64,000 bases of DNA, from positions 1 through 64,000 of the forward strand of contig CANQBZ010000004.1 in the NCBI GenBank assembly GCA_947589295.1, written 5' to 3'. Made by a program: the position numbers and the translations under genes. The notes below the pieces were generated by a model. It made no database searches. It was given only the letters and a program-made list of their open reading frames with translations, and was not told the DNA's origin. This stretch comes from an uncultured Akkermansia sp. (GTDB taxonomy: Bacteria; Verrucomicrobiota; Verrucomicrobiia; Verrucomicrobiales; Akkermansiaceae). Numbering within the stretch: the stretch's first letter is position 1; each line of letters starts with the position of its first letter. Of the stretch, positions 1 through 64,000 are shown piece after piece.

Positions 1-90
1 TGTTGGTCTTGATTCTGCTGTTGGTCTTGATTCTGCTGTTGGTCTTGATTCTGCTGTTGGTCTTGATTCTGCTGTTGGTCTTGATTCTGC
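1..90 (-). repeat. 18-bp tandem repeat (tgttggtcttgattctgc), 5 copies in window, encoding (QQQNQD)n in frame
   Basis: Five identical 18-mers at 1-90, continuing past the window edge; in frame with the BatB/BatC CDS. Confidence 0.95.
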
Positions 91-1529
91 TGTTGTCGCT
101 GTTGTTTGAGCCGTTCAATCTCCTCCTCGATTTTTCGGATCAAATCCGTGATCTTTTTTAAATTCTGCTGGGCCTGGCTGAGGTGTGGGTCAGACTGCAG
201 AGCATCACGGTAGGGTGCCAGTGTTGCCTTAAGTTCATCTACGATTTTTTGTAACGAGTCTGGGGAAACACGCGCTCCATTGTCTTGCGCATACAGTTCG
301 CGCAGCTTTGAAAAACCTTCACGAGCACGTTGATTTCCCAAGGCTAAATGCGCCGCAGACTGTAAACGAGGGTCCTCCGTCAAGAGAGCCGCTGAAAGCA
401 GCTCTTGAGCCTCTTCCCTCTTACCACCCCGTAAGGCATGCAGAGCTCGCGCGTACGCTTCCACTGGCGTTTCATCGGACTCAGCCTTGGATACCTGCCC
501 GATCAGCAGGAGTGCGAGTAGCATCGCCCCACGTCTTGGTGTGCGCCAGCTGCTGCCAAGCAATATACCAGCTATGAGCATGAGCAGCGCTGGCACTCCT
601 AACCACGCAAAGAGCTCCCGAGGCACCTTCCCAGAGTCATAGGTTTGCTCGTGTCGGGTGAGGCAGTCGGCCATTTTGTGAGCAAAAGCCGAGATATCCG
701 CGCCGGGTCCCATCATGAAAAAATCGCCTCCGGTAGCTTTTGCGAAGCGTTGTAGTGAGATAACATCAAGCTTGCTGATGACATGTTTTCCAGTCGCATC
801 CTGCCAGAGACCATCTTCGCTACGAGTGTCTGGAATAGGGGCGCCCGTGGGTGTGCCCACTCCCACCGTTACAACAAGCATGTTTTTTTTTCGTGCCTCA
901 TCGGCCACAGCAACAGGTGTGTCCACAGTGTCCTCCCCATCGCTCAAGATGACAAGTGCATTTGCGCTGTCCGGCGCACTGCGGGTGAAAGCCGAGGTAG
1001 CGCAGCGCAGCAGCTGGTCAAAGTTTGTGCCGCCGCTGCCTGCCCAGTCCCGGTTGACTTGCTCAAGCGCATCGCGAAGCGCGGTATGGTCATACGTGAG
1101 GGGCACAACGAGATCAGCCTCGCCGGAAAAAACGATCAGTCCAATTTTGTCCCCAGGCAAGGCTTCGATGAGTTCATAAGCGGCCGCGCGCGCCTCTTCC
1201 AAACGCGAGGGCGCCACATCTGCTGTCTCCATTGACCGTGAAATATCAAGCGCAATGATTAGATTGCGTCCGGAGGCCGACGCCCTGCCTGACTCGTACC
1301 CATTGATAGGGCGCCCAAGCGCCAAAATGACGCACACGAGCGCTGGCAGCACCAAAAACGGTGGCAGCAGGGATCGCCATGCGGAGGAACGAATAATGAG
1401 TTCAGGATGATCCGCCGACACCAAAATGCCCCAGCCTTTGCCAGCGAAGCGTCGACGCACCAATGCCGCTACTCCCAGGATTACTGGGACCAGGAGAAGC
1501 ATCAAGACCTTGGGATAGAGAAAACTCAT
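1..1529 (-). CDS. BatB-type von Willebrand factor A protein with C-terminal BatC-like TPR/Q-rich region (3' end truncated by window edge)
   Basis: Not in the ORF track (no stop inside window). Minus-strand translation from ATG at 1529 gives MSFLYPKVLMLLLVPVILG..., a vWA core (NLIIALDISRSMETADVAPSRLEEARAAAYELIEALPGDKIGLIVFSGEADLVVPLTYDHTAL) and a C-terminal ..DALQSDPHLSQAQQNLKKITDLIRKIEEEIERLKQQRQQQNQDQQQNQD.. tail. ATGA overlap with the upstream gene. Confidence 0.85.
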   Translation of the reverse strand, partial: MSFLYPKVLMLLLVPVILGVAALVRRRFAGKGWGILVSADHPELIIRSSAWRSLLPPFLVLPALVCVILALGRPINGYESGRASASGRNLIIALDISRSMETADVAPSRLEEARAAAYELIEALPGDKIGLIVFSGEADLVVPLTYDHTALRDALEQVNRDWAGSGGTNFDQLLRCATSAFTRSAPDSANALVILSDGEDTVDTPVAVADEARKKNMLVVTVGVGTPTGAPIPDTRSEDGLWQDATGKHVISKLDVISLQRFAKATGGDFFMMGPGADISAFAHKMADCLTRHEQTYDSGKVPRELFAWLGVPALLMLIAGILLGSSWRTPRRGAMLLALLLIGQVSKAESDETPVEAYARALHALRGGKREEAQELLSAALLTEDPRLQSAAHLALGNQRAREGFSKLRELYAQDNGARVSPDSLQKIVDELKATLAPYRDALQSDPHLSQAQQNLKKITDLIRKIEEEIERLKQQRQQQNQDQQQNQDQQQNQDQQQNQDQQQNQDQ

Positions 1530-3148
1530 GGTGCAAAACGAGGACGTAATTCCGAAAATGAAAAACCGAGGACCAGCAAGAGAAGCGCCCCCGCTAGCGG
1601 GTACATGAAGAGCGGTTCGTAGCTCACCAATTTGCGACGGGTGGCATCTGTCTTTTCCAGAGAATCAATGCTGCGGAAAGCTTCCTGCAACTGGGCGCCG
1701 CTTCCAGCTCGGTAAAATCGTCCGCCCGTGAGCGCTGCAATCTCGCGCAGCGTCTTTTCATCGAACGTATCAATATCCGCCGTGTAACGCGAGAGCCTCT
1801 CGTCCCTGCCAATCGCGATTGTAAAGATCTTAATGCCGAGTTTTGCTGCTTCTTTGGCGGCATCAACGGGGGAGAGAGAACCGCTGTTGTTCACACCATC
1901 CGTCACCAAAATGACGACCTTGGATTTGGTATCCACACGTTCGTGCAGGCGGGTGGCTGCGCCGGCGATGGCGGTGCCGATAGCTGTCCCATCGGGTTCC
2001 ACGTAGCCGGGGCGGTCCGGTTGACCGAATTGCCCGGCTTCGGGCAGGTAAAACTGCTCCATGATGTATCGCAGAATAGCGTGGTCGAGGGTGAGAGGAC
2101 TGCACAATTTGGCGCGCCCGGCGAAGGCGAGTAGTCCGATACGATCATTTGGTCGCTGTGCGATGAAGTTGGAAATAACATGTTTGGCAGCTGTAAGCCG
2201 GTCCACAGTAGTGCGAGCGGTGCGGCCGTGCTCATCGCGCACGGTAAAGGCCATGTCGCGTAGGCTCATAGAACCGGAGAGATCACAGGCAATCATAATG
2301 TCGATACCGCTCACCTTTTGCTCTTCGTGTTCCAGTTTCCAGCGCGGCTGGGCCAAAGCAAGAATGAGCGCCGCTGCCGCCAGAGTGTAACAAATGGGCC
2401 CCAGCCATCCAGCCAGCGTGCGCGGGGTGCGCAGTATCGGGCGTACAAAAAACAGCGTCGGCAGGAGGATGCCGGACTCCGTTCCCTCCCGGCGGCGCAG
2501 AAAAAGCAGTGGGATGATGAACAGAAGAATCCACAACCAGCCGGGGTTTCCCCACACGAGTTCGTGCGCACTGCTTGCCACAGCAAGCGGTATGAATGAA
2601 CGGAGCGGTGCTGTATCAGGCGCTGTCTGTTCTGCGTCACGGATACGGCAGAGGATATCGCGTGCGCGGTCAAGTAATTCGTTGGCAATGGCAGGATTAC
2701 TTGCATCGCTGGAGGCATATTTCAGCTCGGCGAGCTGCCCGAGCAGAGAGAGCAAGGGAAGGCGAAGGGACTCTGGTACGGAGGCTAGAGAATCAATGCG
2801 TCGGTTGAATTCTTCGTGTGTTTCATAGAGGGCCGGGTCGTGCAGTTCGCCCTGCAAAAAGATACGTAAAATCATGGAGAGCCGCAAACTGAAATCGCGC
2901 AGCAGAAGCGGGCAGTGGGCCTGAAGCGCATCCAACGATTTGAGAGCCTGCTGCACCGGGGAAACAGGGGAAAGCTCAGCCTGTGTGCGTCGCCGGTACA
3001 AGTAAAGGTATACACCGGCTCCAACCAAGATAACGCACAGTACAACAAGCAGCCACCACACCCAACCTGTCGAGGCAAACTGTTCCGCCGACAGTTCGGG
3101 GGCGAGCTCCGGGATCGCATCCGATAGGCTGGTGGGGATGGGAGGCAT
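1526..3148 (-). CDS. DUF4381-like N-terminal domain fused to BatA-type vWA membrane protein
   Basis: 540-aa ORF; N-term single TM plus DUF4381-like helical region, then aerotolerance BatA-like ELVWGNPGWLWILLFIIPLLFLRRREG...IDIMIACDLSGSMSLRDM. Confidence 0.85.
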   Translation of the reverse strand: MPPIPTSLSDAIPELAPELSAEQFASTGWVWWLLVVLCVILVGAGVYLYLYRRRTQAELSPVSPVQQALKSLDALQAHCPLLLRDFSLRLSMILRIFLQGELHDPALYETHEEFNRRIDSLASVPESLRLPLLSLLGQLAELKYASSDASNPAIANELLDRARDILCRIRDAEQTAPDTAPLRSFIPLAVASSAHELVWGNPGWLWILLFIIPLLFLRRREGTESGILLPTLFFVRPILRTPRTLAGWLGPICYTLAAAALILALAQPRWKLEHEEQKVSGIDIMIACDLSGSMSLRDMAFTVRDEHGRTARTTVDRLTAAKHVISNFIAQRPNDRIGLLAFAGRAKLCSPLTLDHAILRYIMEQFYLPEAGQFGQPDRPGYVEPDGTAIGTAIAGAATRLHERVDTKSKVVILVTDGVNNSGSLSPVDAAKEAAKLGIKIFTIAIGRDERLSRYTADIDTFDEKTLREIAALTGGRFYRAGSGAQLQEAFRSIDSLEKTDATRRKLVSYEPLFMYPLAGALLLLVLGFSFSELRPRFAP

Positions 3149-3151
3149 GAA

Positions 3152-4042
3152 TTAGCGTACGAAGATGCGGCTGCGGCGTTTGAAGAGAGCTCGCAGTTTG
3201 GGCATGAAGTCCTGGTTGGTGAGCAGTTGAAGGTTGTCAATGGCCAGCTGGGCAAAAAGCTGCTCCCACGCCTCAAAATGGGCATGTACGCGTTTAGCAT
3301 GCTCGGCGCGCATGGCTGAATCCGCCAAGTTGACCGCAAGTTGGACGCCAGTCTCCGCCTCCAGTGCATGCACGCGCCCTACGGCCGGCAGTTCCAGTTC
3401 AAGAGGATCGTTTACACGCAGCGGAATAAGCTCATGACGGTAGTTGAGCTTGCCAATAGCCTGCTTATCGGGAGCGAATAAGAAATCACTGATCATTATC
3501 AGCAGCGTTTTCTTGCGCTGGGTGCGTAGGAGCTCATCTACTGTGGAAAGTACGTCTTCATCCGTCCCGCCGGATGGTGAATTCAGAATGGAACTGAGCA
3601 CGCGCAAGTACTGCCGAGCACCCTTGGCTGGGGGTAGGTAAATATGCGGATTGCACCCGAAGACGAGCAGTCCCGTTTTATCGCCATTAAGCGCTGCGCT
3701 GTAGGCAAGTGTTGTAGCAATACGCGCGGCATATTCAAGCTTGGAATCTGGACTCAGGCCGCTGGCATAGCGCATCGAGGCGCTGGCATCAACCGCCAAC
3801 AGAAGTGCCTGCTCGCGTTCTTCGTGAAATTTGCGCACATAGGGAGTACCAGTGCGGGCAGTCACCTTCCAATCGATGAACCGGGGCTCATCGCCGGGAG
3901 TGTACTCGCGAAACTCGTCGAAATCGAGCCCCTGGCCGCGAAAGCCAGAGCGATACAGCCCTGCAAAGGTGGCCGTTACTAGGCGTCGCGCCTGCATTTC
4001 AATGCGGCGCACTCGCTGCATGATGTCCTGCGTTTTATCCAT
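3152..4042 (-). CDS. DUF58 domain protein
   Basis: FRGQGLDFDEFREYTPGDEPRFIDWKVTARTGTPYVRKFHEERE is the DUF58 signature; located between MoxR and BatA. Confidence 0.92.
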   Translation of the reverse strand: MDKTQDIMQRVRRIEMQARRLVTATFAGLYRSGFRGQGLDFDEFREYTPGDEPRFIDWKVTARTGTPYVRKFHEEREQALLLAVDASASMRYASGLSPDSKLEYAARIATTLAYSAALNGDKTGLLVFGCNPHIYLPPAKGARQYLRVLSSILNSPSGGTDEDVLSTVDELLRTQRKKTLLIMISDFLFAPDKQAIGKLNYRHELIPLRVNDPLELELPAVGRVHALEAETGVQLAVNLADSAMRAEHAKRVHAHFEAWEQLFAQLAIDNLQLLTNQDFMPKLRALFKRRSRIFVR

Positions 4043-4071
4043 GAGACTTCTTGCGAGTCGTCGTCATCTCT

Positions 4072-5061
4072 TTACGGTACGGGCACTTTGGAGAGAATGC
4101 GCTCGATGACGTCATCGGCCGTGACATTGGCCGCTTCGGCCTCGTAGGAGAGCAGGATGCGGTGGCGTAGAATGTCGTGCGCTAGGTCTTTCACATCCTG
4201 CGGGGTTACGTAGGCGCGTTGGTGGGTGAAAGCGAGTGCTTTCGAGGCCAAAGCGATATTGATAGTGGCTCGCGGAGAGGCTCCGGCACGCACCATGCCC
4301 GCCAGCGTGCGGTCCACCTTTTCTGGGGTACGCGTGGTTCTCACCAAATCCACGATATAATGCTGCACCGCCGGATCGATGAAAATTTGGTCCACTAGCT
4401 CCCGCGCAGCCTCAATATCTTGTGCATCCACCACTGGGTGCGTCATTGGAACCGGACCTGTGTGTCCCATCAGCGTGAGTACCTGCAGCTCTTCATCGTG
4501 GGTTGGATAGTCAACCACGACCTTAAAAAGAAAGCGGTCCAATTGCGCCTCGGGGAGCTGGTAGGTTCCCTCTTGCTCAATCGGATTTTGCGTAGCGAGT
4601 ACTAAGAAGGGGTTGGGCAGGGTGTGGGTCGTTTCACCCAAGGTGACCTGGCGTTCTTGCATGGCTTCCAGCAGCGCACTCTGTACCTTGGCGGGTGCAC
4701 GGTTAATTTCATCCGCCAAGATCAAATTGGCGAAAATGGGACCTTTTTTGGGAGAAAATTGACGAAGCTCGGGATTGTAGATCATCGTGCCTACCAAATC
4801 TGCCGGCAGTAAATCCGGAGTGAATTGGATTCGCGAAAACTCGGCGTGCATGGTGCCAGCCAAGGCTTTTACACATAGCGTTTTCGCAAGTCCGGGCACA
4901 CCCTCCAGTAGAACATGGCCCTTGCAGAGTAAACTCAGAATGAGTCGTGAAATAAGCCCTTGCTGGCCCACCACGACCTTGCTCATTTCTATTTTGACCG
5001 TGCTGATCCAGGCCGAGCGCTGCACAATTTGGTCGGTTAATTGCTTGGTGTCTGTTTCCAT
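4072..5061 (-). CDS. MoxR-family AAA+ ATPase
   Basis: HVLLEGVPGLAKT Walker A, LILADEINRAPAKVQSALLEAMQERQVT, LATQNPIEQEGTYQLPEAQLDRF. Confidence 0.95.
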   Translation of the reverse strand: METDTKQLTDQIVQRSAWISTVKIEMSKVVVGQQGLISRLILSLLCKGHVLLEGVPGLAKTLCVKALAGTMHAEFSRIQFTPDLLPADLVGTMIYNPELRQFSPKKGPIFANLILADEINRAPAKVQSALLEAMQERQVTLGETTHTLPNPFLVLATQNPIEQEGTYQLPEAQLDRFLFKVVVDYPTHDEELQVLTLMGHTGPVPMTHPVVDAQDIEAARELVDQIFIDPAVQHYIVDLVRTTRTPEKVDRTLAGMVRAGASPRATINIALASKALAFTHQRAYVTPQDVKDLAHDILRHRILLSYEAEAANVTADDVIERILSKVPVP

Positions 5062-5155
5062 ACGCTCCCTCTAGCATAGCACGATAGCAGCACATTTCAA
5101 GCTGCTTCTTGCAACCTGACACAATTTGATAGGCGGTCGGTGCACGAGACGCTTC

Positions 5156-5923
5156 CTACAGACCTAAACGGTCCGTGATCACGTCCGTGATGGGTCGGTT
5201 TCGGATTTTTTCTCTCAGTGTTCTATCGCCCAAGAAATCCGGAGAGCAGTGACGAATGAGTCTGCCCAGGCGCTCTGCCCAAGCCCGTAAATTGACGTCG
5301 GCATTTCCGGATTTTTTGTAGGCATCAGCAGAGATAAGCCGGGCGCTCTTGCGGTTGCTGTCCTTACACGCCAGCAGCAGTTGTCCGGTCTTCCCATCGC
5401 GGATGGTAAGCTCAATGCAGATATCTCCCTCGGCAAACTTGCCGACAACATTGCTGATGCCGGGCACCTTGATAAAGTGCCCTCCAAAGCTTGAGAGAAG
5501 GCGCAGCAGAGGCCGCTGGGGGCGGAAGTGGACAAGTGCCGTATCGACGCGTATATGGGCTTTTCCAGGATCGTCAGTGAGTTTCCAGTTGTGCTTGTTG
5601 GCGGCATTTCCCTCTTGCAGGGCTTTGCTGACGTAGGTCACCATATAATCGTGCATTTGGTGGACCATGAGGGGCGCCAATTCCGGCTGTGCTTTCTCCA
5701 CCTTGGTAATATCTAGCGGGGCAATGTAAAGCAAGCCTGATTTTTGATGACGGTATGGGTTGCCGCCACCCCAGGTCCACCCACCGTTGACGGAGCTCTT
5801 GAGCGAGCGGTGCAGATGGACATCATACAGTCCGCTTTCAGAGGTAAGCGTGTGCTGCTGCGCACACGACACACACAGTAGGGCAAGCAGCATGAGCAGG
5901 AATGTACGATGTAGGCTGGCCAT
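5156..5923 (-). CDS. DUF3313-like lipoprotein
   Basis: Lipobox LLALLCVSCAQ; GLLYIAPLDITKVEKAQP..., VDTALVHFRPQRP, ELTIRDGKTGQLLLACKD resembles DUF3313. Confidence 0.6.
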   Translation of the reverse strand: MASLHRTFLLMLLALLCVSCAQQHTLTSESGLYDVHLHRSLKSSVNGGWTWGGGNPYRHQKSGLLYIAPLDITKVEKAQPELAPLMVHQMHDYMVTYVSKALQEGNAANKHNWKLTDDPGKAHIRVDTALVHFRPQRPLLRLLSSFGGHFIKVPGISNVVGKFAEGDICIELTIRDGKTGQLLLACKDSNRKSARLISADAYKKSGNADVNLRAWAERLGRLIRHCSPDFLGDRTLREKIRNRPITDVITDRLGL

Positions 5924-6183
5924 GTTCCGAGCTTACCACATTCTCATCCCAGTTGCAACACTTGTCACATCCTGCAAAACTTTTCGGGCGTGATGCATGG
6001 ACACAATGACGAGTCCTGGTGAGAGATGAGTCCATGGTAAGATTCCTTCTCTTCCTACTTCACGAAAATAAAAATCGGGTGGATGGGGGGGATGAATTGC
6101 CGCGTGTATAGGGTGTCCAATTTGAAGATAACATCCCTTTCTCTGCCGCGTATTCCATGCGTCTAGTTTCCCGAGTCGTTGGG

Positions 6184-8652
6184 CTATTCAGTCGCCGGGG
6201 ATGCGGCAACGCGGCTCATATCGCGGACTTCGACAATGTGCCCCCCTTCATCTCCAGCGCCCGGACCGAGCTGCACCAGATAGTCGGCGCATGCAAGCAC
6301 ACCGGGGTGGTGCTCAATGCACAGGATGGTATGTCCCGCATCTCGTAGACGGTAGATGGTGCGCAGGAGACGGTCCACCTCGGCAAAGTGCAGACCGGTT
6401 GTAGGTTCATCGAGGATGAAGAGAAGTTTCTTCTGCGATGCTGCTCGCTGGGCTCGGCCCGGGGCTGCCTTGGCCAAGTAAGTGGCCAGCTTGACGCGTT
6501 GCGCCTCACCGCCCGAGAGCGTTTCCGCCGCGCGGTCGAGGGGGAGGTATCCAAGGCCGATATCGCACATTGCCTGCAAAATGGCGGCTGCAGATGGTAT
6601 GCTCGCAAAGAAAGCTAGAGCCTCCTGCGCAGTGAGGGCAAGCGCTTGAGCAATTGATTTACCCCGCCAAGTAACATCGAGGGTTTCGCGGTTGTAACGG
6701 GTGCCGTGGCAGGCATCGCAAGGCGTGTACAAATCTGCAAGAAAGTTCATATCCACCTGCAAAAAGCCCGTGCCGCAACAACGTTCGCAACGCCCACCAC
6801 GCACATTCAGCGAGAATCGTGCCGGAGTGTAGCCGCGTGCCCGTGACAAGGGTAGGCGAGCGTACAGCGCACGGAGCACATCCAGCAAGCCTGTTGCCGT
6901 CGCAGGAGTGGAACGCGAGCTGTTGCCAATGGGACTTTGGTCTACCACAACCGCCCTCAAGATATTCTTTGCTCCGCTCAATTTGCCGGTGCGCAGGGCG
7001 GGCAGCAGACAATCATGCACCAGCGTGCTCTTGCCTGAGCCACCTGGTCCGGCCAGGCAGGTAAACGCTGAGACCGGAAAGGTAAAATCAAGGTTCTTCA
7101 GGTTGTGGGCCTTAGCGTGATGCAGGGTGATCCAGCCATGCGCACCCGCGAGAACAGGAGTCGGACGCGTGTAGCTGTAACGTCCCGCTAGCCATGCCCC
7201 AGTGGAGGATTTTCGGTTTTGGAGGAGCTGGCTGTAGGTGCCTGTAGCAATGATGCGTCCACCCTGAGGCCCACTGCCAGGTCCCATCTCTACAATGAGG
7301 TCTGCGGCGCGCAACACGTCTGCATCGTGCTCCACCACAAGAATTGTGTTTCCATTGTCACGCAGGCGTTGAAGGGCGCGGATGAGTCTCTGAGTTTCCG
7401 AGGAGTGCAGGCCGATGGTAGGCTCATCCAGCACATAGAGTACCCCCGAAAGACCTCCGCCGATTTGCCCGGCGAGGCGCGCGCGTTGTAACTCACCACC
7501 GGAGAGTGTGTTGGCTGGGCGATCCAGAGCCAAGTAGCCCAGCCCCAGCTCATCTAGGCAGTTCAATCGCAGGCGCAGCCCATCCAGCGCCGGCTGTAGG
7601 GCTCGAGAGTAGACTGCTGGCAGTTCGAGGGATTTCAAGAACTCAAGATTTTGCTGCACTGTTGCATGACAAAAAGACCCCATGCCGATTTCACGGTCTG
7701 AAAACCTCAGTGTGACGGCCAGTGCTGCCGGATTAAGTCGCATTCCGTCACAAGCGGGGCATGGAAGCAGAATCTTGCGGCGGCTTGGGATGACACCGCG
7801 TCCCGCACATTTGGGACAGGCTCCGCGCGGCGAATAGGAAGAAAAAAAGTCCGGGCTGAGTTCGGGCAGGGTGAAGCCTGTGTGCTCATTGCGGTAGCGC
7901 GTGTGAAAGCTGAGCAGATGTGGTTGCGGCTCATCCGGGGATTGCACGAGGGCTCGCACTTCATCCGTGTAGAGCCTTAGGGCACTCTGCAAAGAATCTG
8001 AGATACGAGAGACGTTTTCCTGTTTCACCACCAGTCGATCTACAACGAGTTCCAGCACAGCTTGTGGCATCGGCGGGGAGTTTTCCAGCTCATCAATGTC
8101 TCTCAGTTCTCCATCCACACGCAGCCGCAAGTAGCCTGCTTTGCGCAGTTGCAGGGCGTTTAGCTCGCCTTCTCCTCCACCGAACTTTTCTGCCAAGGGT
8201 GCAAGGATAGTGAGACGTGTGCCATCGGGCAGCTCACAGAGCGTCGCGGCTATCTCATCTGGGCTGCGCCGGGTAAGAGGTTCACCTGTGCTGGGGTCAT
8301 GCGGTATGCCGATTGCAGCGTAGATGATGCGTAGGTAATCCAGCGCTTCAGTAATGCTGCCAAGGACGGACCGGGAGGTGACAGAAGGCAGACCTTGCTC
8401 TAGGCAGAGAGCGGGAGGTAACCCTTGGATGCTTTCCACCTCTGGTCGCGCGGGACGGGCCAGCATCCGACGAGCAGCCGGCGAGAGACAATCTAAAAAT
8501 CGCCGCCGCGACTCTGCAAAAAGCGTGTCGCGTGCGAGTGTGCTTTTCCCGGACCCGCTAGGCCCCGCCAAAGCAATAATCTTACCGGACGGCAGGCTGA
8601 GATCAATGTGCTGAAGCGTATTCTGCGAAGCGCCTCTGATGCGTATATCCAT
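6184..8652 (-). CDS. uvrA: UvrA-like excinuclease ATPase (short, variant zinc finger 1)
   Basis: Two ABC ATPase modules (GPSGSGKSTLARDTLFAESRRRF; GPGGSGKSTLVHDCLLPAL), signatures LSGGELQRARLA and LSGGEAQRVKLA, zinc finger CERCCGTGFLQ..CDACHGTRYN. Start set at 8652 (MDIRIRGASQNTLQHIDL) rather than the ORF-track 8811. Confidence 0.88.
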   Translation of the reverse strand: MDIRIRGASQNTLQHIDLSLPSGKIIALAGPSGSGKSTLARDTLFAESRRRFLDCLSPAARRMLARPARPEVESIQGLPPALCLEQGLPSVTSRSVLGSITEALDYLRIIYAAIGIPHDPSTGEPLTRRSPDEIAATLCELPDGTRLTILAPLAEKFGGGEGELNALQLRKAGYLRLRVDGELRDIDELENSPPMPQAVLELVVDRLVVKQENVSRISDSLQSALRLYTDEVRALVQSPDEPQPHLLSFHTRYRNEHTGFTLPELSPDFFSSYSPRGACPKCAGRGVIPSRRKILLPCPACDGMRLNPAALAVTLRFSDREIGMGSFCHATVQQNLEFLKSLELPAVYSRALQPALDGLRLRLNCLDELGLGYLALDRPANTLSGGELQRARLAGQIGGGLSGVLYVLDEPTIGLHSSETQRLIRALQRLRDNGNTILVVEHDADVLRAADLIVEMGPGSGPQGGRIIATGTYSQLLQNRKSSTGAWLAGRYSYTRPTPVLAGAHGWITLHHAKAHNLKNLDFTFPVSAFTCLAGPGGSGKSTLVHDCLLPALRTGKLSGAKNILRAVVVDQSPIGNSSRSTPATATGLLDVLRALYARLPLSRARGYTPARFSLNVRGGRCERCCGTGFLQVDMNFLADLYTPCDACHGTRYNRETLDVTWRGKSIAQALALTAQEALAFFASIPSAAAILQAMCDIGLGYLPLDRAAETLSGGEAQRVKLATYLAKAAPGRAQRAASQKKLLFILDEPTTGLHFAEVDRLLRTIYRLRDAGHTILCIEHHPGVLACADYLVQLGPGAGDEGGHIVEVRDMSRVAASPATE

Positions 8653-8659
8653 GGTTGAC

Positions 8660-9340
8660 TCAGGCTGATATGTCAGGGGTTTCCCGCGGGCCAATGTGCT
8701 GCCCTCCCGGATCAATTTGCAGCAGAGCAACACTGCATGGGCCAATGAGCTTGCCTGAGGCGTAGATGTGAGCTCCGCCGCGCGCGTGCACTCGTCCGCG
8801 CAGCGTGCCACGCAGCTCCGCTTGATTCACGGAGATACCCGGAGACACGTGCGCATGGGCTCCGCGTTGTACCACCAAAGTGTCTGCAATAAGCTTGCCG
8901 GTCAAGGAAGCCTCTCCCGCGAGTGTCAGCGTGCCGGTTGCCCGCAAGGTCCCACTGATGCGTCCCGCCGCCTGCATGTGGCGGCATACGATATCCAACT
9001 GGGAAAGCTCGACATGTGCCGGTATTTTAACGTCCCCCAGCGTGCGAACATGCAGGTGGCGCGTACCGGGCTTGAGGGTCATGTTGTCCATATTCAGATG
9101 GGCGAAGCAATGGGGACACGTCGCCGAAAGCGCCGAAACCGGAATACGGCACACTTTGCCACATTCATAGCATACAACCTCGCGAGTTGGGACTACAGCA
9201 CGCTGTATCCTCTGTGGAGGTCGCGCCAAAAGGTCGCGCCTCCTGTGCCCTCCCTGTGGGAGATACCCGGAGACCCCCGGCGCCTCCAACGGTCGGGTAG
9301 CATAACCCGGGTCCGCAGAGGCTTGCCGGTCATCAATCAT
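8660..9340 (-). CDS. Bactofilin-like polymer-forming protein with N-terminal zinc ribbon
   Basis: CYECGKVCRIPVSALSATCPHC zinc ribbon followed by repetitive beta-helix (GRISGTLRATGTLTLAGEASLTGKLIADTLVVQRGAHAHVSP). Confidence 0.75.
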   Translation of the reverse strand: MIDDRQASADPGYATRPLEAPGVSGYLPQGGHRRRDLLARPPQRIQRAVVPTREVVCYECGKVCRIPVSALSATCPHCFAHLNMDNMTLKPGTRHLHVRTLGDVKIPAHVELSQLDIVCRHMQAAGRISGTLRATGTLTLAGEASLTGKLIADTLVVQRGAHAHVSPGISVNQAELRGTLRGRVHARGGAHIYASGKLIGPCSVALLQIDPGGQHIGPRETPDISA

Positions 9341-9972
9341 ACCAGCAAGTTGGAGCTATCATCGTCCAAGGCTGCAGAAGTTACGCGTTTAGCGCTTCTC
9401 TTAGGCGAGGAGACGGGAGATTTGAGAGGAGCCGTGATACTGAGATTAGCGCCCACTTGTACATGACCAACAATCTGGGCGCCCTCCTGGATCGAGATGC
9501 TGTTGGCGGTCACATCTCCCTGCAGTTCGGCGGTGGACGCGAGCTTAATGCTATCGGAAACAACGACATTGCCGATCACTTTTCCGTGAATAATGGCGCT
9601 CTTGGTACGGATAGCCGGCTGGTTTTTATCTGTGCCGGAAATCTTGGCTTTTGAACCCACGGTGAGCTCCCCGTCCGATACAATTTCACCTTCTACGATG
9701 CCATCCACCAGTAAATCATCTGTGAAACGCAGCGTGCCGATGACGGTGACGTCAGAGTTGAGCACGTTGCTGTTGGAGGAGGAGGGGACATCTGGAGATG
9801 ATTCGCCAAAAGGAGATGGACCGGCATCCGGGGTCGCAAAGAAACTCGATGCAGGATCAGCAGGATCGCCTGCAGGAGCGTCCCAAGGGGAAGCGACTGC
9901 ATCGTTTGAAAAATCGGTGGAGGCCTTGAAATCAGGCTCCGAATTGCTCTTGGAATTGTTGAAGAATGGCAT
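9337..9972 (-). CDS. Bactofilin (polymer-forming cytoskeletal protein)
   Basis: NVLNSDVTVIGTLRFTDDLLVDGIVEGEIVSDGELTVGSKAKISG..IIHGKVIGNVVVSDSIKLASTAELQGDVTANSISIQEGAQIVGHVQVG is a typical bactofilin core. ATGA overlap with the next gene. Confidence 0.9.
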   Translation of the reverse strand: MPFFNNSKSNSEPDFKASTDFSNDAVASPWDAPAGDPADPASSFFATPDAGPSPFGESSPDVPSSSNSNVLNSDVTVIGTLRFTDDLLVDGIVEGEIVSDGELTVGSKAKISGTDKNQPAIRTKSAIIHGKVIGNVVVSDSIKLASTAELQGDVTANSISIQEGAQIVGHVQVGANLSITAPLKSPVSSPKRSAKRVTSAALDDDSSNLLV

Positions 9973-10131
9973 AATAGGAGCTTGTTGAGTCGAGCGGGCA
10001 GAGGCTGTTGGACGCCCGTACCCTCGTGCGAGTCATCCTACCTGAACGCGCCCTTTTTGTCCATCCGAAAGTGCGTCTTGCCCCGATTTTTTTACACTCC
10101 AAGTTGCGAGTCTGCTGCAGAGCCGATGCAA

Positions 10132-10803
10132 TCAGACCTCCGCCGTGTAGATGGAAGCAATACCCCCGCAGAGAGGCAAGTGCGTGGGGATGACAAAGCC
10201 AGCCTCCTGAAGCAGGTGCAGCATAGCAGTGCCCCGAGGAAATTGCTCAATGCTTTGCCCTAAGTAAGTGTATGCCGAGCCTTGTCCAGTGAGCCAGTCG
10301 GCAAGATATGGCAAAATGTGGTGCAGATACAGGCGGTAGGGAATCAGCGCAATGCCATTTGGGAGGGAGAAATCGAGCACGAGCAAGTGCCCTCTAGGAC
10401 GCAGTACGCGCCGGAATTCTCGCAGAGCTGCCGCATAATCCGGTAAATTGCGTAGGCCAAACGCGATGGTGAGCACATCGAACGAAGCATCCTCTAGCGG
10501 CATGTGCATGGCATCTGCGTGCACAGTGTGCGCCAGTCCCCGCTGCCGTGCTAGGGCAAGCATGGGCTCGCAAAAATCAAGACCAAGCACGTGGACATCC
10601 GACAGCTCTTGATGGACGGCGAGCGCTAAATCTCCGGTGCCGGTAGCTACGTCCAAGAGGTCGGCGGGGTGCCAATCTGCAATGACTTGCAGCGCGCGCG
10701 CGCGCCAAAGGATGTCTGTTCCCAGCGAGAGCAGATGGTTAGCGATCACGTAGCGCTCAGCAAGAGCGCTAAACGTTTCATGCACAAATTGGGGGGTAAC
10801 CAT
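10132..10803 (-). CDS. UbiE/MenG-type methyltransferase (demethylmenaquinone methyltransferase)
   Basis: FSALAERYVIANHLLSLGTDILWR, LLDVATGTGDLALAVHQ, DASFDVLTIAFGLRNLPDYAAALREFRRVLRPRGHLLVLDFSLP. Confidence 0.9.
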   Translation of the reverse strand: MVTPQFVHETFSALAERYVIANHLLSLGTDILWRARALQVIADWHPADLLDVATGTGDLALAVHQELSDVHVLGLDFCEPMLALARQRGLAHTVHADAMHMPLEDASFDVLTIAFGLRNLPDYAAALREFRRVLRPRGHLLVLDFSLPNGIALIPYRLYLHHILPYLADWLTGQGSAYTYLGQSIEQFPRGTAMLHLLQEAGFVIPTHLPLCGGIASIYTAEV

Positions 10804-10809
10804 GGCACT

Positions 10810-12045
10810 TCAGGAGCGAATGTGCGCAATCAGCGCTTCAGCGTAATCGGTGCTGCTCAGCGCGGTGACCCCGGGAATGTGAGATGCCAAGTCCACCGTG
10901 ACCTGATGCTCGGCAAGGGCTGCCTGCACCCCGTGCAGCAGAATATTCGCCGCCTCTTGCCAACCAAGATAGCTGAGCATCATTTGTGCGGAAAGCAGGA
11001 AGGAACTCGGGTTCACCTTGTTCTGGTTGGCTAGTGCAGGGGCGGTGCCGTGCGTGGCCTCGAAGATAGCATGGCCAGTGCGGTAGTTAATGTTGGCTCC
11101 GGGAGAAATGCCAATGCCTCCCACTTGGGCAGCAAGAGCATCGGAGCAATAATCCCCGTTCAGATTGAGTGTGGCGATGACGGAATGTTCTGTCGGGTGC
11201 AGAAGAATTTCCTGCAAAAAAGCATCACAGATACAGTCCTTGATAATAATGCCGCAGGGCAGTTTCCACGATGTTGCCTTGCCACAGGGGATGGCGGAGA
11301 ATTCTCTCTCTGCCAGCGCATACCCCCAGTCGCGGAATGCTCCCTCCGTATACTTCATGATGTTACCCTTGTGGACCAAGGTGACACTCGGGCATCGGTG
11401 ATCAATAGCGTATTGAATGGCTGCACGCACGAGCCGTTCTGTGCCTTCTCGTGAGACGGGTTTGATGCCAAATCCGCACGCTTGTGGAAAGCGAATTTTT
11501 TTTGCGCGCTCCGGGAAGGTAGTGCGCAGCCAATCGTGAAAAGTTTGCGCTTCTGGCGAGCCTGCCGCAAACTCAATGCCCGTGTAGATGTCCTCCGTAT
11601 TCTCGCGGAAAATGACCATGTTCACCAGATCGGGATGCTTGACGGGTGTTTCGAGACCAGCAAAGTAGCGCACCGGGCGCACGCAGCAATAGAGATCAAG
11701 CTCCTGACGCAACGCCACATTCAGGGATCGTATGCCCCCGCCAACAGGAGTGGTGAGCGGACCCTTGATGCCCACCAGGTAATCTCGAAACGCCTGCATG
11801 GTTTCCTCCGGCAGCCAGGTACCCAGCGTGTCGTGGGCTTTCTGTCCAGCAAGCACTTCCATCCAGTTGATCCTGCGTTCATCGCCATATGCCGCATGGA
11901 CTGCGGCATCAATAACCGGCTGTGACGCCCGCCAGATATCGGGTCCAGAGCCGTCCCCAATGATGTGTGGAATAGTTGGGTACGGAGGCACGGAGAGGCC
12001 TTCGGGCTGCATGGTGATAGGTGCGGTCATACTTTTATTCGCCAT
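10810..12045 (-). CDS. icd: NADP-dependent isocitrate dehydrogenase
   Basis: [107 protein letters not shown]. Start could be 12045 or 12030. Confidence 0.93.
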
Positions 12046-12301
12046 CGCTGGAATCCTCCTCCTCCTCCTCATCCTCTATGTACTGAGCTGTAGTAGAATA
12101 CACCGGCTTTGCCTTGACTTTTTTTGCAGCCGCCGGTTGGACAGCTGCCGGGGCCGGGCTGTTCAGGTGGCAGTACACAAAGACTGCCGCCACAACGAGC
12201 GGTGGCAGAATATAAAACAAGATGCCTTGTCCCTTCTTCTCAACTTCAGCCGTTTCAATTTTGAAGTCGAAAGCTGGTTGTTTATTTGCAGTGGGTGACA
12301 T
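12035..12301 (-). CDS. Small single-TM protein with acidic C-terminus (unknown function)
   Basis: 88 aa: central [23 protein letters not shown] and [13 protein letters not shown] tail; abuts/overlaps icd start. Confidence 0.6.
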
Positions 12302-12434
12302 AACGTGCGAGCATCATAGCACCTTTGCTCTCATTTGGCAAGCGGAGACAAAGTCAATTTGCACCAGAAAATGAGTTTGCACGCACATGATTGCAGCTTG
12401 ACACGGCAGGTTCATGTATGCTAGCGTGAGGGGC

Positions 12435-13163
12435 ATGACAACAAAACGCAGTGACGGGAGGTCGGCAGCTGAGATGCGAACCATAGTATTTCGCCCCGGA
12501 GTGGCGGAGCAGGCGCTTGCCTCGGTGCTGGTGAGTTTTGGGCGTACGCAAGTGATATGCGCCGTATCGGTGGAGGATGATGTCCCCGGGTGGATGAAAG
12601 TTCAGGGGGTGAGCGGCGGTTGGTTGACGGCTGAGTATTCCATGCTCCCTTATTCCACGATAACGCGAAAGAAACGCAGCAATGGTGGTAAAGTGGACGG
12701 CCGCGCGGTGGAAATACAGCGGCTTATTGGCCGGTCATTGCGGGCTGTGGTTGACTTGGAGGCGCTTGGCGCGCGCACAGTTTGGATTGATTGCGATGTG
12801 CTACAAGCGGATGGCGGCACACGCACGGCGAGCATCAGTGGTGCTGCGGTGGCTTTGCAGCTCGCTTTTCACCGTCTTGTGCAGCAGGGTACGCTTGCGC
12901 GGAATCCCATGCGGCAGCTTGTATCGGCGGTTTCGGTGGGGAAGGTGGATGGCGAACCCTTGCTGGACCTATGCTACCAAGAGGATAGTGCGGCGGAGGT
13001 CGATATGAACGTTGTGATCACGGAAAAGGGAGAGTATGTCGAGCTGCAAGGGAGCGGGGAAGAAGCTACCTTCACGTCGGAAGAGCTGGCGCAGATGCTC
13101 GCACTGGCACATAGTGGAGCTCGACAAATATTGGCAGTCCAGCGCGCAGCTGTCAATGGATAA
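12435..13163 (+). CDS. rph: Ribonuclease PH
   Basis: RSDGRSAAEMRTIVFRPGVAEQALASVLVSFGRTQVICAVSVED.., EYSMLPYSTITRK, EIQRLIGRSLRAVVDL, IDCDVLQADGGTRTASI, LDLCYQEDSAAEVDMNVV. Confidence 0.95.
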   Translation: MTTKRSDGRSAAEMRTIVFRPGVAEQALASVLVSFGRTQVICAVSVEDDVPGWMKVQGVSGGWLTAEYSMLPYSTITRKKRSNGGKVDGRAVEIQRLIGRSLRAVVDLEALGARTVWIDCDVLQADGGTRTASISGAAVALQLAFHRLVQQGTLARNPMRQLVSAVSVGKVDGEPLLDLCYQEDSAAEVDMNVVITEKGEYVELQGSGEEATFTSEELAQMLALAHSGARQILAVQRAAVNG

Positions 13164-13184
13164 GCCTCGCGTGCAACTGCGGAG

Positions 13185-13640
13185 TTACACCCCAAGCTCA
13201 GTGCAGAGGGTCGTTTCCAATTTTTCCGGAGATTCTGCCAAGGCATACAACTCAGCCTCAGTGAGGCTTTTTCGCCAGCGGACAGTGCGAGAGAGCAGTT
13301 GCAAGTGAATCTCCGGATTTTCCCATGGCACAATGAGCAGAGCTATGAGGTGCGCTTCCTCTGTCGGCCAAGGTATGCCCACGCGACTGAAAGTGACGTA
13401 AACGCCCGGACGTCGTAGTCCGTGTACTCGAGCGTGCGGCACGGCTAGTCCTAGGCCAATGTAGGTGGATTCCACCTGCTCGCGATCCAGAGCATCAGTA
13501 ATGATGTCTTCCTCCTTATGGCTTTCATTGAAATGAAGAGCTGCAGAATGAACGAGAAAACGCAACACTTGCTGCCAATCGGCAGAAGGTAAGTCACCCT
13601 CGTGCACCTTCAGAAGGAGTTGATCCATTAATTTGTCCAT
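13185..13640 (-). CDS. PTS EIIA (PtsN/nitrogen-type)-like protein
   Basis: DALDREQVESTYIGLGLAVPHARVHGLRRP contains the EIIA phospho-His motif (avPHAR). Start set at 13640 (MDKLMDQLLLK) to avoid overlapping secG. Confidence 0.8.
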   Translation of the reverse strand: MDKLMDQLLLKVHEGDLPSADWQQVLRFLVHSAALHFNESHKEEDIITDALDREQVESTYIGLGLAVPHARVHGLRRPGVYVTFSRVGIPWPTEEAHLIALLIVPWENPEIHLQLLSRTVRWRKSLTEAELYALAESPEKLETTLCTELGV

Positions 13641-13659
13641 GAATTGTTGTGCAATGGGG

Positions 13660-14061
13660 TTAGTGAGCCTCTGCCGGAGCTTCCTCCGCCGGGTTCGTTG
13701 CACCTGCCGTTTCAACGGCCGGAGCCGTTGGCGCGTCCGATTGCTGGGGAGAATCCGCTGGTTGCTGGGTCATTGGGTGTTTGTCGTCCGTCAAATCCGT
13801 GGGATGGCTACGTTTGTATTGTGCGTTCATGAGCACGGCTAATACAAAGCAAAGTAACATGAATAGCGTGCCAAATAACACGGTACCCTTCTTGAGGACA
13901 TCGGTGGTTTGGGCACCGAAAGCCTGGTCGGTCATTTGAGCACCGAAAGCAGCTCCGAGCCCTTCTTGTTTTGGTCGCTGCATGAGCACGACGAGCAGCA
14001 AGAGTGCGCTCACGATAAGTAGCAGCACAAAGACGATGTAGATGGCTGATTGCAGAAACAT
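13660..14061 (-). CDS. secG: Preprotein translocase subunit SecG
   Basis: IYIVFVLLLIVSALLLLVVLMQRPKQEGLGAAFGAQ..FGAQTTDVLKKGTVLFGTLFMLLCFVLAVL. Confidence 0.9.
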   Translation of the reverse strand: MFLQSAIYIVFVLLLIVSALLLLVVLMQRPKQEGLGAAFGAQMTDQAFGAQTTDVLKKGTVLFGTLFMLLCFVLAVLMNAQYKRSHPTDLTDDKHPMTQQPADSPQQSDAPTAPAVETAGATNPAEEAPAEAH

Positions 14062-14112
14062 GGCGGACAAAATTGTAGAGGATGAAGATGTTCTTGTAAA
14101 GAGCAGAGGGTG

Positions 14113-14451
14113 TCAGGAAATAATTTCGTTAAGTTCGTTGCAGACGATGCGTTTTGGAATGATGGGCTTATCATCGAGTGCGAAACTCATGATGACGATA
14201 CGTTCACCTGCTTTGATGAGGTGAGCAGCACCGCCATTGACGATGATCTGCCCGGTGCGTGGAGGTCCAACTAGGACATATGTTTCGAATCGGTTTCCCG
14301 TCGTTACCGATGCCACAAGCACTTTCTCTCCAGGCCAGAGACCGGCGGCTTCCACCAGGTCCTGCGGAATCTCAATGCTGCCTTCATAGGCTACGTCCCC
14401 TCGTGTCACTTTGGCCCGGTGAATCTTCGACTTGAGCTGTGATACAAGCAT
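14113..14451 (-). CDS. panD: Aspartate 1-decarboxylase
   Basis: MLVSQLKSKIHRAKVTRGDVAYEGSIEIPQDLVEAAGLWPGEKVLVASVTTGNRFETYV, including the G-S self-cleavage site (YEGS). Start set at 14451. Confidence 0.93.
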   Translation of the reverse strand: MLVSQLKSKIHRAKVTRGDVAYEGSIEIPQDLVEAAGLWPGEKVLVASVTTGNRFETYVLVGPPRTGQIIVNGGAAHLIKAGERIVIMSFALDDKPIIPKRIVCNELNEIIS

Positions 14452-14510
14452 AGTCTTGCGAGTTGTCGGGCGCCTATGAAACAACTTTTTACCCAAAAGG
14501 TCAAGCAAAA

Positions 14511-15170
14511 TTACTTCGCAACGCCATGCACGCGGTGGCCAGCTCGAGGAATCATTGGAAACAACTGGGAGCAGATAGCGCATGGCGGGTCGCACCCTCG
14601 CGCTGAACAATAACGCCGTCCCCATAAAATGAATCTCAGGTGCAGTTTACCCCACATATCCGGCGAGTACAGGCGCTTCAGGTCAGCTTCCACATGCTGC
14701 ACGGTGTTGCCGCGGCTGAGTTTCCAGCGGCGCGCTAGACGAAAGATGTGCGTGTCTACCGGAAATGCGGGGAATCCGAAGGCCTGATTCATAACCACGC
14801 TGGCGGTCTTATGACCTACGCCCGGGAGGGCCTCCAGCTGTTCAAAAGATGAGGGTACCTGACCCGAGTAGCGCTCAGTGAGGATGCGGGCAGTCTGCAT
14901 AAGATGCAACGCTTTGGAGTCAGCCAATCCACACGTTGCAATCAACCGGCGCAGCTCCTGCAGTTCCATAGCAGCCATCGCTTGCGGGGTGCCTGCCTGC
15001 TTAAATAGAGCGGGGGTGACAGTATTCACCCGTGCGTCTGTGCAGCGGGCAGAAAGCATGACTGCCACGAGCAGGGTGAAAGCGTCACGGTGCCGCAGCG
15101 GCACCTGCGGGTCCGGAAAAGCACGTTCCAGCTCGGTTGCAACTAGCGTGGCTCGTTGCGCAAGGCGCAT
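14511..15170 (-). CDS. nth: Endonuclease III
   Basis: LLVAVMLSARCTDARVNTVTPALF, SSFEQLEALPGVGHKTASVVMNQAFGFPAFPVDTHIFRLARRW, C-terminal cysteines ARGCDPPCAICSQLFP. Confidence 0.92.
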   Translation of the reverse strand: MRLAQRATLVATELERAFPDPQVPLRHRDAFTLLVAVMLSARCTDARVNTVTPALFKQAGTPQAMAAMELQELRRLIATCGLADSKALHLMQTARILTERYSGQVPSSFEQLEALPGVGHKTASVVMNQAFGFPAFPVDTHIFRLARRWKLSRGNTVQHVEADLKRLYSPDMWGKLHLRFILWGRRYCSARGCDPPCAICSQLFPMIPRAGHRVHGVAK

Positions 15171-15190
15171 GGCGGTAGGATTGATTGCCT

Positions 15191-15406
15191 TTAGCGCCTT
15201 TCATTGCTCAGCGGACCAAGGATGGCGTCCCCTTCTTGCCGCGTCGTTCGGTTCCATGACTTCATGATCTCCGTGCTGCCTTTCGGCGGGACCACGGTTC
15301 GACCAGAGGACGGCACCGGAGGCACCGCGCGCTGACAGTCAGAAAGCCCCAGCATCAGCCCGATGACGCCGAGGCACATGCCTACAGCTTTAACTCGTGT
15401 GATCAT
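15191..15406 (-). CDS. Small hydrophobic-N-terminus (putative lipo)protein
   Basis: 71 aa, VGMCLGVIGLMLGLSDCQRAVPPVPSS signal peptide with lipobox-like cysteine. Confidence 0.5.
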   Translation of the reverse strand: MITRVKAVGMCLGVIGLMLGLSDCQRAVPPVPSSGRTVVPPKGSTEIMKSWNRTTRQEGDAILGPLSNERR

Positions 15407-15426
15407 AGCATGCGTATCAAATGGAA

Positions 15427-16290
15427 TCAGGACCCCAGTGGAACTTTGCGCAGCACGAGGTCTCCCACTTCCAGCATGACTCCTCGTGGAAGCTTTTCTT
15501 CATCGTATTCCGCCACTACTTGGCCCGCACTCACACTCACGATATGCAGGGTAGCGATGGCAACCCCATTGCGCTGCACCAAGAGCTGCGTCTTGTCACC
15601 CGGGTAGAAACCGCTGTCTTCTCCAGCGTTGAAAACAACGAAATGCCACTGCGGGTTGACTGCGGCGATGGTGTATTGGGTGCCGTTGTTGCGGTAAGGC
15701 TCCAAGAACCGGTTGTTCTGCTCTTTCTTCGTGTTATAATCCACCGTGGCGTCGCTTACCTCCTTATTGAGCTCTTTGCGTTGGCCGGTAAGCTTCTGGC
15801 TTTGCTCTTTGAGTTTGGCAATGGACTCTGCATCCTCCGTCACAATGCTGTGCAGCGTATCAACTGCAGTTTCCATGTCCGTATCCTCCATCCCGGGTAT
15901 GCCGTGCAGCTGGGCAAGCAGCTCATCTTTTTTCTTTGCCAACTCTTCCTGATGTTGGGACGCTTCCTCAATTTTTGCTTGAACGCGCTCCATGTCCGCT
16001 TTATGGGTCTCAGCAACGCGATGTGCATCCTCCATCTTCTCCGCTGCGTTGACGGCTTCAGCCTGGCGAGACGCATTTGCCTTGAGCGTATCACTGCGTG
16101 TTTTGGCAACTGTCGCAGCCTCGGTTACAAGGTTCTTATTGATAAGCTCCATACCGGCAGGCTCTTCTGAAAACCCGGCGCGAGCCCCTACCAGGACGCG
16201 CATAGTAGTTTCTTGGCTGGACGCGTAGTAGTAGCCGAGAAACGCCAGTACTACCACGAGGCTGAGCAGGATGTAGGTAACGATTTTCAT
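15427..16290 (-). CDS. TM-anchored coiled-coil protein with C-terminal beta domain (paralog 1)
   Basis: MKIVTYILLSLVVVLAFLGYYYASS TM, long coiled coil, C-terminal NPQWHFVVFNAGEDSGFYPGDKTQLLVQRNGVAIATLHIVSVSAGQVVAEYD. Start set at 16290. Confidence 0.75.
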   Translation of the reverse strand: MKIVTYILLSLVVVLAFLGYYYASSQETTMRVLVGARAGFSEEPAGMELINKNLVTEAATVAKTRSDTLKANASRQAEAVNAAEKMEDAHRVAETHKADMERVQAKIEEASQHQEELAKKKDELLAQLHGIPGMEDTDMETAVDTLHSIVTEDAESIAKLKEQSQKLTGQRKELNKEVSDATVDYNTKKEQNNRFLEPYRNNGTQYTIAAVNPQWHFVVFNAGEDSGFYPGDKTQLLVQRNGVAIATLHIVSVSAGQVVAEYDEEKLPRGVMLEVGDLVLRKVPLGS

Positions 16291-16312
16291 GATTGAAAGA
16301 GTTTTTCTTTGC

Positions 16313-17203
16313 TTAATCTTTCTGGACTGGCCGGGAGGAAATGACGCGGTCACCAGACTTGACGGCTTCACCGGCAAGCAGGGTGTCCATGATAATGTCA
16401 CAGCTCGAACGGTTGTTCTCCACCAGAGTTACGTTCATCTCGCAAATCTTGCGCTCCCCGCGCATGACGGCAAGACGAGAGCCAATGATGACCCCCGCAT
16501 CCGCCCCAGCATTCACGATCACGTACTCCCACGCAGGATCTGCCAGAATGACGTTGCAGTCGAGTGTCTCAGGGGAGAGGCGTGCTTGACGCTCACGCGC
16601 GAGATCGTCCTCTTTCTTAATGGAAGCGTACAAACTGTCTTTGCTGCTTTGCAAAGTTTGGATGAATGCTTCGTCCTTGGCGATTTCACCCGAGATTTCA
16701 TCGCGCTTGGCTTTCAAGAGGTTGACATTGGAAGCAAGGTTGGTAAGCACATCGGCGTCCGAACTATCCATTTCTGCCACTTGGACATCCCCGCTCTCCT
16801 GTAAATCAGAGAGGATTTTCTGAAGCACTTCGTCATTTACCAGCGCATTGAGTAGGCTTTCTCTTTTCTCATTGAATTCTTCCAGCTCTCCTCCCATGCT
16901 TTTCAACTCGGCTTCAAGTCGCTGAATCTCGGTCGTGTAGGTGAGGTCTTCTTCCCGGAATTTGGCCTCTTGCTCCTCAGATTCAGCTTTGCTTTTCACA
17001 AGCCACTCTCCACGCATACGCGCGTAGGCTGCTATGGCTTCATCAATGAAAATTTCCTTGTTCTTGGCAATGGCGTTTTCGTACTGCGTCTGCAAGGCTG
17101 CTACCTCACCATTGGCGGACACAAGCGCTTGGTGAGTCTTGTAGAAAACAAAGGTACCCGCAGCGATCAGCACAAGAGAGACTGTGACAATGTATTTCCA
17201 CAT
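16313..17203 (-). CDS. TM-anchored coiled-coil protein with C-terminal beta domain (paralog 2)
   Basis: MWKYIVTVSLVLIAAGTFVFYKTHQ TM, coiled coil, C-terminal DPAWEYVIVNAGADAGVIIGSRLAVMRGERKICEMNVTLVENNRSSCDII. Start set at 17203. Confidence 0.75.
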   Translation of the reverse strand: MWKYIVTVSLVLIAAGTFVFYKTHQALVSANGEVAALQTQYENAIAKNKEIFIDEAIAAYARMRGEWLVKSKAESEEQEAKFREEDLTYTTEIQRLEAELKSMGGELEEFNEKRESLLNALVNDEVLQKILSDLQESGDVQVAEMDSSDADVLTNLASNVNLLKAKRDEISGEIAKDEAFIQTLQSSKDSLYASIKKEDDLARERQARLSPETLDCNVILADPAWEYVIVNAGADAGVIIGSRLAVMRGERKICEMNVTLVENNRSSCDIIMDTLLAGEAVKSGDRVISSRPVQKD

Positions 17204-17289
17204 AGTGAGTATAGTTGGAAGCTGTACGCTATCCCTTTTACACCAGAATGAGCTCCTCTGCAATCAAAAAAATACACTTTTCAGACTTT

Positions 17290-17336
17290 TTTGCGAAAAA
17301 AGCCCCGCCCATCCGAGAAGAGGGGATGAGCGGGGC
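17290..17336 (-). terminator. Rho-independent terminator downstream of pnp
   Basis: 13-nt arms 17302-17314 (gccccgcccatcc) and 17324-17336 (ggatgagcggggc); minus-strand reading ends in TTTTTT. Confidence 0.85.
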
Positions 17337-17370
17337 AGGAATGCATCTCCCGCAAGACGAGCGTTGCGCT

Positions 17371-19524
17371 TTATCTATGCTTCGGTTCTTCGGCTGCGGG
17401 TGCCTTGGCCTTGCGATCACGAGCTGCCGCGCGTATGGACATCTTCACTCGGCCTCTGTCATCAATGCCGATGCATTTGGCGGTGACAATGTCGCCAACT
17501 CTGACGACGTCTTCCGTTTTTTGAGTGCGCCCTTCCGCGAGCTCAGATATGTGGATGAGTCCATCCTTGCCGGGAAGTACCTCCATGAAAGCACCAAACT
17601 CCTTGGTGGAGACAATCTTGCCCTCGTAGGTTTCCCCCACTTCAATTTCCTTGAACATGCGGCCAATGAGGGAGAGCGCTCGTTCCACGCCCTCCTGTCT
17701 GTTGCCGTAGACGCGGACGGTCCCATCTTCTTCGATGTTGATATCGGTGCCTGTTTCGGCCTGCAGGGCTTTAATGTTCTTGCCGCCCGGCCCTATCAGC
17801 TCGCCGATACGATCTGCCGGGATCGTGGTGGTTTCAATGCGCGGAGCTTTTGGACTGAGAGGTTGAGGCGCAGGGATTGCTTCGCACATGGTGTCGAGCA
17901 CCTGCATGCGCCCTTGCTTGGCTAAGTGAATGGCATCTTCCAAGATACCCAGCGGGATTCCCGGCAGTTTCAAATCGAGTTGATAGCCTGTCACACCCTC
18001 CGCTGAACCGCAGAGCTTGAAGTCCATGTCGCCATAGAAATCTTCTGATCCGATGATGTCCAGAAGTGTTTTGTAACGCTTGGGAACTCGGTCGCCCGGC
18101 TTTTCAAACTCGGTGACGAGACCTACAGATATGCCAGATACCGGTCGTTTAAGCGGAACGCCTGCTGCGAGCAGGGACATGGTGCCGGCGCATACGGATG
18201 CCATAGAGGTGGAGCCGTTGGACTCCATAATCTCCGAAGAAACGCGAATCGCATAAGGGAAATCCTCCTCCGATGGAATCACGGGCGCAATCGAGCGCTC
18301 TGCAAGTGCGCCATGACCAATCTCACGACGGTTCTGCCCGCCAAATCGTCCCGTTTCTCCCACCGTAAATGGTGGGAAGTTATAGTGCAGGATGAAGCGT
18401 TTCTCATCGACTGAGCCGGTGTAGTTGTCCAAGTATTGCTTCTCCTCCAGCGGGGCGAGCGTCGCCAAGCACAGCGACATCGTTTCTCCGCGCGAGAAAA
18501 GGGCAGAACCATGCACCACGCTGGGCAACACGTTGATCTCGGCCTTGAGCGGCCGAAGTTGCTTGATAGCGCGTCCGTCAGCCCGCTTGTCATGCTCCAT
18601 GATGGAGATGCGGAACGCCTTTTTCTGGATGTACTCAAAAACCTGTTCCACATCAAAATCTGTAGCCTCCGGATGAGATTGCTTGATGGCGGCTTCCACC
18701 TCATCGCGCAGGGCTCCTACCTGCTTCTGACGCTGAATTTTGTTAGGAGCGTAGATGGCCTCCTCAATTCTGTCGCCAGCGATCTTGTAGCCTATTTCAA
18801 GCAACTCCGGCTTGGCTACCGTGAGTTCGTACTCGCGCGTGGGCTTCCCGCACTGGGCACGCAGCTCTTCCTGAGCTGCGCATATCTTCGCCACATTCTC
18901 CTGAGCTACGTGCAGCGCGCGGATGAATTCCTCCTCAGGCAGTTCTTTAGCAGACCCCTCAATCATGATCACCTGGTCTCTAGAGCCGGCGTACACGAGG
19001 TCCAGGTCGGATTCTTTGCGCTGCTTATTGGTGGGGTTAATGACAAACTCGCCGTTAATTCGGCCCACTCGCACTGCACCGACAGGTTCGGCAAAGGGCA
19101 AGTCAGAGATAACGCAGGCAGCGGAGGCCCCATTGATGCTCAGAATATCCGGCTCGTTCTCGCCATCGGCCGCCAACAATAGAGAGATCACTTGTGTGTC
19201 ATAAAAATACCCCTTCGGGAACATGGGACGCAGAGGACGGTCCGTCATGCGACAGGTCAGTATCTCCTTCTCCGTGGGGCGTCCCTCACGCTTAAAGTAG
19301 CCGCCAGGGAACAGTCCAGCCGCCGCGGCCTTTTCTTTGTACTCGACTGAGAGCGGGAAGAAGGTCTGACCTTCCTTTATTTTCGTCGCACTTACGACAG
19401 TGACCAGTACTACGGTATCCCCGCATTGCACCGTAACGGCACCATCGGCCAATCTTGCAATTTTACCTGTTTCAATGGTCATAGGATTGGCGCCCACGGC
19501 ACACTCTACTTTATGTATACTCAT
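17371..19524 (-). CDS. pnp: Polyribonucleotide nucleotidyltransferase
   Basis: GDTVVLVTVVSATK, TDRPLRPMFPKGY, DKRADGRAIKQLRPL, KH (DRIGELIGPGGKNIKALQAETGTDINIEEDG) and S1 (YEGKIVSTKEFGAFMEVLPGKDGLIHISEL) domains. Start set at 19524. Confidence 0.97.
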   Translation of the reverse strand: MSIHKVECAVGANPMTIETGKIARLADGAVTVQCGDTVVLVTVVSATKIKEGQTFFPLSVEYKEKAAAAGLFPGGYFKREGRPTEKEILTCRMTDRPLRPMFPKGYFYDTQVISLLLAADGENEPDILSINGASAACVISDLPFAEPVGAVRVGRINGEFVINPTNKQRKESDLDLVYAGSRDQVIMIEGSAKELPEEEFIRALHVAQENVAKICAAQEELRAQCGKPTREYELTVAKPELLEIGYKIAGDRIEEAIYAPNKIQRQKQVGALRDEVEAAIKQSHPEATDFDVEQVFEYIQKKAFRISIMEHDKRADGRAIKQLRPLKAEINVLPSVVHGSALFSRGETMSLCLATLAPLEEKQYLDNYTGSVDEKRFILHYNFPPFTVGETGRFGGQNRREIGHGALAERSIAPVIPSEEDFPYAIRVSSEIMESNGSTSMASVCAGTMSLLAAGVPLKRPVSGISVGLVTEFEKPGDRVPKRYKTLLDIIGSEDFYGDMDFKLCGSAEGVTGYQLDLKLPGIPLGILEDAIHLAKQGRMQVLDTMCEAIPAPQPLSPKAPRIETTTIPADRIGELIGPGGKNIKALQAETGTDINIEEDGTVRVYGNRQEGVERALSLIGRMFKEIEVGETYEGKIVSTKEFGAFMEVLPGKDGLIHISELAEGRTQKTEDVVRVGDIVTAKCIGIDDRGRVKMSIRAAARDRKAKAPAAEEPKHR

Positions 19525-19922
19525 TTTCTTTTCGTTTTCATCTTGTGTCGGCTTCATTCTGCACCGCAGGAAACCGAAGCCGACGATGGCTTCCGTTGGT
19601 CAGGGGCATCCACTGCCTAAGCTCCCGCGAGTCTAATGCACGCAAGAGCAGCGCCATTCTACCCCCAGTTTGCCCACAACGCAAGCCTTTAGCACGTACA
19701 TACGGCAAATGAAGTGATTTCCGACACTTCGTAAGAGACGTGCGAAAAGTATCTATTGTTCTCCAAACAACAGATAATGTGGGAGTAGGAGTAAGAACTA
19801 GGATGCGCCGCAAGGGCGTTGAATCTTTCAGGACCATTGGGTGGACAAAAGTTTCCTTGTGTTCCCAAACGATTCGGATGGTGTAAAATGGCTAAAATCT
19901 TCGTCATTTTCGTGGAGTAGGC

Positions 19923-19951
19923 TTGCCAAAGTTCACTTTCGCGCATATAAT
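19923..19951 (+). promoter_or_regulatory. Sigma70-type promoter (TTGCCA-N17-TATAAT)
   Basis: -35 at 19923-19928, 17-nt spacer, consensus -10 at 19946-19951, upstream of the DUF883 gene. Confidence 0.7.
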
Positions 19952-20019
19952 GAATGCAAGATCGCTGGGGGAAGCCGCTTATTCGATTGCTTTCCGCATG
20001 GCGTCAACCTTACATCACC

Positions 20020-20358
20020 ATGAGCAACGAACATAATGAACCTAATGTCGTGCCGGCTCCTGCGCCCGAGCCAGCTCCGTCTGTCGATACACAGAACCGC
20101 TTGAGCGCCGCCCGCGAGTTTGCCAGCGAGCAGTATGAGAAGCTGCGCCGTGCCGCAGCAGATCAAGTGGAAAATGTGCGTCGTTACACGCAGGATGCAC
20201 GTCGGCAACTCAATGAAGGATGGGACGCAACGCGCTCCAAAGCCAAGGATTTGCACCACGCCGGGGAGGAGTATGTGAAAGCTAATCCCACAGCAAGTGT
20301 GCTTGGTGCGTTGGGGGTCGGGCTTCTGCTGGGGCTGCTCCTGGGCGGCCGTCGCTAA
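20020..20358 (+). CDS. DUF883 (ElaB/YqjD-like) membrane-anchored protein
   Basis: Amphipathic helical region then VKANPTASVLGALGVGLLLGLLLGGRR C-terminal anchor. Start set at 20020. Confidence 0.75.
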   Translation: MSNEHNEPNVVPAPAPEPAPSVDTQNRLSAAREFASEQYEKLRRAAADQVENVRRYTQDARRQLNEGWDATRSKAKDLHHAGEEYVKANPTASVLGALGVGLLLGLLLGGRR

Positions 20359-20373
20359 TTTTTTATATATACC

Positions 20374-20808
20374 ATGGCGGAAAGCAACCCCCCGGAGAAA
20401 CCTGCGACCCTGCGTGAGCAAGGAGGTGCTGTGTTGGGCGCCGTGCGCGAAACGACGCTGCACACCATGCACCATGTTGAGGCGTTGACTGCGCTGCTGC
20501 AGATGGAGCTCCATGAATATGGACGGCGGCAGGTGCGACGGTTCACGGCGGCGTTGGTTGGGGTAGCGCTGCTACTGTGTGCGTACCTCATGCTGTGCCT
20601 ATTTGCTGCTTGGGTACTCACCCCCGTGATCAAGCCTATGTGGGCGCCACTGCTTGCAGTGGTTATCTTCAATGCTCTGTCCGGGTTAGTAGCTTTGCTG
20701 GTGAGCCGTAACTGCAAGGCTAATGGCGTTGCCCCCGAAACCATAAAAGAACTCAAGAACGACCTCGAATGCGTCAAACTCTATCTGAAAGGAAAAGAGA
20801 AACCCTGA
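20374..20808 (+). CDS. Holin-superfamily III (YqjE-like) membrane protein
   Basis: Two TM helices (ALVGVALLLCAYLMLCLFAAWVL; WAPLLAVVIFNALSGLVALLVS) and position between DUF883 and YqjK-like genes. Confidence 0.6.
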   Translation: MAESNPPEKPATLREQGGAVLGAVRETTLHTMHHVEALTALLQMELHEYGRRQVRRFTAALVGVALLLCAYLMLCLFAAWVLTPVIKPMWAPLLAVVIFNALSGLVALLVSRNCKANGVAPETIKELKNDLECVKLYLKGKEKP

Positions 20809-21188
20809 TGCGCGTGGCGGAATCGCGTGTGGCTGTGGTGGACAGCATGGAATCTACCGCCGACACGGTACGCAGCGTGTACGGCCGCTTTCGTGTGCCA
20901 GGCTCCTACATGCGGATGGGCCTTGGCGTTGGGGCTGGCTTGGTGAGCATGTGGTTGGTGAATCGTGTGTTCTCTGCCGGAAGACGGCGGGTGGCTTCTG
21001 CGTTGCAGACGCCTGCTTTACCCGCTCGCAGTGCAGGGGGAGCGTTCACCCTCCTGCTCGTTCAGCTGGCTTCTACACTTTTGCTGCCTTGGGTGCGCGA
21101 GCGCGTGCATGGCGCGGACTTGGGCCATGTCTTCAAGCGCATGCAGCCTTCGCACATTTTTTTCCGTTGGTTGGGGTTGGAGAAATAG
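20808..21188 (+). CDS. YqjK-like hypothetical membrane protein
   Basis: TGATG stop/start coupling with the previous gene; MRVAESRVAVVDSMESTADTVRSVYGRFRVPGSYMRMGLGVGAGLVSMWLVNRVF. Confidence 0.5.
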   Translation: MRVAESRVAVVDSMESTADTVRSVYGRFRVPGSYMRMGLGVGAGLVSMWLVNRVFSAGRRRVASALQTPALPARSAGGAFTLLLVQLASTLLLPWVRERVHGADLGHVFKRMQPSHIFFRWLGLEK

Positions 21189-21191
21189 GAC

Positions 21192-21560
21192 ATGATTCCC
21201 AAAGCGTACAACATTGGGGATACGGATACCCGTCCGTGGGGACGTTGGGTCGTGTTGGACCTGACCCCGCATCTCGTGGTAAAAAAACTTTTTGTTGCGC
21301 CTGGCAAACGCATTTCCCTGCAGTTGCATCGATTTCGTTCCGAACGATGGATCATGATGCAGGGTGAAGCGGTGGTTCAGAAAAATGAAGAGGAAATTAC
21401 GCTGAAACCTGGAGATGGCGTGCTTATCCCCCAGAATACTTTGCACCGACTCTCTAATGAAAGCGCCCAAGAGGTACAACTGCTCGAAATCCAATTTGGC
21501 GATTTGCTCAGCGAGGACGATATTGAACGTCTCGAGGATGATTATGGACGGAACGATTGA
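21192..21560 (+). CDS. Cupin, mannose-6-phosphate isomerase type II-like
   Basis: RPWGRWVVLDLTPHLVVKKLFVAPGKRISLQLHRFRSERWIMMQGEAVVQKNEEEITLKPGDGVLIPQNTLHRLSNES. Confidence 0.88.
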   Translation: MIPKAYNIGDTDTRPWGRWVVLDLTPHLVVKKLFVAPGKRISLQLHRFRSERWIMMQGEAVVQKNEEEITLKPGDGVLIPQNTLHRLSNESAQEVQLLEIQFGDLLSEDDIERLEDDYGRND

Positions 21561-21661
21561 TCTTTCGTATTCGTAAGTACACAAATCTCACATTGTCTAT
21601 TCCTCCCATGGGGTGGGAATGACAGCATTGTTCGTGGCAACAGAGGTCTAGGTAACGGTCG

Positions 21662-22138
21662 ATGGGGAACACATTACCTGCGGGCAAGACGAGTCATTGC
21701 TCTGGAGAAGTTGGACCTGGGAGAAGCAAATTGTCGGGATATAGGGGACCCGTGGTCCCCAAAAAGGACTTCGGTGTGAGGGCAGTGCATGGGATGCACG
21801 GAGGCGACTGTCTGCTGTTGCAACGCAATGCCATTCTGTTGACGCAGGAGAAAGAATGGGGCAACGCGCTGATTACCGAAGATGACGCTGTGCCCAGAGT
21901 GACGCCGGAGGCATGAGAAATTCTGCCGTTGGTATTCAAGGGAGTGAAGGGGGAGCAGGTTCTCTGCTTTGGTTGCATCAAGCGCTTTCGCGGGGACGTG
22001 ATATGGTGGCAGGGAGGATATTTGTCTGTCAATATAAAAGGGCTGTCGCCTCGCGGGATATCGTCTCGCCCCATTCAGAAAATTGTCCGTTGCGACGGAC
22101 TTCCTGCACGCGCACGCCCTTTGCCACAATGCTGGTAA
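21662..22138 (+). pseudogene. Possible decayed ORF of unknown identity (single reading frame interrupted by TGA at 21914)
   Basis: Same frame read from 21662 to 22138 apart from one TGA: ...WGNALITEDDAVPRVTPEA*EILPLVFKGVKGEQVLCFGCIKRFRGDVIWWQGGYLSVNIKGLSPRGISSRPIQKIVRCDGLPARARPLPQCW. No family recognised. Confidence 0.3.
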
Positions 22139-22195
22139 TTCGGAGACAGAAAGAAAAGAAGTGCGTGAAAATGCGTTGAACGACACTAATTAGAC

Positions 22196-22224
22196 TTGAA
22201 ATCTGCGCGCTTTCATGTCATATT
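22196..22224 (+). promoter_or_regulatory. Putative promoter for thrS (TTGAAA-N17-CATATT)
   Basis: Near-consensus boxes at usual spacing, 19 bp before the thrS ATG. Confidence 0.5.
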
Positions 22225-22242
22225 GGCCCGACCGCACAGAGC

Positions 22243-24165
22243 ATGTCAGACCACAAGGAACGAAAAACACTAGAAGAACGTAACCAGGCAGGTGAGCTGG
22301 AGAGGCTCCGCCACTCGTGCGCACATGTTTGTGCCACAGCAATTTGCCGTATCTGGCCGCAAGCACAACTGGCAGCCGGTCCGGCTGTGGAGAATGGCTT
22401 TTATTACGACATTGAACTCGACCACAACATTTCATCAGACGAATTCGCGCGCATCGAGGAAGAGATGAAAAAAGTGGTGAAAGAAAATGTGCCGTTTGAA
22501 AAGACAGTCGTGAGCCGTGCTGAAGCGTTGCGCTTGGCTGAGACCGGGGAGTTAGGCAGTGTGGGGCCGCGTAATGTGCCTTCCAAGTTCAAGGTCGACC
22601 TGCTCTCCCGCATTCCGGATGATGAGCCCATTTCCATCTACCGTAATGGCGATTTTATTGATCTATGTGCTGGACCGCACGTACCCCGCACTGGGAATTG
22701 CAAGGCTTTCAAGATTATGAGCGTGGCTTCTGCCTATTATCAGGGGGATGCCAGCGGCCCACGCTTGCAGCGTGTGTATGGCACCTGCTTTCCGAACCGC
22801 ACCCAGTTGGATGAACACTTAGCTCGACTCGAAGAGGCCAAAAAACGCGACCATCGCAAACTAGGACGCGAACTCGGTCTCTTCTCCATTGATGAAATGG
22901 TGGGGCAGGGGCTTGTCTTGTGGAAGCCGAAGGGCGCGATCATCCGCCGAGAGTTGCAAAACTTCATCACTGAGGAGCTGGATCGCATCGGCTATTCGCA
23001 AGTATTCACCCCGCACATCGGCAAGTTGGATTTGTACATGACCAGCGGACACTGGGAGCACTACAAAGAAAGCCAGTTTCCTCCTATCCCGGACCCGGAC
23101 GACCTCAAGAAACTGCGCGATGAACATGCCACCTGCGCAGACCTCTTCAATGCTCTGGATAGCCGCACCATCGCGGGCTTTATGCTCAAGCCGATGAACT
23201 GCCCGCATCACATCCGAATTTATGCAAATGATCCGCACTCCTACCGTGACCTGCCTGTACGCCTTGCGGAGTTTGGTACCGTGTACCGCTGGGAGCAGAG
23301 CGGCGAGTTAGGCGGCATGACGCGCGTGCGCGGCTTTACTCAGGATGATGCGCACATCTTCTGCCGCCCGGATCAAATCAAGCAGGAGGTTCAGCAGTGC
23401 ATTGGCATTGTCAAGCACATCCTCGGTACGTTGCGCATGACCGATTTTCGCGTCCGGCTTTCCTTGCGTGACAGAGAATACGCCGATTTTAAGTACGTGG
23501 GCAGCCACGAGAATTGGCAACTCTCGGAAAATGCGCTGCGCGAGGTGCTGCAAGAGGAAGGCTTCGACTTTGTGGAGGCTGAGAACGAGGCCGCATTTTA
23601 CGGTCCGAAAATCGACTTCATTGTGCGCGATGTCATTGGTCGTGATTGGCAGCTCGGTACGGTGCAAGTGGATTACAACTTGCCGGAGCGATTTGAGCTT
23701 ACCTATACTGGTGCAGATAACAAACCTCACCGTCCGGTCATGATTCATCGCGCTCCCTTCGGTTCCTTGGAACGCTTCACTGGTTTGCTCATTGAGCACT
23801 TCGCCGGTAAATTCCCGACTTGGCTTGCTCCGGAGCAAGTGCGCGTGTTGCCCATCTCCGATAAGACTCTCGATTTCGCGGAGTATGTGCGCATTCAACT
23901 GGCGAACGTGGGCATCCGAGTGCGCATGGATGATGCGCCGGATAAAATCGGCGCAAAGATTCGTAATGCGCGCATGGATCGCGTGCCCTACATGCTCGTG
24001 GTCGGTCAACGTGAGGCGGAGCAGGGCCTCGTTTCCGTGCGTCATAGAGATTTGGACGTCATTGGCTCCATGTCGATAGCTGATTTTTGCTATGACGTGA
24101 GTCGCGAAATCCAACAGCGCCTCATCGCTCCTGAACTCCACCCCTCTCCTCCCCAGACTGAGTAA
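22243..24165 (+). CDS. thrS: Threonyl-tRNA synthetase (lacks N-terminal TGS domain)
   Basis: Editing domain LRHSCAHVCATAI at residue ~23, FIDLCAGPHVPRTG, class II motifs (MKPMNCPHHIRIY, RLAEFGTVYRWEQSGELGGMTRVRGFTQDDAHIFC, DYNLPERFELTYTG), C-terminal anticodon domain. Confidence 0.96.
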   Translation: MSDHKERKTLEERNQAGELERLRHSCAHVCATAICRIWPQAQLAAGPAVENGFYYDIELDHNISSDEFARIEEEMKKVVKENVPFEKTVVSRAEALRLAETGELGSVGPRNVPSKFKVDLLSRIPDDEPISIYRNGDFIDLCAGPHVPRTGNCKAFKIMSVASAYYQGDASGPRLQRVYGTCFPNRTQLDEHLARLEEAKKRDHRKLGRELGLFSIDEMVGQGLVLWKPKGAIIRRELQNFITEELDRIGYSQVFTPHIGKLDLYMTSGHWEHYKESQFPPIPDPDDLKKLRDEHATCADLFNALDSRTIAGFMLKPMNCPHHIRIYANDPHSYRDLPVRLAEFGTVYRWEQSGELGGMTRVRGFTQDDAHIFCRPDQIKQEVQQCIGIVKHILGTLRMTDFRVRLSLRDREYADFKYVGSHENWQLSENALREVLQEEGFDFVEAENEAAFYGPKIDFIVRDVIGRDWQLGTVQVDYNLPERFELTYTGADNKPHRPVMIHRAPFGSLERFTGLLIEHFAGKFPTWLAPEQVRVLPISDKTLDFAEYVRIQLANVGIRVRMDDAPDKIGAKIRNARMDRVPYMLVVGQREAEQGLVSVRHRDLDVIGSMSIADFCYDVSREIQQRLIAPELHPSPPQTE

Positions 24166-24204
24166 GTTCATCCCCTGCCTATTAACTCACACATTACACG
24201 ACAC

Positions 24205-24858
24205 GTGCCACTCCCACCCAAAAAAACAACTTCCCCCGCGCGCGGCAATCGTCGCGATCAGTTCAACAAAACGCCTCAGGTTCGCGTAAATGACCGTATC
24301 CGCGTTTCGCGTGTCCGCGTCGTCACCGCAGGGGGCGTCCAGCTCGGCATTGTGCCAACTCGGGACGCCTTGGCCAAGGCTAGAGAATTAGGTCTCGATC
24401 TCGTGGAGGTGGCCCCCAACGCCGATCCTCCTGTCTGTCGCATCATTGACTATGGCAAGTACAAGTACATGCAGGCTAAGCAGCAAAAGAACAGCAAATC
24501 AAAGGTCGTGCGCATGAAGGAGGTGAAACTTCGCATTGGTACCGATGTGAATGATTACAATGTTAAGATGGGACGCACTGAGCAATTTCTCGACCACGGG
24601 CATAAAGTGCGCTTTCAGCTGCGCTTCAAGGGACGCGAAAATGCTCACCAGCAGATGGGGCTGGATGTGATGACCAAGGTCGCGGAAGATATGAAGACGA
24701 TGGGTCGCGTGGATCAACCTGCCAAACTTGTGGGCAACACCGTGACCATGGTTCTTTCGCCTCTCCCCAATGGTCAGCGCATCAAAAAATTCAAGAAATA
24801 CGAAGAAGATGACTTTGATGCGGAATCTGCCGAGTTTGATGCTAAGGAAGAAAGTTGA
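24205..24858 (+). CDS. infC: Translation initiation factor IF-3 (GTG start)
   Basis: VRVNDRIRVSRVRVVTAGGVQLGIVPTRDALAKARELGLDLVEVAPNADPPVCRIIDYGKYKYMQAKQQK; KVRFQLRFKGRENAHQQMG. Confidence 0.96.
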   Translation: MPLPPKKTTSPARGNRRDQFNKTPQVRVNDRIRVSRVRVVTAGGVQLGIVPTRDALAKARELGLDLVEVAPNADPPVCRIIDYGKYKYMQAKQQKNSKSKVVRMKEVKLRIGTDVNDYNVKMGRTEQFLDHGHKVRFQLRFKGRENAHQQMGLDVMTKVAEDMKTMGRVDQPAKLVGNTVTMVLSPLPNGQRIKKFKKYEEDDFDAESAEFDAKEES

Positions 24859-25027
24859 TGTGAGCGCCTGTGGAACTACATGAGAAAGAAGTAATGGGCA
24901 GTTTGCGCTAGGCTTCGAGAAGAATGAGCATTGCACAACTTATATGGCGCCGCGACGTGGCTCTATCATGCGGCGCGATATTTTTCTTGAAAAAAACGAG
25001 TCAACATGGTAGAGAGGAGCCGAACGA

Positions 25028-27235
25028 ATGGACCCAATATACTATGTCATTTACGGGGTGCTGCTGCTGCTCTCAGTGTTTGGGCTGAAGGTGGGGGTGA
25101 GCAATGATGCGGCAAACTTCCTGAACTCATCGCTGGGTTGTCGCGCCGGCTCATTTTACACAGTGGTGGCGGTGGCCGCGGTCGGCGTGCTGCTGGGGGC
25201 AAGCTTTTCGAGCGGCATGATGGAGGTGGCGCGCAGTGGTGTGTTCAACCCGCGTATGTTCAACTTTCACGAGGTGATGCTTTTGTTCTTAGCGGTCATG
25301 ATTTCCAACGTGATTCTGTTGGATGTTTACAATACTTTGGGACTGCCGACTTCGACGACCATTTCACTTGTGTTCGCCTTGCTGGGCTCTTCCATTGGTA
25401 TGGCCGTGTACAGCAAGGATATTACCACAGATGATGCGCCCTTGGCTGCTTATATCAATACGGGGAATGCCTTTGCTATCGTGGTGGCCATCTTTATTTC
25501 CGTGGTGATCGCTTTCACGCTTGGCTCTACCATCATGTGGTTTGCTCGCTTGCTCTTCAGTTTTCGCTACACGCGCGCTTATCGCTACATTGGTCCTCTT
25601 TGGTGCGGCTCTGCGCTGACTGCCATCACGTATTTCGCTATATTCAAGGGCCTCAAGGATAGCTCCATGCTTTCTGCCGAGGTGAAACAATGGCTGAGTG
25701 CTGATGTGGGGGTGATGATGGCGTGGTGTTGGGTAGTGTGGCTCATATTGATGACCTTTTTGCAGTACGTTTGCCGGGTAAATACGTTGCGCATCGCCGT
25801 GCTCAGCGGCACGGGAGCCCTCGCCCTCGCCTTTGCCGGTAATGATTTAGTGAACTTCATCGGCGTCTTTATGGCCGCGCAAACAAGTATGGAACTTGCC
25901 GCTCATCACATGGGAGACCTATCTGCCATGAAGATGCAGGCGTTGGCGGATACTGCGATACAAGCTAATCCTCTCTACCTGCTTGCCGCTGGCTTCATCA
26001 TGGTGGCCTCGCTATTTTTTTCAAAAAATGCACGCAAGGTGACGGAAACGGAGCTCAGGCTTTCATCCGCCAATACAGGTAAGGAACGCTTTGGTTCCAG
26101 CCTCGCTGCGCGCGTGATGGTTCGTTATGCGCTTAACACCGCCCGCTTGATTGAGCGAGTCACCCCGAAGCCGATTGCAGACTTTGTGGGACGTCGATTT
26201 GCACCGCTCTCACCAGAGGAGGAATCCGGTGCCAATTACGACTTGGTGCGTGGCTCAGTGAACTTGACGACAGCGGCTCTGCTCATTTCCATTGCGACAT
26301 CGATGAAAATGCCCCTCTCCACCACTTATGTCACGTTCATGGTGGCCATGGGTTCATCTTTGGCAGATCGCGCGTGGGGACGCGACAGCGCTGTGTATCG
26401 CATCACGGGCGTACTCACAGTCACGGGTGGGTGGTTTTTGACAGCCATCGGTGCCTGCTTGGCATCCTTTTGTGTAGCGCTGGTGCTGGCTTACGGCGGA
26501 TTTTGGGCAGTCGTGGGCATGATTCTCCTAGCGGTTGCCTTGTTGGTGCGTTCCACTTTCTTGGCACATGGCGATAAGAAGGAGTACAAGTTGTTGAATG
26601 TGAACATCGACTCCCAAGTGCATGAGTACGGTGCAGCGGCGGCAGGTCGCTTGGGACGCATGGTCGGCATCTACAACGCGATGGTCAAGGCACTGCTGGT
26701 GGAGGATCGCGATTCACTCAAGCGTTTGCGCAAAAAGGCTCGCTCCATAAAGCAGGATTTAAAACTCGTGAAAGAAAACGAAGTGTTGCCCACGCTTGCC
26801 GCCATCCCCAAAGAGCAGGCAGACCGTGGTCAGCTCATCTTCCGAATTGTTGAAATCTCACTATCCACATGCGATTGTCTGCTCACCCTCGTGAAAGCTG
26901 CGTACAATCACATCGACAATAACCATACAGGCCTCAGTGACGATCAAGCCAAGGACTTGCTTGCCCTTACCAGTAAAATCGGGCGCTTCTATCCCAATCT
27001 CCTTGATATGCTCAAGGAGGGAAATTACGCTGGTATAGATGAGCTGCTCATTGGCACCGAAGAACTGGGGCAGGAGTTTGCAGACTGTATTACGCGTCAC
27101 CTCATGCACAATGCATCGGATGAAAGCGGCATGCGCACCGGCATCCTCTATCTCACGCTTCTCAATGAGACGCGCGCCATGGTGAGTCATGCGTTTGCGC
27201 TGATCCGCCGTATTGAGGAACTCTATAAGGGCTGA
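25028..27235 (+). CDS. Inorganic phosphate transporter (PiT family) with C-terminal PhoU/DUF47-like domain
   Basis: VSNDAANFLNSSLG, NTLGLPTSTTISLVFALLGSSIG and second repeat AGNDLVNFIGVFMAA..ATSMKMPLSTTYVTFMVAMGSSLADRAWGRDSAVYRITGVLTVTGGWF; helical C-term resembling PhoU/DUF47. Confidence 0.92.
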   Translation: MDPIYYVIYGVLLLLSVFGLKVGVSNDAANFLNSSLGCRAGSFYTVVAVAAVGVLLGASFSSGMMEVARSGVFNPRMFNFHEVMLLFLAVMISNVILLDVYNTLGLPTSTTISLVFALLGSSIGMAVYSKDITTDDAPLAAYINTGNAFAIVVAIFISVVIAFTLGSTIMWFARLLFSFRYTRAYRYIGPLWCGSALTAITYFAIFKGLKDSSMLSAEVKQWLSADVGVMMAWCWVVWLILMTFLQYVCRVNTLRIAVLSGTGALALAFAGNDLVNFIGVFMAAQTSMELAAHHMGDLSAMKMQALADTAIQANPLYLLAAGFIMVASLFFSKNARKVTETELRLSSANTGKERFGSSLAARVMVRYALNTARLIERVTPKPIADFVGRRFAPLSPEEESGANYDLVRGSVNLTTAALLISIATSMKMPLSTTYVTFMVAMGSSLADRAWGRDSAVYRITGVLTVTGGWFLTAIGACLASFCVALVLAYGGFWAVVGMILLAVALLVRSTFLAHGDKKEYKLLNVNIDSQVHEYGAAAAGRLGRMVGIYNAMVKALLVEDRDSLKRLRKKARSIKQDLKLVKENEVLPTLAAIPKEQADRGQLIFRIVEISLSTCDCLLTLVKAAYNHIDNNHTGLSDDQAKDLLALTSKIGRFYPNLLDMLKEGNYAGIDELLIGTEELGQEFADCITRHLMHNASDESGMRTGILYLTLLNETRAMVSHAFALIRRIEELYKG

Positions 27236-27237
27236 TG

Positions 27238-27816
27238 TCAGCTTGCCCGGTCCTCTTTCCAGTCAACCTCAACTTTAACTATTTTGTTATTCCGATCTTC
27301 GTAGAGCACGTAGCCGTTTCTCACCCCGAATTGGTGTACTGACATTGTCACTTTCACATCGTAGCAACAGTATTTGGCTATCTCAAGCAGGTATTTTGCG
27401 TCCCGCGTTTTTTCGTACTCGGCCCACCATTTGAGCGCATCGGTGCCTTCGGCCGTTTTGCTGTGCCCACCGAGTGTGGGACGCGCCACTGAGTCAAGCT
27501 TGAGACGGTGCCCAAGACGTTCGGTGAGGTAGAGACAGATGTCGAGGTTGTGGGTCATTTCTGACAACGTCCAGAACGTGAAAGGCTGGAGCACGCCGTA
27601 GTCAAAGCCAATGTGGTTGTAACCCACAACGAGGTCGGCTTGTTGAAGCTGGTTGATGAGCTCTGCTGCTCGATCCTCGGTGTAGATGGAGTAAGCCTGA
27701 TCCGCCGTAGAGAATGTGACGCCAACTGACATACCCATTTTGGCGGTTTCGTGCCATCCGCCCACCTCAGAAGCGGAGCGACGGGTTTCCAGATCAAAGT
27801 AAACGATATTTTTCAT
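27238..27816 (-). CDS. RNase H-like (YprB-type) predicted exonuclease domain protein
   Basis: VYFDLETRRSASEVGGW, DLVVGYNHIGFDYGVLQPF, KLDSVARPTLG, LLEIAKYCCYDVKVT (DEDD-type residues). Confidence 0.75.
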   Translation of the reverse strand: MKNIVYFDLETRRSASEVGGWHETAKMGMSVGVTFSTADQAYSIYTEDRAAELINQLQQADLVVGYNHIGFDYGVLQPFTFWTLSEMTHNLDICLYLTERLGHRLKLDSVARPTLGGHSKTAEGTDALKWWAEYEKTRDAKYLLEIAKYCCYDVKVTMSVHQFGVRNGYVLYEDRNNKIVKVEVDWKEDRAS

Positions 27817-28280
27817 GATGGAAGAGAGAGTCGGCGCAGGGCCTCGTAAAGCACAATAGCCACGGCCGTAGATAGGTTGAGCGAACGAGCGTGTTCTCCA
27901 GGCATGGGAATGAGCAAAGCGTCCTGGGCATGGTTCTTGAGCATACTTTCTGGAAGCCCCCGCGACTCGGCACCGAAAACTAGGTAGTCACCGTCGCGGA
28001 GGGGGAGCTCAGGTTCCCATATGCTCCTGCTAGCTTTAGTGGAAAGAAGCCAAAAATGGGCTCTTGCGTCAGCGGCACAGCGCAGGTCATCCATGCTGTT
28101 CCATAACTGCAAATCCACGTGTTTCCAATAATCCAACCCAGTGCGGCGCAGGTGTTTTTCGTCCAGACTGAATCCCAAGGGACGAATAAGATGTAGTCGC
28201 GAACCTGTGGCGACTGCGAGTCTGCCAGCTGCGCCTGCGTTGTGCGGTATTTCCGGGTGGTGTAACACGATGTGTAGCAT
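27813..28280 (-). CDS. trmL: tRNA (cytidine(34)-2'-O)-methyltransferase, TrmL/SpoU family
   Basis: MLHIVLHHPEIPHNAGAAGRLAVATGSRLHLIRPLGFSLDEKHLRRTGLDYW, LVFGAESRGLPESML, LLIPMPGEHARSLNLSTAVAIVLYEALRR. Start set at 28280. Confidence 0.93.
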   Translation of the reverse strand: MLHIVLHHPEIPHNAGAAGRLAVATGSRLHLIRPLGFSLDEKHLRRTGLDYWKHVDLQLWNSMDDLRCAADARAHFWLLSTKASRSIWEPELPLRDGDYLVFGAESRGLPESMLKNHAQDALLIPMPGEHARSLNLSTAVAIVLYEALRRLSLPS

Positions 28281-28299
28281 CATAGGTGCAGAGGTGTGC

Positions 28300-28548
28300 C
28301 TATTCCGGCAGGCGCATCGTGATGCGCGCATAGTCGAAGCTAGATGGATTCAGAGCAAGTAATACTTTATCCCCGCTCTGTAGGGCTCCCAGCTGCTGGC
28401 CCACGCGCTTCGGCATGTACACAACGGTGAGCTTGCCGTTTGGCAGAGAAGCGCGATAAGCGCCATTCGCAATAGGAGCCACAATTTTTCCCGTCGTTTC
28501 GATCAGGTGCGCGGGATACGCAGTCGCTGTTTTTTTCTTTGCCCGCAT
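28300..28548 (-). CDS. IF-1/S1-like OB-fold protein (divergent translation initiation factor IF-1 homolog)
   Basis: GKIVAPIANGAYRASLPNGKLTVVYMPKRVGQQLGALQSGDKVLLALNPSSFDYARITMRL aligns by eye with IF-1 (G.VVE.LPN..FRV.L.NGH.V..Y..GKMR...I.I..GD.V.VELSPYDL..GRI.YR). Confidence 0.75.
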   Translation of the reverse strand: MRAKKKTATAYPAHLIETTGKIVAPIANGAYRASLPNGKLTVVYMPKRVGQQLGALQSGDKVLLALNPSSFDYARITMRLPE

Positions 28549-28563
28549 AGATTGTATTGCCAG

Positions 28564-30168
28564 TCAAAACAATAAATCGAGCCCCTTCTTGATCATTTCA
28601 CTCGCTTTTTGTACAGGTTGTTTGGATGCAGAGTCAGGCGGTGGTTCAGCACCACCCTGTTGAACATCCGGATCGGGTGTTCGGGCGGTGGGAACCAAAT
28701 TGCCCAGTACCTTCTGCAAGGATTGAACTGCCGTGCCGGGGAGAGAAGAGATACTCTGCCGCAAGACAGTGGAGAGGCGCACCGAGAGGTCCTCGTGCGG
28801 GTCGTCCAGAGTACCGCTCAGGTTCACATGCAGCCAAGCGTAGCCGGGTAATTCTATGGGTGCGTTGAAAAGCTGAATGGCCGGAGGCGTGTGTTCTAAC
28901 CCCAGTTCGGCGAGCATTTGTTGGGGCACGCCTATGCGTAACGTTCCGGAGAGGGAACCATCCTGCCCGGTTATCACACGCCCGCGCAAAATGAACGAGT
29001 CTCCGCGCGTGCGCAGCTCAACGTTGTCCCACAGCCATGCGCGATGGACGTTATGCTGAGCGTCCGTGTAGGGGAAACGGAGCGTACACGCGGCTTTTTC
29101 AATTTGGAGTGTGCGATAGGGAGTAGTACCATGCAGCTTCAGCTCTGAGAGCAGGGGTAGCCCTTCTAAGACTCCGTCTTCCAGCCGCAACTCTCCGTGG
29201 GCCTCCCACTCCCGTTGAGCCTGTCCAGAAAAATCAATGTAGCCCACCAATGCGCCGGTCAATTTCTTGCGCCAGTCTTTCTTGAGTACGCGTTCGACAT
29301 TTGCGCGCTGCACATCGATATGCGCTTTCCAAAGCCCGGTGTCCAGCTTGTAGGAAGCCTTGGCGCTAATGTTCCCTGGGGAGAGCAAAATACGGCAGGT
29401 GTCAAGTCGAACATCTCCGCCAGTCAGTCGGATGGTAGCAGTTTTGACCCCACTCTCCCTCAACCAAGAGAAGGGCGAAACAACGCGACCGTTTTCTATA
29501 CTAAGCGTCCATGCATCTTTCCCGCCTTTAGGGTAGGGCGTGGCCACCAAGCGGTAGCCCGTCAAGCCATACTCTCGATTGGCGTAGATGAGCGAGGTAT
29601 CTGCATAGTGCACTTCAAACGAGTGCGCCTGCACATTCTTGAAAAAGGGATAGGGGGCCTGCGCTGGGCGAGACGCGACATTTTGGCTTTCCTCTTGTTT
29701 AGCTCCTCGGCTCGCGGAATCCTTGCTGACGTCCGACGTCCCTTGTGCACTGCCGTCAGCCCGAATTACAAGCTTCAATTCCTCAGCAGAAAATTGCTTC
29801 ATTCGGAGAATCCGCTTTAGCAATGCTAGACGGTCCACACCTACGTGCAATTTTCCAATGCTCAGTTCTTCAAAAAACTTTGCTTTGCGCAGAGTGATGC
29901 GCGGCAAGGTGAGCTTATTCCCGTTGACCTGCATATTTTCGGGAATGGTGACTTGCTGCGCATGGGTAAGCTTCTGCATGTAGCTGCCGACCTTCTCCCG
30001 AAATCCTTCCCCTTGCAACCAACTGGTGAGGCAAATAAAACCAACGCCCAGCGCGAGAAAAACGCAGCCGATGACAGCGGCAAGCCCCATCATTGCACGT
30101 CGTCCCCACCTCGTGCCGTGCGTGTTAGATTGTTTAGTGAGAAAATCTCCTCGTTTTTTGCGTGCCAT
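28564..30168 (-). CDS. AsmA-like / DUF-type envelope protein with N-terminal TM
   Basis: MARKKRG.., AMMGLAAVIGCVFLALGVGFICLTSWL TM, long beta-rich periplasmic region. Start set at 30168. Confidence 0.5.
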   Translation of the reverse strand: MARKKRGDFLTKQSNTHGTRWGRRAMMGLAAVIGCVFLALGVGFICLTSWLQGEGFREKVGSYMQKLTHAQQVTIPENMQVNGNKLTLPRITLRKAKFFEELSIGKLHVGVDRLALLKRILRMKQFSAEELKLVIRADGSAQGTSDVSKDSASRGAKQEESQNVASRPAQAPYPFFKNVQAHSFEVHYADTSLIYANREYGLTGYRLVATPYPKGGKDAWTLSIENGRVVSPFSWLRESGVKTATIRLTGGDVRLDTCRILLSPGNISAKASYKLDTGLWKAHIDVQRANVERVLKKDWRKKLTGALVGYIDFSGQAQREWEAHGELRLEDGVLEGLPLLSELKLHGTTPYRTLQIEKAACTLRFPYTDAQHNVHRAWLWDNVELRTRGDSFILRGRVITGQDGSLSGTLRIGVPQQMLAELGLEHTPPAIQLFNAPIELPGYAWLHVNLSGTLDDPHEDLSVRLSTVLRQSISSLPGTAVQSLQKVLGNLVPTARTPDPDVQQGGAEPPPDSASKQPVQKASEMIKKGLDLLF

Positions 30169-30350
30169 GACAGCCCTTTCATACCACATTTGGACTTTCC
30201 GTTTCAAGTCAAAACTCTGTTCACCTGTGGAATGAAATCCGCCCTTGTCCCGGAGGCTTGCCAAAGTGCGTACCGTGGGAAAGGCCACTTCATATTCCTA
30301 CCGTTTTTTTCGATCTCATTTCCCTAAAGCAAAAAAAGTGCATTTCCGGG

Positions 30351-30380
30351 TTGACTCTTGAGTCATCTTGTGGTTGAATA
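30351..30380 (+). promoter_or_regulatory. Putative promoter (TTGACT...TGAATA) with overlapping TGACTC-TT-GAGTCA dyad
   Basis: -35 30351-30356, -10 about 30375-30380; perfect 6-bp dyad at 30352-30365. Confidence 0.5.
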
Positions 30381-30404
30381 GGGCTGGGAAATCCCTTTAC
30401 ACCC

Positions 30405-30578
30405 ATGAAAGCAGTCACTCTCATTTCTATTCTTTTCGGCTCCGTAGCGCTTTCCTCGTGCTGCTGCCAGTCGCAGCCCGCGCCTCCGCTTCGTCCTATG
30501 CCGAGGAATCTGGTGAACGACATGCCTCAGCCCCCCTATGTGGAGCCGGTAAAGGTGTTCACGCAAAAGGGCAAGTAA
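30405..30578 (+). CDS. Small putative lipoprotein (57 aa)
   Basis: Below the ORF-track cut-off: MKAVTLISILFGSVALSSCCCQSQPAPPLRPMPRNLVNDMPQPPYVEPVKVFTQKGK; signal peptide with lipobox ALSSC, own promoter and terminator. Confidence 0.75.
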   Translation: MKAVTLISILFGSVALSSCCCQSQPAPPLRPMPRNLVNDMPQPPYVEPVKVFTQKGK

Positions 30579-30644
30579 ACGCCTCCGCCCGTCCCGCCGG
30601 GGCTGCGCTCTGTCGGCTTCTGCTGTGCCGTTTTTCTTTTTCGG

Positions 30645-30675
30645 AACCGTTGCGATTTGCAACGGTTTCTTTTTA
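30645..30675 (+). terminator. Rho-independent terminator
   Basis: aaccgttgc-gattt-gcaacggtt followed by tcttttt. Confidence 0.85.
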
Positions 30676-30703
30676 AAAAATTAAAAAAAGCTACAAATCT
30701 TTC

Positions 30704-30732
30704 TTGCAATCCAGCCCATTTTGGAGTAAAAG
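30704..30732 (+). promoter_or_regulatory. Promoter of the exbB operon (TTGCAA-N17-TAAAAG)
   Basis: Near-consensus boxes with 17-nt spacer, 38 bp before ATG 30771. Confidence 0.6.
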
Positions 30733-30770
30733 GTATTTCGTCAATTCCGCACAGAATAAGTTTCACTACC

Positions 30771-31586
30771 ATGAAAACGATTATCACACGCATTGGTCTC
30801 CGTGCCTTTTCCCTCGGGATGGCTGCTTTGTTCATGATGCCCGCTGCTTTCGCTCAGGAGGCGGAGGGGGCAGCTGTTGCTCAAAAATCCATGTTGGATA
30901 AATGGGTGATTGATGGAGGTTGGACAATGATCCCGCTTGTGGTGCTGCTTGCAGCTACGATTTTCCTGCTTGTTTTCTGCATGATGGCGCTCACAAAGGA
31001 AAAATTCTGCCCGGAGGAGTTGCGTTCGCAGATGCTTGCCCTCATGTCCGAGTGTCGTGTTCAGTCCGCCATTCAGCTTTCTACTACCAGTCCCACTTTC
31101 TTGGGCAGACTTGTTGCGTATGCTCTCCCCAACATAGACGCGAACCGCCCGGAGGATTTGGGCAAGGATGCCATCGAAGATGCGATCGCTGATTTTACGG
31201 CCAACGAGCGTCCTCAAACGATGAAGTACGTGGATATGCTCGCGTTAATTGGTTCGCTGGCGCCCTCAATCGGCCTCTTTGGTACGGTGCAAGGCATGGT
31301 GGGAGCGTTCGCCATTCTGGCTGAGTCTGGCCAGGCCGACCCCACTCAGCTGGCAAGCTCCATTTCCGTGGCTCTGCTCACCACTTTCTGGGGACTGATC
31401 GTTTCCATCATTGCTATCCCCGCGTTCTTCTTCCTCAAGAAACATGCTCAGGCGCTCGAAGCCGACTGTGTTAATACCATTGAGGAGATGGTGAACACCT
31501 CCATCAATGTGATCAACGCTGAGGCTCAGCTCGCCCGCATTCCGGAAGGACTTGACACAGGCGATGAGGAGCCTGCCGAGGCTTGA
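30771..31586 (+). CDS. MotA/TolQ/ExbB proton channel family protein with signal-peptide-like extension
   Basis: LDKWVIDGGWTMIPLVVLLAATIFLLVF, MLALIGSLAPSIGLFGTVQGMVGAFAIL, ISVALLTTFWGLIVSIIAIPAFFFL. Start set at 30771. Confidence 0.93.
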   Translation: MKTIITRIGLRAFSLGMAALFMMPAAFAQEAEGAAVAQKSMLDKWVIDGGWTMIPLVVLLAATIFLLVFCMMALTKEKFCPEELRSQMLALMSECRVQSAIQLSTTSPTFLGRLVAYALPNIDANRPEDLGKDAIEDAIADFTANERPQTMKYVDMLALIGSLAPSIGLFGTVQGMVGAFAILAESGQADPTQLASSISVALLTTFWGLIVSIIAIPAFFFLKKHAQALEADCVNTIEEMVNTSINVINAEAQLARIPEGLDTGDEEPAEA

Positions 31587-31696
31587 TGCACGGTTCTGAT
31601 TGCCGCCGGAGCTATGTCGGCTTGGTCCCTTGCTGACATCCCCTCCGCGGCACGGTGCACCCCGCGCTTTCCCTTCGTAACTTTTCAGAAGATACT

Positions 31697-32218
31697 ATGG
31701 CAAAAAAGAACTCCAGACCGAACGATGATGTAAACGGCAATGTGAATCTTTCGCCCATGATTGATTGCTGTTTCTTGTTGCTGATTTTCTTTGTGGTGAA
31801 TGCCACGCAGATCACCGTGGCTAAGGACCCGAGCGTGAAGATGCCTAGTGCGGTCTCCTGCTCGGATCTGAAGGATGCCAACGGCTGCATTGTTGTCAAT
31901 GTCTTTTCGGACACGGACAAAATGGCGCCTAAGGCTCTTGAGAAGTACAGTAAAGATTATCCTCCGGGCTCTCTGTGGGGAGTCGCGGATGCCAATGGCA
32001 GATCAATTGGCTACAACACAGGTCAGGTGCAGGAACTCACCGACTTCATCAAAAAGCAAAAGGAAACTTTCAAGGGCAAGGGACTGGAGGATGGTAAGAT
32101 TCGTTTGTACCTGCGCGGGGATATGGCTGCGCCGTGGGAACGTTCATCGACCGCCATCCGCTGTGCGGCGGCTGCGGGCGTAACTAACATCGTTTTCGGT
32201 ACATTGCCTTCCAAATAA
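31697..32218 (+). CDS. ExbD/TolR family protein (1)
   Basis: VNLSPMIDCCFLLLIFFVVNATQITVAKDPSVKMPSA. Start set at 31697. Confidence 0.88.
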   Translation: MAKKNSRPNDDVNGNVNLSPMIDCCFLLLIFFVVNATQITVAKDPSVKMPSAVSCSDLKDANGCIVVNVFSDTDKMAPKALEKYSKDYPPGSLWGVADANGRSIGYNTGQVQELTDFIKKQKETFKGKGLEDGKIRLYLRGDMAAPWERSSTAIRCAAAAGVTNIVFGTLPSK

Positions 32219-32233
32219 CCTCTCTTAAAGACC

Positions 32234-32734
32234 ATGGCAAGACATAAACAGATTCAGACAGAGCAGCAGGAAGACCCGGAGATGAACATTTCCTCGATGA
32301 TTGACTGTTGCTTCCTGCTGCTTATCTATTTCTTAGTAGCGACCTCGCTGGTGAGCGAGAAGAAGCTCGATATTTCCATTCCGGCTTCTGCGCAGTCAGC
32401 ATCTTCTCAGAAGCCTCCCGTGGATCCGGGACGAATCGTGCTGCAGGCGGATGGCAGTGCGACGTGGAACGGTGACATGACGGTGGCTGATCCGTATAAT
32501 CCAGAAGCTGAGCCTGGTACTAGCGAGTACCGCAGTCAGCGCGAGTTGGAGCAACTTGTTGAGCAACTCAAAAACTACAAGGATCTCGCCTCTTCCGTGC
32601 AAGCCGAGCCCGTGGTGATGCTCACAGGAGCCCCTTCTGCCCCTCACCAGCGTATCGTGGATATCATGGCAGCTTTGGCGGAAGCGGGTATCAAATCAGT
32701 CGGTATCAGCACGGCAGACACAGGATCCGATTAA
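32234..32734 (+). CDS. ExbD/TolR family protein (2)
   Basis: MNISSMIDCCFLLLIYFLVATSLVSEKKLDISIPAS; C-term APSAPHQRIVDIMAALAEAGIKSVGIST. Confidence 0.92.
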   Translation: MARHKQIQTEQQEDPEMNISSMIDCCFLLLIYFLVATSLVSEKKLDISIPASAQSASSQKPPVDPGRIVLQADGSATWNGDMTVADPYNPEAEPGTSEYRSQRELEQLVEQLKNYKDLASSVQAEPVVMLTGAPSAPHQRIVDIMAALAEAGIKSVGISTADTGSD

Positions 32735-32846
32735 TGGATTAACCCTCGGATTCGCGCATGACAAAGGAGAAGTTGAATCTTGAATGTGTAGTGCTGCTTC
32801 CTCGCTTCTTTCCAGTTTTTTCATCACAAACACGACCCCATCTCTT

Positions 32847-35800
32847 ATGAAAATCATTACCTCATTTTCCGCTATTCTGACACTCGCGCTTCTTGCAGCT
32901 CCTCTCACCAGTTGGGCTCAGGATCCTGCGGCGGAGTTCAAAGTGGTGCAGCAGTTGCGCGCGGAGAAAAAGCCGGCTGACGCTTTGAAGCATATTGAGA
33001 AGGTCCTGGCTTTCGTTGCTAATCCAAACTCGCGCGTTGGTTCGCAGTTTGCGTACTTCGCGCCTTTTTTCCTGTGGCAGAAAGGCGGTGTGTTGTGCGA
33101 CATGGGCGACTATGATAAGGCGTGCGAAGTGTACAAGGACATCAACACGAATCCTGCTTACAAGGACCGCTCCCTGATAAAGAGCTCAAAAGTGCTTCCA
33201 GGATGGGATGATGAGGGGTACGCGCCCTTGCTCACGATGGCTCTTTTCCAGCAGGGGCTCACGCGCTACCAGCAAGCGACCGGCTCCAATGGCAAACCCG
33301 GCAACCCTGAGGCGTACGAACAGTGCATACCTCTCTTGGAAGACTACCTGGAGCTCTACGAAACCAACAAGGTCTCTCGCCGCGAAAAGAAAATGAAATT
33401 GGACGGCCAGGTGTGCGTGTTACTCCTACAATCATACCTGCTTAAGAAGTCGCCGGATTTCGCCAAAGCAGCACCTTTCATGGAGCGCATGGGCAAGGCG
33501 AAAGCAGCTTTGCCGGACGATTTGGTGATGAACGCCTTGGGTACTGTCATGCGCATTGCTACCGAGAATCCGCAGTACATTGAATGGGGCTCCAAGATGA
33601 TTGATTCTAACCCCGGCAGTTTCCATGTGGCACCTCACCGCATTGCTCCGTTTATCGGCAACCTCTACAACTTTGGGGTTCGTGCCGTGCAACTTGCGGA
33701 GGAGGGACTCAAGGCTGGCAATATGGACCAGGCACTTGCTGCTATGCGCACCGCCAATACGATTTTTGGCATTATGCCCGATACCGTGGAGGCTCGTGAT
33801 TCTCTCATGGGCGTGGTCAAGCTCGTGGGGGGCTCATCGCGTCCGCTCGTCGATAAAGCTATGGGTATATCCTACTCTGCCGACCGCAGCAAGTCTTATG
33901 CAGAGAGCCTCACTCAAATTATCGATGACAACACTCAGCTTGAGGCCTACACTGGTCTGAGTCTTGCCAACTCGGCCATGCGCATGGGCTCAAGTCGTCT
34001 CGCTAAGGCCGGTATCAAGCTAATCATTGAGCGTTACCCCCACCTGCGCCAGAAAGATAAAGAGCTGCGCGATGTCAACTATTTGCAGTACTCTCAGCTT
34101 TGCCGCGCCACAGGGGACGATGAAACTGCGCTTAAGTACGAGGAAAAGATCAACCCTGAAAATGTCGGCAAAGGCAACAAGAATGTGGTGGCTATCAACA
34201 AAATGATTCGTCTCACCAAAGAAAAACAATGGGACCGCGTGATCCCCGTTGCCAATGAGGTGCTTGCCGGCTTATCCAAAGACGCAGATGCACTGAATTA
34301 CGTGAGCGCCTGTTTCACCAAAATTGCCGCCAACTACTACTTGAAGCGCATGGAGGAAGTGGTGCGGGAAGGCACAGAGTTGTTTAACTCCGGTCTCCTT
34401 ACCGCCAAAGCCGATGGACTCACGCCGGAGCAAGTGCGCAATTATGAACCGCAGGCCATGTACTTTGTCATGGATGCCTACAAGGAACTCGGCGCCAAAG
34501 ATCCGAAAAATTACGACAAGGCCATTGCCATTGCCGACTCTTTCACTCAGAAATATCCCTCCATTAACCTAGAGGACAATGCCATGGCTCCCAATGTGTA
34601 CTTTGATGCCATAACTGTGCTGTTGAAGCGTCGTGGACATGGAAAAGAAGCTGAGGATAAGGCTGATCTCAAAAAGGCCCTTGTCTTTTGTGATGTGATC
34701 GCGAAAAATTGGAAAGATCACGAACTCTATCCCTCATCCCGCTTGCTTGCCGGCAGCATCCTCATCAACGGCGAGGATGATGCCGTAAAACCCCAGGGTA
34801 TCGAAGTGCTTGAGCAGTGTGTTGAGGCGGCTCTTAAATTGCCGGAGGGCAAGGGCAGGGCAGTGGCCTCTAATGCCCTCTTCTGGCTTGCTTCCTACGC
34901 TCCGGAATATCCACGTGAGGGAGAGGATGAAGCGGCTTTCGCTGCGCGTGTAAAGGGCTACTTTGATACTTTCTGGAACCAGGTGGATGCCGAAGGGGAC
35001 GACTATGCGTTGCAGATGGCCTCGTTGCAGCTCTCGCGCTCTTTGGCCACCAAGGACCCTGCTGCATATGAATCCGCGTTGGCTAATGCGCAGAAGGTCA
35101 TCGCTCGCGAGGCGGCTTACTACTTCAAGAACGATATACACAACCCTGAGCTTGAGCTTACCATTAATTCGTATGTTGAATCTTACGTCAATGGTGAAAA
35201 GGATATTCACAATAAAGTGCTCACCCTTGAAGAAAAGACAGAGCATCTTACCAACTTCCCGGGTATTGATCCGCAGGATAAGTACACGAACGCCATCTTG
35301 CGCATGGCCTTGCTCAATTCGATGAATGAAGCCATGGTGTCTGCCAAACGAGCTGGTAAGACGGAGGAAGCGACTAATCTGGAGCGTGATATTGCCCGAT
35401 CATTCCGCCAGATGCGCGACGCTTTCAAGCCGGATGATCTCACCAACTTCATCTGTGTGCAGGTAGGTAACTTCGAGATTAATTACGCGCGCCGCTTCCG
35501 TCCCGGCAGTCCGGAACGCAAGCAGGAAGTTGAGGTGGCTCTCACGTATTTTTCCAAGGTTTTAGAGCGTGCTAAGGATTACCAAAACGAGGCCAACCTT
35601 GGCAAGGCTCAGGCACTCTCTCTTTCAGATGATCCGGCGGCCCAGCAGCAGGCTCTCACTCTCTTCTCTAAGCTCGCATCTGCTCAGGATCCAGCTGTAG
35701 TTGGCCCAGCGCTTATCGGCTTGACCGATCTGAATATGAATACTGGAAACTACAAAGGCGCCGTGGAGAGTGCAGGCAAGTTCATGAATGTGCGCGGGGG

Positions 35801-36221
35801 CGGTACTCCTCGCGAACGCTTGGAAATGATGCTCAAGCTTGCCGAGGCTTTCTGTGCATCGGGCGAGGTTCAGAAAGGTATTCAGACCTATGTCAACCTC
35901 TACAGTCAGAATCGCGGTAATATTTCCTTCTCTGCGCCTGCGGTGAAGGGCATCATGACCCAGCTCTGGAAACGCAATACGCCCGCTAGCGGAGATCGCC
36001 TGCAGAATACCTTTAAGCAGTCCGATCACTGGCGTGCATGGAACACAGGCCGCGACTACGTAAATCAAATCCGGCGCGCTGGCATCGACAAAAAGATGTC
36101 GCCGTCCGAGCGCGATTTATTCAACGAAGTTGTGCTGCTTGTAGAGGAGTACGCCAAGGATGGGGCGGTCCAGCGCGAGGAAAAGGAGAAAAACGATTTC
36201 CAGTCTAAGCTTGGCAAGTAA
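32847..36221 (+). CDS. Large secreted TPR-repeat protein
   Basis: Signal peptide MKIITSFSAILTLALLAAPLTSWAQDP; repeated helical pairs (DYDKACEVYKDINTNPAYKDRS, ALTYFSKVLERAKDYQNEANLGKAQAL, ..). Start set at 32847. Confidence 0.8.
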   Translation: MKIITSFSAILTLALLAAPLTSWAQDPAAEFKVVQQLRAEKKPADALKHIEKVLAFVANPNSRVGSQFAYFAPFFLWQKGGVLCDMGDYDKACEVYKDINTNPAYKDRSLIKSSKVLPGWDDEGYAPLLTMALFQQGLTRYQQATGSNGKPGNPEAYEQCIPLLEDYLELYETNKVSRREKKMKLDGQVCVLLLQSYLLKKSPDFAKAAPFMERMGKAKAALPDDLVMNALGTVMRIATENPQYIEWGSKMIDSNPGSFHVAPHRIAPFIGNLYNFGVRAVQLAEEGLKAGNMDQALAAMRTANTIFGIMPDTVEARDSLMGVVKLVGGSSRPLVDKAMGISYSADRSKSYAESLTQIIDDNTQLEAYTGLSLANSAMRMGSSRLAKAGIKLIIERYPHLRQKDKELRDVNYLQYSQLCRATGDDETALKYEEKINPENVGKGNKNVVAINKMIRLTKEKQWDRVIPVANEVLAGLSKDADALNYVSACFTKIAANYYLKRMEEVVREGTELFNSGLLTAKADGLTPEQVRNYEPQAMYFVMDAYKELGAKDPKNYDKAIAIADSFTQKYPSINLEDNAMAPNVYFDAITVLLKRRGHGKEAEDKADLKKALVFCDVIAKNWKDHELYPSSRLLAGSILINGEDDAVKPQGIEVLEQCVEAALKLPEGKGRAVASNALFWLASYAPEYPREGEDEAAFAARVKGYFDTFWNQVDAEGDDYALQMASLQLSRSLATKDPAAYESALANAQKVIAREAAYYFKNDIHNPELELTINSYVESYVNGEKDIHNKVLTLEEKTEHLTNFPGIDPQDKYTNAILRMALLNSMNEAMVSAKRAGKTEEATNLERDIARSFRQMRDAFKPDDLTNFICVQVGNFEINYARRFRPGSPERKQEVEVALTYFSKVLERAKDYQNEANLGKAQALSLSDDPAAQQQALTLFSKLASAQDPAVVGPALIGLTDLNMNTGNYKGAVESAGKFMNVRGGGTPRERLEMMLKLAEAFCASGEVQKGIQTYVNLYSQNRGNISFSAPAVKGIMTQLWKRNTPASGDRLQNTFKQSDHWRAWNTGRDYVNQIRRAGIDKKMSPSERDLFNEVVLLVEEYAKDGAVQREEKEKNDFQSKLGK

Positions 36222-36260
36222 TCACCCCATAGGAACCAATAAATTACAGACCCTATCGAC

Positions 36261-37292
36261 ATGAAAACAATTCACGTTCTCGTTCTGTTTACCGGGTTGT
36301 TTACAACGCTGCCTCGGTCGGTGGCGCAAGAACAGCAGGCCCCGGCTCCAACCATGCTTGTTGCCCAAGTTCAAGCATCCAAGGGTAAGACACATCGCAT
36401 GCAGATACTGGCACCTCCTTCGGTGACCAAAGGAGCTTTTCTCCGTCTCGTGTCGCGCGATGAACCCCCCGTGCTTGACCAAGCGAAAAATTACAAGCTT
36501 TTCTTCATTGAAACACCGGCTGATTTGGCTGGTGCGCTGCACTCCTATTCCAATGATGAGTTTAGCTCTGCCAAACGGCAGCTTGCCCGTGTCCGCGCTA
36601 CCTACTCCGCGTTTGCTGGTCTCCCCGGTAACCCCGCTACCATGGCTGCACTCATGGAACTCAGCTGCAATGCTCGAGCCATGGATTGGGATGGCTTGGG
36701 CAAGGCGGCCGCTGATTTCCCTTCTCCTAAATTCTTGGAGGCTCCAGAACGTGCCAAGGTGGAAGCGGCTGCCATCCTCAGCAAGGTTAGCGATGACCCC
36801 GCCACTGCGGATGACCGCCAAAAGGAAGCGGAGCAGGCTATTGCCTCTGCCACTAAAGCGCCTGACACTACCTCGGAAGTGTACGCGTGGTTGAAGTATG
36901 CGCTTGGTCGCGCTCTGGCTAGCAAAGTACCTGTGGCAGAGCTTCAAAAAGGCATCAGCGCTGAGCATGAGAAAATCGCGAGTTCGGCGGTGGACGCGTA
37001 CTGTGAGGCTGTGGCGTCGGCCCATGGACGTTTTATGGAAATCCCAGTTGATGCCATGCACCGCGCGTTTCGGATTCTTTGGGCAATGCCAGGGGTAAAA
37101 AGTTATGCGTCCAAGGCGAAGAAAATGGATAAAAAGGTATGGGAAACGGCTCCTTACAATTTCCGCGATGCTGTGGCTCTAGCCTACTTATTGCGCAATG
37201 TATATGCTCCTGCTCTCAAGGATGAAGCGCTGAGTAGCGCATGCTCGCTGTATTTCAACGAGCAACTAAGTCCGAAAAAGACGGGTAAGTAA
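36261..37292 (+). CDS. Secreted hypothetical protein of the Exb/TPR operon
   Basis: Signal peptide MKTIHVLVLFTGLFTTLPRSVAQEQQ; alpha-helical; 39 bp after the TPR gene, terminator downstream. Confidence 0.7.
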   Translation: MKTIHVLVLFTGLFTTLPRSVAQEQQAPAPTMLVAQVQASKGKTHRMQILAPPSVTKGAFLRLVSRDEPPVLDQAKNYKLFFIETPADLAGALHSYSNDEFSSAKRQLARVRATYSAFAGLPGNPATMAALMELSCNARAMDWDGLGKAAADFPSPKFLEAPERAKVEAAAILSKVSDDPATADDRQKEAEQAIASATKAPDTTSEVYAWLKYALGRALASKVPVAELQKGISAEHEKIASSAVDAYCEAVASAHGRFMEIPVDAMHRAFRILWAMPGVKSYASKAKKMDKKVWETAPYNFRDAVALAYLLRNVYAPALKDEALSSACSLYFNEQLSPKKTGK

Positions 37293-37314
37293 CCTGTTGA
37301 CTTCCTAGTTTTGG

Positions 37315-37354
37315 GCAGGTGAGGAATTCGAACGCGATCTTCACCTGCTTTTTT
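37315..37354 (+). terminator. Rho-independent terminator ending the Exb/TPR operon
   Basis: gcaggtga ... tcacctgc followed by tttttt. Confidence 0.75.
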
Positions 37355-37392
37355 GCTGGTTATTACATACACATTTTACAGTCATGCACGAT

Positions 37393-37869
37393 ATGATCGT
37401 CCGACTCTATGGGCTGCCAGAGATAGGAGAGCTCACTTCTGCTTTGGCACGGCGCGGTATCCGCATCCGCCGCTGCATGCCCTATGAGCTGCTCACCCTG
37501 CAACGGTGGGTATCTGCCAACTTTAGTCCCAAATGGGTGAGCGAGGCAACTGTTGCCATGACCCATCAGCCGCCCGGGTGCCTGATTGCCACGCACGACT
37601 CTGCTATTCTAGGTTTTGTGTGCATCGATGCCACTATGCGCGGTTTCCTTGGACCTATGGGGTTAATTGAGACGGCACGAGGGCAGGGCTTGGGGCGTCT
37701 GCTACTGCTCACGGCACTGCATGAGATGCACCACCTGGGATACGCCTATGCTATCCTTGGCGGGGTCGGACCGGCGGATTTTTATCGGAAGGTCGCTGCT
37801 GCGCAGGATATTCCTGACTCTACACCCGGTATCTACGAAGATTTGCTGCCAGACTCCCCCGTTGGTTGA
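37393..37869 (+). CDS. GNAT family N-acetyltransferase
   Basis: IRRCMPYELLTLQRWV..., LGFVCIDATMRGFLGPMGLIETARGQGLGRLLLLTALHEMHHLGYAYAILGGVGPADFYRKV. Confidence 0.82.
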   Translation: MIVRLYGLPEIGELTSALARRGIRIRRCMPYELLTLQRWVSANFSPKWVSEATVAMTHQPPGCLIATHDSAILGFVCIDATMRGFLGPMGLIETARGQGLGRLLLLTALHEMHHLGYAYAILGGVGPADFYRKVAAAQDIPDSTPGIYEDLLPDSPVG

Positions 37870-37944
37870 ACCCTTTGCTCTTCTCCCTGCAACCGTCGCT
37901 GAAAAAGATTTTTTATTTTCCTTTTACTTTTCTCTTTCTTTACC

Positions 37945-37973
37945 TTGACACAGTTCCCGATTCTTGCTAAAGT
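37945..37973 (+). promoter_or_regulatory. Promoter TTGACA-N17-TAAAGT
   Basis: -35 37945-37950, -10 37968-37973, upstream of lipoprotein gene at 38002. Confidence 0.65.
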
Positions 37974-38001
37974 GCAATAGAAGCACTACTTCACTCGATC
38001 C

Positions 38002-38724
38002 ATGAAACGTACTATCTTTGTAGCATCTTGCGCTGTCTTGGTCTCTCTTACGTTCAACTCCTGCCAGAAAGAGAACAAGAGCGTTGTAGACCTTGCTCGC
38101 GAGCTTACAACCGAACTTCAGGCCATTACCGATTCTGCCTCAGCCAATGCTCATGCACCCCGCGTTGCTGTACTCAATAAGCGTTTTGAGGAGGCTAAAG
38201 TACGCGTTTTTGCCCTCAATGGTACGGCGCTCTATCGCAGTGCTGGCAGTAATTCGGAAAATGTTGGCTCCGACTACGCGGACGCTATCAAGGTTTTAGC
38301 TCGTGAGATTGGACGAGTGCGCGCCAGCTTTCCTTCCACCAGCAGCGATGGCGATGTCGATCCTGACCGCCTCTTGATCACTATTGCCCAAGTTCAAGGC
38401 TCCAATGGCACCCCAGATGAGCTCAAGCAGGAAGGATTGCGCTACATGCAGGATATGAATACACCGCATGAAACGCCCGGCGATTTTCCCGAATACTACG
38501 GCTCTGAGAAGTTGCATGACGCTTTGGCTTACCGAGCATCTGTGACAGCGGCTTCCAATGTCAAGTTTGATTCGGATGCTGATGTGCCTGCCGTGCCCGC
38601 ACTCAGCGATGAGCCGCAGGAGGTCCCTACCGCCACTACTCACCAAGAGGACGGCGATGATGCTCCCTCCGGCGGTGATGCCGATGCATCGGAAACAGAT
38701 GATACCGGGGATGACGACCTTTGA
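38002..38724 (+). CDS. Putative lipoprotein with acidic C-terminus
   Basis: MKRTIFVASCAVLVSLTFNSCQKENKS lipobox; tail EDGDDAPSGGDADASETDDTGDDDL. Confidence 0.7.
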   Translation: MKRTIFVASCAVLVSLTFNSCQKENKSVVDLARELTTELQAITDSASANAHAPRVAVLNKRFEEAKVRVFALNGTALYRSAGSNSENVGSDYADAIKVLAREIGRVRASFPSTSSDGDVDPDRLLITIAQVQGSNGTPDELKQEGLRYMQDMNTPHETPGDFPEYYGSEKLHDALAYRASVTAASNVKFDSDADVPAVPALSDEPQEVPTATTHQEDGDDAPSGGDADASETDDTGDDDL

Positions 38725-38832
38725 TAGGGGGGCTTTCCCCAGTGGATGGCTTGCGTTGCGGGAATGTGCAGCGCATTCAAGCCGGTGTGAATGTCTGCTG
38801 TTGATTGTTTGCTGTATCTTCTTGTTTTTTGT

Positions 38833-39600
38833 ATGGCTCGCATGCTCTTTACCTGCGCATACGATGGCGCTCCGTGGCATGGTTGGCAGAGCCAGTCAGG
38901 CGGCGGCACCGTGCAGGATTGCATAGAAGCCGCTTTTTCCCGCATTCTTAAGGTTCCGTTACGTATTCACGCTGCCGGTCGCACTGATGCTGGGGTGCAT
39001 GCCCTCGCCCAGTGTTTCCATGCAGATATAGCGCAGACTTGTCGCATGGGATCAGATGAGTGGTGCGCTGCCCTCAATGCGTTACTTCCTCCCTCTGTGC
39101 GCATTTTGAGCGTGCTGGCCGTGCCGTCTGATTTCCATGCGCGTTTCAACGCGCGCGGCAAAGAATACGAATACCGCATATGCTGTGATCCCATCTTGCA
39201 GCCGCACCTTGCTGGTCGCGTGTGGCATTATAAACGCCGGTTCAACACAGCCACCCTCCGCCGTGCATTACGCCTCTACTGCGGTGAACACGATTTCCGA
39301 CATTTTGCTGCCCGTCGCGGCAATGAACCCCAGCCCATCCCTCCGACATACTTCGTGCGTACGATATTCTCCGCCTCCTCGACGCGACGGGCCAACCTGC
39401 TCACTATCCGATTCTGCGGCTCGGGATTTTTGTACCGCATGGTGCGCATGATGGTTGGCATGGCAATGCAGGTGGCTTCTGGCGCCGCCCCACTTGATGA
39501 TATTCGGGAGGCGCTTTCGTACCTGCAGTGCAACCCATCCTGCTTCTGCGCGCCGCCCGGTGGACTCTACCTTACTCGCGTGTTCTATGATCTTGAGTAG
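38833..39600 (+). CDS. truA: tRNA pseudouridine(38-40) synthase
   Basis: FTCAYDGAPWHGWQSQSGGGTVQDCIEAAFSRIL, IHAAGRTDAGVHALAQCFHAD, FNARGKEYEYRI, RFCGSGFLYRMVRMMVGMAMQVASG. Start set at 38833. Confidence 0.95.
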   Translation: MARMLFTCAYDGAPWHGWQSQSGGGTVQDCIEAAFSRILKVPLRIHAAGRTDAGVHALAQCFHADIAQTCRMGSDEWCAALNALLPPSVRILSVLAVPSDFHARFNARGKEYEYRICCDPILQPHLAGRVWHYKRRFNTATLRRALRLYCGEHDFRHFAARRGNEPQPIPPTYFVRTIFSASSTRRANLLTIRFCGSGFLYRMVRMMVGMAMQVASGAAPLDDIREALSYLQCNPSCFCAPPGGLYLTRVFYDLE

Positions 39601-39861
39601 AGGGAGACTTCGCGCGCGAGAGTCGCGATATTTCATCGCACTTTTTCATCACTGGAGACGTTGCCCCAAGGGAACATGCAGAAGCTCTCCGATCAGCATC
39701 AATGCTTTGTCCTGCTGTTTTTCTCCCATAATCTCGGGATAGCTTTCGCTTTCGTGTCCACGAATACTGCCTGTTGCTGGTTCCTATTCTTTGCTCCCTC
39801 CCTTGCCCCCAAGCTGCCCAAATCCTTTCTTTCGAGTACGCATGGCGGCAATTGTCGTATA

Positions 39862-39895
39862 AAAACGCGCGCTACCCTCTTGGTAGCGCGCGTTT
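39862..39895 (-). terminator. Rho-independent terminator of the Sel1-like gene
   Basis: Perfect 14-bp stem aaacgcgcgctacc-ctctt-ggtagcgcgcgttt with T-run on the minus strand. Confidence 0.85.
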
Positions 39896-39920
39896 GCGAA
39901 CTATTTTCGCATCTGTTGCT

Positions 39921-40406
39921 TTACATGTCCGTGCTCGTTGAATCTGTCGGGTTCGTCTGTTCTTTCCCGCCATTTTCCTTGCACTGTTCCATGAATTGTT
40001 GGGCCTTTTCTTCATCTTTATCCACACCCTTGCCATGCTCGTACATGTGAGCCAGAGCGCGGCACGCTGTGGGGTTGCCTCCCTTTGCGGCTTTCATAAG
40101 CCCGGGTAGCGCGTGCGCATAGAGCGCCTCCGCTTTCTCCGGGTCCTTTTTTGTACCGTTCACCCCGTTCTCTGTGATGTAGGCTATGGCGTACTGCGCA
40201 ATCGGGTCTCCATTTGCTGCCGCCAATGTCATGGTATCTACATTGATCCAGTATGTCTCGTCGCACGAGGCTCCCGAACCATCCGAACTGCAGGTGATGG
40301 ATGGTGCTGTTGCGTCCTGTCCACCAGGGGTCGTGGTGTTATCCATTGCTCCCATCGCCAGGAAACTACTCAGTGCCGTTGCCGTAATTATTGCTGTCGT
40401 CTTCAT
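39921..40406 (-). CDS. Secreted Sel1-repeat protein
   Basis: MKTTAIITATALSSFLAMGAMDN signal; NGDPIAQYAIAYITENGVNGTKKDPEKAEALYAHALPGLMKAAKGGNPTACRALAHMYEHGKGVDKDEEKAQQFMEQC. Start set at 40406. Confidence 0.82.
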   Translation of the reverse strand: MKTTAIITATALSSFLAMGAMDNTTTPGGQDATAPSITCSSDGSGASCDETYWINVDTMTLAAANGDPIAQYAIAYITENGVNGTKKDPEKAEALYAHALPGLMKAAKGGNPTACRALAHMYEHGKGVDKDEEKAQQFMEQCKENGGKEQTNPTDSTSTDM

Positions 40407-40518
40407 AGACCACCAGCATGCGCCTACTTGATCCTTTTCGCAATCTATTTTTACCATCCATTAGTTCACTTTATTTTCTCTCTTCGACAAAAAAATATAT
40501 CTTTTCGCGAAATTGGGA

Positions 40519-40547
40519 TTGACGTGCCGCAAAATGTCGTGTATATT
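40519..40547 (+). promoter_or_regulatory. Strong promoter TTGACG-N17-TATATT ahead of tRNA-Thr/tuf cluster
   Basis: -35 40519-40524, -10 40542-40547; 46 bp upstream of tRNA-Thr. Confidence 0.75.
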
Positions 40548-40593
40548 CTCCCCGCTTTTCTGTCCCCTCGTGGGATGGCTCTGGAGCGTGATC

Positions 40594-40665
<72 letters not shown>

Positions 40666-40711
40666 TTGATGCTCTGCAAGAATAAGCAGCTCAAACTAAT
40701 ACAATAACATT

Positions 40712-41893
40712 ATGGCTAAAGAAGCATTCCAGCGAACCAAACCCCATGTAAACGTGGGGACAATCGGTCACGTTGACCATGGCAAGACTTCCCTTACGGC
40801 TGCAATTACTAAGGTTCTTGCAGACCAGGGCAAGGCTGAATACAAGGCGTATGACCAAATCGACGGTGCTCCCGAGGAACGCGAGCGCGGTATCACTATT
40901 TCTACCGCTCACGTTGAGTATCAAACCGACAAACGTCACTATGCCCACGTTGACTGCCCCGGGCACGCCGACTATGTGAAGAACATGATCACCGGCGCCG
41001 CTCAGATGGATGGTGCTATCCTTGTCGTGTCTGCCGCGGATGGTCCCATGCCTCAAACGCGCGAGCATATCCTGCTTGCTCGTCAGGTGGGTGTGCCCTA
41101 CATCGTGGTGTACATGAACAAGATGGACCTCGCAGATCCGGAGCTTGCCGAGCTAGTTGAGATGGAAATCCGAGAGCTCCTTTCTTCCTACGACTTCCCA
41201 GGCGACGAGATACCTATTATCAAAGGCTCTGCCGTGAAGGCCCTGGAGGGGGATCCGGACGCGGTTAAGTCCATTCTGGACCTCATGGAGGCGGTTGATA
41301 CTTACATCCCGACTCCTGAGCGCCCCGTTGATAAACCTTTCCTCATGCCGGTGGAGGACGTGTTCTCCATCTCTGGACGCGGCACGGTGGCTACAGGTCG
41401 TATTGAGCGCGGTGTTATCAACAAGATGGAGGAAGTGGAGATCGTGGGTATCAAGCCAACGGTGAAGACGGCCGTGACGGATATTGAGATGTTCCGCAAG
41501 CTGCTCGACAAGGGCGAGGCAGGGGACAACGTAGGTGTGCTGCTGCGTGGCATCAAGAAGGAGGACATCGTTCGCGGGCAAGTGATTGCCAAGCCCGGTT
41601 CGGTCACCCCGCACACTTCTTTTGAGGCTGCAGTGTACGTGCTCACTAAGGAGGAAGGTGGCCGTCATACTCCTTTCTTCGCCAACTACCGCCCGCAGTT
41701 CTACTTCCGCACCACAGACGTAACCGGTACCGTAACTCTGCCTGAGGGCACGGAAATGGTGATGCCCGGTGACAATGTGACCATTGGTGTGGAGCTCATT
41801 ACCCCCATCGCTATGGAAGAGGGTATGCGCTTCGCAATCCGTGAGGGCGGCCGTACGGTAGGTGCTGGCAAGGTCGCTAAGATTAAGGCTTGA
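40712..41893 (+). CDS. tuf: Elongation factor Tu
   Basis: [91 protein letters not shown]. Confidence 0.98.
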
Positions 41894-42036
41894 TTAGCAC
41901 TGCTGTAACCAACTCTAACCTCGCACTCAGCTGCGCGTCCTCCTTCTCCGGGTGGCGTGTAGCTGGTGTGGGTGGTTGGGGGCGCTCCATGAGAGGATGA
42001 CAGACCCCGGCTACCTAAAAAATCTCAGAAATCCCT

Positions 42037-42109
42037 AGGGTATTAGCTCAATTGGTAGAGCAGCGGTCTCCAAAACCGCGTGTTGGGAGTTCGAGTCTCT
42101 CATACCCTG
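42037..42109 (+). tRNA. tRNA-Trp (anticodon CCA)
   Basis: agggtattagctcaattggtagagcagcggtctccaaaaccgcgtgttgggagttcgagtctctcataccctg; anticodon loop CTCCAAA; CCA tail not encoded. Confidence 0.96.
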
Positions 42110-42157
42110 CGCTTGCGGTGTCTGCCGCGTACCAAGCTTCACAAACCCTCACTTTCT

Positions 42158-42385
42158 ATGTTTCGCAAGATTTCACTCTTCATTTCCGCGATCAAGAGCG
42201 AGCTGAAGAAGAGCTCTTGGCCGTGGGAGAGCGATCCTAAAATCAAGGGATTTCGCAAGTACCGTGAGCTGTGGAGCTCTACTTTAGTAGTCCTCATCGC
42301 CATGGTATTGCTGGGCGCCTACGTTGCTTTTTTCGACTTCGTTATGGCTCGGGTTGTCACCTGGGCTGTGGAACAGCTATCCTAA
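42158..42385 (+). CDS. secE: Preprotein translocase subunit SecE
   Basis: FISAIKSELKKSSWPWES..., single TM; between tRNA-Trp and nusG. Start set at 42158. Confidence 0.9.
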   Translation: MFRKISLFISAIKSELKKSSWPWESDPKIKGFRKYRELWSSTLVVLIAMVLLGAYVAFFDFVMARVVTWAVEQLS

Positions 42386-42422
42386 TCATTCTCACAAATA
42401 CTTCTCCTCCCTCCCCCGCCTT

Positions 42423-43070
42423 ATGTCTCGCCCCTACGAACGCAAATCAGCCATGCCGCACAAGGTCCCGGCTGCGCAAGATCAGTGGTACGTGCTGCAT
42501 GTGCTCTCCAACAAAGAACGCCGCGCTGTGGAAAATCTCAAGCGCCTCTTCAGGGAAGATGAGGAACTGGGCGCTCTGCTTCAAAGCGACCCCCTTGTCC
42601 CTACTGAGAAAGTGGAAGAGGTACGTAACGGCAAAAAAGTCGTACAGGAGCGTAAGCTTTACCCCGGTTACGTGTACCTCAATTTCGCCCTGCGAAGCCC
42701 GGTTACAGGAGACTTAAATAACGATGCATGGTACAAAATACAGGCGGTGGATGGTGTCATCAGCTTCGCTTGTGGACGTAACAAAGAACCTCTCCCCATG
42801 TCGGCGAAAGATGTGGCTGACTTTAAGCGCGAAGTTGAGCGGCGTAGCGAAGGTACACGTCAGAAAATCGTCATCAACGTTCAGGATGAAGTTGTTGTGC
42901 TGGAAGGAGCCTTCCAAGGTGAACGAGGAATCGTTGAAGAGGTCGATGTGGAACATGGTCGTCTGCGCGTTGGCGTGACGATGTTTGGACGTTCCAATCC
43001 GCTGGACTTGAACTTCACGCAGGTGCAAATTGTGCCGGAGGATGAACGCAACATTCCCCGCACGGAATAA
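42423..43070 (+). CDS. nusG: Transcription termination/antitermination protein NusG
   Basis: WYVLHVLSNKERRAVENL, KLYPGYVYLNF, KOW motif DEVVVLEGAFQGERGIVEEVDVEHGRLRVGVTMFGR. Start set at 42423. Confidence 0.93.
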   Translation: MSRPYERKSAMPHKVPAAQDQWYVLHVLSNKERRAVENLKRLFREDEELGALLQSDPLVPTEKVEEVRNGKKVVQERKLYPGYVYLNFALRSPVTGDLNNDAWYKIQAVDGVISFACGRNKEPLPMSAKDVADFKREVERRSEGTRQKIVINVQDEVVVLEGAFQGERGIVEEVDVEHGRLRVGVTMFGRSNPLDLNFTQVQIVPEDERNIPRTE

Positions 43071-43133
43071 TCCCACTTCTTCTTCGCTATCGGGCAGCGC
43101 TTGGTAGCGTGGATATCACAAACACATAAAACC

Positions 43134-43562
43134 ATGGCAAAAGAAGTAGTCAAAACCATTAAACTGCAGATTCCTGCTGGTGCGGCCAACCCGTCGCCCC
43201 CCGTGGGACCTGCTCTTGGTCAGGCGGGCGTCAACATTATGGCTTTCTGCAAAGAGTTTAACGCGAAAACTCAAAAGCAGGCCGGCGATGTGCTCCCCGT
43301 TGTGATCACCGTTTACAAGGACAAGTCCTTCGACTTCGTCACCAAAATGCCGCCGGCTGCCAATCTTCTCAAAAAGGCCGCCGGCATTTCCTCCGGCTCT
43401 GGCGAGCCTAATAAAAATAAGGTCGCCAAGATTACCAAGGAGAAACTCATGGAGGTGGTCAATACGAAGATGCCTGACCTTAATACGAAATCCCCCGAGG
43501 CTGCTGCCCGCATCATTGCTGGTCAGGCTCGCCAGATGGGAATTGAGGTAGAAGGTCTCTAA
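43134..43562 (+). CDS. rplK: 50S ribosomal protein L11
   Basis: [38 protein letters not shown]...; start set at 43134. Confidence 0.98.
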
Positions 43563-43635
43563 CCCCTTTTTCTGCTTGCAGGAGGGATCTTAACCCAACA
43601 ACAAATATAACCCGCACGTACTGCATTTTATCATC

Positions 43636-44337
43636 ATGTCAACAAAGCATTCCAAACGCTATACACAAGCTGTCGGTTTGGTGGATGCCACCAAGACCTA
43701 TTCTGCCGAGGAGGCCGTGGAACTCATGAAGAGCTTTCCCGCTCCTAAGTTCGACGCCACCGTTACCGTTTCTTTCCACCTTACTGTGGATCCACGTAAA
43801 TCCGACCAGATGGTCCGTGGCTCTGTTGCCCTGCCGCACGGCACAGGTAAAAATGTCCGCGTCATCGTGTTCGCCCAAGGCGAGGCTGCTCAAGCAGCCT
43901 TGGATGCCGGAGCTGAAAAGGTGGGCCTGGATGACCTCATTAAAGAAGTGCAGGGAGGCTTCCTTGCATTCGATAGCGCAATTGCCACCCCGGACGCCAT
44001 GGCTCAGGTGCGCAAGATTGCTCGTGTGCTCGGCCCGCGCGGACTTATGCCAAATCCGAAAACGGGCACCGTCACAGACGACACCGCTAAAGCGGTCCGC
44101 GAGGTTAAGGCAGGTCGCGTCGACTACAAGGTGGACAAGAATGCGAATATCTCCGCAGCTGTGGGTAAACTTTCCTTCAGCTCAGAACAACTGGTAGAAA
44201 ACCTTCGCTCGCTCATTGCATCCGTTGTGAAGGCTCGTCCCTCCGGCGCTAAAGGCGGCTATATTGCATCCGCAACTGTGGCTTGCTCCATGAACCCGGG
44301 TATCACCCTTAGCTCCTCGGAATACTCCAAGCTTTGA
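43636..44337 (+). CDS. rplA: 50S ribosomal protein L1
   Basis: [62 protein letters not shown]. Confidence 0.98.
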
Positions 44338-44362
44338 GAAAACCGAACTCCCATTAGAGATT

Positions 44363-44872
44363 ATGAGTACAGAAAAGAAAGTCAATGCTGATAAGCAGTC
44401 CATCATTTCTCAGTTACTTGAGAAGGTGAATGGCTCGCCATTTCTCATCGTCATCGACTACGCCGGGGTGACCGTGCCGGAGTTTACGGCACTACGTGCT
44501 TCGCTTGCAGCGAGCGGCGCCTCCTGCACCGTGGCCAAGAATTCCTACATGGTCAAGGCTCTTACACGAGCTGGTTTGCCGGATATCTCTGCGGCCCTCA
44601 GGGGCCAAACCGCTTACGTCACTGGACAGAGCGATATTTGCGCCGCTGCCAAGGTCATCAATAATTTCGCGAGTGCCTCTAAAAAGGCTGCCTACAAAAC
44701 TGGTATTCTGGATGGAGCTCAACTCTCGCCTGATAAACTCCGCTCATTGGGCGAACTGCCAAGCCGCGAGGTGCTGCTTGCCACACTGCTTGGTACCATC
44801 AATGGCGCCGGAGCCGCCTTGGCTCGCGTCATTCAGGCCCATGTCGACAAGGAAGGAGGCTCTGATCAGTAA
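44363..44872 (+). CDS. rplJ: 50S ribosomal protein L10
   Basis: IIDYAG.TVPEFTALRASLAASGA...NSYMVKALTRAG; position between L1 and L7/L12. Confidence 0.95.
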   Translation: MSTEKKVNADKQSIISQLLEKVNGSPFLIVIDYAGVTVPEFTALRASLAASGASCTVAKNSYMVKALTRAGLPDISAALRGQTAYVTGQSDICAAAKVINNFASASKKAAYKTGILDGAQLSPDKLRSLGELPSREVLLATLLGTINGAGAALARVIQAHVDKEGGSDQ

Positions 44873-44988
44873 AAATCTGAGTCATATTGAAAAAAAGTCT
44901 TGATTGGATGGCTACGGTGTGCTATCACCACACCCGCGCTTGGAAGACGAGGTCCTCTGTCGGCTCTCCGGCCGGTGAGAACTGAAAT

Positions 44989-45007
44989 GGATGGGGAGCC
45001 CCCATCC
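44989..45007 (+). other. Perfect 8-bp hairpin in the rplJ-rplL intergenic leader
   Basis: ggatgggg-agc-ccccatcc, 33 nt before rplL ATG. Confidence 0.6.
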
Positions 45008-45039
45008 GCGACAAGAACCAAAGAAACCACACAAAAACA

Positions 45040-45417
45040 ATGGCTGATATCAATACAATCGCTGAAGAACTCGGCAAGCTTACTATCTTGGAGGCTGCTG
45101 AGCTTGTCAAGCTTCTGGAAGAGAAGTGGGGCGTTTCCGCTGCTGCGCCTGTGGCTGCTGCGGCTGGGGTTGCTGCTGCTCCTGCAGAAGCTGCAGAGGA
45201 AAAGACCGACTTCAATGTCGAACTCACTGATGCTGGTGCCAACAAGATTGCCGTCATCAAGGCGGTGCGTACTGTCAAGACCGGAATGGGCTTGGCGGAT
45301 GCCAAAAAGCTTGTTGAGAGCGCCCCGGCTCTCGTGCTTGAAGGTGCCTCAAAAGAGGATGCCGACAAAGCTAAAGCTGAGCTCGAAAAAGCCGGTGCTA
45401 AGGTTACCATCAAGTAA
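45040..45417 (+). CDS. rplL: 50S ribosomal protein L7/L12
   Basis: [30 protein letters not shown]...[43 protein letters not shown]. Confidence 0.98.
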
Positions 45418-45436
45418 CCCGTCGCCTTTCGCGAGA

Positions 45437-45464
45437 GCAGGGGGGGATCGTGTTCCTCCCCTGC
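45437..45464 (+). other. G/C-rich attenuator-like hairpin downstream of rplL
   Basis: gcagggggggatcgtgttcctcccctgc; no T-run follows, so an attenuator or processing hairpin rather than a full terminator. Confidence 0.5.
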
Positions 45465-45650
45465 GCTTAGTGTTCCCGCGCTTGCTTCTGCAAGCTGGTT
45501 TCGCCCCTTTTCCCCATTATCAATGACTTTACCTGTGTTCGACCCGGTGCGCATGCTGCGCGTGTCAGCTGCCCCGGGTCGGCTTTAACCCACATAAAAA
45601 ACGATTGCGCCCGGAAACCGGACGCTCAACCTCTAATCTCCGCGCACCCC

Positions 45651-48600
45651 ATGTCCAAGCCAAAGCAAGAGCGAATCAGTTTCGGCAAAATTACTGAAGT
45701 TATCCAACCGCCCAACCTCATTGAGATACAAACCAAATCCTACGAGGAGTTCCTTCAGCGTTTTACAGCCCCTGGGAAACGCCTTAAGATGGGACTGCAG
45801 GCTGTCCTGAGTGAGCACTTTCCCATCGAGAGCTACGACTCACAGATCCGCCTCGAGTTCGTCTCTTACGAGGTTTCTCCCCCAAAAACGACGGACTTTG
45901 CGGCAATTCGTTCCGGCGAAACATACAGCGCTTCGCTCTATATCCGCTTTCGACTTAAATGCAATGATTACATCACAGAGGAAGATGTCTACATGGGTGA
46001 AATGCCTATGATCACCGACCGCGGTACTTTCGTCATCAATGGTGCGGAGCGTGTTATCGTGGCGCAACTGCATCGCTCTCCGGGCATTTGCTATGAAAAA
46101 ACTCGCCACGCCAATGGAAAAGAGCTTTTCTCCTTCCGCATCATCCCCGACCGCGGCTCGTGGCTGGAGGTGCAGTTCGATACCAACGATCTGATGTATG
46201 TGTACCTTGATCGCCGTCGTCGTCGTCGCAAGTTCTTAGCGACTACTTTCCTGCGCTATCTGGGCTATGAGACGGATCGTTCCATCGTGGAGCAGTTCTA
46301 CACCATACAGAGGCTGCGCATTGCGGATGTAAGTGGCGACGAATTAGAGTACTTGGTCCCCTTTGAGGACGTGAAATACAGCGAGAAAAACTCTACCCGC
46401 CCCGCTTCTGTCATCGCCAAAGCCTACGAGCCTCTCAGCCTTGCCACGATCCGTCGCATGCAGGAGCTCGGGATCAAAACAATTGAGGTTATTGACCAGC
46501 GCGAGGACGAGCTGCTGGTCAAAACGCTCAAGAAAGACCTCTCTTACGATCGCGACAGCGCTCTCAAGGAAATTTTCCGCAAGTTCCGTCCGGGCGATCC
46601 TACCTCGGTGCAGCAGGCTGCTGCTGCCTTGGACCGGCTTTTCCGCGAGGAAAAGCGCTACGATCTCACTCGTGTGGGTCGGTACAAGCTTAATCAGAAG
46701 CTTGGTCTTGATGTGCCGGAAGACGTGCGCCTTATCCAGCCCATCGATTTTCTCTCTGCTGTCAAGTACTTGCTGCGCTTGCGCCATGGGGAAGGCGCCG
46801 TGGATGATATCGACCACTTGGGTAACCGCCGGGTGCGCGCTGTGGGTGAGCTTATCGCCAATCAGTGCCGTGTCGGCTTTGCGCGCACTGAACGCCTCGT
46901 CAAGGAGCGTATGACCCTTTGTGACCCCACGCGTAGCGACCTTACTCCGAGCAAGCTCATCAATCCGAAAGCGTTGAGCGCGGTGGTGCGCGATTTCTTT
47001 GGCCGCAGCCAACTCTCTCAGTTCATGGATCAGATTAACCCGCTAGCTGAGCTCACGCATAAGCGTCGTCTTTCCGCACTCGGCCCAGGCGGTTTGAATC
47101 GCGATCGTGCCGGTTTTGAGGTCCGTGATGTGCACCCCTCACATTATGGTCGTATCTGCCCCATTGAGACGCCTGAAGGTCCCAATATTGGTCTCATCAA
47201 TTCGCTTTGCACCTACGCTCGCATCGATGAGTACGGCTTCATTGAGACGCCCTTTCGCAAAGTCAAAACGATCCAGAAGAAAAATAAGAATGGAGAAGTT
47301 ACAGGTACGGAGGTCATAGTTACTAATGAGGTGGAATACCTCTCCGCAGATAAGGAGGAATACCATTTGATTGCTCAGGCCAACAACCCCATTGATAACG
47401 ACAATGGCCACGGTCACTTCGTAAAACCCCGCGTTACCGCACGCGAACGAGGGGAGTTCATTGAGGTTGATCCCCGTCGTGTTGAGTACATGGATGTTTC
47501 CCCCAAGCAGATCATCTCTATTGCCGCCGGACTCATCCCCTTTTTGGAGCACGATGATGCTAACCGTGCACTTATGGGCGCTAACATGCAGCGCCAGGGT
47601 GTGCCGCTCATGGTAAACCAGGCCCCACTGGTAGGCACCGGTATTGAGGCGAAGTGCGCACGCGATAGCGGCGCTGTTGTCGTTGCCGCCGGCCCAGGAA
47701 TTGTAGCCTCAGCCACGGCGGAGTACATTGTCACCACAAAAGACGGAGAACTCCCTGTATCCCCCCAGCGCTGGTTGAGTGACCCCGAGAGCATTAAGAC
47801 GGACCCCGACAAGGGTGTCTATGTTTACCAGTTGCGCAAGTTCATGCGTTCCAATGCTTCTACTTGCATCAACCAGCGCCCCATTGTGGCTCGAGGTGCC
47901 AAGGTGAAAGCGGGCGATGTATTGGCGGATGGCCCCTGTACGGATGGCGGCGAGCTTGCGCTTGGCCGCAATGTATTGGTAGCCTACATGTCATGGTACG
48001 GCTACAACTTTGAGGACGCCATCATCATCTCCGAACGCCTCGTCCAAGAGGACGCGTATACTTCTATCCATATCGAGGAGTTTGAGGAGAAAGCGCGTGA
48101 CACCAAACTGGGCCCGGAGGAAATCACGCGTGACATCCCCAATGTCGGTGATGAGGCGCTAAAAAACTTGGGTAGTGATGGCGTAGTGCGCATTGGCGCT
48201 GAGGTAAAGCCCGGCGATATCCTGGTGGGCAAAATCAGCCCGAAGAGTGAAACCGACCTCGCTCCTGAGGAGCGCTTGCTGCGCGCCATCTTCGGTGAAA
48301 AGGCCGCTGATGTGAAGGATACTTCTCTGCGGGTTCCACCCGGCACTACAGGCGTGGTTATGGACGTGCGCATCGTGCGTTCTGCGGCCCCTGGTGCTCC
48401 CGAGCTCGATTCGGAGAAAGAGGCTCAGAAGCAGCGTAAGAAAGTCGATGAGGAGTATGTGCGCGATAAAAAGAACCTTATTGACTTACTCACCAGCCGC
48501 CTTTCCGATCGGTTGCTTGGCGAGAAGATTCCCCTAGAAGTTACCAGCGTTGGCACCGGCGAGGTACTTATCCCCGCTAACCGTAAAATCACCAAGACTC

Positions 48601-49730
48601 TTCTTCATAACCTGGCTGAGCATCATGACCAGATTGATATGAATGAAAGCCCTGTGCGTAACCAGATATTTGAGATCATCAACGCTTACGAGTCCCGCTT
48701 CCGTGATCTTGATGAGGAACGCGATCGCAAGCTCGATCAAATTGAGGCTGGTGCTGAGGTGGAACCAGGCGTCGTTACGGAAGTGAAGGTCTACATCGCT
48801 ACCAAACGCAAGCTCGGCGTGGGTGACAAGATGGCTGGTCGCCACGGTAACAAGGGCGTCTGCTCCCGCGTGCTCCCAGTGGAGGATATGCCTTACTTGG
48901 AGGATGGCACCCCGGTAGATATCATTCTCAACCCGCTCGGCGTGCCTTCGCGTATGAATGTCGGACAGGTCCTAGAGGCTCACCTGGGCGTGGCCGCCAA
49001 GGCTTTGGGCTTCAAGGTAGCTACCCCGGTGTTTGATGGAATCGACGAGGCCAAGATTTGGGACTATATGAGCCAAGCTAAAAAAGTACCCGGCTTTACT
49101 TGGGTGGGCGATGGTAAAGATGGTTCCGTAGCCGGTAAGAGCCGTCTCATTGATGGGCTCACTGGCGAGTATTTCCACTACCCCGTGGTTGTTGGCTATA
49201 CCTACATGTTGAAACTCAACCACCTCGTTGCCGATAAGGTGCATGCGCGCGCTGTGGGCACTTATTCGCTTGTCACCCAGCAGCCGCTGGGTGGAAAGGC
49301 GCAGCACGGTGGCCAACGCTTCGGCGAAATGGAGGTTTGGGCTATGGAAGCTTATGGTGCTGCCTATACTCTGCAGGAGCTGCTCACCGTCAAATCCGAT
49401 GATGTACAAGGCCGCACGCGCATCTATGAGAATATCGTGCGTGGGGATAATTCTCTGGAGGCCGGCACACCAGAGTCCTTCAACGTACTCATCAAAGAAA
49501 TGCAAGCCCTTTGCTTGAATGTTCAGCCGCTCGAGAAGCGGTATCGTGATGGCTCGAATACTCAACAGGTGGATGTCTTCCAGGTCCTGGCAGACGTTGC
49601 TGATGAAGAGGAGATCGAGAAGGATGTGCAAGACTATGAGGATATGATCGAGATACGTCTGGATGGCTCGGAATCCGAGGCCTCTAATCCTATTGATTTG
49701 CACGCAGATGATGATGAAACTGATCGTTAA
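45651..49730 (+). CDS. rpoB: DNA-directed RNA polymerase subunit beta
   Basis: 1359 aa; FGRSQLSQFMDQINPLAELTHKRRLSALGPGGLNRDRAGFEVRDVHPSHYGRICPIETPEGPNIGLI; MAGRHGNKGVCSRVLPVEDMPYLEDGTPVDIILNPLGVPSRMNVGQ. Confidence 0.99.
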   Translation: MSKPKQERISFGKITEVIQPPNLIEIQTKSYEEFLQRFTAPGKRLKMGLQAVLSEHFPIESYDSQIRLEFVSYEVSPPKTTDFAAIRSGETYSASLYIRFRLKCNDYITEEDVYMGEMPMITDRGTFVINGAERVIVAQLHRSPGICYEKTRHANGKELFSFRIIPDRGSWLEVQFDTNDLMYVYLDRRRRRRKFLATTFLRYLGYETDRSIVEQFYTIQRLRIADVSGDELEYLVPFEDVKYSEKNSTRPASVIAKAYEPLSLATIRRMQELGIKTIEVIDQREDELLVKTLKKDLSYDRDSALKEIFRKFRPGDPTSVQQAAAALDRLFREEKRYDLTRVGRYKLNQKLGLDVPEDVRLIQPIDFLSAVKYLLRLRHGEGAVDDIDHLGNRRVRAVGELIANQCRVGFARTERLVKERMTLCDPTRSDLTPSKLINPKALSAVVRDFFGRSQLSQFMDQINPLAELTHKRRLSALGPGGLNRDRAGFEVRDVHPSHYGRICPIETPEGPNIGLINSLCTYARIDEYGFIETPFRKVKTIQKKNKNGEVTGTEVIVTNEVEYLSADKEEYHLIAQANNPIDNDNGHGHFVKPRVTARERGEFIEVDPRRVEYMDVSPKQIISIAAGLIPFLEHDDANRALMGANMQRQGVPLMVNQAPLVGTGIEAKCARDSGAVVVAAGPGIVASATAEYIVTTKDGELPVSPQRWLSDPESIKTDPDKGVYVYQLRKFMRSNASTCINQRPIVARGAKVKAGDVLADGPCTDGGELALGRNVLVAYMSWYGYNFEDAIIISERLVQEDAYTSIHIEEFEEKARDTKLGPEEITRDIPNVGDEALKNLGSDGVVRIGAEVKPGDILVGKISPKSETDLAPEERLLRAIFGEKAADVKDTSLRVPPGTTGVVMDVRIVRSAAPGAPELDSEKEAQKQRKKVDEEYVRDKKNLIDLLTSRLSDRLLGEKIPLEVTSVGTGEVLIPANRKITKTLLHNLAEHHDQIDMNESPVRNQIFEIINAYESRFRDLDEERDRKLDQIEAGAEVEPGVVTEVKVYIATKRKLGVGDKMAGRHGNKGVCSRVLPVEDMPYLEDGTPVDIILNPLGVPSRMNVGQVLEAHLGVAAKALGFKVATPVFDGIDEAKIWDYMSQAKKVPGFTWVGDGKDGSVAGKSRLIDGLTGEYFHYPVVVGYTYMLKLNHLVADKVHARAVGTYSLVTQQPLGGKAQHGGQRFGEMEVWAMEAYGAAYTLQELLTVKSDDVQGRTRIYENIVRGDNSLEAGTPESFNVLIKEMQALCLNVQPLEKRYRDGSNTQQVDVFQVLADVADEEEIEKDVQDYEDMIEIRLDGSESEASNPIDLHADDDETDR

Positions 49731-49764
49731 TTACTGATACCGCAACCCTCAACCTCATATCCCT

Positions 49765-54030
<4,266 letters not shown>

Positions 54031-54054
54031 TTCACGGTGCTTCAGTTGCTTTTC

Positions 54055-54088
54055 GCCCGCTTTCCTACCACGGAGAGCGGGCTTTTTC
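54055..54088 (+). terminator. Rho-independent terminator after rpoC
   Basis: gcccgctttcc-taccac-ggagagcgggc followed by tttttctt. Confidence 0.85.
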
Positions 54089-54126
54089 TTGCTTTCAAAA
54101 GAGAATCTGATAGAATCGGGGGAGAT

Positions 54127-54519
54127 ATGAGTGAGCTTTGTACAGAACAAAACGATACGCCACGTTTTTCGGATTCGCTGCTCATCCTCTGTATTTTCGT
54201 GCTGCCGTTACTTTTCCTGAACATCATTTTTTCATGTGTGGTGTTGCTTTTGGAGATGCTACCCACTGCCTTTGTGTACTTGCTGTTGCGACATAGGTCC
54301 ACGCGCTGTCGCTGTGCGTACTACGCGAGCGGAGCAGGAGTTGCCGTGCTGTGGCTCTTGTTCATGGTGTTTGCTATGGCTTTTAACGGAGCTTATTCTC
54401 TGTTGGATATTGGATTATGTGTCGCATATACTTTGTGTGTGATAGTGCTGCATGGGCTTGCTTTTTCGATATTCTACGCTCTGTGGAGATGGAATCGTGC
54501 AGGGTATCCGCAATCATAG
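54127..54519 (+). CDS. Small polytopic membrane protein (unknown)
   Basis: 130 aa, four hydrophobic segments; start set at 54127. Confidence 0.55.
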   Translation: MSELCTEQNDTPRFSDSLLILCIFVLPLLFLNIIFSCVVLLLEMLPTAFVYLLLRHRSTRCRCAYYASGAGVAVLWLLFMVFAMAFNGAYSLLDIGLCVAYTLCVIVLHGLAFSIFYALWRWNRAGYPQS

Positions 54520-54797
54520 ACGAACGTCTTCTCTATGCGTCCACGCGTAACCATATCCTGATGATATTCCTGTTACTTGAAGATATGAATTTTCCCCTTT
54601 CGGTTCCCTTATTTTCTCGGAGCCCCTCATCAGTTCGGAATGCGAGTATTGCTTCCGTTACGACAGTCTGACAAGGCATCTGCGCTGCAATGTCGCTATT
54701 GTCCAAGATGCCGTACAAGGCTTGTAAGGCGTGATGACGTCGTATGCCTGGTAATTTTCTTTTCTCTCGAATGGAGATGCAGTAAAATGGCGGCGTT

Positions 54798-55919
54798 ATG
54801 TTGCAAGCAGGTATTGTAGGATTGCCGAATGTTGGGAAGTCAACTTTGTTCAATGCTGTGACTCGTTCTCGCAAGGCTGAGGCGGCGAATTATCCTTTCT
54901 GTACGATTGATCCTAATGTGGGGGTGGTAGAGGTGCCGGACGCTCGTTTGGCGGTGCTGGCGGGGATGAGCAAGAGTGCGCAGGTGATTCCGGCAGCCAT
55001 TGAGTTTGTGGATATCGCAGGTCTTATGAAAGGTGCGGCGGAGGGTGCGGGATTGGGCAACAAGTTCCTTTCTCACATCCGTGAGACGGATGCCATTGTG
55101 CAAGTAGTTCGCTGCTTTGAAGATTCGGATATCATTCATGAGCTGGGCAGTGTGGATCCCGTGCGCGATATAGAAATCATCAACAATGAACTCATCCTTG
55201 CCGATATTGCCGCACTGGAGAAAAGGCGCGAATCTCGAGCGAAGAAAGCTAAGGGAGGAGATAAGGAGGCACGCGAAGAGATGGCCCTTATCGAAAAATT
55301 ACTGCCGCATCTGGACGCCGGCAATCCCGCTATCACGCTGGACGTTTCCGATAACGAACGCAAACTGCTGCGTACGTTTTTCCTGCTCTCAAATAAGAAG
55401 AGCCTTTTTGCCTGCAATGTGGGCGAGGCTGAGCTTGCTGCCGCTGTGAATGACCCGGATTCGCATCCGTATGTTTCTGCCGTGCGCCGCTACGTGGCGA
55501 AGCAACATCATGCGGAGGCTGTGGTGATTTCTGCGCGCATTGAGGAGGAACTGTCCGATTTGCCGGAGGAGGAGGCTCGAGAGTACTTGCATGATCTTGG
55601 AGTGCAGGATTCCGGCGTGAGTGCGCTCATTCGTTCGGTATATCACTTGCTCGGACTGCGTACATATCTGACTACCGGCCCCAAAGAGACGCGCGCGTGG
55701 ACGATTCCCACCGGGGCGAAAGCACCGCAAGCAGCCGGAGTCATTCACACGGATTTTGAGCGAGGATTCATCGCGGCGCAGGTGGTAGCGTATGAGGATC
55801 TCGTGGCGTGTGGATCATTGATTAAAGCAAAGGAAAACGCCAAGCTGCGCGTTGAGGGCAAGGACTATGTGGTGCAAGACGGCGATGTGGTGGAGTTCCG
55901 TTTCAACGTCTCCAAATAG
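54798..55919 (+). CDS. ychF: Redox-regulated ATPase YchF
   Basis: GIVGLPNVGKSTLFNAVTRSRKAEAANYPFCTIDPNVGVVEVPD, EFVDIAGLMKGAAEGAGLGNKFL, TTGPKETRAWTIPTGAKAPQAAGVIHTDFERGFI. Confidence 0.98.
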   Translation: MLQAGIVGLPNVGKSTLFNAVTRSRKAEAANYPFCTIDPNVGVVEVPDARLAVLAGMSKSAQVIPAAIEFVDIAGLMKGAAEGAGLGNKFLSHIRETDAIVQVVRCFEDSDIIHELGSVDPVRDIEIINNELILADIAALEKRRESRAKKAKGGDKEAREEMALIEKLLPHLDAGNPAITLDVSDNERKLLRTFFLLSNKKSLFACNVGEAELAAAVNDPDSHPYVSAVRRYVAKQHHAEAVVISARIEEELSDLPEEEAREYLHDLGVQDSGVSALIRSVYHLLGLRTYLTTGPKETRAWTIPTGAKAPQAAGVIHTDFERGFIAAQVVAYEDLVACGSLIKAKENAKLRVEGKDYVVQDGDVVEFRFNVSK

Positions 55920-56066
55920 GCGCTTTGACCGCTGTTCCGGGAAGAAAACGCGCATTCTCGGAAGCTTCCCTCTGCTACGTCTCGTCTGTACAGTAGCATG
56001 CGTTCTTCCGCCGGATCGCTCGCGATCAGGCAGTTGTCTTCGTAGATGCTGATTTTCCACACTGCC

Positions 56067-56606
56067 CTACACGATGGGATGCAATGCAGAGAAACCAAAG
56101 AGGTCAGCTACCCACTGCGCCCCAGGACTCTCCAGCGCTACATTGTATGCGCGCGCTCGGGTATTGTAGAGCAAGGTTGTCTCATCTTGCCGGAAAAGAC
56201 TCAGAGATACGCGATTCATAAGCTCGATGAATTCAGTGTCAGAACTCATTCCAGAATCGCTTTCCATGGCCTGCGCTGTGCCAATGACGATATCGCGTAA
56301 CTTCCGTTCGGCATGGCTAAGGTGTCGCAGTTCATCGTTTGGTGGCGGTTCGGGAAATAGTGAAAGCACCCGCTGCGTGTCATCTGTCAGCCGTTTGATT
56401 CGCCGCGGACGCACATCTTCCCGGGGCAGAGATTCACTCAAGTGAATACTTAATTCCAGCAGGCAGGAATTACGCTGTTTGGTGGCTTGTCCCCAGCGCT
56501 GCCATGCTTCTCGCGCAGCACGGCGCAGGTGGTTCAACTTAAAGTAGGTCGCAATTATCCATGCGAGCACAGCCACCAAGATTCCCATTGGTACGGCAAA
56601 TTCCAT
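56067..56606 (-). CDS. LemA-family-like protein
   Basis: N-terminal TM MEFAVPMGILVAVLAWIIATYFKLNHLRRAAREAWQ then helical domain ending in LLYNTRARAYNVALESPGAQWVADLFGF (LemA-like YN...N PxxxxA...F). Start could be 56627. Confidence 0.7.
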   Translation of the reverse strand: MEFAVPMGILVAVLAWIIATYFKLNHLRRAAREAWQRWGQATKQRNSCLLELSIHLSESLPREDVRPRRIKRLTDDTQRVLSLFPEPPPNDELRHLSHAERKLRDIVIGTAQAMESDSGMSSDTEFIELMNRVSLSLFRQDETTLLYNTRARAYNVALESPGAQWVADLFGFSALHPIV

Positions 56607-56800
56607 ATGTACGCTATTGTCCGCCACTTGTCCCGCGTTCGCAAGTTGTTTGAGCTATCTGTTTGGGAGTAGTCATCCCAAGGAGAGTATCTCTCCGTTG
56701 ACGAAGCAGAACGGTAGGCGGTTTCGCGATGTCCACAGTTCCGACATCTTCGCTCTTTCCCGCTTAAATCCTTTTGAAAAAGTAGAGTCCTTTTCCAATC

Positions 56801-56828
56801 TTGACATTTCGCTCAAATGGTCTATAAT
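56801..56828 (+). promoter_or_regulatory. Consensus promoter TTGACA-N16-TATAAT for pgk
   Basis: Perfect -35 and -10 hexamers, 60 bp before the pgk ATG. Confidence 0.85.
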
Positions 56829-56888
56829 GCGCGCGTGCTGGGGTGATCCCGAGAGGCATTTTTACAACGAAACACAATCATCATCATT

Positions 56889-58088
56889 ATGGCTAAACTC
56901 ACTGTACGAGACCTCGATGTAGCCGGCAAAGAAGTCCTGATGCGCGTGGACTTCAATGTGCCGATGAAGGATGGCGTCATCACCAATGACGCACGAATTG
57001 TGGCGGCGCTGCCGACCATTAATTACCTGCTGGAGCACAGTGCCAGACTGGTGCTTTGCTCGCACCTCGGTCGTCCGGAGGGTACGGGATACCAGGCGGA
57101 GTTTTCGCTGAAAGCAGCGGCGGAGCGCCTTTCTGAGCACCTTGGGAGGCCCGTGGCATTTGTGCCGGAGACCATCGGTGAAGCTGCGACTGCGGCTCGC
57201 GCTACACTGAAGGACGGCGAGGTACTGTTGTTGGACAATGTGCGTTTTGATAAAAAGGAAAAGAAAAACGACCCGGACTTTGCAAAAGCGTTGCTTGGAG
57301 AAGCTAAACTGTATGTGAATGATGCCTTTGGCTCTGCTCACCGTGCGCACGCTTCCACTGAGGGTGTAACTCACTTTGCCGAGAAATCGGCCATGGGCTT
57401 TCTCATTGAGCACGAGCTAGAGTACTTGGAGGGCAAGCTTGAGAATCCAGAGCAGCCTTTCGTCGTCATCATGGGCGGCGCCAAGGTGTCCGACAAAATC
57501 CAAGTGCTTTCCAAACTCATGGAGAAGAGTCAGACTTTCCTCATCGGTGGGGCTATGGCCAATACTTTCCTTGCTGCGCAAGGGTACGATGTCGGTAACT
57601 CCAAGATTGAGGAAGACAAACTCGACTTGGCTTGTCAAATCCTCGCTGATGCTGTTGCCAAGGGAGTGCACTTTATGCTGCCGACAGATGTGCGTTACAC
57701 TTTCAAGTTTGAGGAGGGAGCAGAAACCCACGTCACGAAGCCCTTTGCGGAGGGAGGCTCAGTGCCTCAGGGAGGCATGGGCATTGACATCGGCGACAAA
57801 GCTATCGATGATTTCTGCAGCATTCTAAAGGGTGCCAAAACCGTCCTTTGGAATGGTCCGCTGGGCGTTTTTGAGCTGGATTCTTTCTCTGCCGGAACCA
57901 AGGCTATTGCTGAATGCCTTGCAGCCTCCGGCTGCGTATCCATCGTTGGTGGAGGGGACTCCGTAACCGCTGCCAAGAAGTTCAAGATAGCCGACAAGCT
58001 CTCATTCTGTTCCACGGGTGGGGGCGCATCCTTGGAGCTGCTCGAGGGCAAGATTTTACCGGGCATTGGCTCGCTTTCCGAAAAGTGA
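56889..58088 (+). CDS. pgk: Phosphoglycerate kinase
   Basis: VLMRVDFNVPMKDGVITNDARIVAALPTINYLLEHSARLVLCSHLGRP, NDAFGSAHRAHAST, GGGDSVTAAKKF.. FCSTGGGASLELLEGKILPGI. Confidence 0.98.
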   Translation: MAKLTVRDLDVAGKEVLMRVDFNVPMKDGVITNDARIVAALPTINYLLEHSARLVLCSHLGRPEGTGYQAEFSLKAAAERLSEHLGRPVAFVPETIGEAATAARATLKDGEVLLLDNVRFDKKEKKNDPDFAKALLGEAKLYVNDAFGSAHRAHASTEGVTHFAEKSAMGFLIEHELEYLEGKLENPEQPFVVIMGGAKVSDKIQVLSKLMEKSQTFLIGGAMANTFLAAQGYDVGNSKIEEDKLDLACQILADAVAKGVHFMLPTDVRYTFKFEEGAETHVTKPFAEGGSVPQGGMGIDIGDKAIDDFCSILKGAKTVLWNGPLGVFELDSFSAGTKAIAECLAASGCVSIVGGGDSVTAAKKFKIADKLSFCSTGGGASLELLEGKILPGIGSLSEK

Positions 58089-58105
58089 TCTACTTGTTCA
58101 TGTTC

Positions 58106-58137
58106 AAGGCGGGGGCTGCGGCTCCCGCCTTTTTTTG
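58106..58137 (+). terminator. Rho-independent terminator after pgk
   Basis: aaggcggg-ggctgcggct-cccgcctttttttt. Confidence 0.88.
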
Positions 58138-58164
58138 ATCTGTTTTCCATGTTTCAATCCGCGG

Positions 58165-58192
58165 TTGACAAATTGTGCTTTTTTGGTAGTGT
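58165..58192 (+). promoter_or_regulatory. Putative promoter for tatD (TTGACA-N16-TAGTGT)
   Basis: Consensus -35, weak -10 ending 6 nt before the tatD ATG. Confidence 0.45.
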
Positions 58193-58198
58193 TCCCCC

Positions 58199-59029
58199 AT
58201 GACGAATGGACAAAACGAAGAATTGATTGACACGCATTGTCACTTGGCATCAGAGCGCCATGTCGACATTGTCAGCATTCGCAACGAATGCGAGGCGTTG
58301 GGCGTTTCTCATTGCATTTCTCTGGGGACTCACCCAGGCGATTGGGATGCCACGCTCGCTTTGGCACATCGTATGCCGGACTTTGTATCAGCGTGTCTTG
58401 CCGTTCATCCGTCCGATTGTACAGGAGTGAGTGAAGAGCAGTGGGAGTGCATGAAGCACCTTTGTCGTAAACATCCACTGGCCGCCATCGGCGAGACGGG
58501 GTTGGATTATTATTGGGATGCGCCGACCGGGTGGACTGAGGAAGCTTACCGCGCGCGACAACGCGATTTCCTTGAGCGCCATTTTGAATTGGCCCGTACG
58601 CTTGGCCTCAACATATCTTTGCACACGCGTGATAAGGTCGGCGCGGGGAGCTCTTGCTTTGAGGATGCTTTTGCCATTGCTCGCCAGTTCCCCACAGTGC
58701 GACCGGTGTTTCACTGCTTCATAGGCTCTCGGCAGCAGGCAGAGCGGATATTCGGCGAGTTGAATGGCATGGTTTCGTTCACCGGCCTGATTACTTTCAA
58801 AAAAACCGAGGCTGTCCAGGCGGTGGCAGCGTGGTGTCCAGAAGATCGTATCATGGTGGAGACGGATTCTCCTTATCTCTCGCCTGAGCCGCATCGCGGC
58901 GAATTGAACATACCCGGCCGAGTGCGCTTTGTCGCGGAAAAATTGGCGACTCTGCGTGAGCTCTCCTTTGAGGAAATCTGTCGCATCACGTCGCGCAATA
59001 CGCGTCTCTTCTTTCGGCTTCCCAACTGA
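58199..59029 (+). CDS. tatD: TatD-family hydrolase
   Basis: LIDTHCHLASERH, AIGETGLDYYWD, RQRDFLERHFELARTLGLNISLHTRD, RPVFHCFIGSRQQAERIF, IMVETDSPYLSPEPHRGELNIPGRVRFVAEKLA. Confidence 0.95.
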   Translation: MTNGQNEELIDTHCHLASERHVDIVSIRNECEALGVSHCISLGTHPGDWDATLALAHRMPDFVSACLAVHPSDCTGVSEEQWECMKHLCRKHPLAAIGETGLDYYWDAPTGWTEEAYRARQRDFLERHFELARTLGLNISLHTRDKVGAGSSCFEDAFAIARQFPTVRPVFHCFIGSRQQAERIFGELNGMVSFTGLITFKKTEAVQAVAAWCPEDRIMVETDSPYLSPEPHRGELNIPGRVRFVAEKLATLRELSFEEICRITSRNTRLFFRLPN

Positions 59030-59301
59030 TGGATACTATTTTGTTGCTGCCCACCCGGAGGTGCAAACTTGACGCTGCCCGGAGTTCGACCCGGTGAGAT
59101 GTCGGCTTGGTAGACTGCGTTTTCTTCTCTCCCTGCCGCTTTCCTCTGAGGCCTGACGTCTCAAGATGAATCGCATTTTAAAGGCGAAACAGTCTCCTGC
59201 TTCTCTAAATGGTATTGTGTATATAGGCAATCGAATTGGGGACCCGAATAGGGCAAACGTATTAGAAAATTGGATTCATTTTAAGGAAGGAGACAAGTGG
59301 T

Positions 59302-59929
59302 TCATTTATGCTCTAATTCGTTGCCAAACAATATGTCATCGAGTACATCCGTATCCCACGTTGCCCTCAGTCTCAGCCTCTGGAGTGGCACCTTCACTCC
59401 CTCATGACGGGCCTTGTACTGTTTGATGAGTACGAGCGCGAATCTCAAAACTCTCGAAAAGTTCTCTGCACTGTTCCCCTTCCTCTTGCGTCCTTGATCT
59501 TCGTTGAACACCACGTCCAATACCCAATGCAGACTGTTTTCTATACCCCAGTGACTCCTTATACTTCCTGCAATCTACTGTGCGCTCGCATGCCGATTGC
59601 TCACTATGTAGAAGCGTTGTTCTTGCGTCGTCTTTCCTCTCTTTTTCTCATAGCTCTCTTTGCTCACTCTCACCCCCGCCGCTAATCCCTCCCAGTTCCA
59701 TGCTCCGCCAATGTGGCTTAACTCATGGTATAGTTCGTACGTACGCGTCTCCACTCGTCTCTGTATAGATCGAGTCGGGCTTCTCCAACTTCGCTGTGTC
59801 TTCTATATCCTCCAGAAGCCTCCCTTGATTCTTCTTCACGGCAAGCACGTAGTCCGTTAACTTATGCATTTTCGCGTTGCCGGTTCTTGGGTCTTCCATC
59901 AGGCTGATTTTTGTAATAAGATGATGCAT
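59302..59929 (-). pseudogene. ISAs1-type transposase remnant (internal deletion, frameshift, in-frame stop)
   Basis: Minus strand: MHHLITKISLMEDPRTGNAKMHKL|TDYVLAVKKNQGRLLEDIEDTAK... frameshift ...TYELYHELSHIGGAWNWEGLAAGVRVSKESYEKKRGKTTQEQRFYIVSNRHASAQ*IAGSIRSHWGIENSLHWVLDVVFNEDQGRKRKGNSAENFSRVLRFALVLIKQYK. Confidence 0.92.
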
Positions 59930-59952
59930 TCCTGTATCCTATCATATTTTGT

Positions 59953-59992
59953 ATTTAATATCAATAATTTAAATAAGTTATTGATATTAAAT
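59953..59992. repeat. AT-rich perfect inverted repeat (15-bp arms, 10-nt loop) inside the IS right end
   Basis: atttaatatcaataa - tttaaataag - ttattgatattaaat. Confidence 0.9.
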
Positions 59993-60083
59993 TCTATACA
60001 TCCAATTCTGCCCCTAGGTTTTCTAATGCGTTTACCCTGGGACCCGAACAGTGATATTGACAAGGAGAATGATAGCCTGTAAC

Positions 60084-61601
60084 ATGACGTGTGTGGAGCC
60101 GTACTGCGAGCAGAAGAAGCGTATTTATGCAGCGATTGATCTCAAATCATTTTACGCATCGGTAGAGTGTGTGGAGCGTGGGTTGGATGCATTGAGCACG
60201 CATCTGGTGGTAGCCGATGCTGCCCGCACTGAGAAAACAATTTGTTTAGCAGTTTCATCAGCTCTCAAAGCGTACGGTCTTCCCGGGCGACCACGGCTTT
60301 TCGAGGTGGTGCAGCGGGTGGCTGAGGTGAATCGGCAACGCAGAGCCGTTCGGGGACACTCCCTACGGGGGAGTTGTACGGATGCCCGTGAGTTGACGAT
60401 GCATCCGGAGTGTGCCTTAGAATATATTGTAGCCCCTCCGCGCATGGCTCTTTACATCGATTACAGCAAGCGTATCTATGAGGTGTATCTGCGCTACATG
60501 GCACCAGAGGATATGCACGTGTATTCCATCGATGAGGTGTTCATGGACTTGACCGATTATGTGCGCTTGTACCATACGACGCCGCGCGCGCTCGTGTCGA
60601 GGATCGTGGGGGAGGTGCTGCGTGATACAGGGGTAACCGCTACTGCCGGCGTGGGTACTAATCTGTATCTTGCCAAGGTGGCGATGGATATCCTCGCCAA
60701 ACACGCCGAGCCTGACGGCACAGGCGTGCGTGTAGCTGAGCTGGATGAAATGAGCTATCGCGAGCGGCTTTGGTGCCACCGACCACTCAGCGATTTTTGG
60801 CGCGTGGGCAGCGGCACGGCTCGCAAGCTTGAGCAACACGGTATGTTTACTATGGGCGATGTGGCACGTCGCTCCGTGCGCTGCGAAGACTCTCTCTATG
60901 CCCTTTTTGGGGTGAATGCCGAATTGCTCATTGACCATGCTTGGGGCTGTGAGCCAACGCATATCGCAGATATCAAGGCATATCGTCCGGCGGTAAACAG
61001 TTTGAGCGCTGGTCAGGTGCTGCCCACTCCCTACACGGCTCCAAAAGCCCGCTTAGTGGTCCGCGAGATGGCGGATGCACTCGCATTGAGTCTCACGAAG
61101 CACGGCTTAGTTACCGATAGGGTGGAGCTGACTATTGGCTACGATGTGCAGAATTTGGTGAACCATCCCGCTTCTTATACCGGCGTGTTGAAAACAGACC
61201 GCTACGGCCGCTGTGTTCCTAGGTCCACCCACGGCTCTCGGCGCCTCCGCTTCCACAGCGCTTCAGCCAAGCTGATTACCCGCGCTATGGACGGTATCTT
61301 TGCGAGTGTGGTTGATGCGCAGCTGTTCATTCGCCGTCTGACTGTAGTGGCGCACCATGTGCTGCCTGAACAGAGCGCACCGCCTCCGCTCAAGCAAGGG
61401 GAACTTTTTATTAATTCAACGAGTGCTGTTGGATGTACCGCCATGAATGCGTGCGATTTGCAACGCGAACGGCGCTTGCAACATACATTATTAGATATTA
61501 AACGAAAATTCGGTAAAAATGCCATTCTTAAAGGCATGAACCTGCAGGAAGGAGCTACTGCTCGCAAACGTAATTCCCAAATCGGTGGACACCAAGCATG
61601 A
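60084..61601 (+). CDS. Y-family DNA polymerase (UvrX/ImpB/MucB-like)
   Basis: IYAAIDLKSFYASVECVERGLD, VYSIDEVFMDLTDYVRLY, ATAGVGTNLYLAKVAMDILAKHAEPDGTGVRVAELDEMSYRERLWCHRPLSDFWRVGSGTARKLEQHGMFTMGDVA. Start set at 60084. Confidence 0.93.
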   Translation: MTCVEPYCEQKKRIYAAIDLKSFYASVECVERGLDALSTHLVVADAARTEKTICLAVSSALKAYGLPGRPRLFEVVQRVAEVNRQRRAVRGHSLRGSCTDARELTMHPECALEYIVAPPRMALYIDYSKRIYEVYLRYMAPEDMHVYSIDEVFMDLTDYVRLYHTTPRALVSRIVGEVLRDTGVTATAGVGTNLYLAKVAMDILAKHAEPDGTGVRVAELDEMSYRERLWCHRPLSDFWRVGSGTARKLEQHGMFTMGDVARRSVRCEDSLYALFGVNAELLIDHAWGCEPTHIADIKAYRPAVNSLSAGQVLPTPYTAPKARLVVREMADALALSLTKHGLVTDRVELTIGYDVQNLVNHPASYTGVLKTDRYGRCVPRSTHGSRRLRFHSASAKLITRAMDGIFASVVDAQLFIRRLTVVAHHVLPEQSAPPPLKQGELFINSTSAVGCTAMNACDLQRERRLQHTLLDIKRKFGKNAILKGMNLQEGATARKRNSQIGGHQA

Positions 61602-61810
61602 CAGACGATTCCAAACAAGGCTACGCCGATATTTTTGAGTTGCCACCGCACCGCTCGCCATGTCGCACGCCCATGCCTCGGGCGGAACGAGCTGCTCAGT
61701 TCTCATCTTTTGCTGCGCTTTCCGGACATGATCGCGCTATCCTCGACCAAATGGAAAAACACATACTTGCCTTCGAACAGTACGACCAGTTTGAGGATGT
61801 TGCCGATTAG
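61598..61810 (+). CDS. YolD-like small protein coupled to the Y-family polymerase
   Basis: YADIFELPPHRSPCRTPMPRAERAAQFSSFAALSGHDRAI resembles the YolD-like N-term (Y.DI..LPHH.S...P.M...DRAAQFSPFAALTGYDAAI); ATGA overlap with polymerase gene. Confidence 0.8.
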   Translation: MTDDSKQGYADIFELPPHRSPCRTPMPRAERAAQFSSFAALSGHDRAILDQMEKHILAFEQYDQFEDVAD

Positions 61811-62291
61811 TTCTGTCTGCCCCTAAAGAGATAATTTTTGGCATTGCTAATAACTTCACTGGCTTTCTATGTGAATTGAATTTTAATTTATTTTGATTTT
61901 AAAATGATTATATTACTTATCAACATATCAATAAATGGGAATTTGAGGACAGACCAGAGCAGAGGAGAGGTGAATCGAGAGTGATATCAAAAGGTTGAAA
62001 CCTCATAGGAAAATGCACAAGTCCGATGCCTCAAAAATGCGGCCACCCAACTGCAACGCGCCTGCTCCTTATGGCGTTTTTGCATGCTCACTTATCGTGA
62101 GTGGTATGTGTTTGATGTTAGCTTTTCATTTTTGAGACACACCAAGCTTTCGGAAATTTTCTTTGCTCGTTTTTGGCGACCCTTCGGTGACTTTATTTTT
62201 GAGGCAATGCGGTGTGTCGTTTTTTATGCGCATGGGGGCTTTTATCCTTGCATTTGTCCGAACTCTTTGTTAAACTGCGCACAGAGGATTT

Positions 62292-64000
62292 ATGCTTGAA
62301 GCCCGCAATATATGCTTGGAAGTAGAGAATGGGGATGAGTCCCTGTTTTTGCTCAACGATGTGAGTTTCTGCATACCGCGTGGGCATTTTATGGCAATAG
62401 TTGGGCCATCGGGTTGCGGGAAAACAACGCTCCTCAAGACAATTGCCGGCATCAAATCCTCAACGGATGGCACCTTCATATGGGAGGGGCGTGACCTCTC
62501 GGAAGAGGGAGACTTTGAACCGCATGAGATCGGCTATGTCCCCCAGTTTAGCATTGCATACGATGAACTGACAGTCGATGAGAGCATCGAGAGTGCTGCT
62601 CGCCTTCGAGTTGTGGGAGACGATGAGGAGATCAACGATCTCATCGATAATGTCCTCGCCGAGACTGGAATGACCGACATTGCAGACCGGCAGGTGAAGC
62701 TCCTTTCCGGCGGACAGAAGCGACGCTTGGCTCTGGCCATGGAGTTGGTGAGCAGTCCGCGGATTTTGCTGTGCGATGAGGTTACAAGTGGGCTCGACCC
62801 ACGTTCAGAACGAGAAATCGTACAATTGTTGCATGATCTGAGCCGCAAGGATGGACGCATTGTCATCTCTGTCACGCACAGTCTTGCGCAGATGGAGCTC
62901 TATGATAGCATCATGGTGATGGTGCGAGGGAATTTGGCCTATCACGGTTCTCCAGATGCCATGAATCATTATTTCGGCGTGAGTAGTTTTGAAGAAGTTT
63001 ACCCGCAGCTTACCCTGCGAGCACCGGAAGAATGGCGGATGAGCTGGCTTAAGCACCGTGTGGCATATTACCAGCGCCTTGAAAGCGAACATGTGGAGAA
63101 GTACCGGCAGCTTGGGCTGCAACCTCCACCACCGAGGCCGGAGGCGGACCAGGAGTCACCGATGCCGGGTTTTCAGGCTCAGATGGTGCAGCTCTTGCGG
63201 AGGCGGTTTATGATACTAATGCGGGACCGCGCACAGTTGATGTTGCAGATCGCCATGATCTTGGTGTTCCCCATCTTGGTGGCACTGTTCTCCAGCAAGG
63301 GACAGGATCAGCTCCTCACGCTCACCGATACCTCCAGCGGAGATATTGCGGCAGAAATCCAAGCCCAGCAGGCGCAGGCCGAAGTACGCGCGCGCGTTGG
63401 TTCTGCCGTGTCTGGCATCATCATGTTTGAGGTCATATTGCTTGGATTAATGGGATCTAACAATGCCTCGCGTGAAATTGCTGGAGAACGCCTCATCATG
63501 GAAAAAGAAAAGTTCGCAGGCGTGAGAGTGGGTGCATATGTCGCGTCAAAGGTCACTTTTTTAGCCATACTCGTGGTGTTGCAAAGCATCTGGATGTACG
63601 CATTTGTTCAGTTTTTCTGGGAGTTCCGAGGGGATGCAATGAATCACCTTTTTTTCCTCCTGATGGCGAATGCTGCCATGACGAGCGTTTGTCTGGGCAT
63701 ATCGTCCAACTGTAATACGCCGGACCAATCCTCGCTTCTGAGCATCTATTTAGTTGGATTTCAGTTGCCTCTTTCGGGTGCCGTGCTCGCTCTGCCGGAT
63801 ATAGTGGAGACGTTTACTCAACCCTTTATCTCTGCGTATTGGGCATGGAGTGGAAGCATAGAGGGGGGATTAGGGTCGGATGTCCTCAAGGCGGTCAAAA
63901 GCATTGTGCAGACAAACTTCAGTGCCGAATGGCTATGTCGCGTGGTCCTATGGGGGCATGTGGCGGTTGGTATCGTACTTACATGGTTCGGCTGTAGTAA
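62292..64000 (+). CDS. ABC transporter, ATP-binding plus ABC-2 permease in one chain (ABCG-like), 3' truncated by window edge
   Basis: Not in ORF track. IVGPSGCGKTTLLKTIAG, LLSGGQKRRLALAMELVSSPRILLCDEVTSGLDP, then ABC2-membrane region (MILMRDRAQLMLQIAMILVFPILVALFSS ... AGERLIMEKEKFAGVRVGAYVASKVTFLAILVVLQSIWMYAF). Confidence 0.9.
   Translation, partial: MLEARNICLEVENGDESLFLLNDVSFCIPRGHFMAIVGPSGCGKTTLLKTIAGIKSSTDGTFIWEGRDLSEEGDFEPHEIGYVPQFSIAYDELTVDESIESAARLRVVGDDEEINDLIDNVLAETGMTDIADRQVKLLSGGQKRRLALAMELVSSPRILLCDEVTSGLDPRSEREIVQLLHDLSRKDGRIVISVTHSLAQMELYDSIMVMVRGNLAYHGSPDAMNHYFGVSSFEEVYPQLTLRAPEEWRMSWLKHRVAYYQRLESEHVEKYRQLGLQPPPPRPEADQESPMPGFQAQMVQLLRRRFMILMRDRAQLMLQIAMILVFPILVALFSSKGQDQLLTLTDTSSGDIAAEIQAQQAQAEVRARVGSAVSGIIMFEVILLGLMGSNNASREIAGERLIMEKEKFAGVRVGAYVASKVTFLAILVVLQSIWMYAFVQFFWEFRGDAMNHLFFLLMANAAMTSVCLGISSNCNTPDQSSLLSIYLVGFQLPLSGAVLALPDIVETFTQPFISAYWAWSGSIEGGLGSDVLKAVKSIVQTNFSAEWLCRVVLWGHVAVGIVLTWFGCS

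Follow-up and report, generated by a model that had tools for sequence, protein, structure and literature searches.

The window, that is, the whole stretch of 64,000 nucleotides from an uncultured Akkermansia species analysed here, harbors an operon of five genes on the plus strand. It consists of a gene for an ExbB-like channel (30771..31586; 271 aa, Pfam MotA_ExbB with E = 1.7e-25), two genes for ExbD-like subunits, namely exbD1 (31697..32218; 173 aa, Pfam ExbD with E = 1.4e-11) and exbD2 (32234..32734; 166 aa, Pfam ExbD with E = 8.7e-23), a gene for a giant secreted TPR protein (32847..36221; 1124 aa, with Pfam TPR_14 and TPR_6 over the cut-off and with syntenic homologues), and a gene for a further secreted protein of 343 aa (36261..37292). 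A preliminary description of this DNA had named the same five genes, and their positions, common strand and Pfam and NCBIfam matches bear this out. It had also described the ExbDs as two different subunits and the ExbB as carrying a signal-peptide-like extension. Both points agree with the alignments: exbD1 and exbD2 constitute separate orthologous sets, and the N-terminus of ExbB (...AAFAQE), which reads like a signal peptide as do those of the TPR protein (...TSWAQD) and the 343-aa protein (...RSVAQE), is kept in the relatives. No obvious outer-membrane component is found among the five proteins.

The boundaries of the unit require a correction. The preliminary description treated positions 30351-37354 as a single promoter-to-terminator unit. 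Its 3' end holds, as an intrinsic terminator follows the last gene on the plus strand (approximately 37313..37350; a hairpin of -27.8 kcal/mol with z = -5.25, then T6). The start does not hold: the first 320 bp or so are taken up by a gene encoding a predicted lipoprotein of 57 aa (30405..30578, plus strand; MKAVTLISILFGSVALSSCCCQSQ..., with an SSCCCQSQ motif) that is closed by its own terminator (30643..30669, plus strand; a stem of 12 pairs followed by TTTTT). Because this terminator belongs to a separate gene, the unit starts after about 30670 and not at 30351. The lipoprotein gene lies outside the conserved five-gene unit, and its presence ahead of exbB is shared by close Akkermansia relatives alone. 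Sigma-70-like sites are not commoner in the region than in shuffled sequence (5 versus 4.5). One near-consensus site (GTGACA-17-TATAAT, 11 of 12 matches) falls within exbD2 (32472-32500), ahead of the TPR gene, and may be due to chance. The neighbors examined with Pfam comprise a GNAT acetyltransferase, truA, and proteins without a Pfam match; a Pfam search of the operon and the tested neighbors finds no tonB or receptor gene within the operon.

The identity of the operon is indicated by its last gene. The 343-aa protein matches the NCBIfam model NF052542 (E = 2.2e-87, 293 bits against a cut-off of 75), whose entry reads 'mucin_mul1B_fam, Mul1B family putative transporter subunit'. From this match we assign the locus to MUL1 (mucin utilisation locus 1) and, by position, the TPR protein to Mul1A; judged by sequence, the operon is the MUL1 of an Akkermansia species with the order exbB-exbD1-exbD2-mul1A-mul1B. 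The preliminary description was in part right about the type of machine and did not recognise this known Akkermansia locus. With the MUL1 of A. muciniphila the operon shares a Mul1B family protein over the cut-off and a giant secreted TPR protein, and the order of the five genes is identical in G119 (locus L042), a single-contig member of the genus that we take to be the A. muciniphila type strain. A 206-aa ORF between mul1A and exbD2 in the latter genome has no Pfam match and is taken as spurious. The two loci differ in that the proteins described here are diverged, with 23% identity of the TPR protein to the G119 copy, and in that the window genome represents another Akkermansia species with a smaller genome, for which the role in mucin utilization is a prediction. 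We note that few mucin-uptake systems of Akkermansia, a medically relevant symbiont of the gut, have genetic support, and that MUL1 is one of them. According to papers that cite the original work, the locus was first described in A. muciniphila (Davey et al. 2023). Later articles report a mul-dependent build-up of mucin products in internal compartments of this species (PMC12418764; PMC13174399) and mark several CAZymes as Mul1A-associated (PMC11790493).

The preliminary description had put forward conserved linkage in relatives as a check, and such linkage is strongly evident. In a search with NF052542, members of the Mul1B family exceed the cut-off in 161 of the 195 genomes of the window's family, and the family is represented in 15 of 16 genera at E <= 0.001. 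The genes exbB-exbD1-exbD2-tpr-mul1B are found on one strand in 17 of 20 loci sampled across the genera of the family, with L050, L052, and L059 having been defined as loci by their mul1B hit; the other three loci (L048, L057, and L058) contain only a tpr-mul1B pair of the MUL1 type. The cassette is complete in all 20 further loci of the genus, with mul1B as the defining hit in L179. Outside the family, the full set occurs in 9 of the 12 loci sampled in the rest of the order (two of the three misses are cut by contig ends), and the five-gene order extends to two further families of the order. Named carriers are a Luteolibacter MAG (L066, within the family) and an uncultured Verrucomicrobiales MAG (L065). 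Comparison of the loci all against all identifies the five genes as the whole conserved unit, with no other gene common to most loci. The linkage is beyond chance, since dozens of genomes have the same order amid flanks that are otherwise different. Two loci contain additional genes of the same types: in L053 a second large TPR protein (953 aa, 652-3513) is encoded downstream of mul1B and clusters with the Mul1A proteins, and in L154 (1551-10235) another mul1B and a TPR fragment of 210 aa come after the full cassette, which suggests a duplication.

This distribution bears on a recent claim about the aquatic relatives of Akkermansia. A statement of 2026 (PMC13174399) holds that aquatic Akkermansiaceae lack MUL1 synteny; the same article lists Luteolibacter as a freshwater-dominant genus. 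The Luteolibacter locus and the wide spread within the family do not fit this absence, where the aquatic habitat of the carriers is judged from their names alone; an order-preserving conservation that reaches far beyond mucin-eating gut species contradicts the statement. The low identity of the proteins, about 20% for the TPR protein, may be the cause of the operon having been missed earlier. That Luteolibacter and other Verrucomicrobiales carry the complete motor operon speaks for an older motor, probably devoted to glycan capture, having been put to new use in mucin feeding.

The putative motor subunits retain characteristic residues. The transmembrane aspartate D23 is invariant in 28 of 28 aligned ExbD1 and ExbD2 sequences, and T172, T204, and T205 are invariant in every ExbB aligned. 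By motif position the latter correspond to T158, T185, and T186 of PomA, the three threonines conserved in Na+-driven stators (PMC10374538). A sodium drive is nevertheless not claimed: the threonine motif fits, but the Thr-Thr pair is also present in other ExbBs of the same genome, and nqrB, looked for in connection with Na+ drive, was not found. The channel residues do not discriminate between H+ and Na+, and the proton motive force named as the drive in the preliminary description is a candidate. Where TolQ has the stretch AEALIAT, the MUL1 ExbB has SVALLTT.

Structure prediction yields an all-helical, continuous superhelix for Mul1A, reaching from about residue 27 to the C-terminus (mean pLDDT 78.8, with a weak stretch at approximately 312-381), and for Mul1B a small beta domain (residues 32-83) followed by helices (mean pLDDT 77.4); both models are built on shallow alignments (6 and 5 rows, respectively). 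A fold search with the Mul1A model returns Ctr9, Ski3, and IFT-A subunits. As these matches are generic helical-repeat scaffolds with low TM-scores, the modeled Mul1A appears to have no specific structural relative in this search. The search with the Mul1B model gives no PDB match under E = 1e-3.

Taken as a functional unit, MUL1 is, in our view, rather likely to represent a motor with a heterodimeric ExbD that acts on a Mul1A/Mul1B scaffold and serves the periplasmic capture of large glycans, as opposed to classical TonB uptake. ExbB would assemble as a pentamer into an inner-membrane channel that encloses an ExbD1/ExbD2 pair, corresponding to an ion-driven motor of the 5:2 type. The movement of this motor would be passed on within the periplasm to Mul1A, envisaged as a soluble superhelix some 1100 residues long, together with Mul1B as its partner. 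Mul1A might also provide a dock for periplasmic glycoside hydrolases, such that the assembly helps to pull large glycans into the periplasm or to keep them there during digestion, the glycan being mucin in the case of Akkermansia. We infer the ExbD1/ExbD2 heterodimer, the direct path of force from ExbD to Mul1A, and a general glycan role of MUL1 outside Akkermansia. The proposed outcome, selfish uptake of large glycans, resembles that of the SusCD systems of Bacteroidota. MUL1 differs from these in that Pfam detects no SusD domain in Mul1A or Mul1B and in that the single plug-domain receptor of the genome is unlinked to the locus. The preliminary description likewise favored an envelope machine with a periplasmic TPR scaffold over classical TonB uptake; this is the best reading, and a Ton-type alternative is retained at lower weight.

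The latter alternative arises from the genome as a whole. The absence of TonB stated in the preliminary description applies to the operon but not to the genome, where TonB_C matches occur outside the operon, on the contigs C77 and C41 only. On C77 (L157) the gene for the one plug-domain receptor of the genome shares an operon with tonB and a gene for an SBP5 binding protein, without exbBD; C41 encodes a second, TonB/TolA-like protein together with its own exbB and exbD. A third exbB-exbD pair on C7 (L159, 5075-10662) is followed by genes for an 838-aa TPR protein and a transglycosylase. Ton systems with two ExbDs exist, for example the tonB-exbB-exbD1-exbD2 system of Xanthomonas campestris, and MUL1 has an ExbB and two ExbDs with a transmembrane aspartate in common with Ton systems, but it contains a giant TPR protein and Mul1B in place of tonB and a receptor. 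The MUL1 motor could hence be one piece of a dispersed Ton system, in which ExbB, ExbD1, and ExbD2 energise the unlinked tonB of the single receptor and Mul1A and Mul1B act as accessory factors. We regard this as unlikely, even though the counterpart of the receptor/SBP5/tonB operon in G171 and G175 is also located on a contig without exbBD, and even though in L065 a TonB-dependent receptor gene and an SBP5-like gene (the latter recognised by eye) directly follow mul1B (13943-16783), the same pair as in the C77 operon. It is the lack of exbBD in the tonB operon of the genus and this one arrangement that leave room for a Ton-type role. A TonB-dependent receptor as a conserved neighbor of MUL1 was considered and rejected, as it is seen in L065 only among the genomes checked: the 22 genomes contain 0-9 such receptors each, all located away from MUL1 except in L065. 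Moreover, MUL1 is kept in G153, an Akkermansia genome of 97% completeness, with no detectable receptor plug or TonB_C domain, and in G007 and G073 with no detectable TonB, all three being drafts in which such an absence is not proof. The window genome also offers two other exbBD pairs, one of them beside the TonB/TolA-like protein. A classical Ton use of the MUL1 motor is accordingly less likely than action on the Mul1A/Mul1B scaffold. A motor for envelope maintenance or of the gliding type, similar to Tol-Pal or AglRQS and affecting mucin utilization indirectly via outer-membrane integrity or surface dynamics, is still less probable. TolQ is the best-scoring named channel family, yet far below its cut-off (62 versus 221 bits), and the sequence profile of Mul1A also matches the TPRs of CpoB and BamD. 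The combination of one TolQ-like with two TolR-like subunits recalls the gliding motor AglRQS of Myxococcus, a likeness drawn by description and not by sequence. The conserved block, however, is restricted to its five genes: it includes no TolA, TolB, Pal, or Glt-type partner and no gliding genes. In addition, mucin phenotypes are reported for mul genes, and Akkermansia is described as non-motile (PMC12418764).

A further comparison concerns the motor-TPR-vWA cassettes of PVC bacteria, for which a membrane-tethered vWA protein is the published candidate force transducer (PMC12204202). Like MUL1, these cassettes combine a TolQ-like and two distinct TolR-like genes with a gene for a large TPR protein, and several of them also have a Mul1B-like gene. 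MUL1 differs in that the motor genes come first, followed by the TPR gene and mul1B, in that it has no vWA transducer, and in that its ExbBs form a separate clade. Relatives across the phylum show the order tpr-(mul1B-like)-exbB-exbD-exbD, often followed by vWA. A gene for a vWA transducer tethered to the inner membrane is part of the cassette in L070, L085, L187, and others, and is not found in the MUL1 operon described here. L070 combines the two arrangements: its genes are arranged as in MUL1 except that exbD2 and tpr are separated by a vWA gene, whose product has a His-containing transmembrane segment. In an unrooted maximum-likelihood tree of ExbB, in which not all deep forks are settled, all MUL1 sequences fall into one clade (support 96/97) with L070 as its sister (94/94) and the rearranged cassettes outside. 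The simplest reading would be that the vWA gene was lost on the MUL1 branch. We tentatively suggest, at less than even confidence, that MUL1 is an old machine of the Verrucomicrobiales and not a mucin-specific invention of the gut: a branch of the motor-TPR-vWA systems minus the tethered transducer, in which the two ExbDs would drive the TPR superhelix directly and large polysaccharides would be captured without TonB. Given such a derivation, the motor might still need a vWA or other tethered transducer that is encoded elsewhere and acts in trans. The tethered vWA gene in the sister cassette L070 and in the rearranged phylum-wide relatives speaks for this possibility, which we nonetheless hold to be very improbable: vWA matches in the window genome are confined to a BatA-type and DUF58 group beside a MoxR-type AAA gene (window positions 1526-5061, minus strand), and none adjoins a motor gene. 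MUL1 thereby links two separate literatures, on mucin-utilisation genes and on orphan force transducers of the vWA type in the PVC group, and makes it testable whether an ExbB/ExbD motor can operate with none of the transducers TonB, TolA, and vWA. Both types of gene order occur side by side in L048 (3534-16001), where a MUL1-type tpr-mul1B pair without motor genes is adjacent to, and divergent from, a cassette of the rearranged order tpr-mul1B-exbB-exbD-exbD that is complete and has a weak vWA match.
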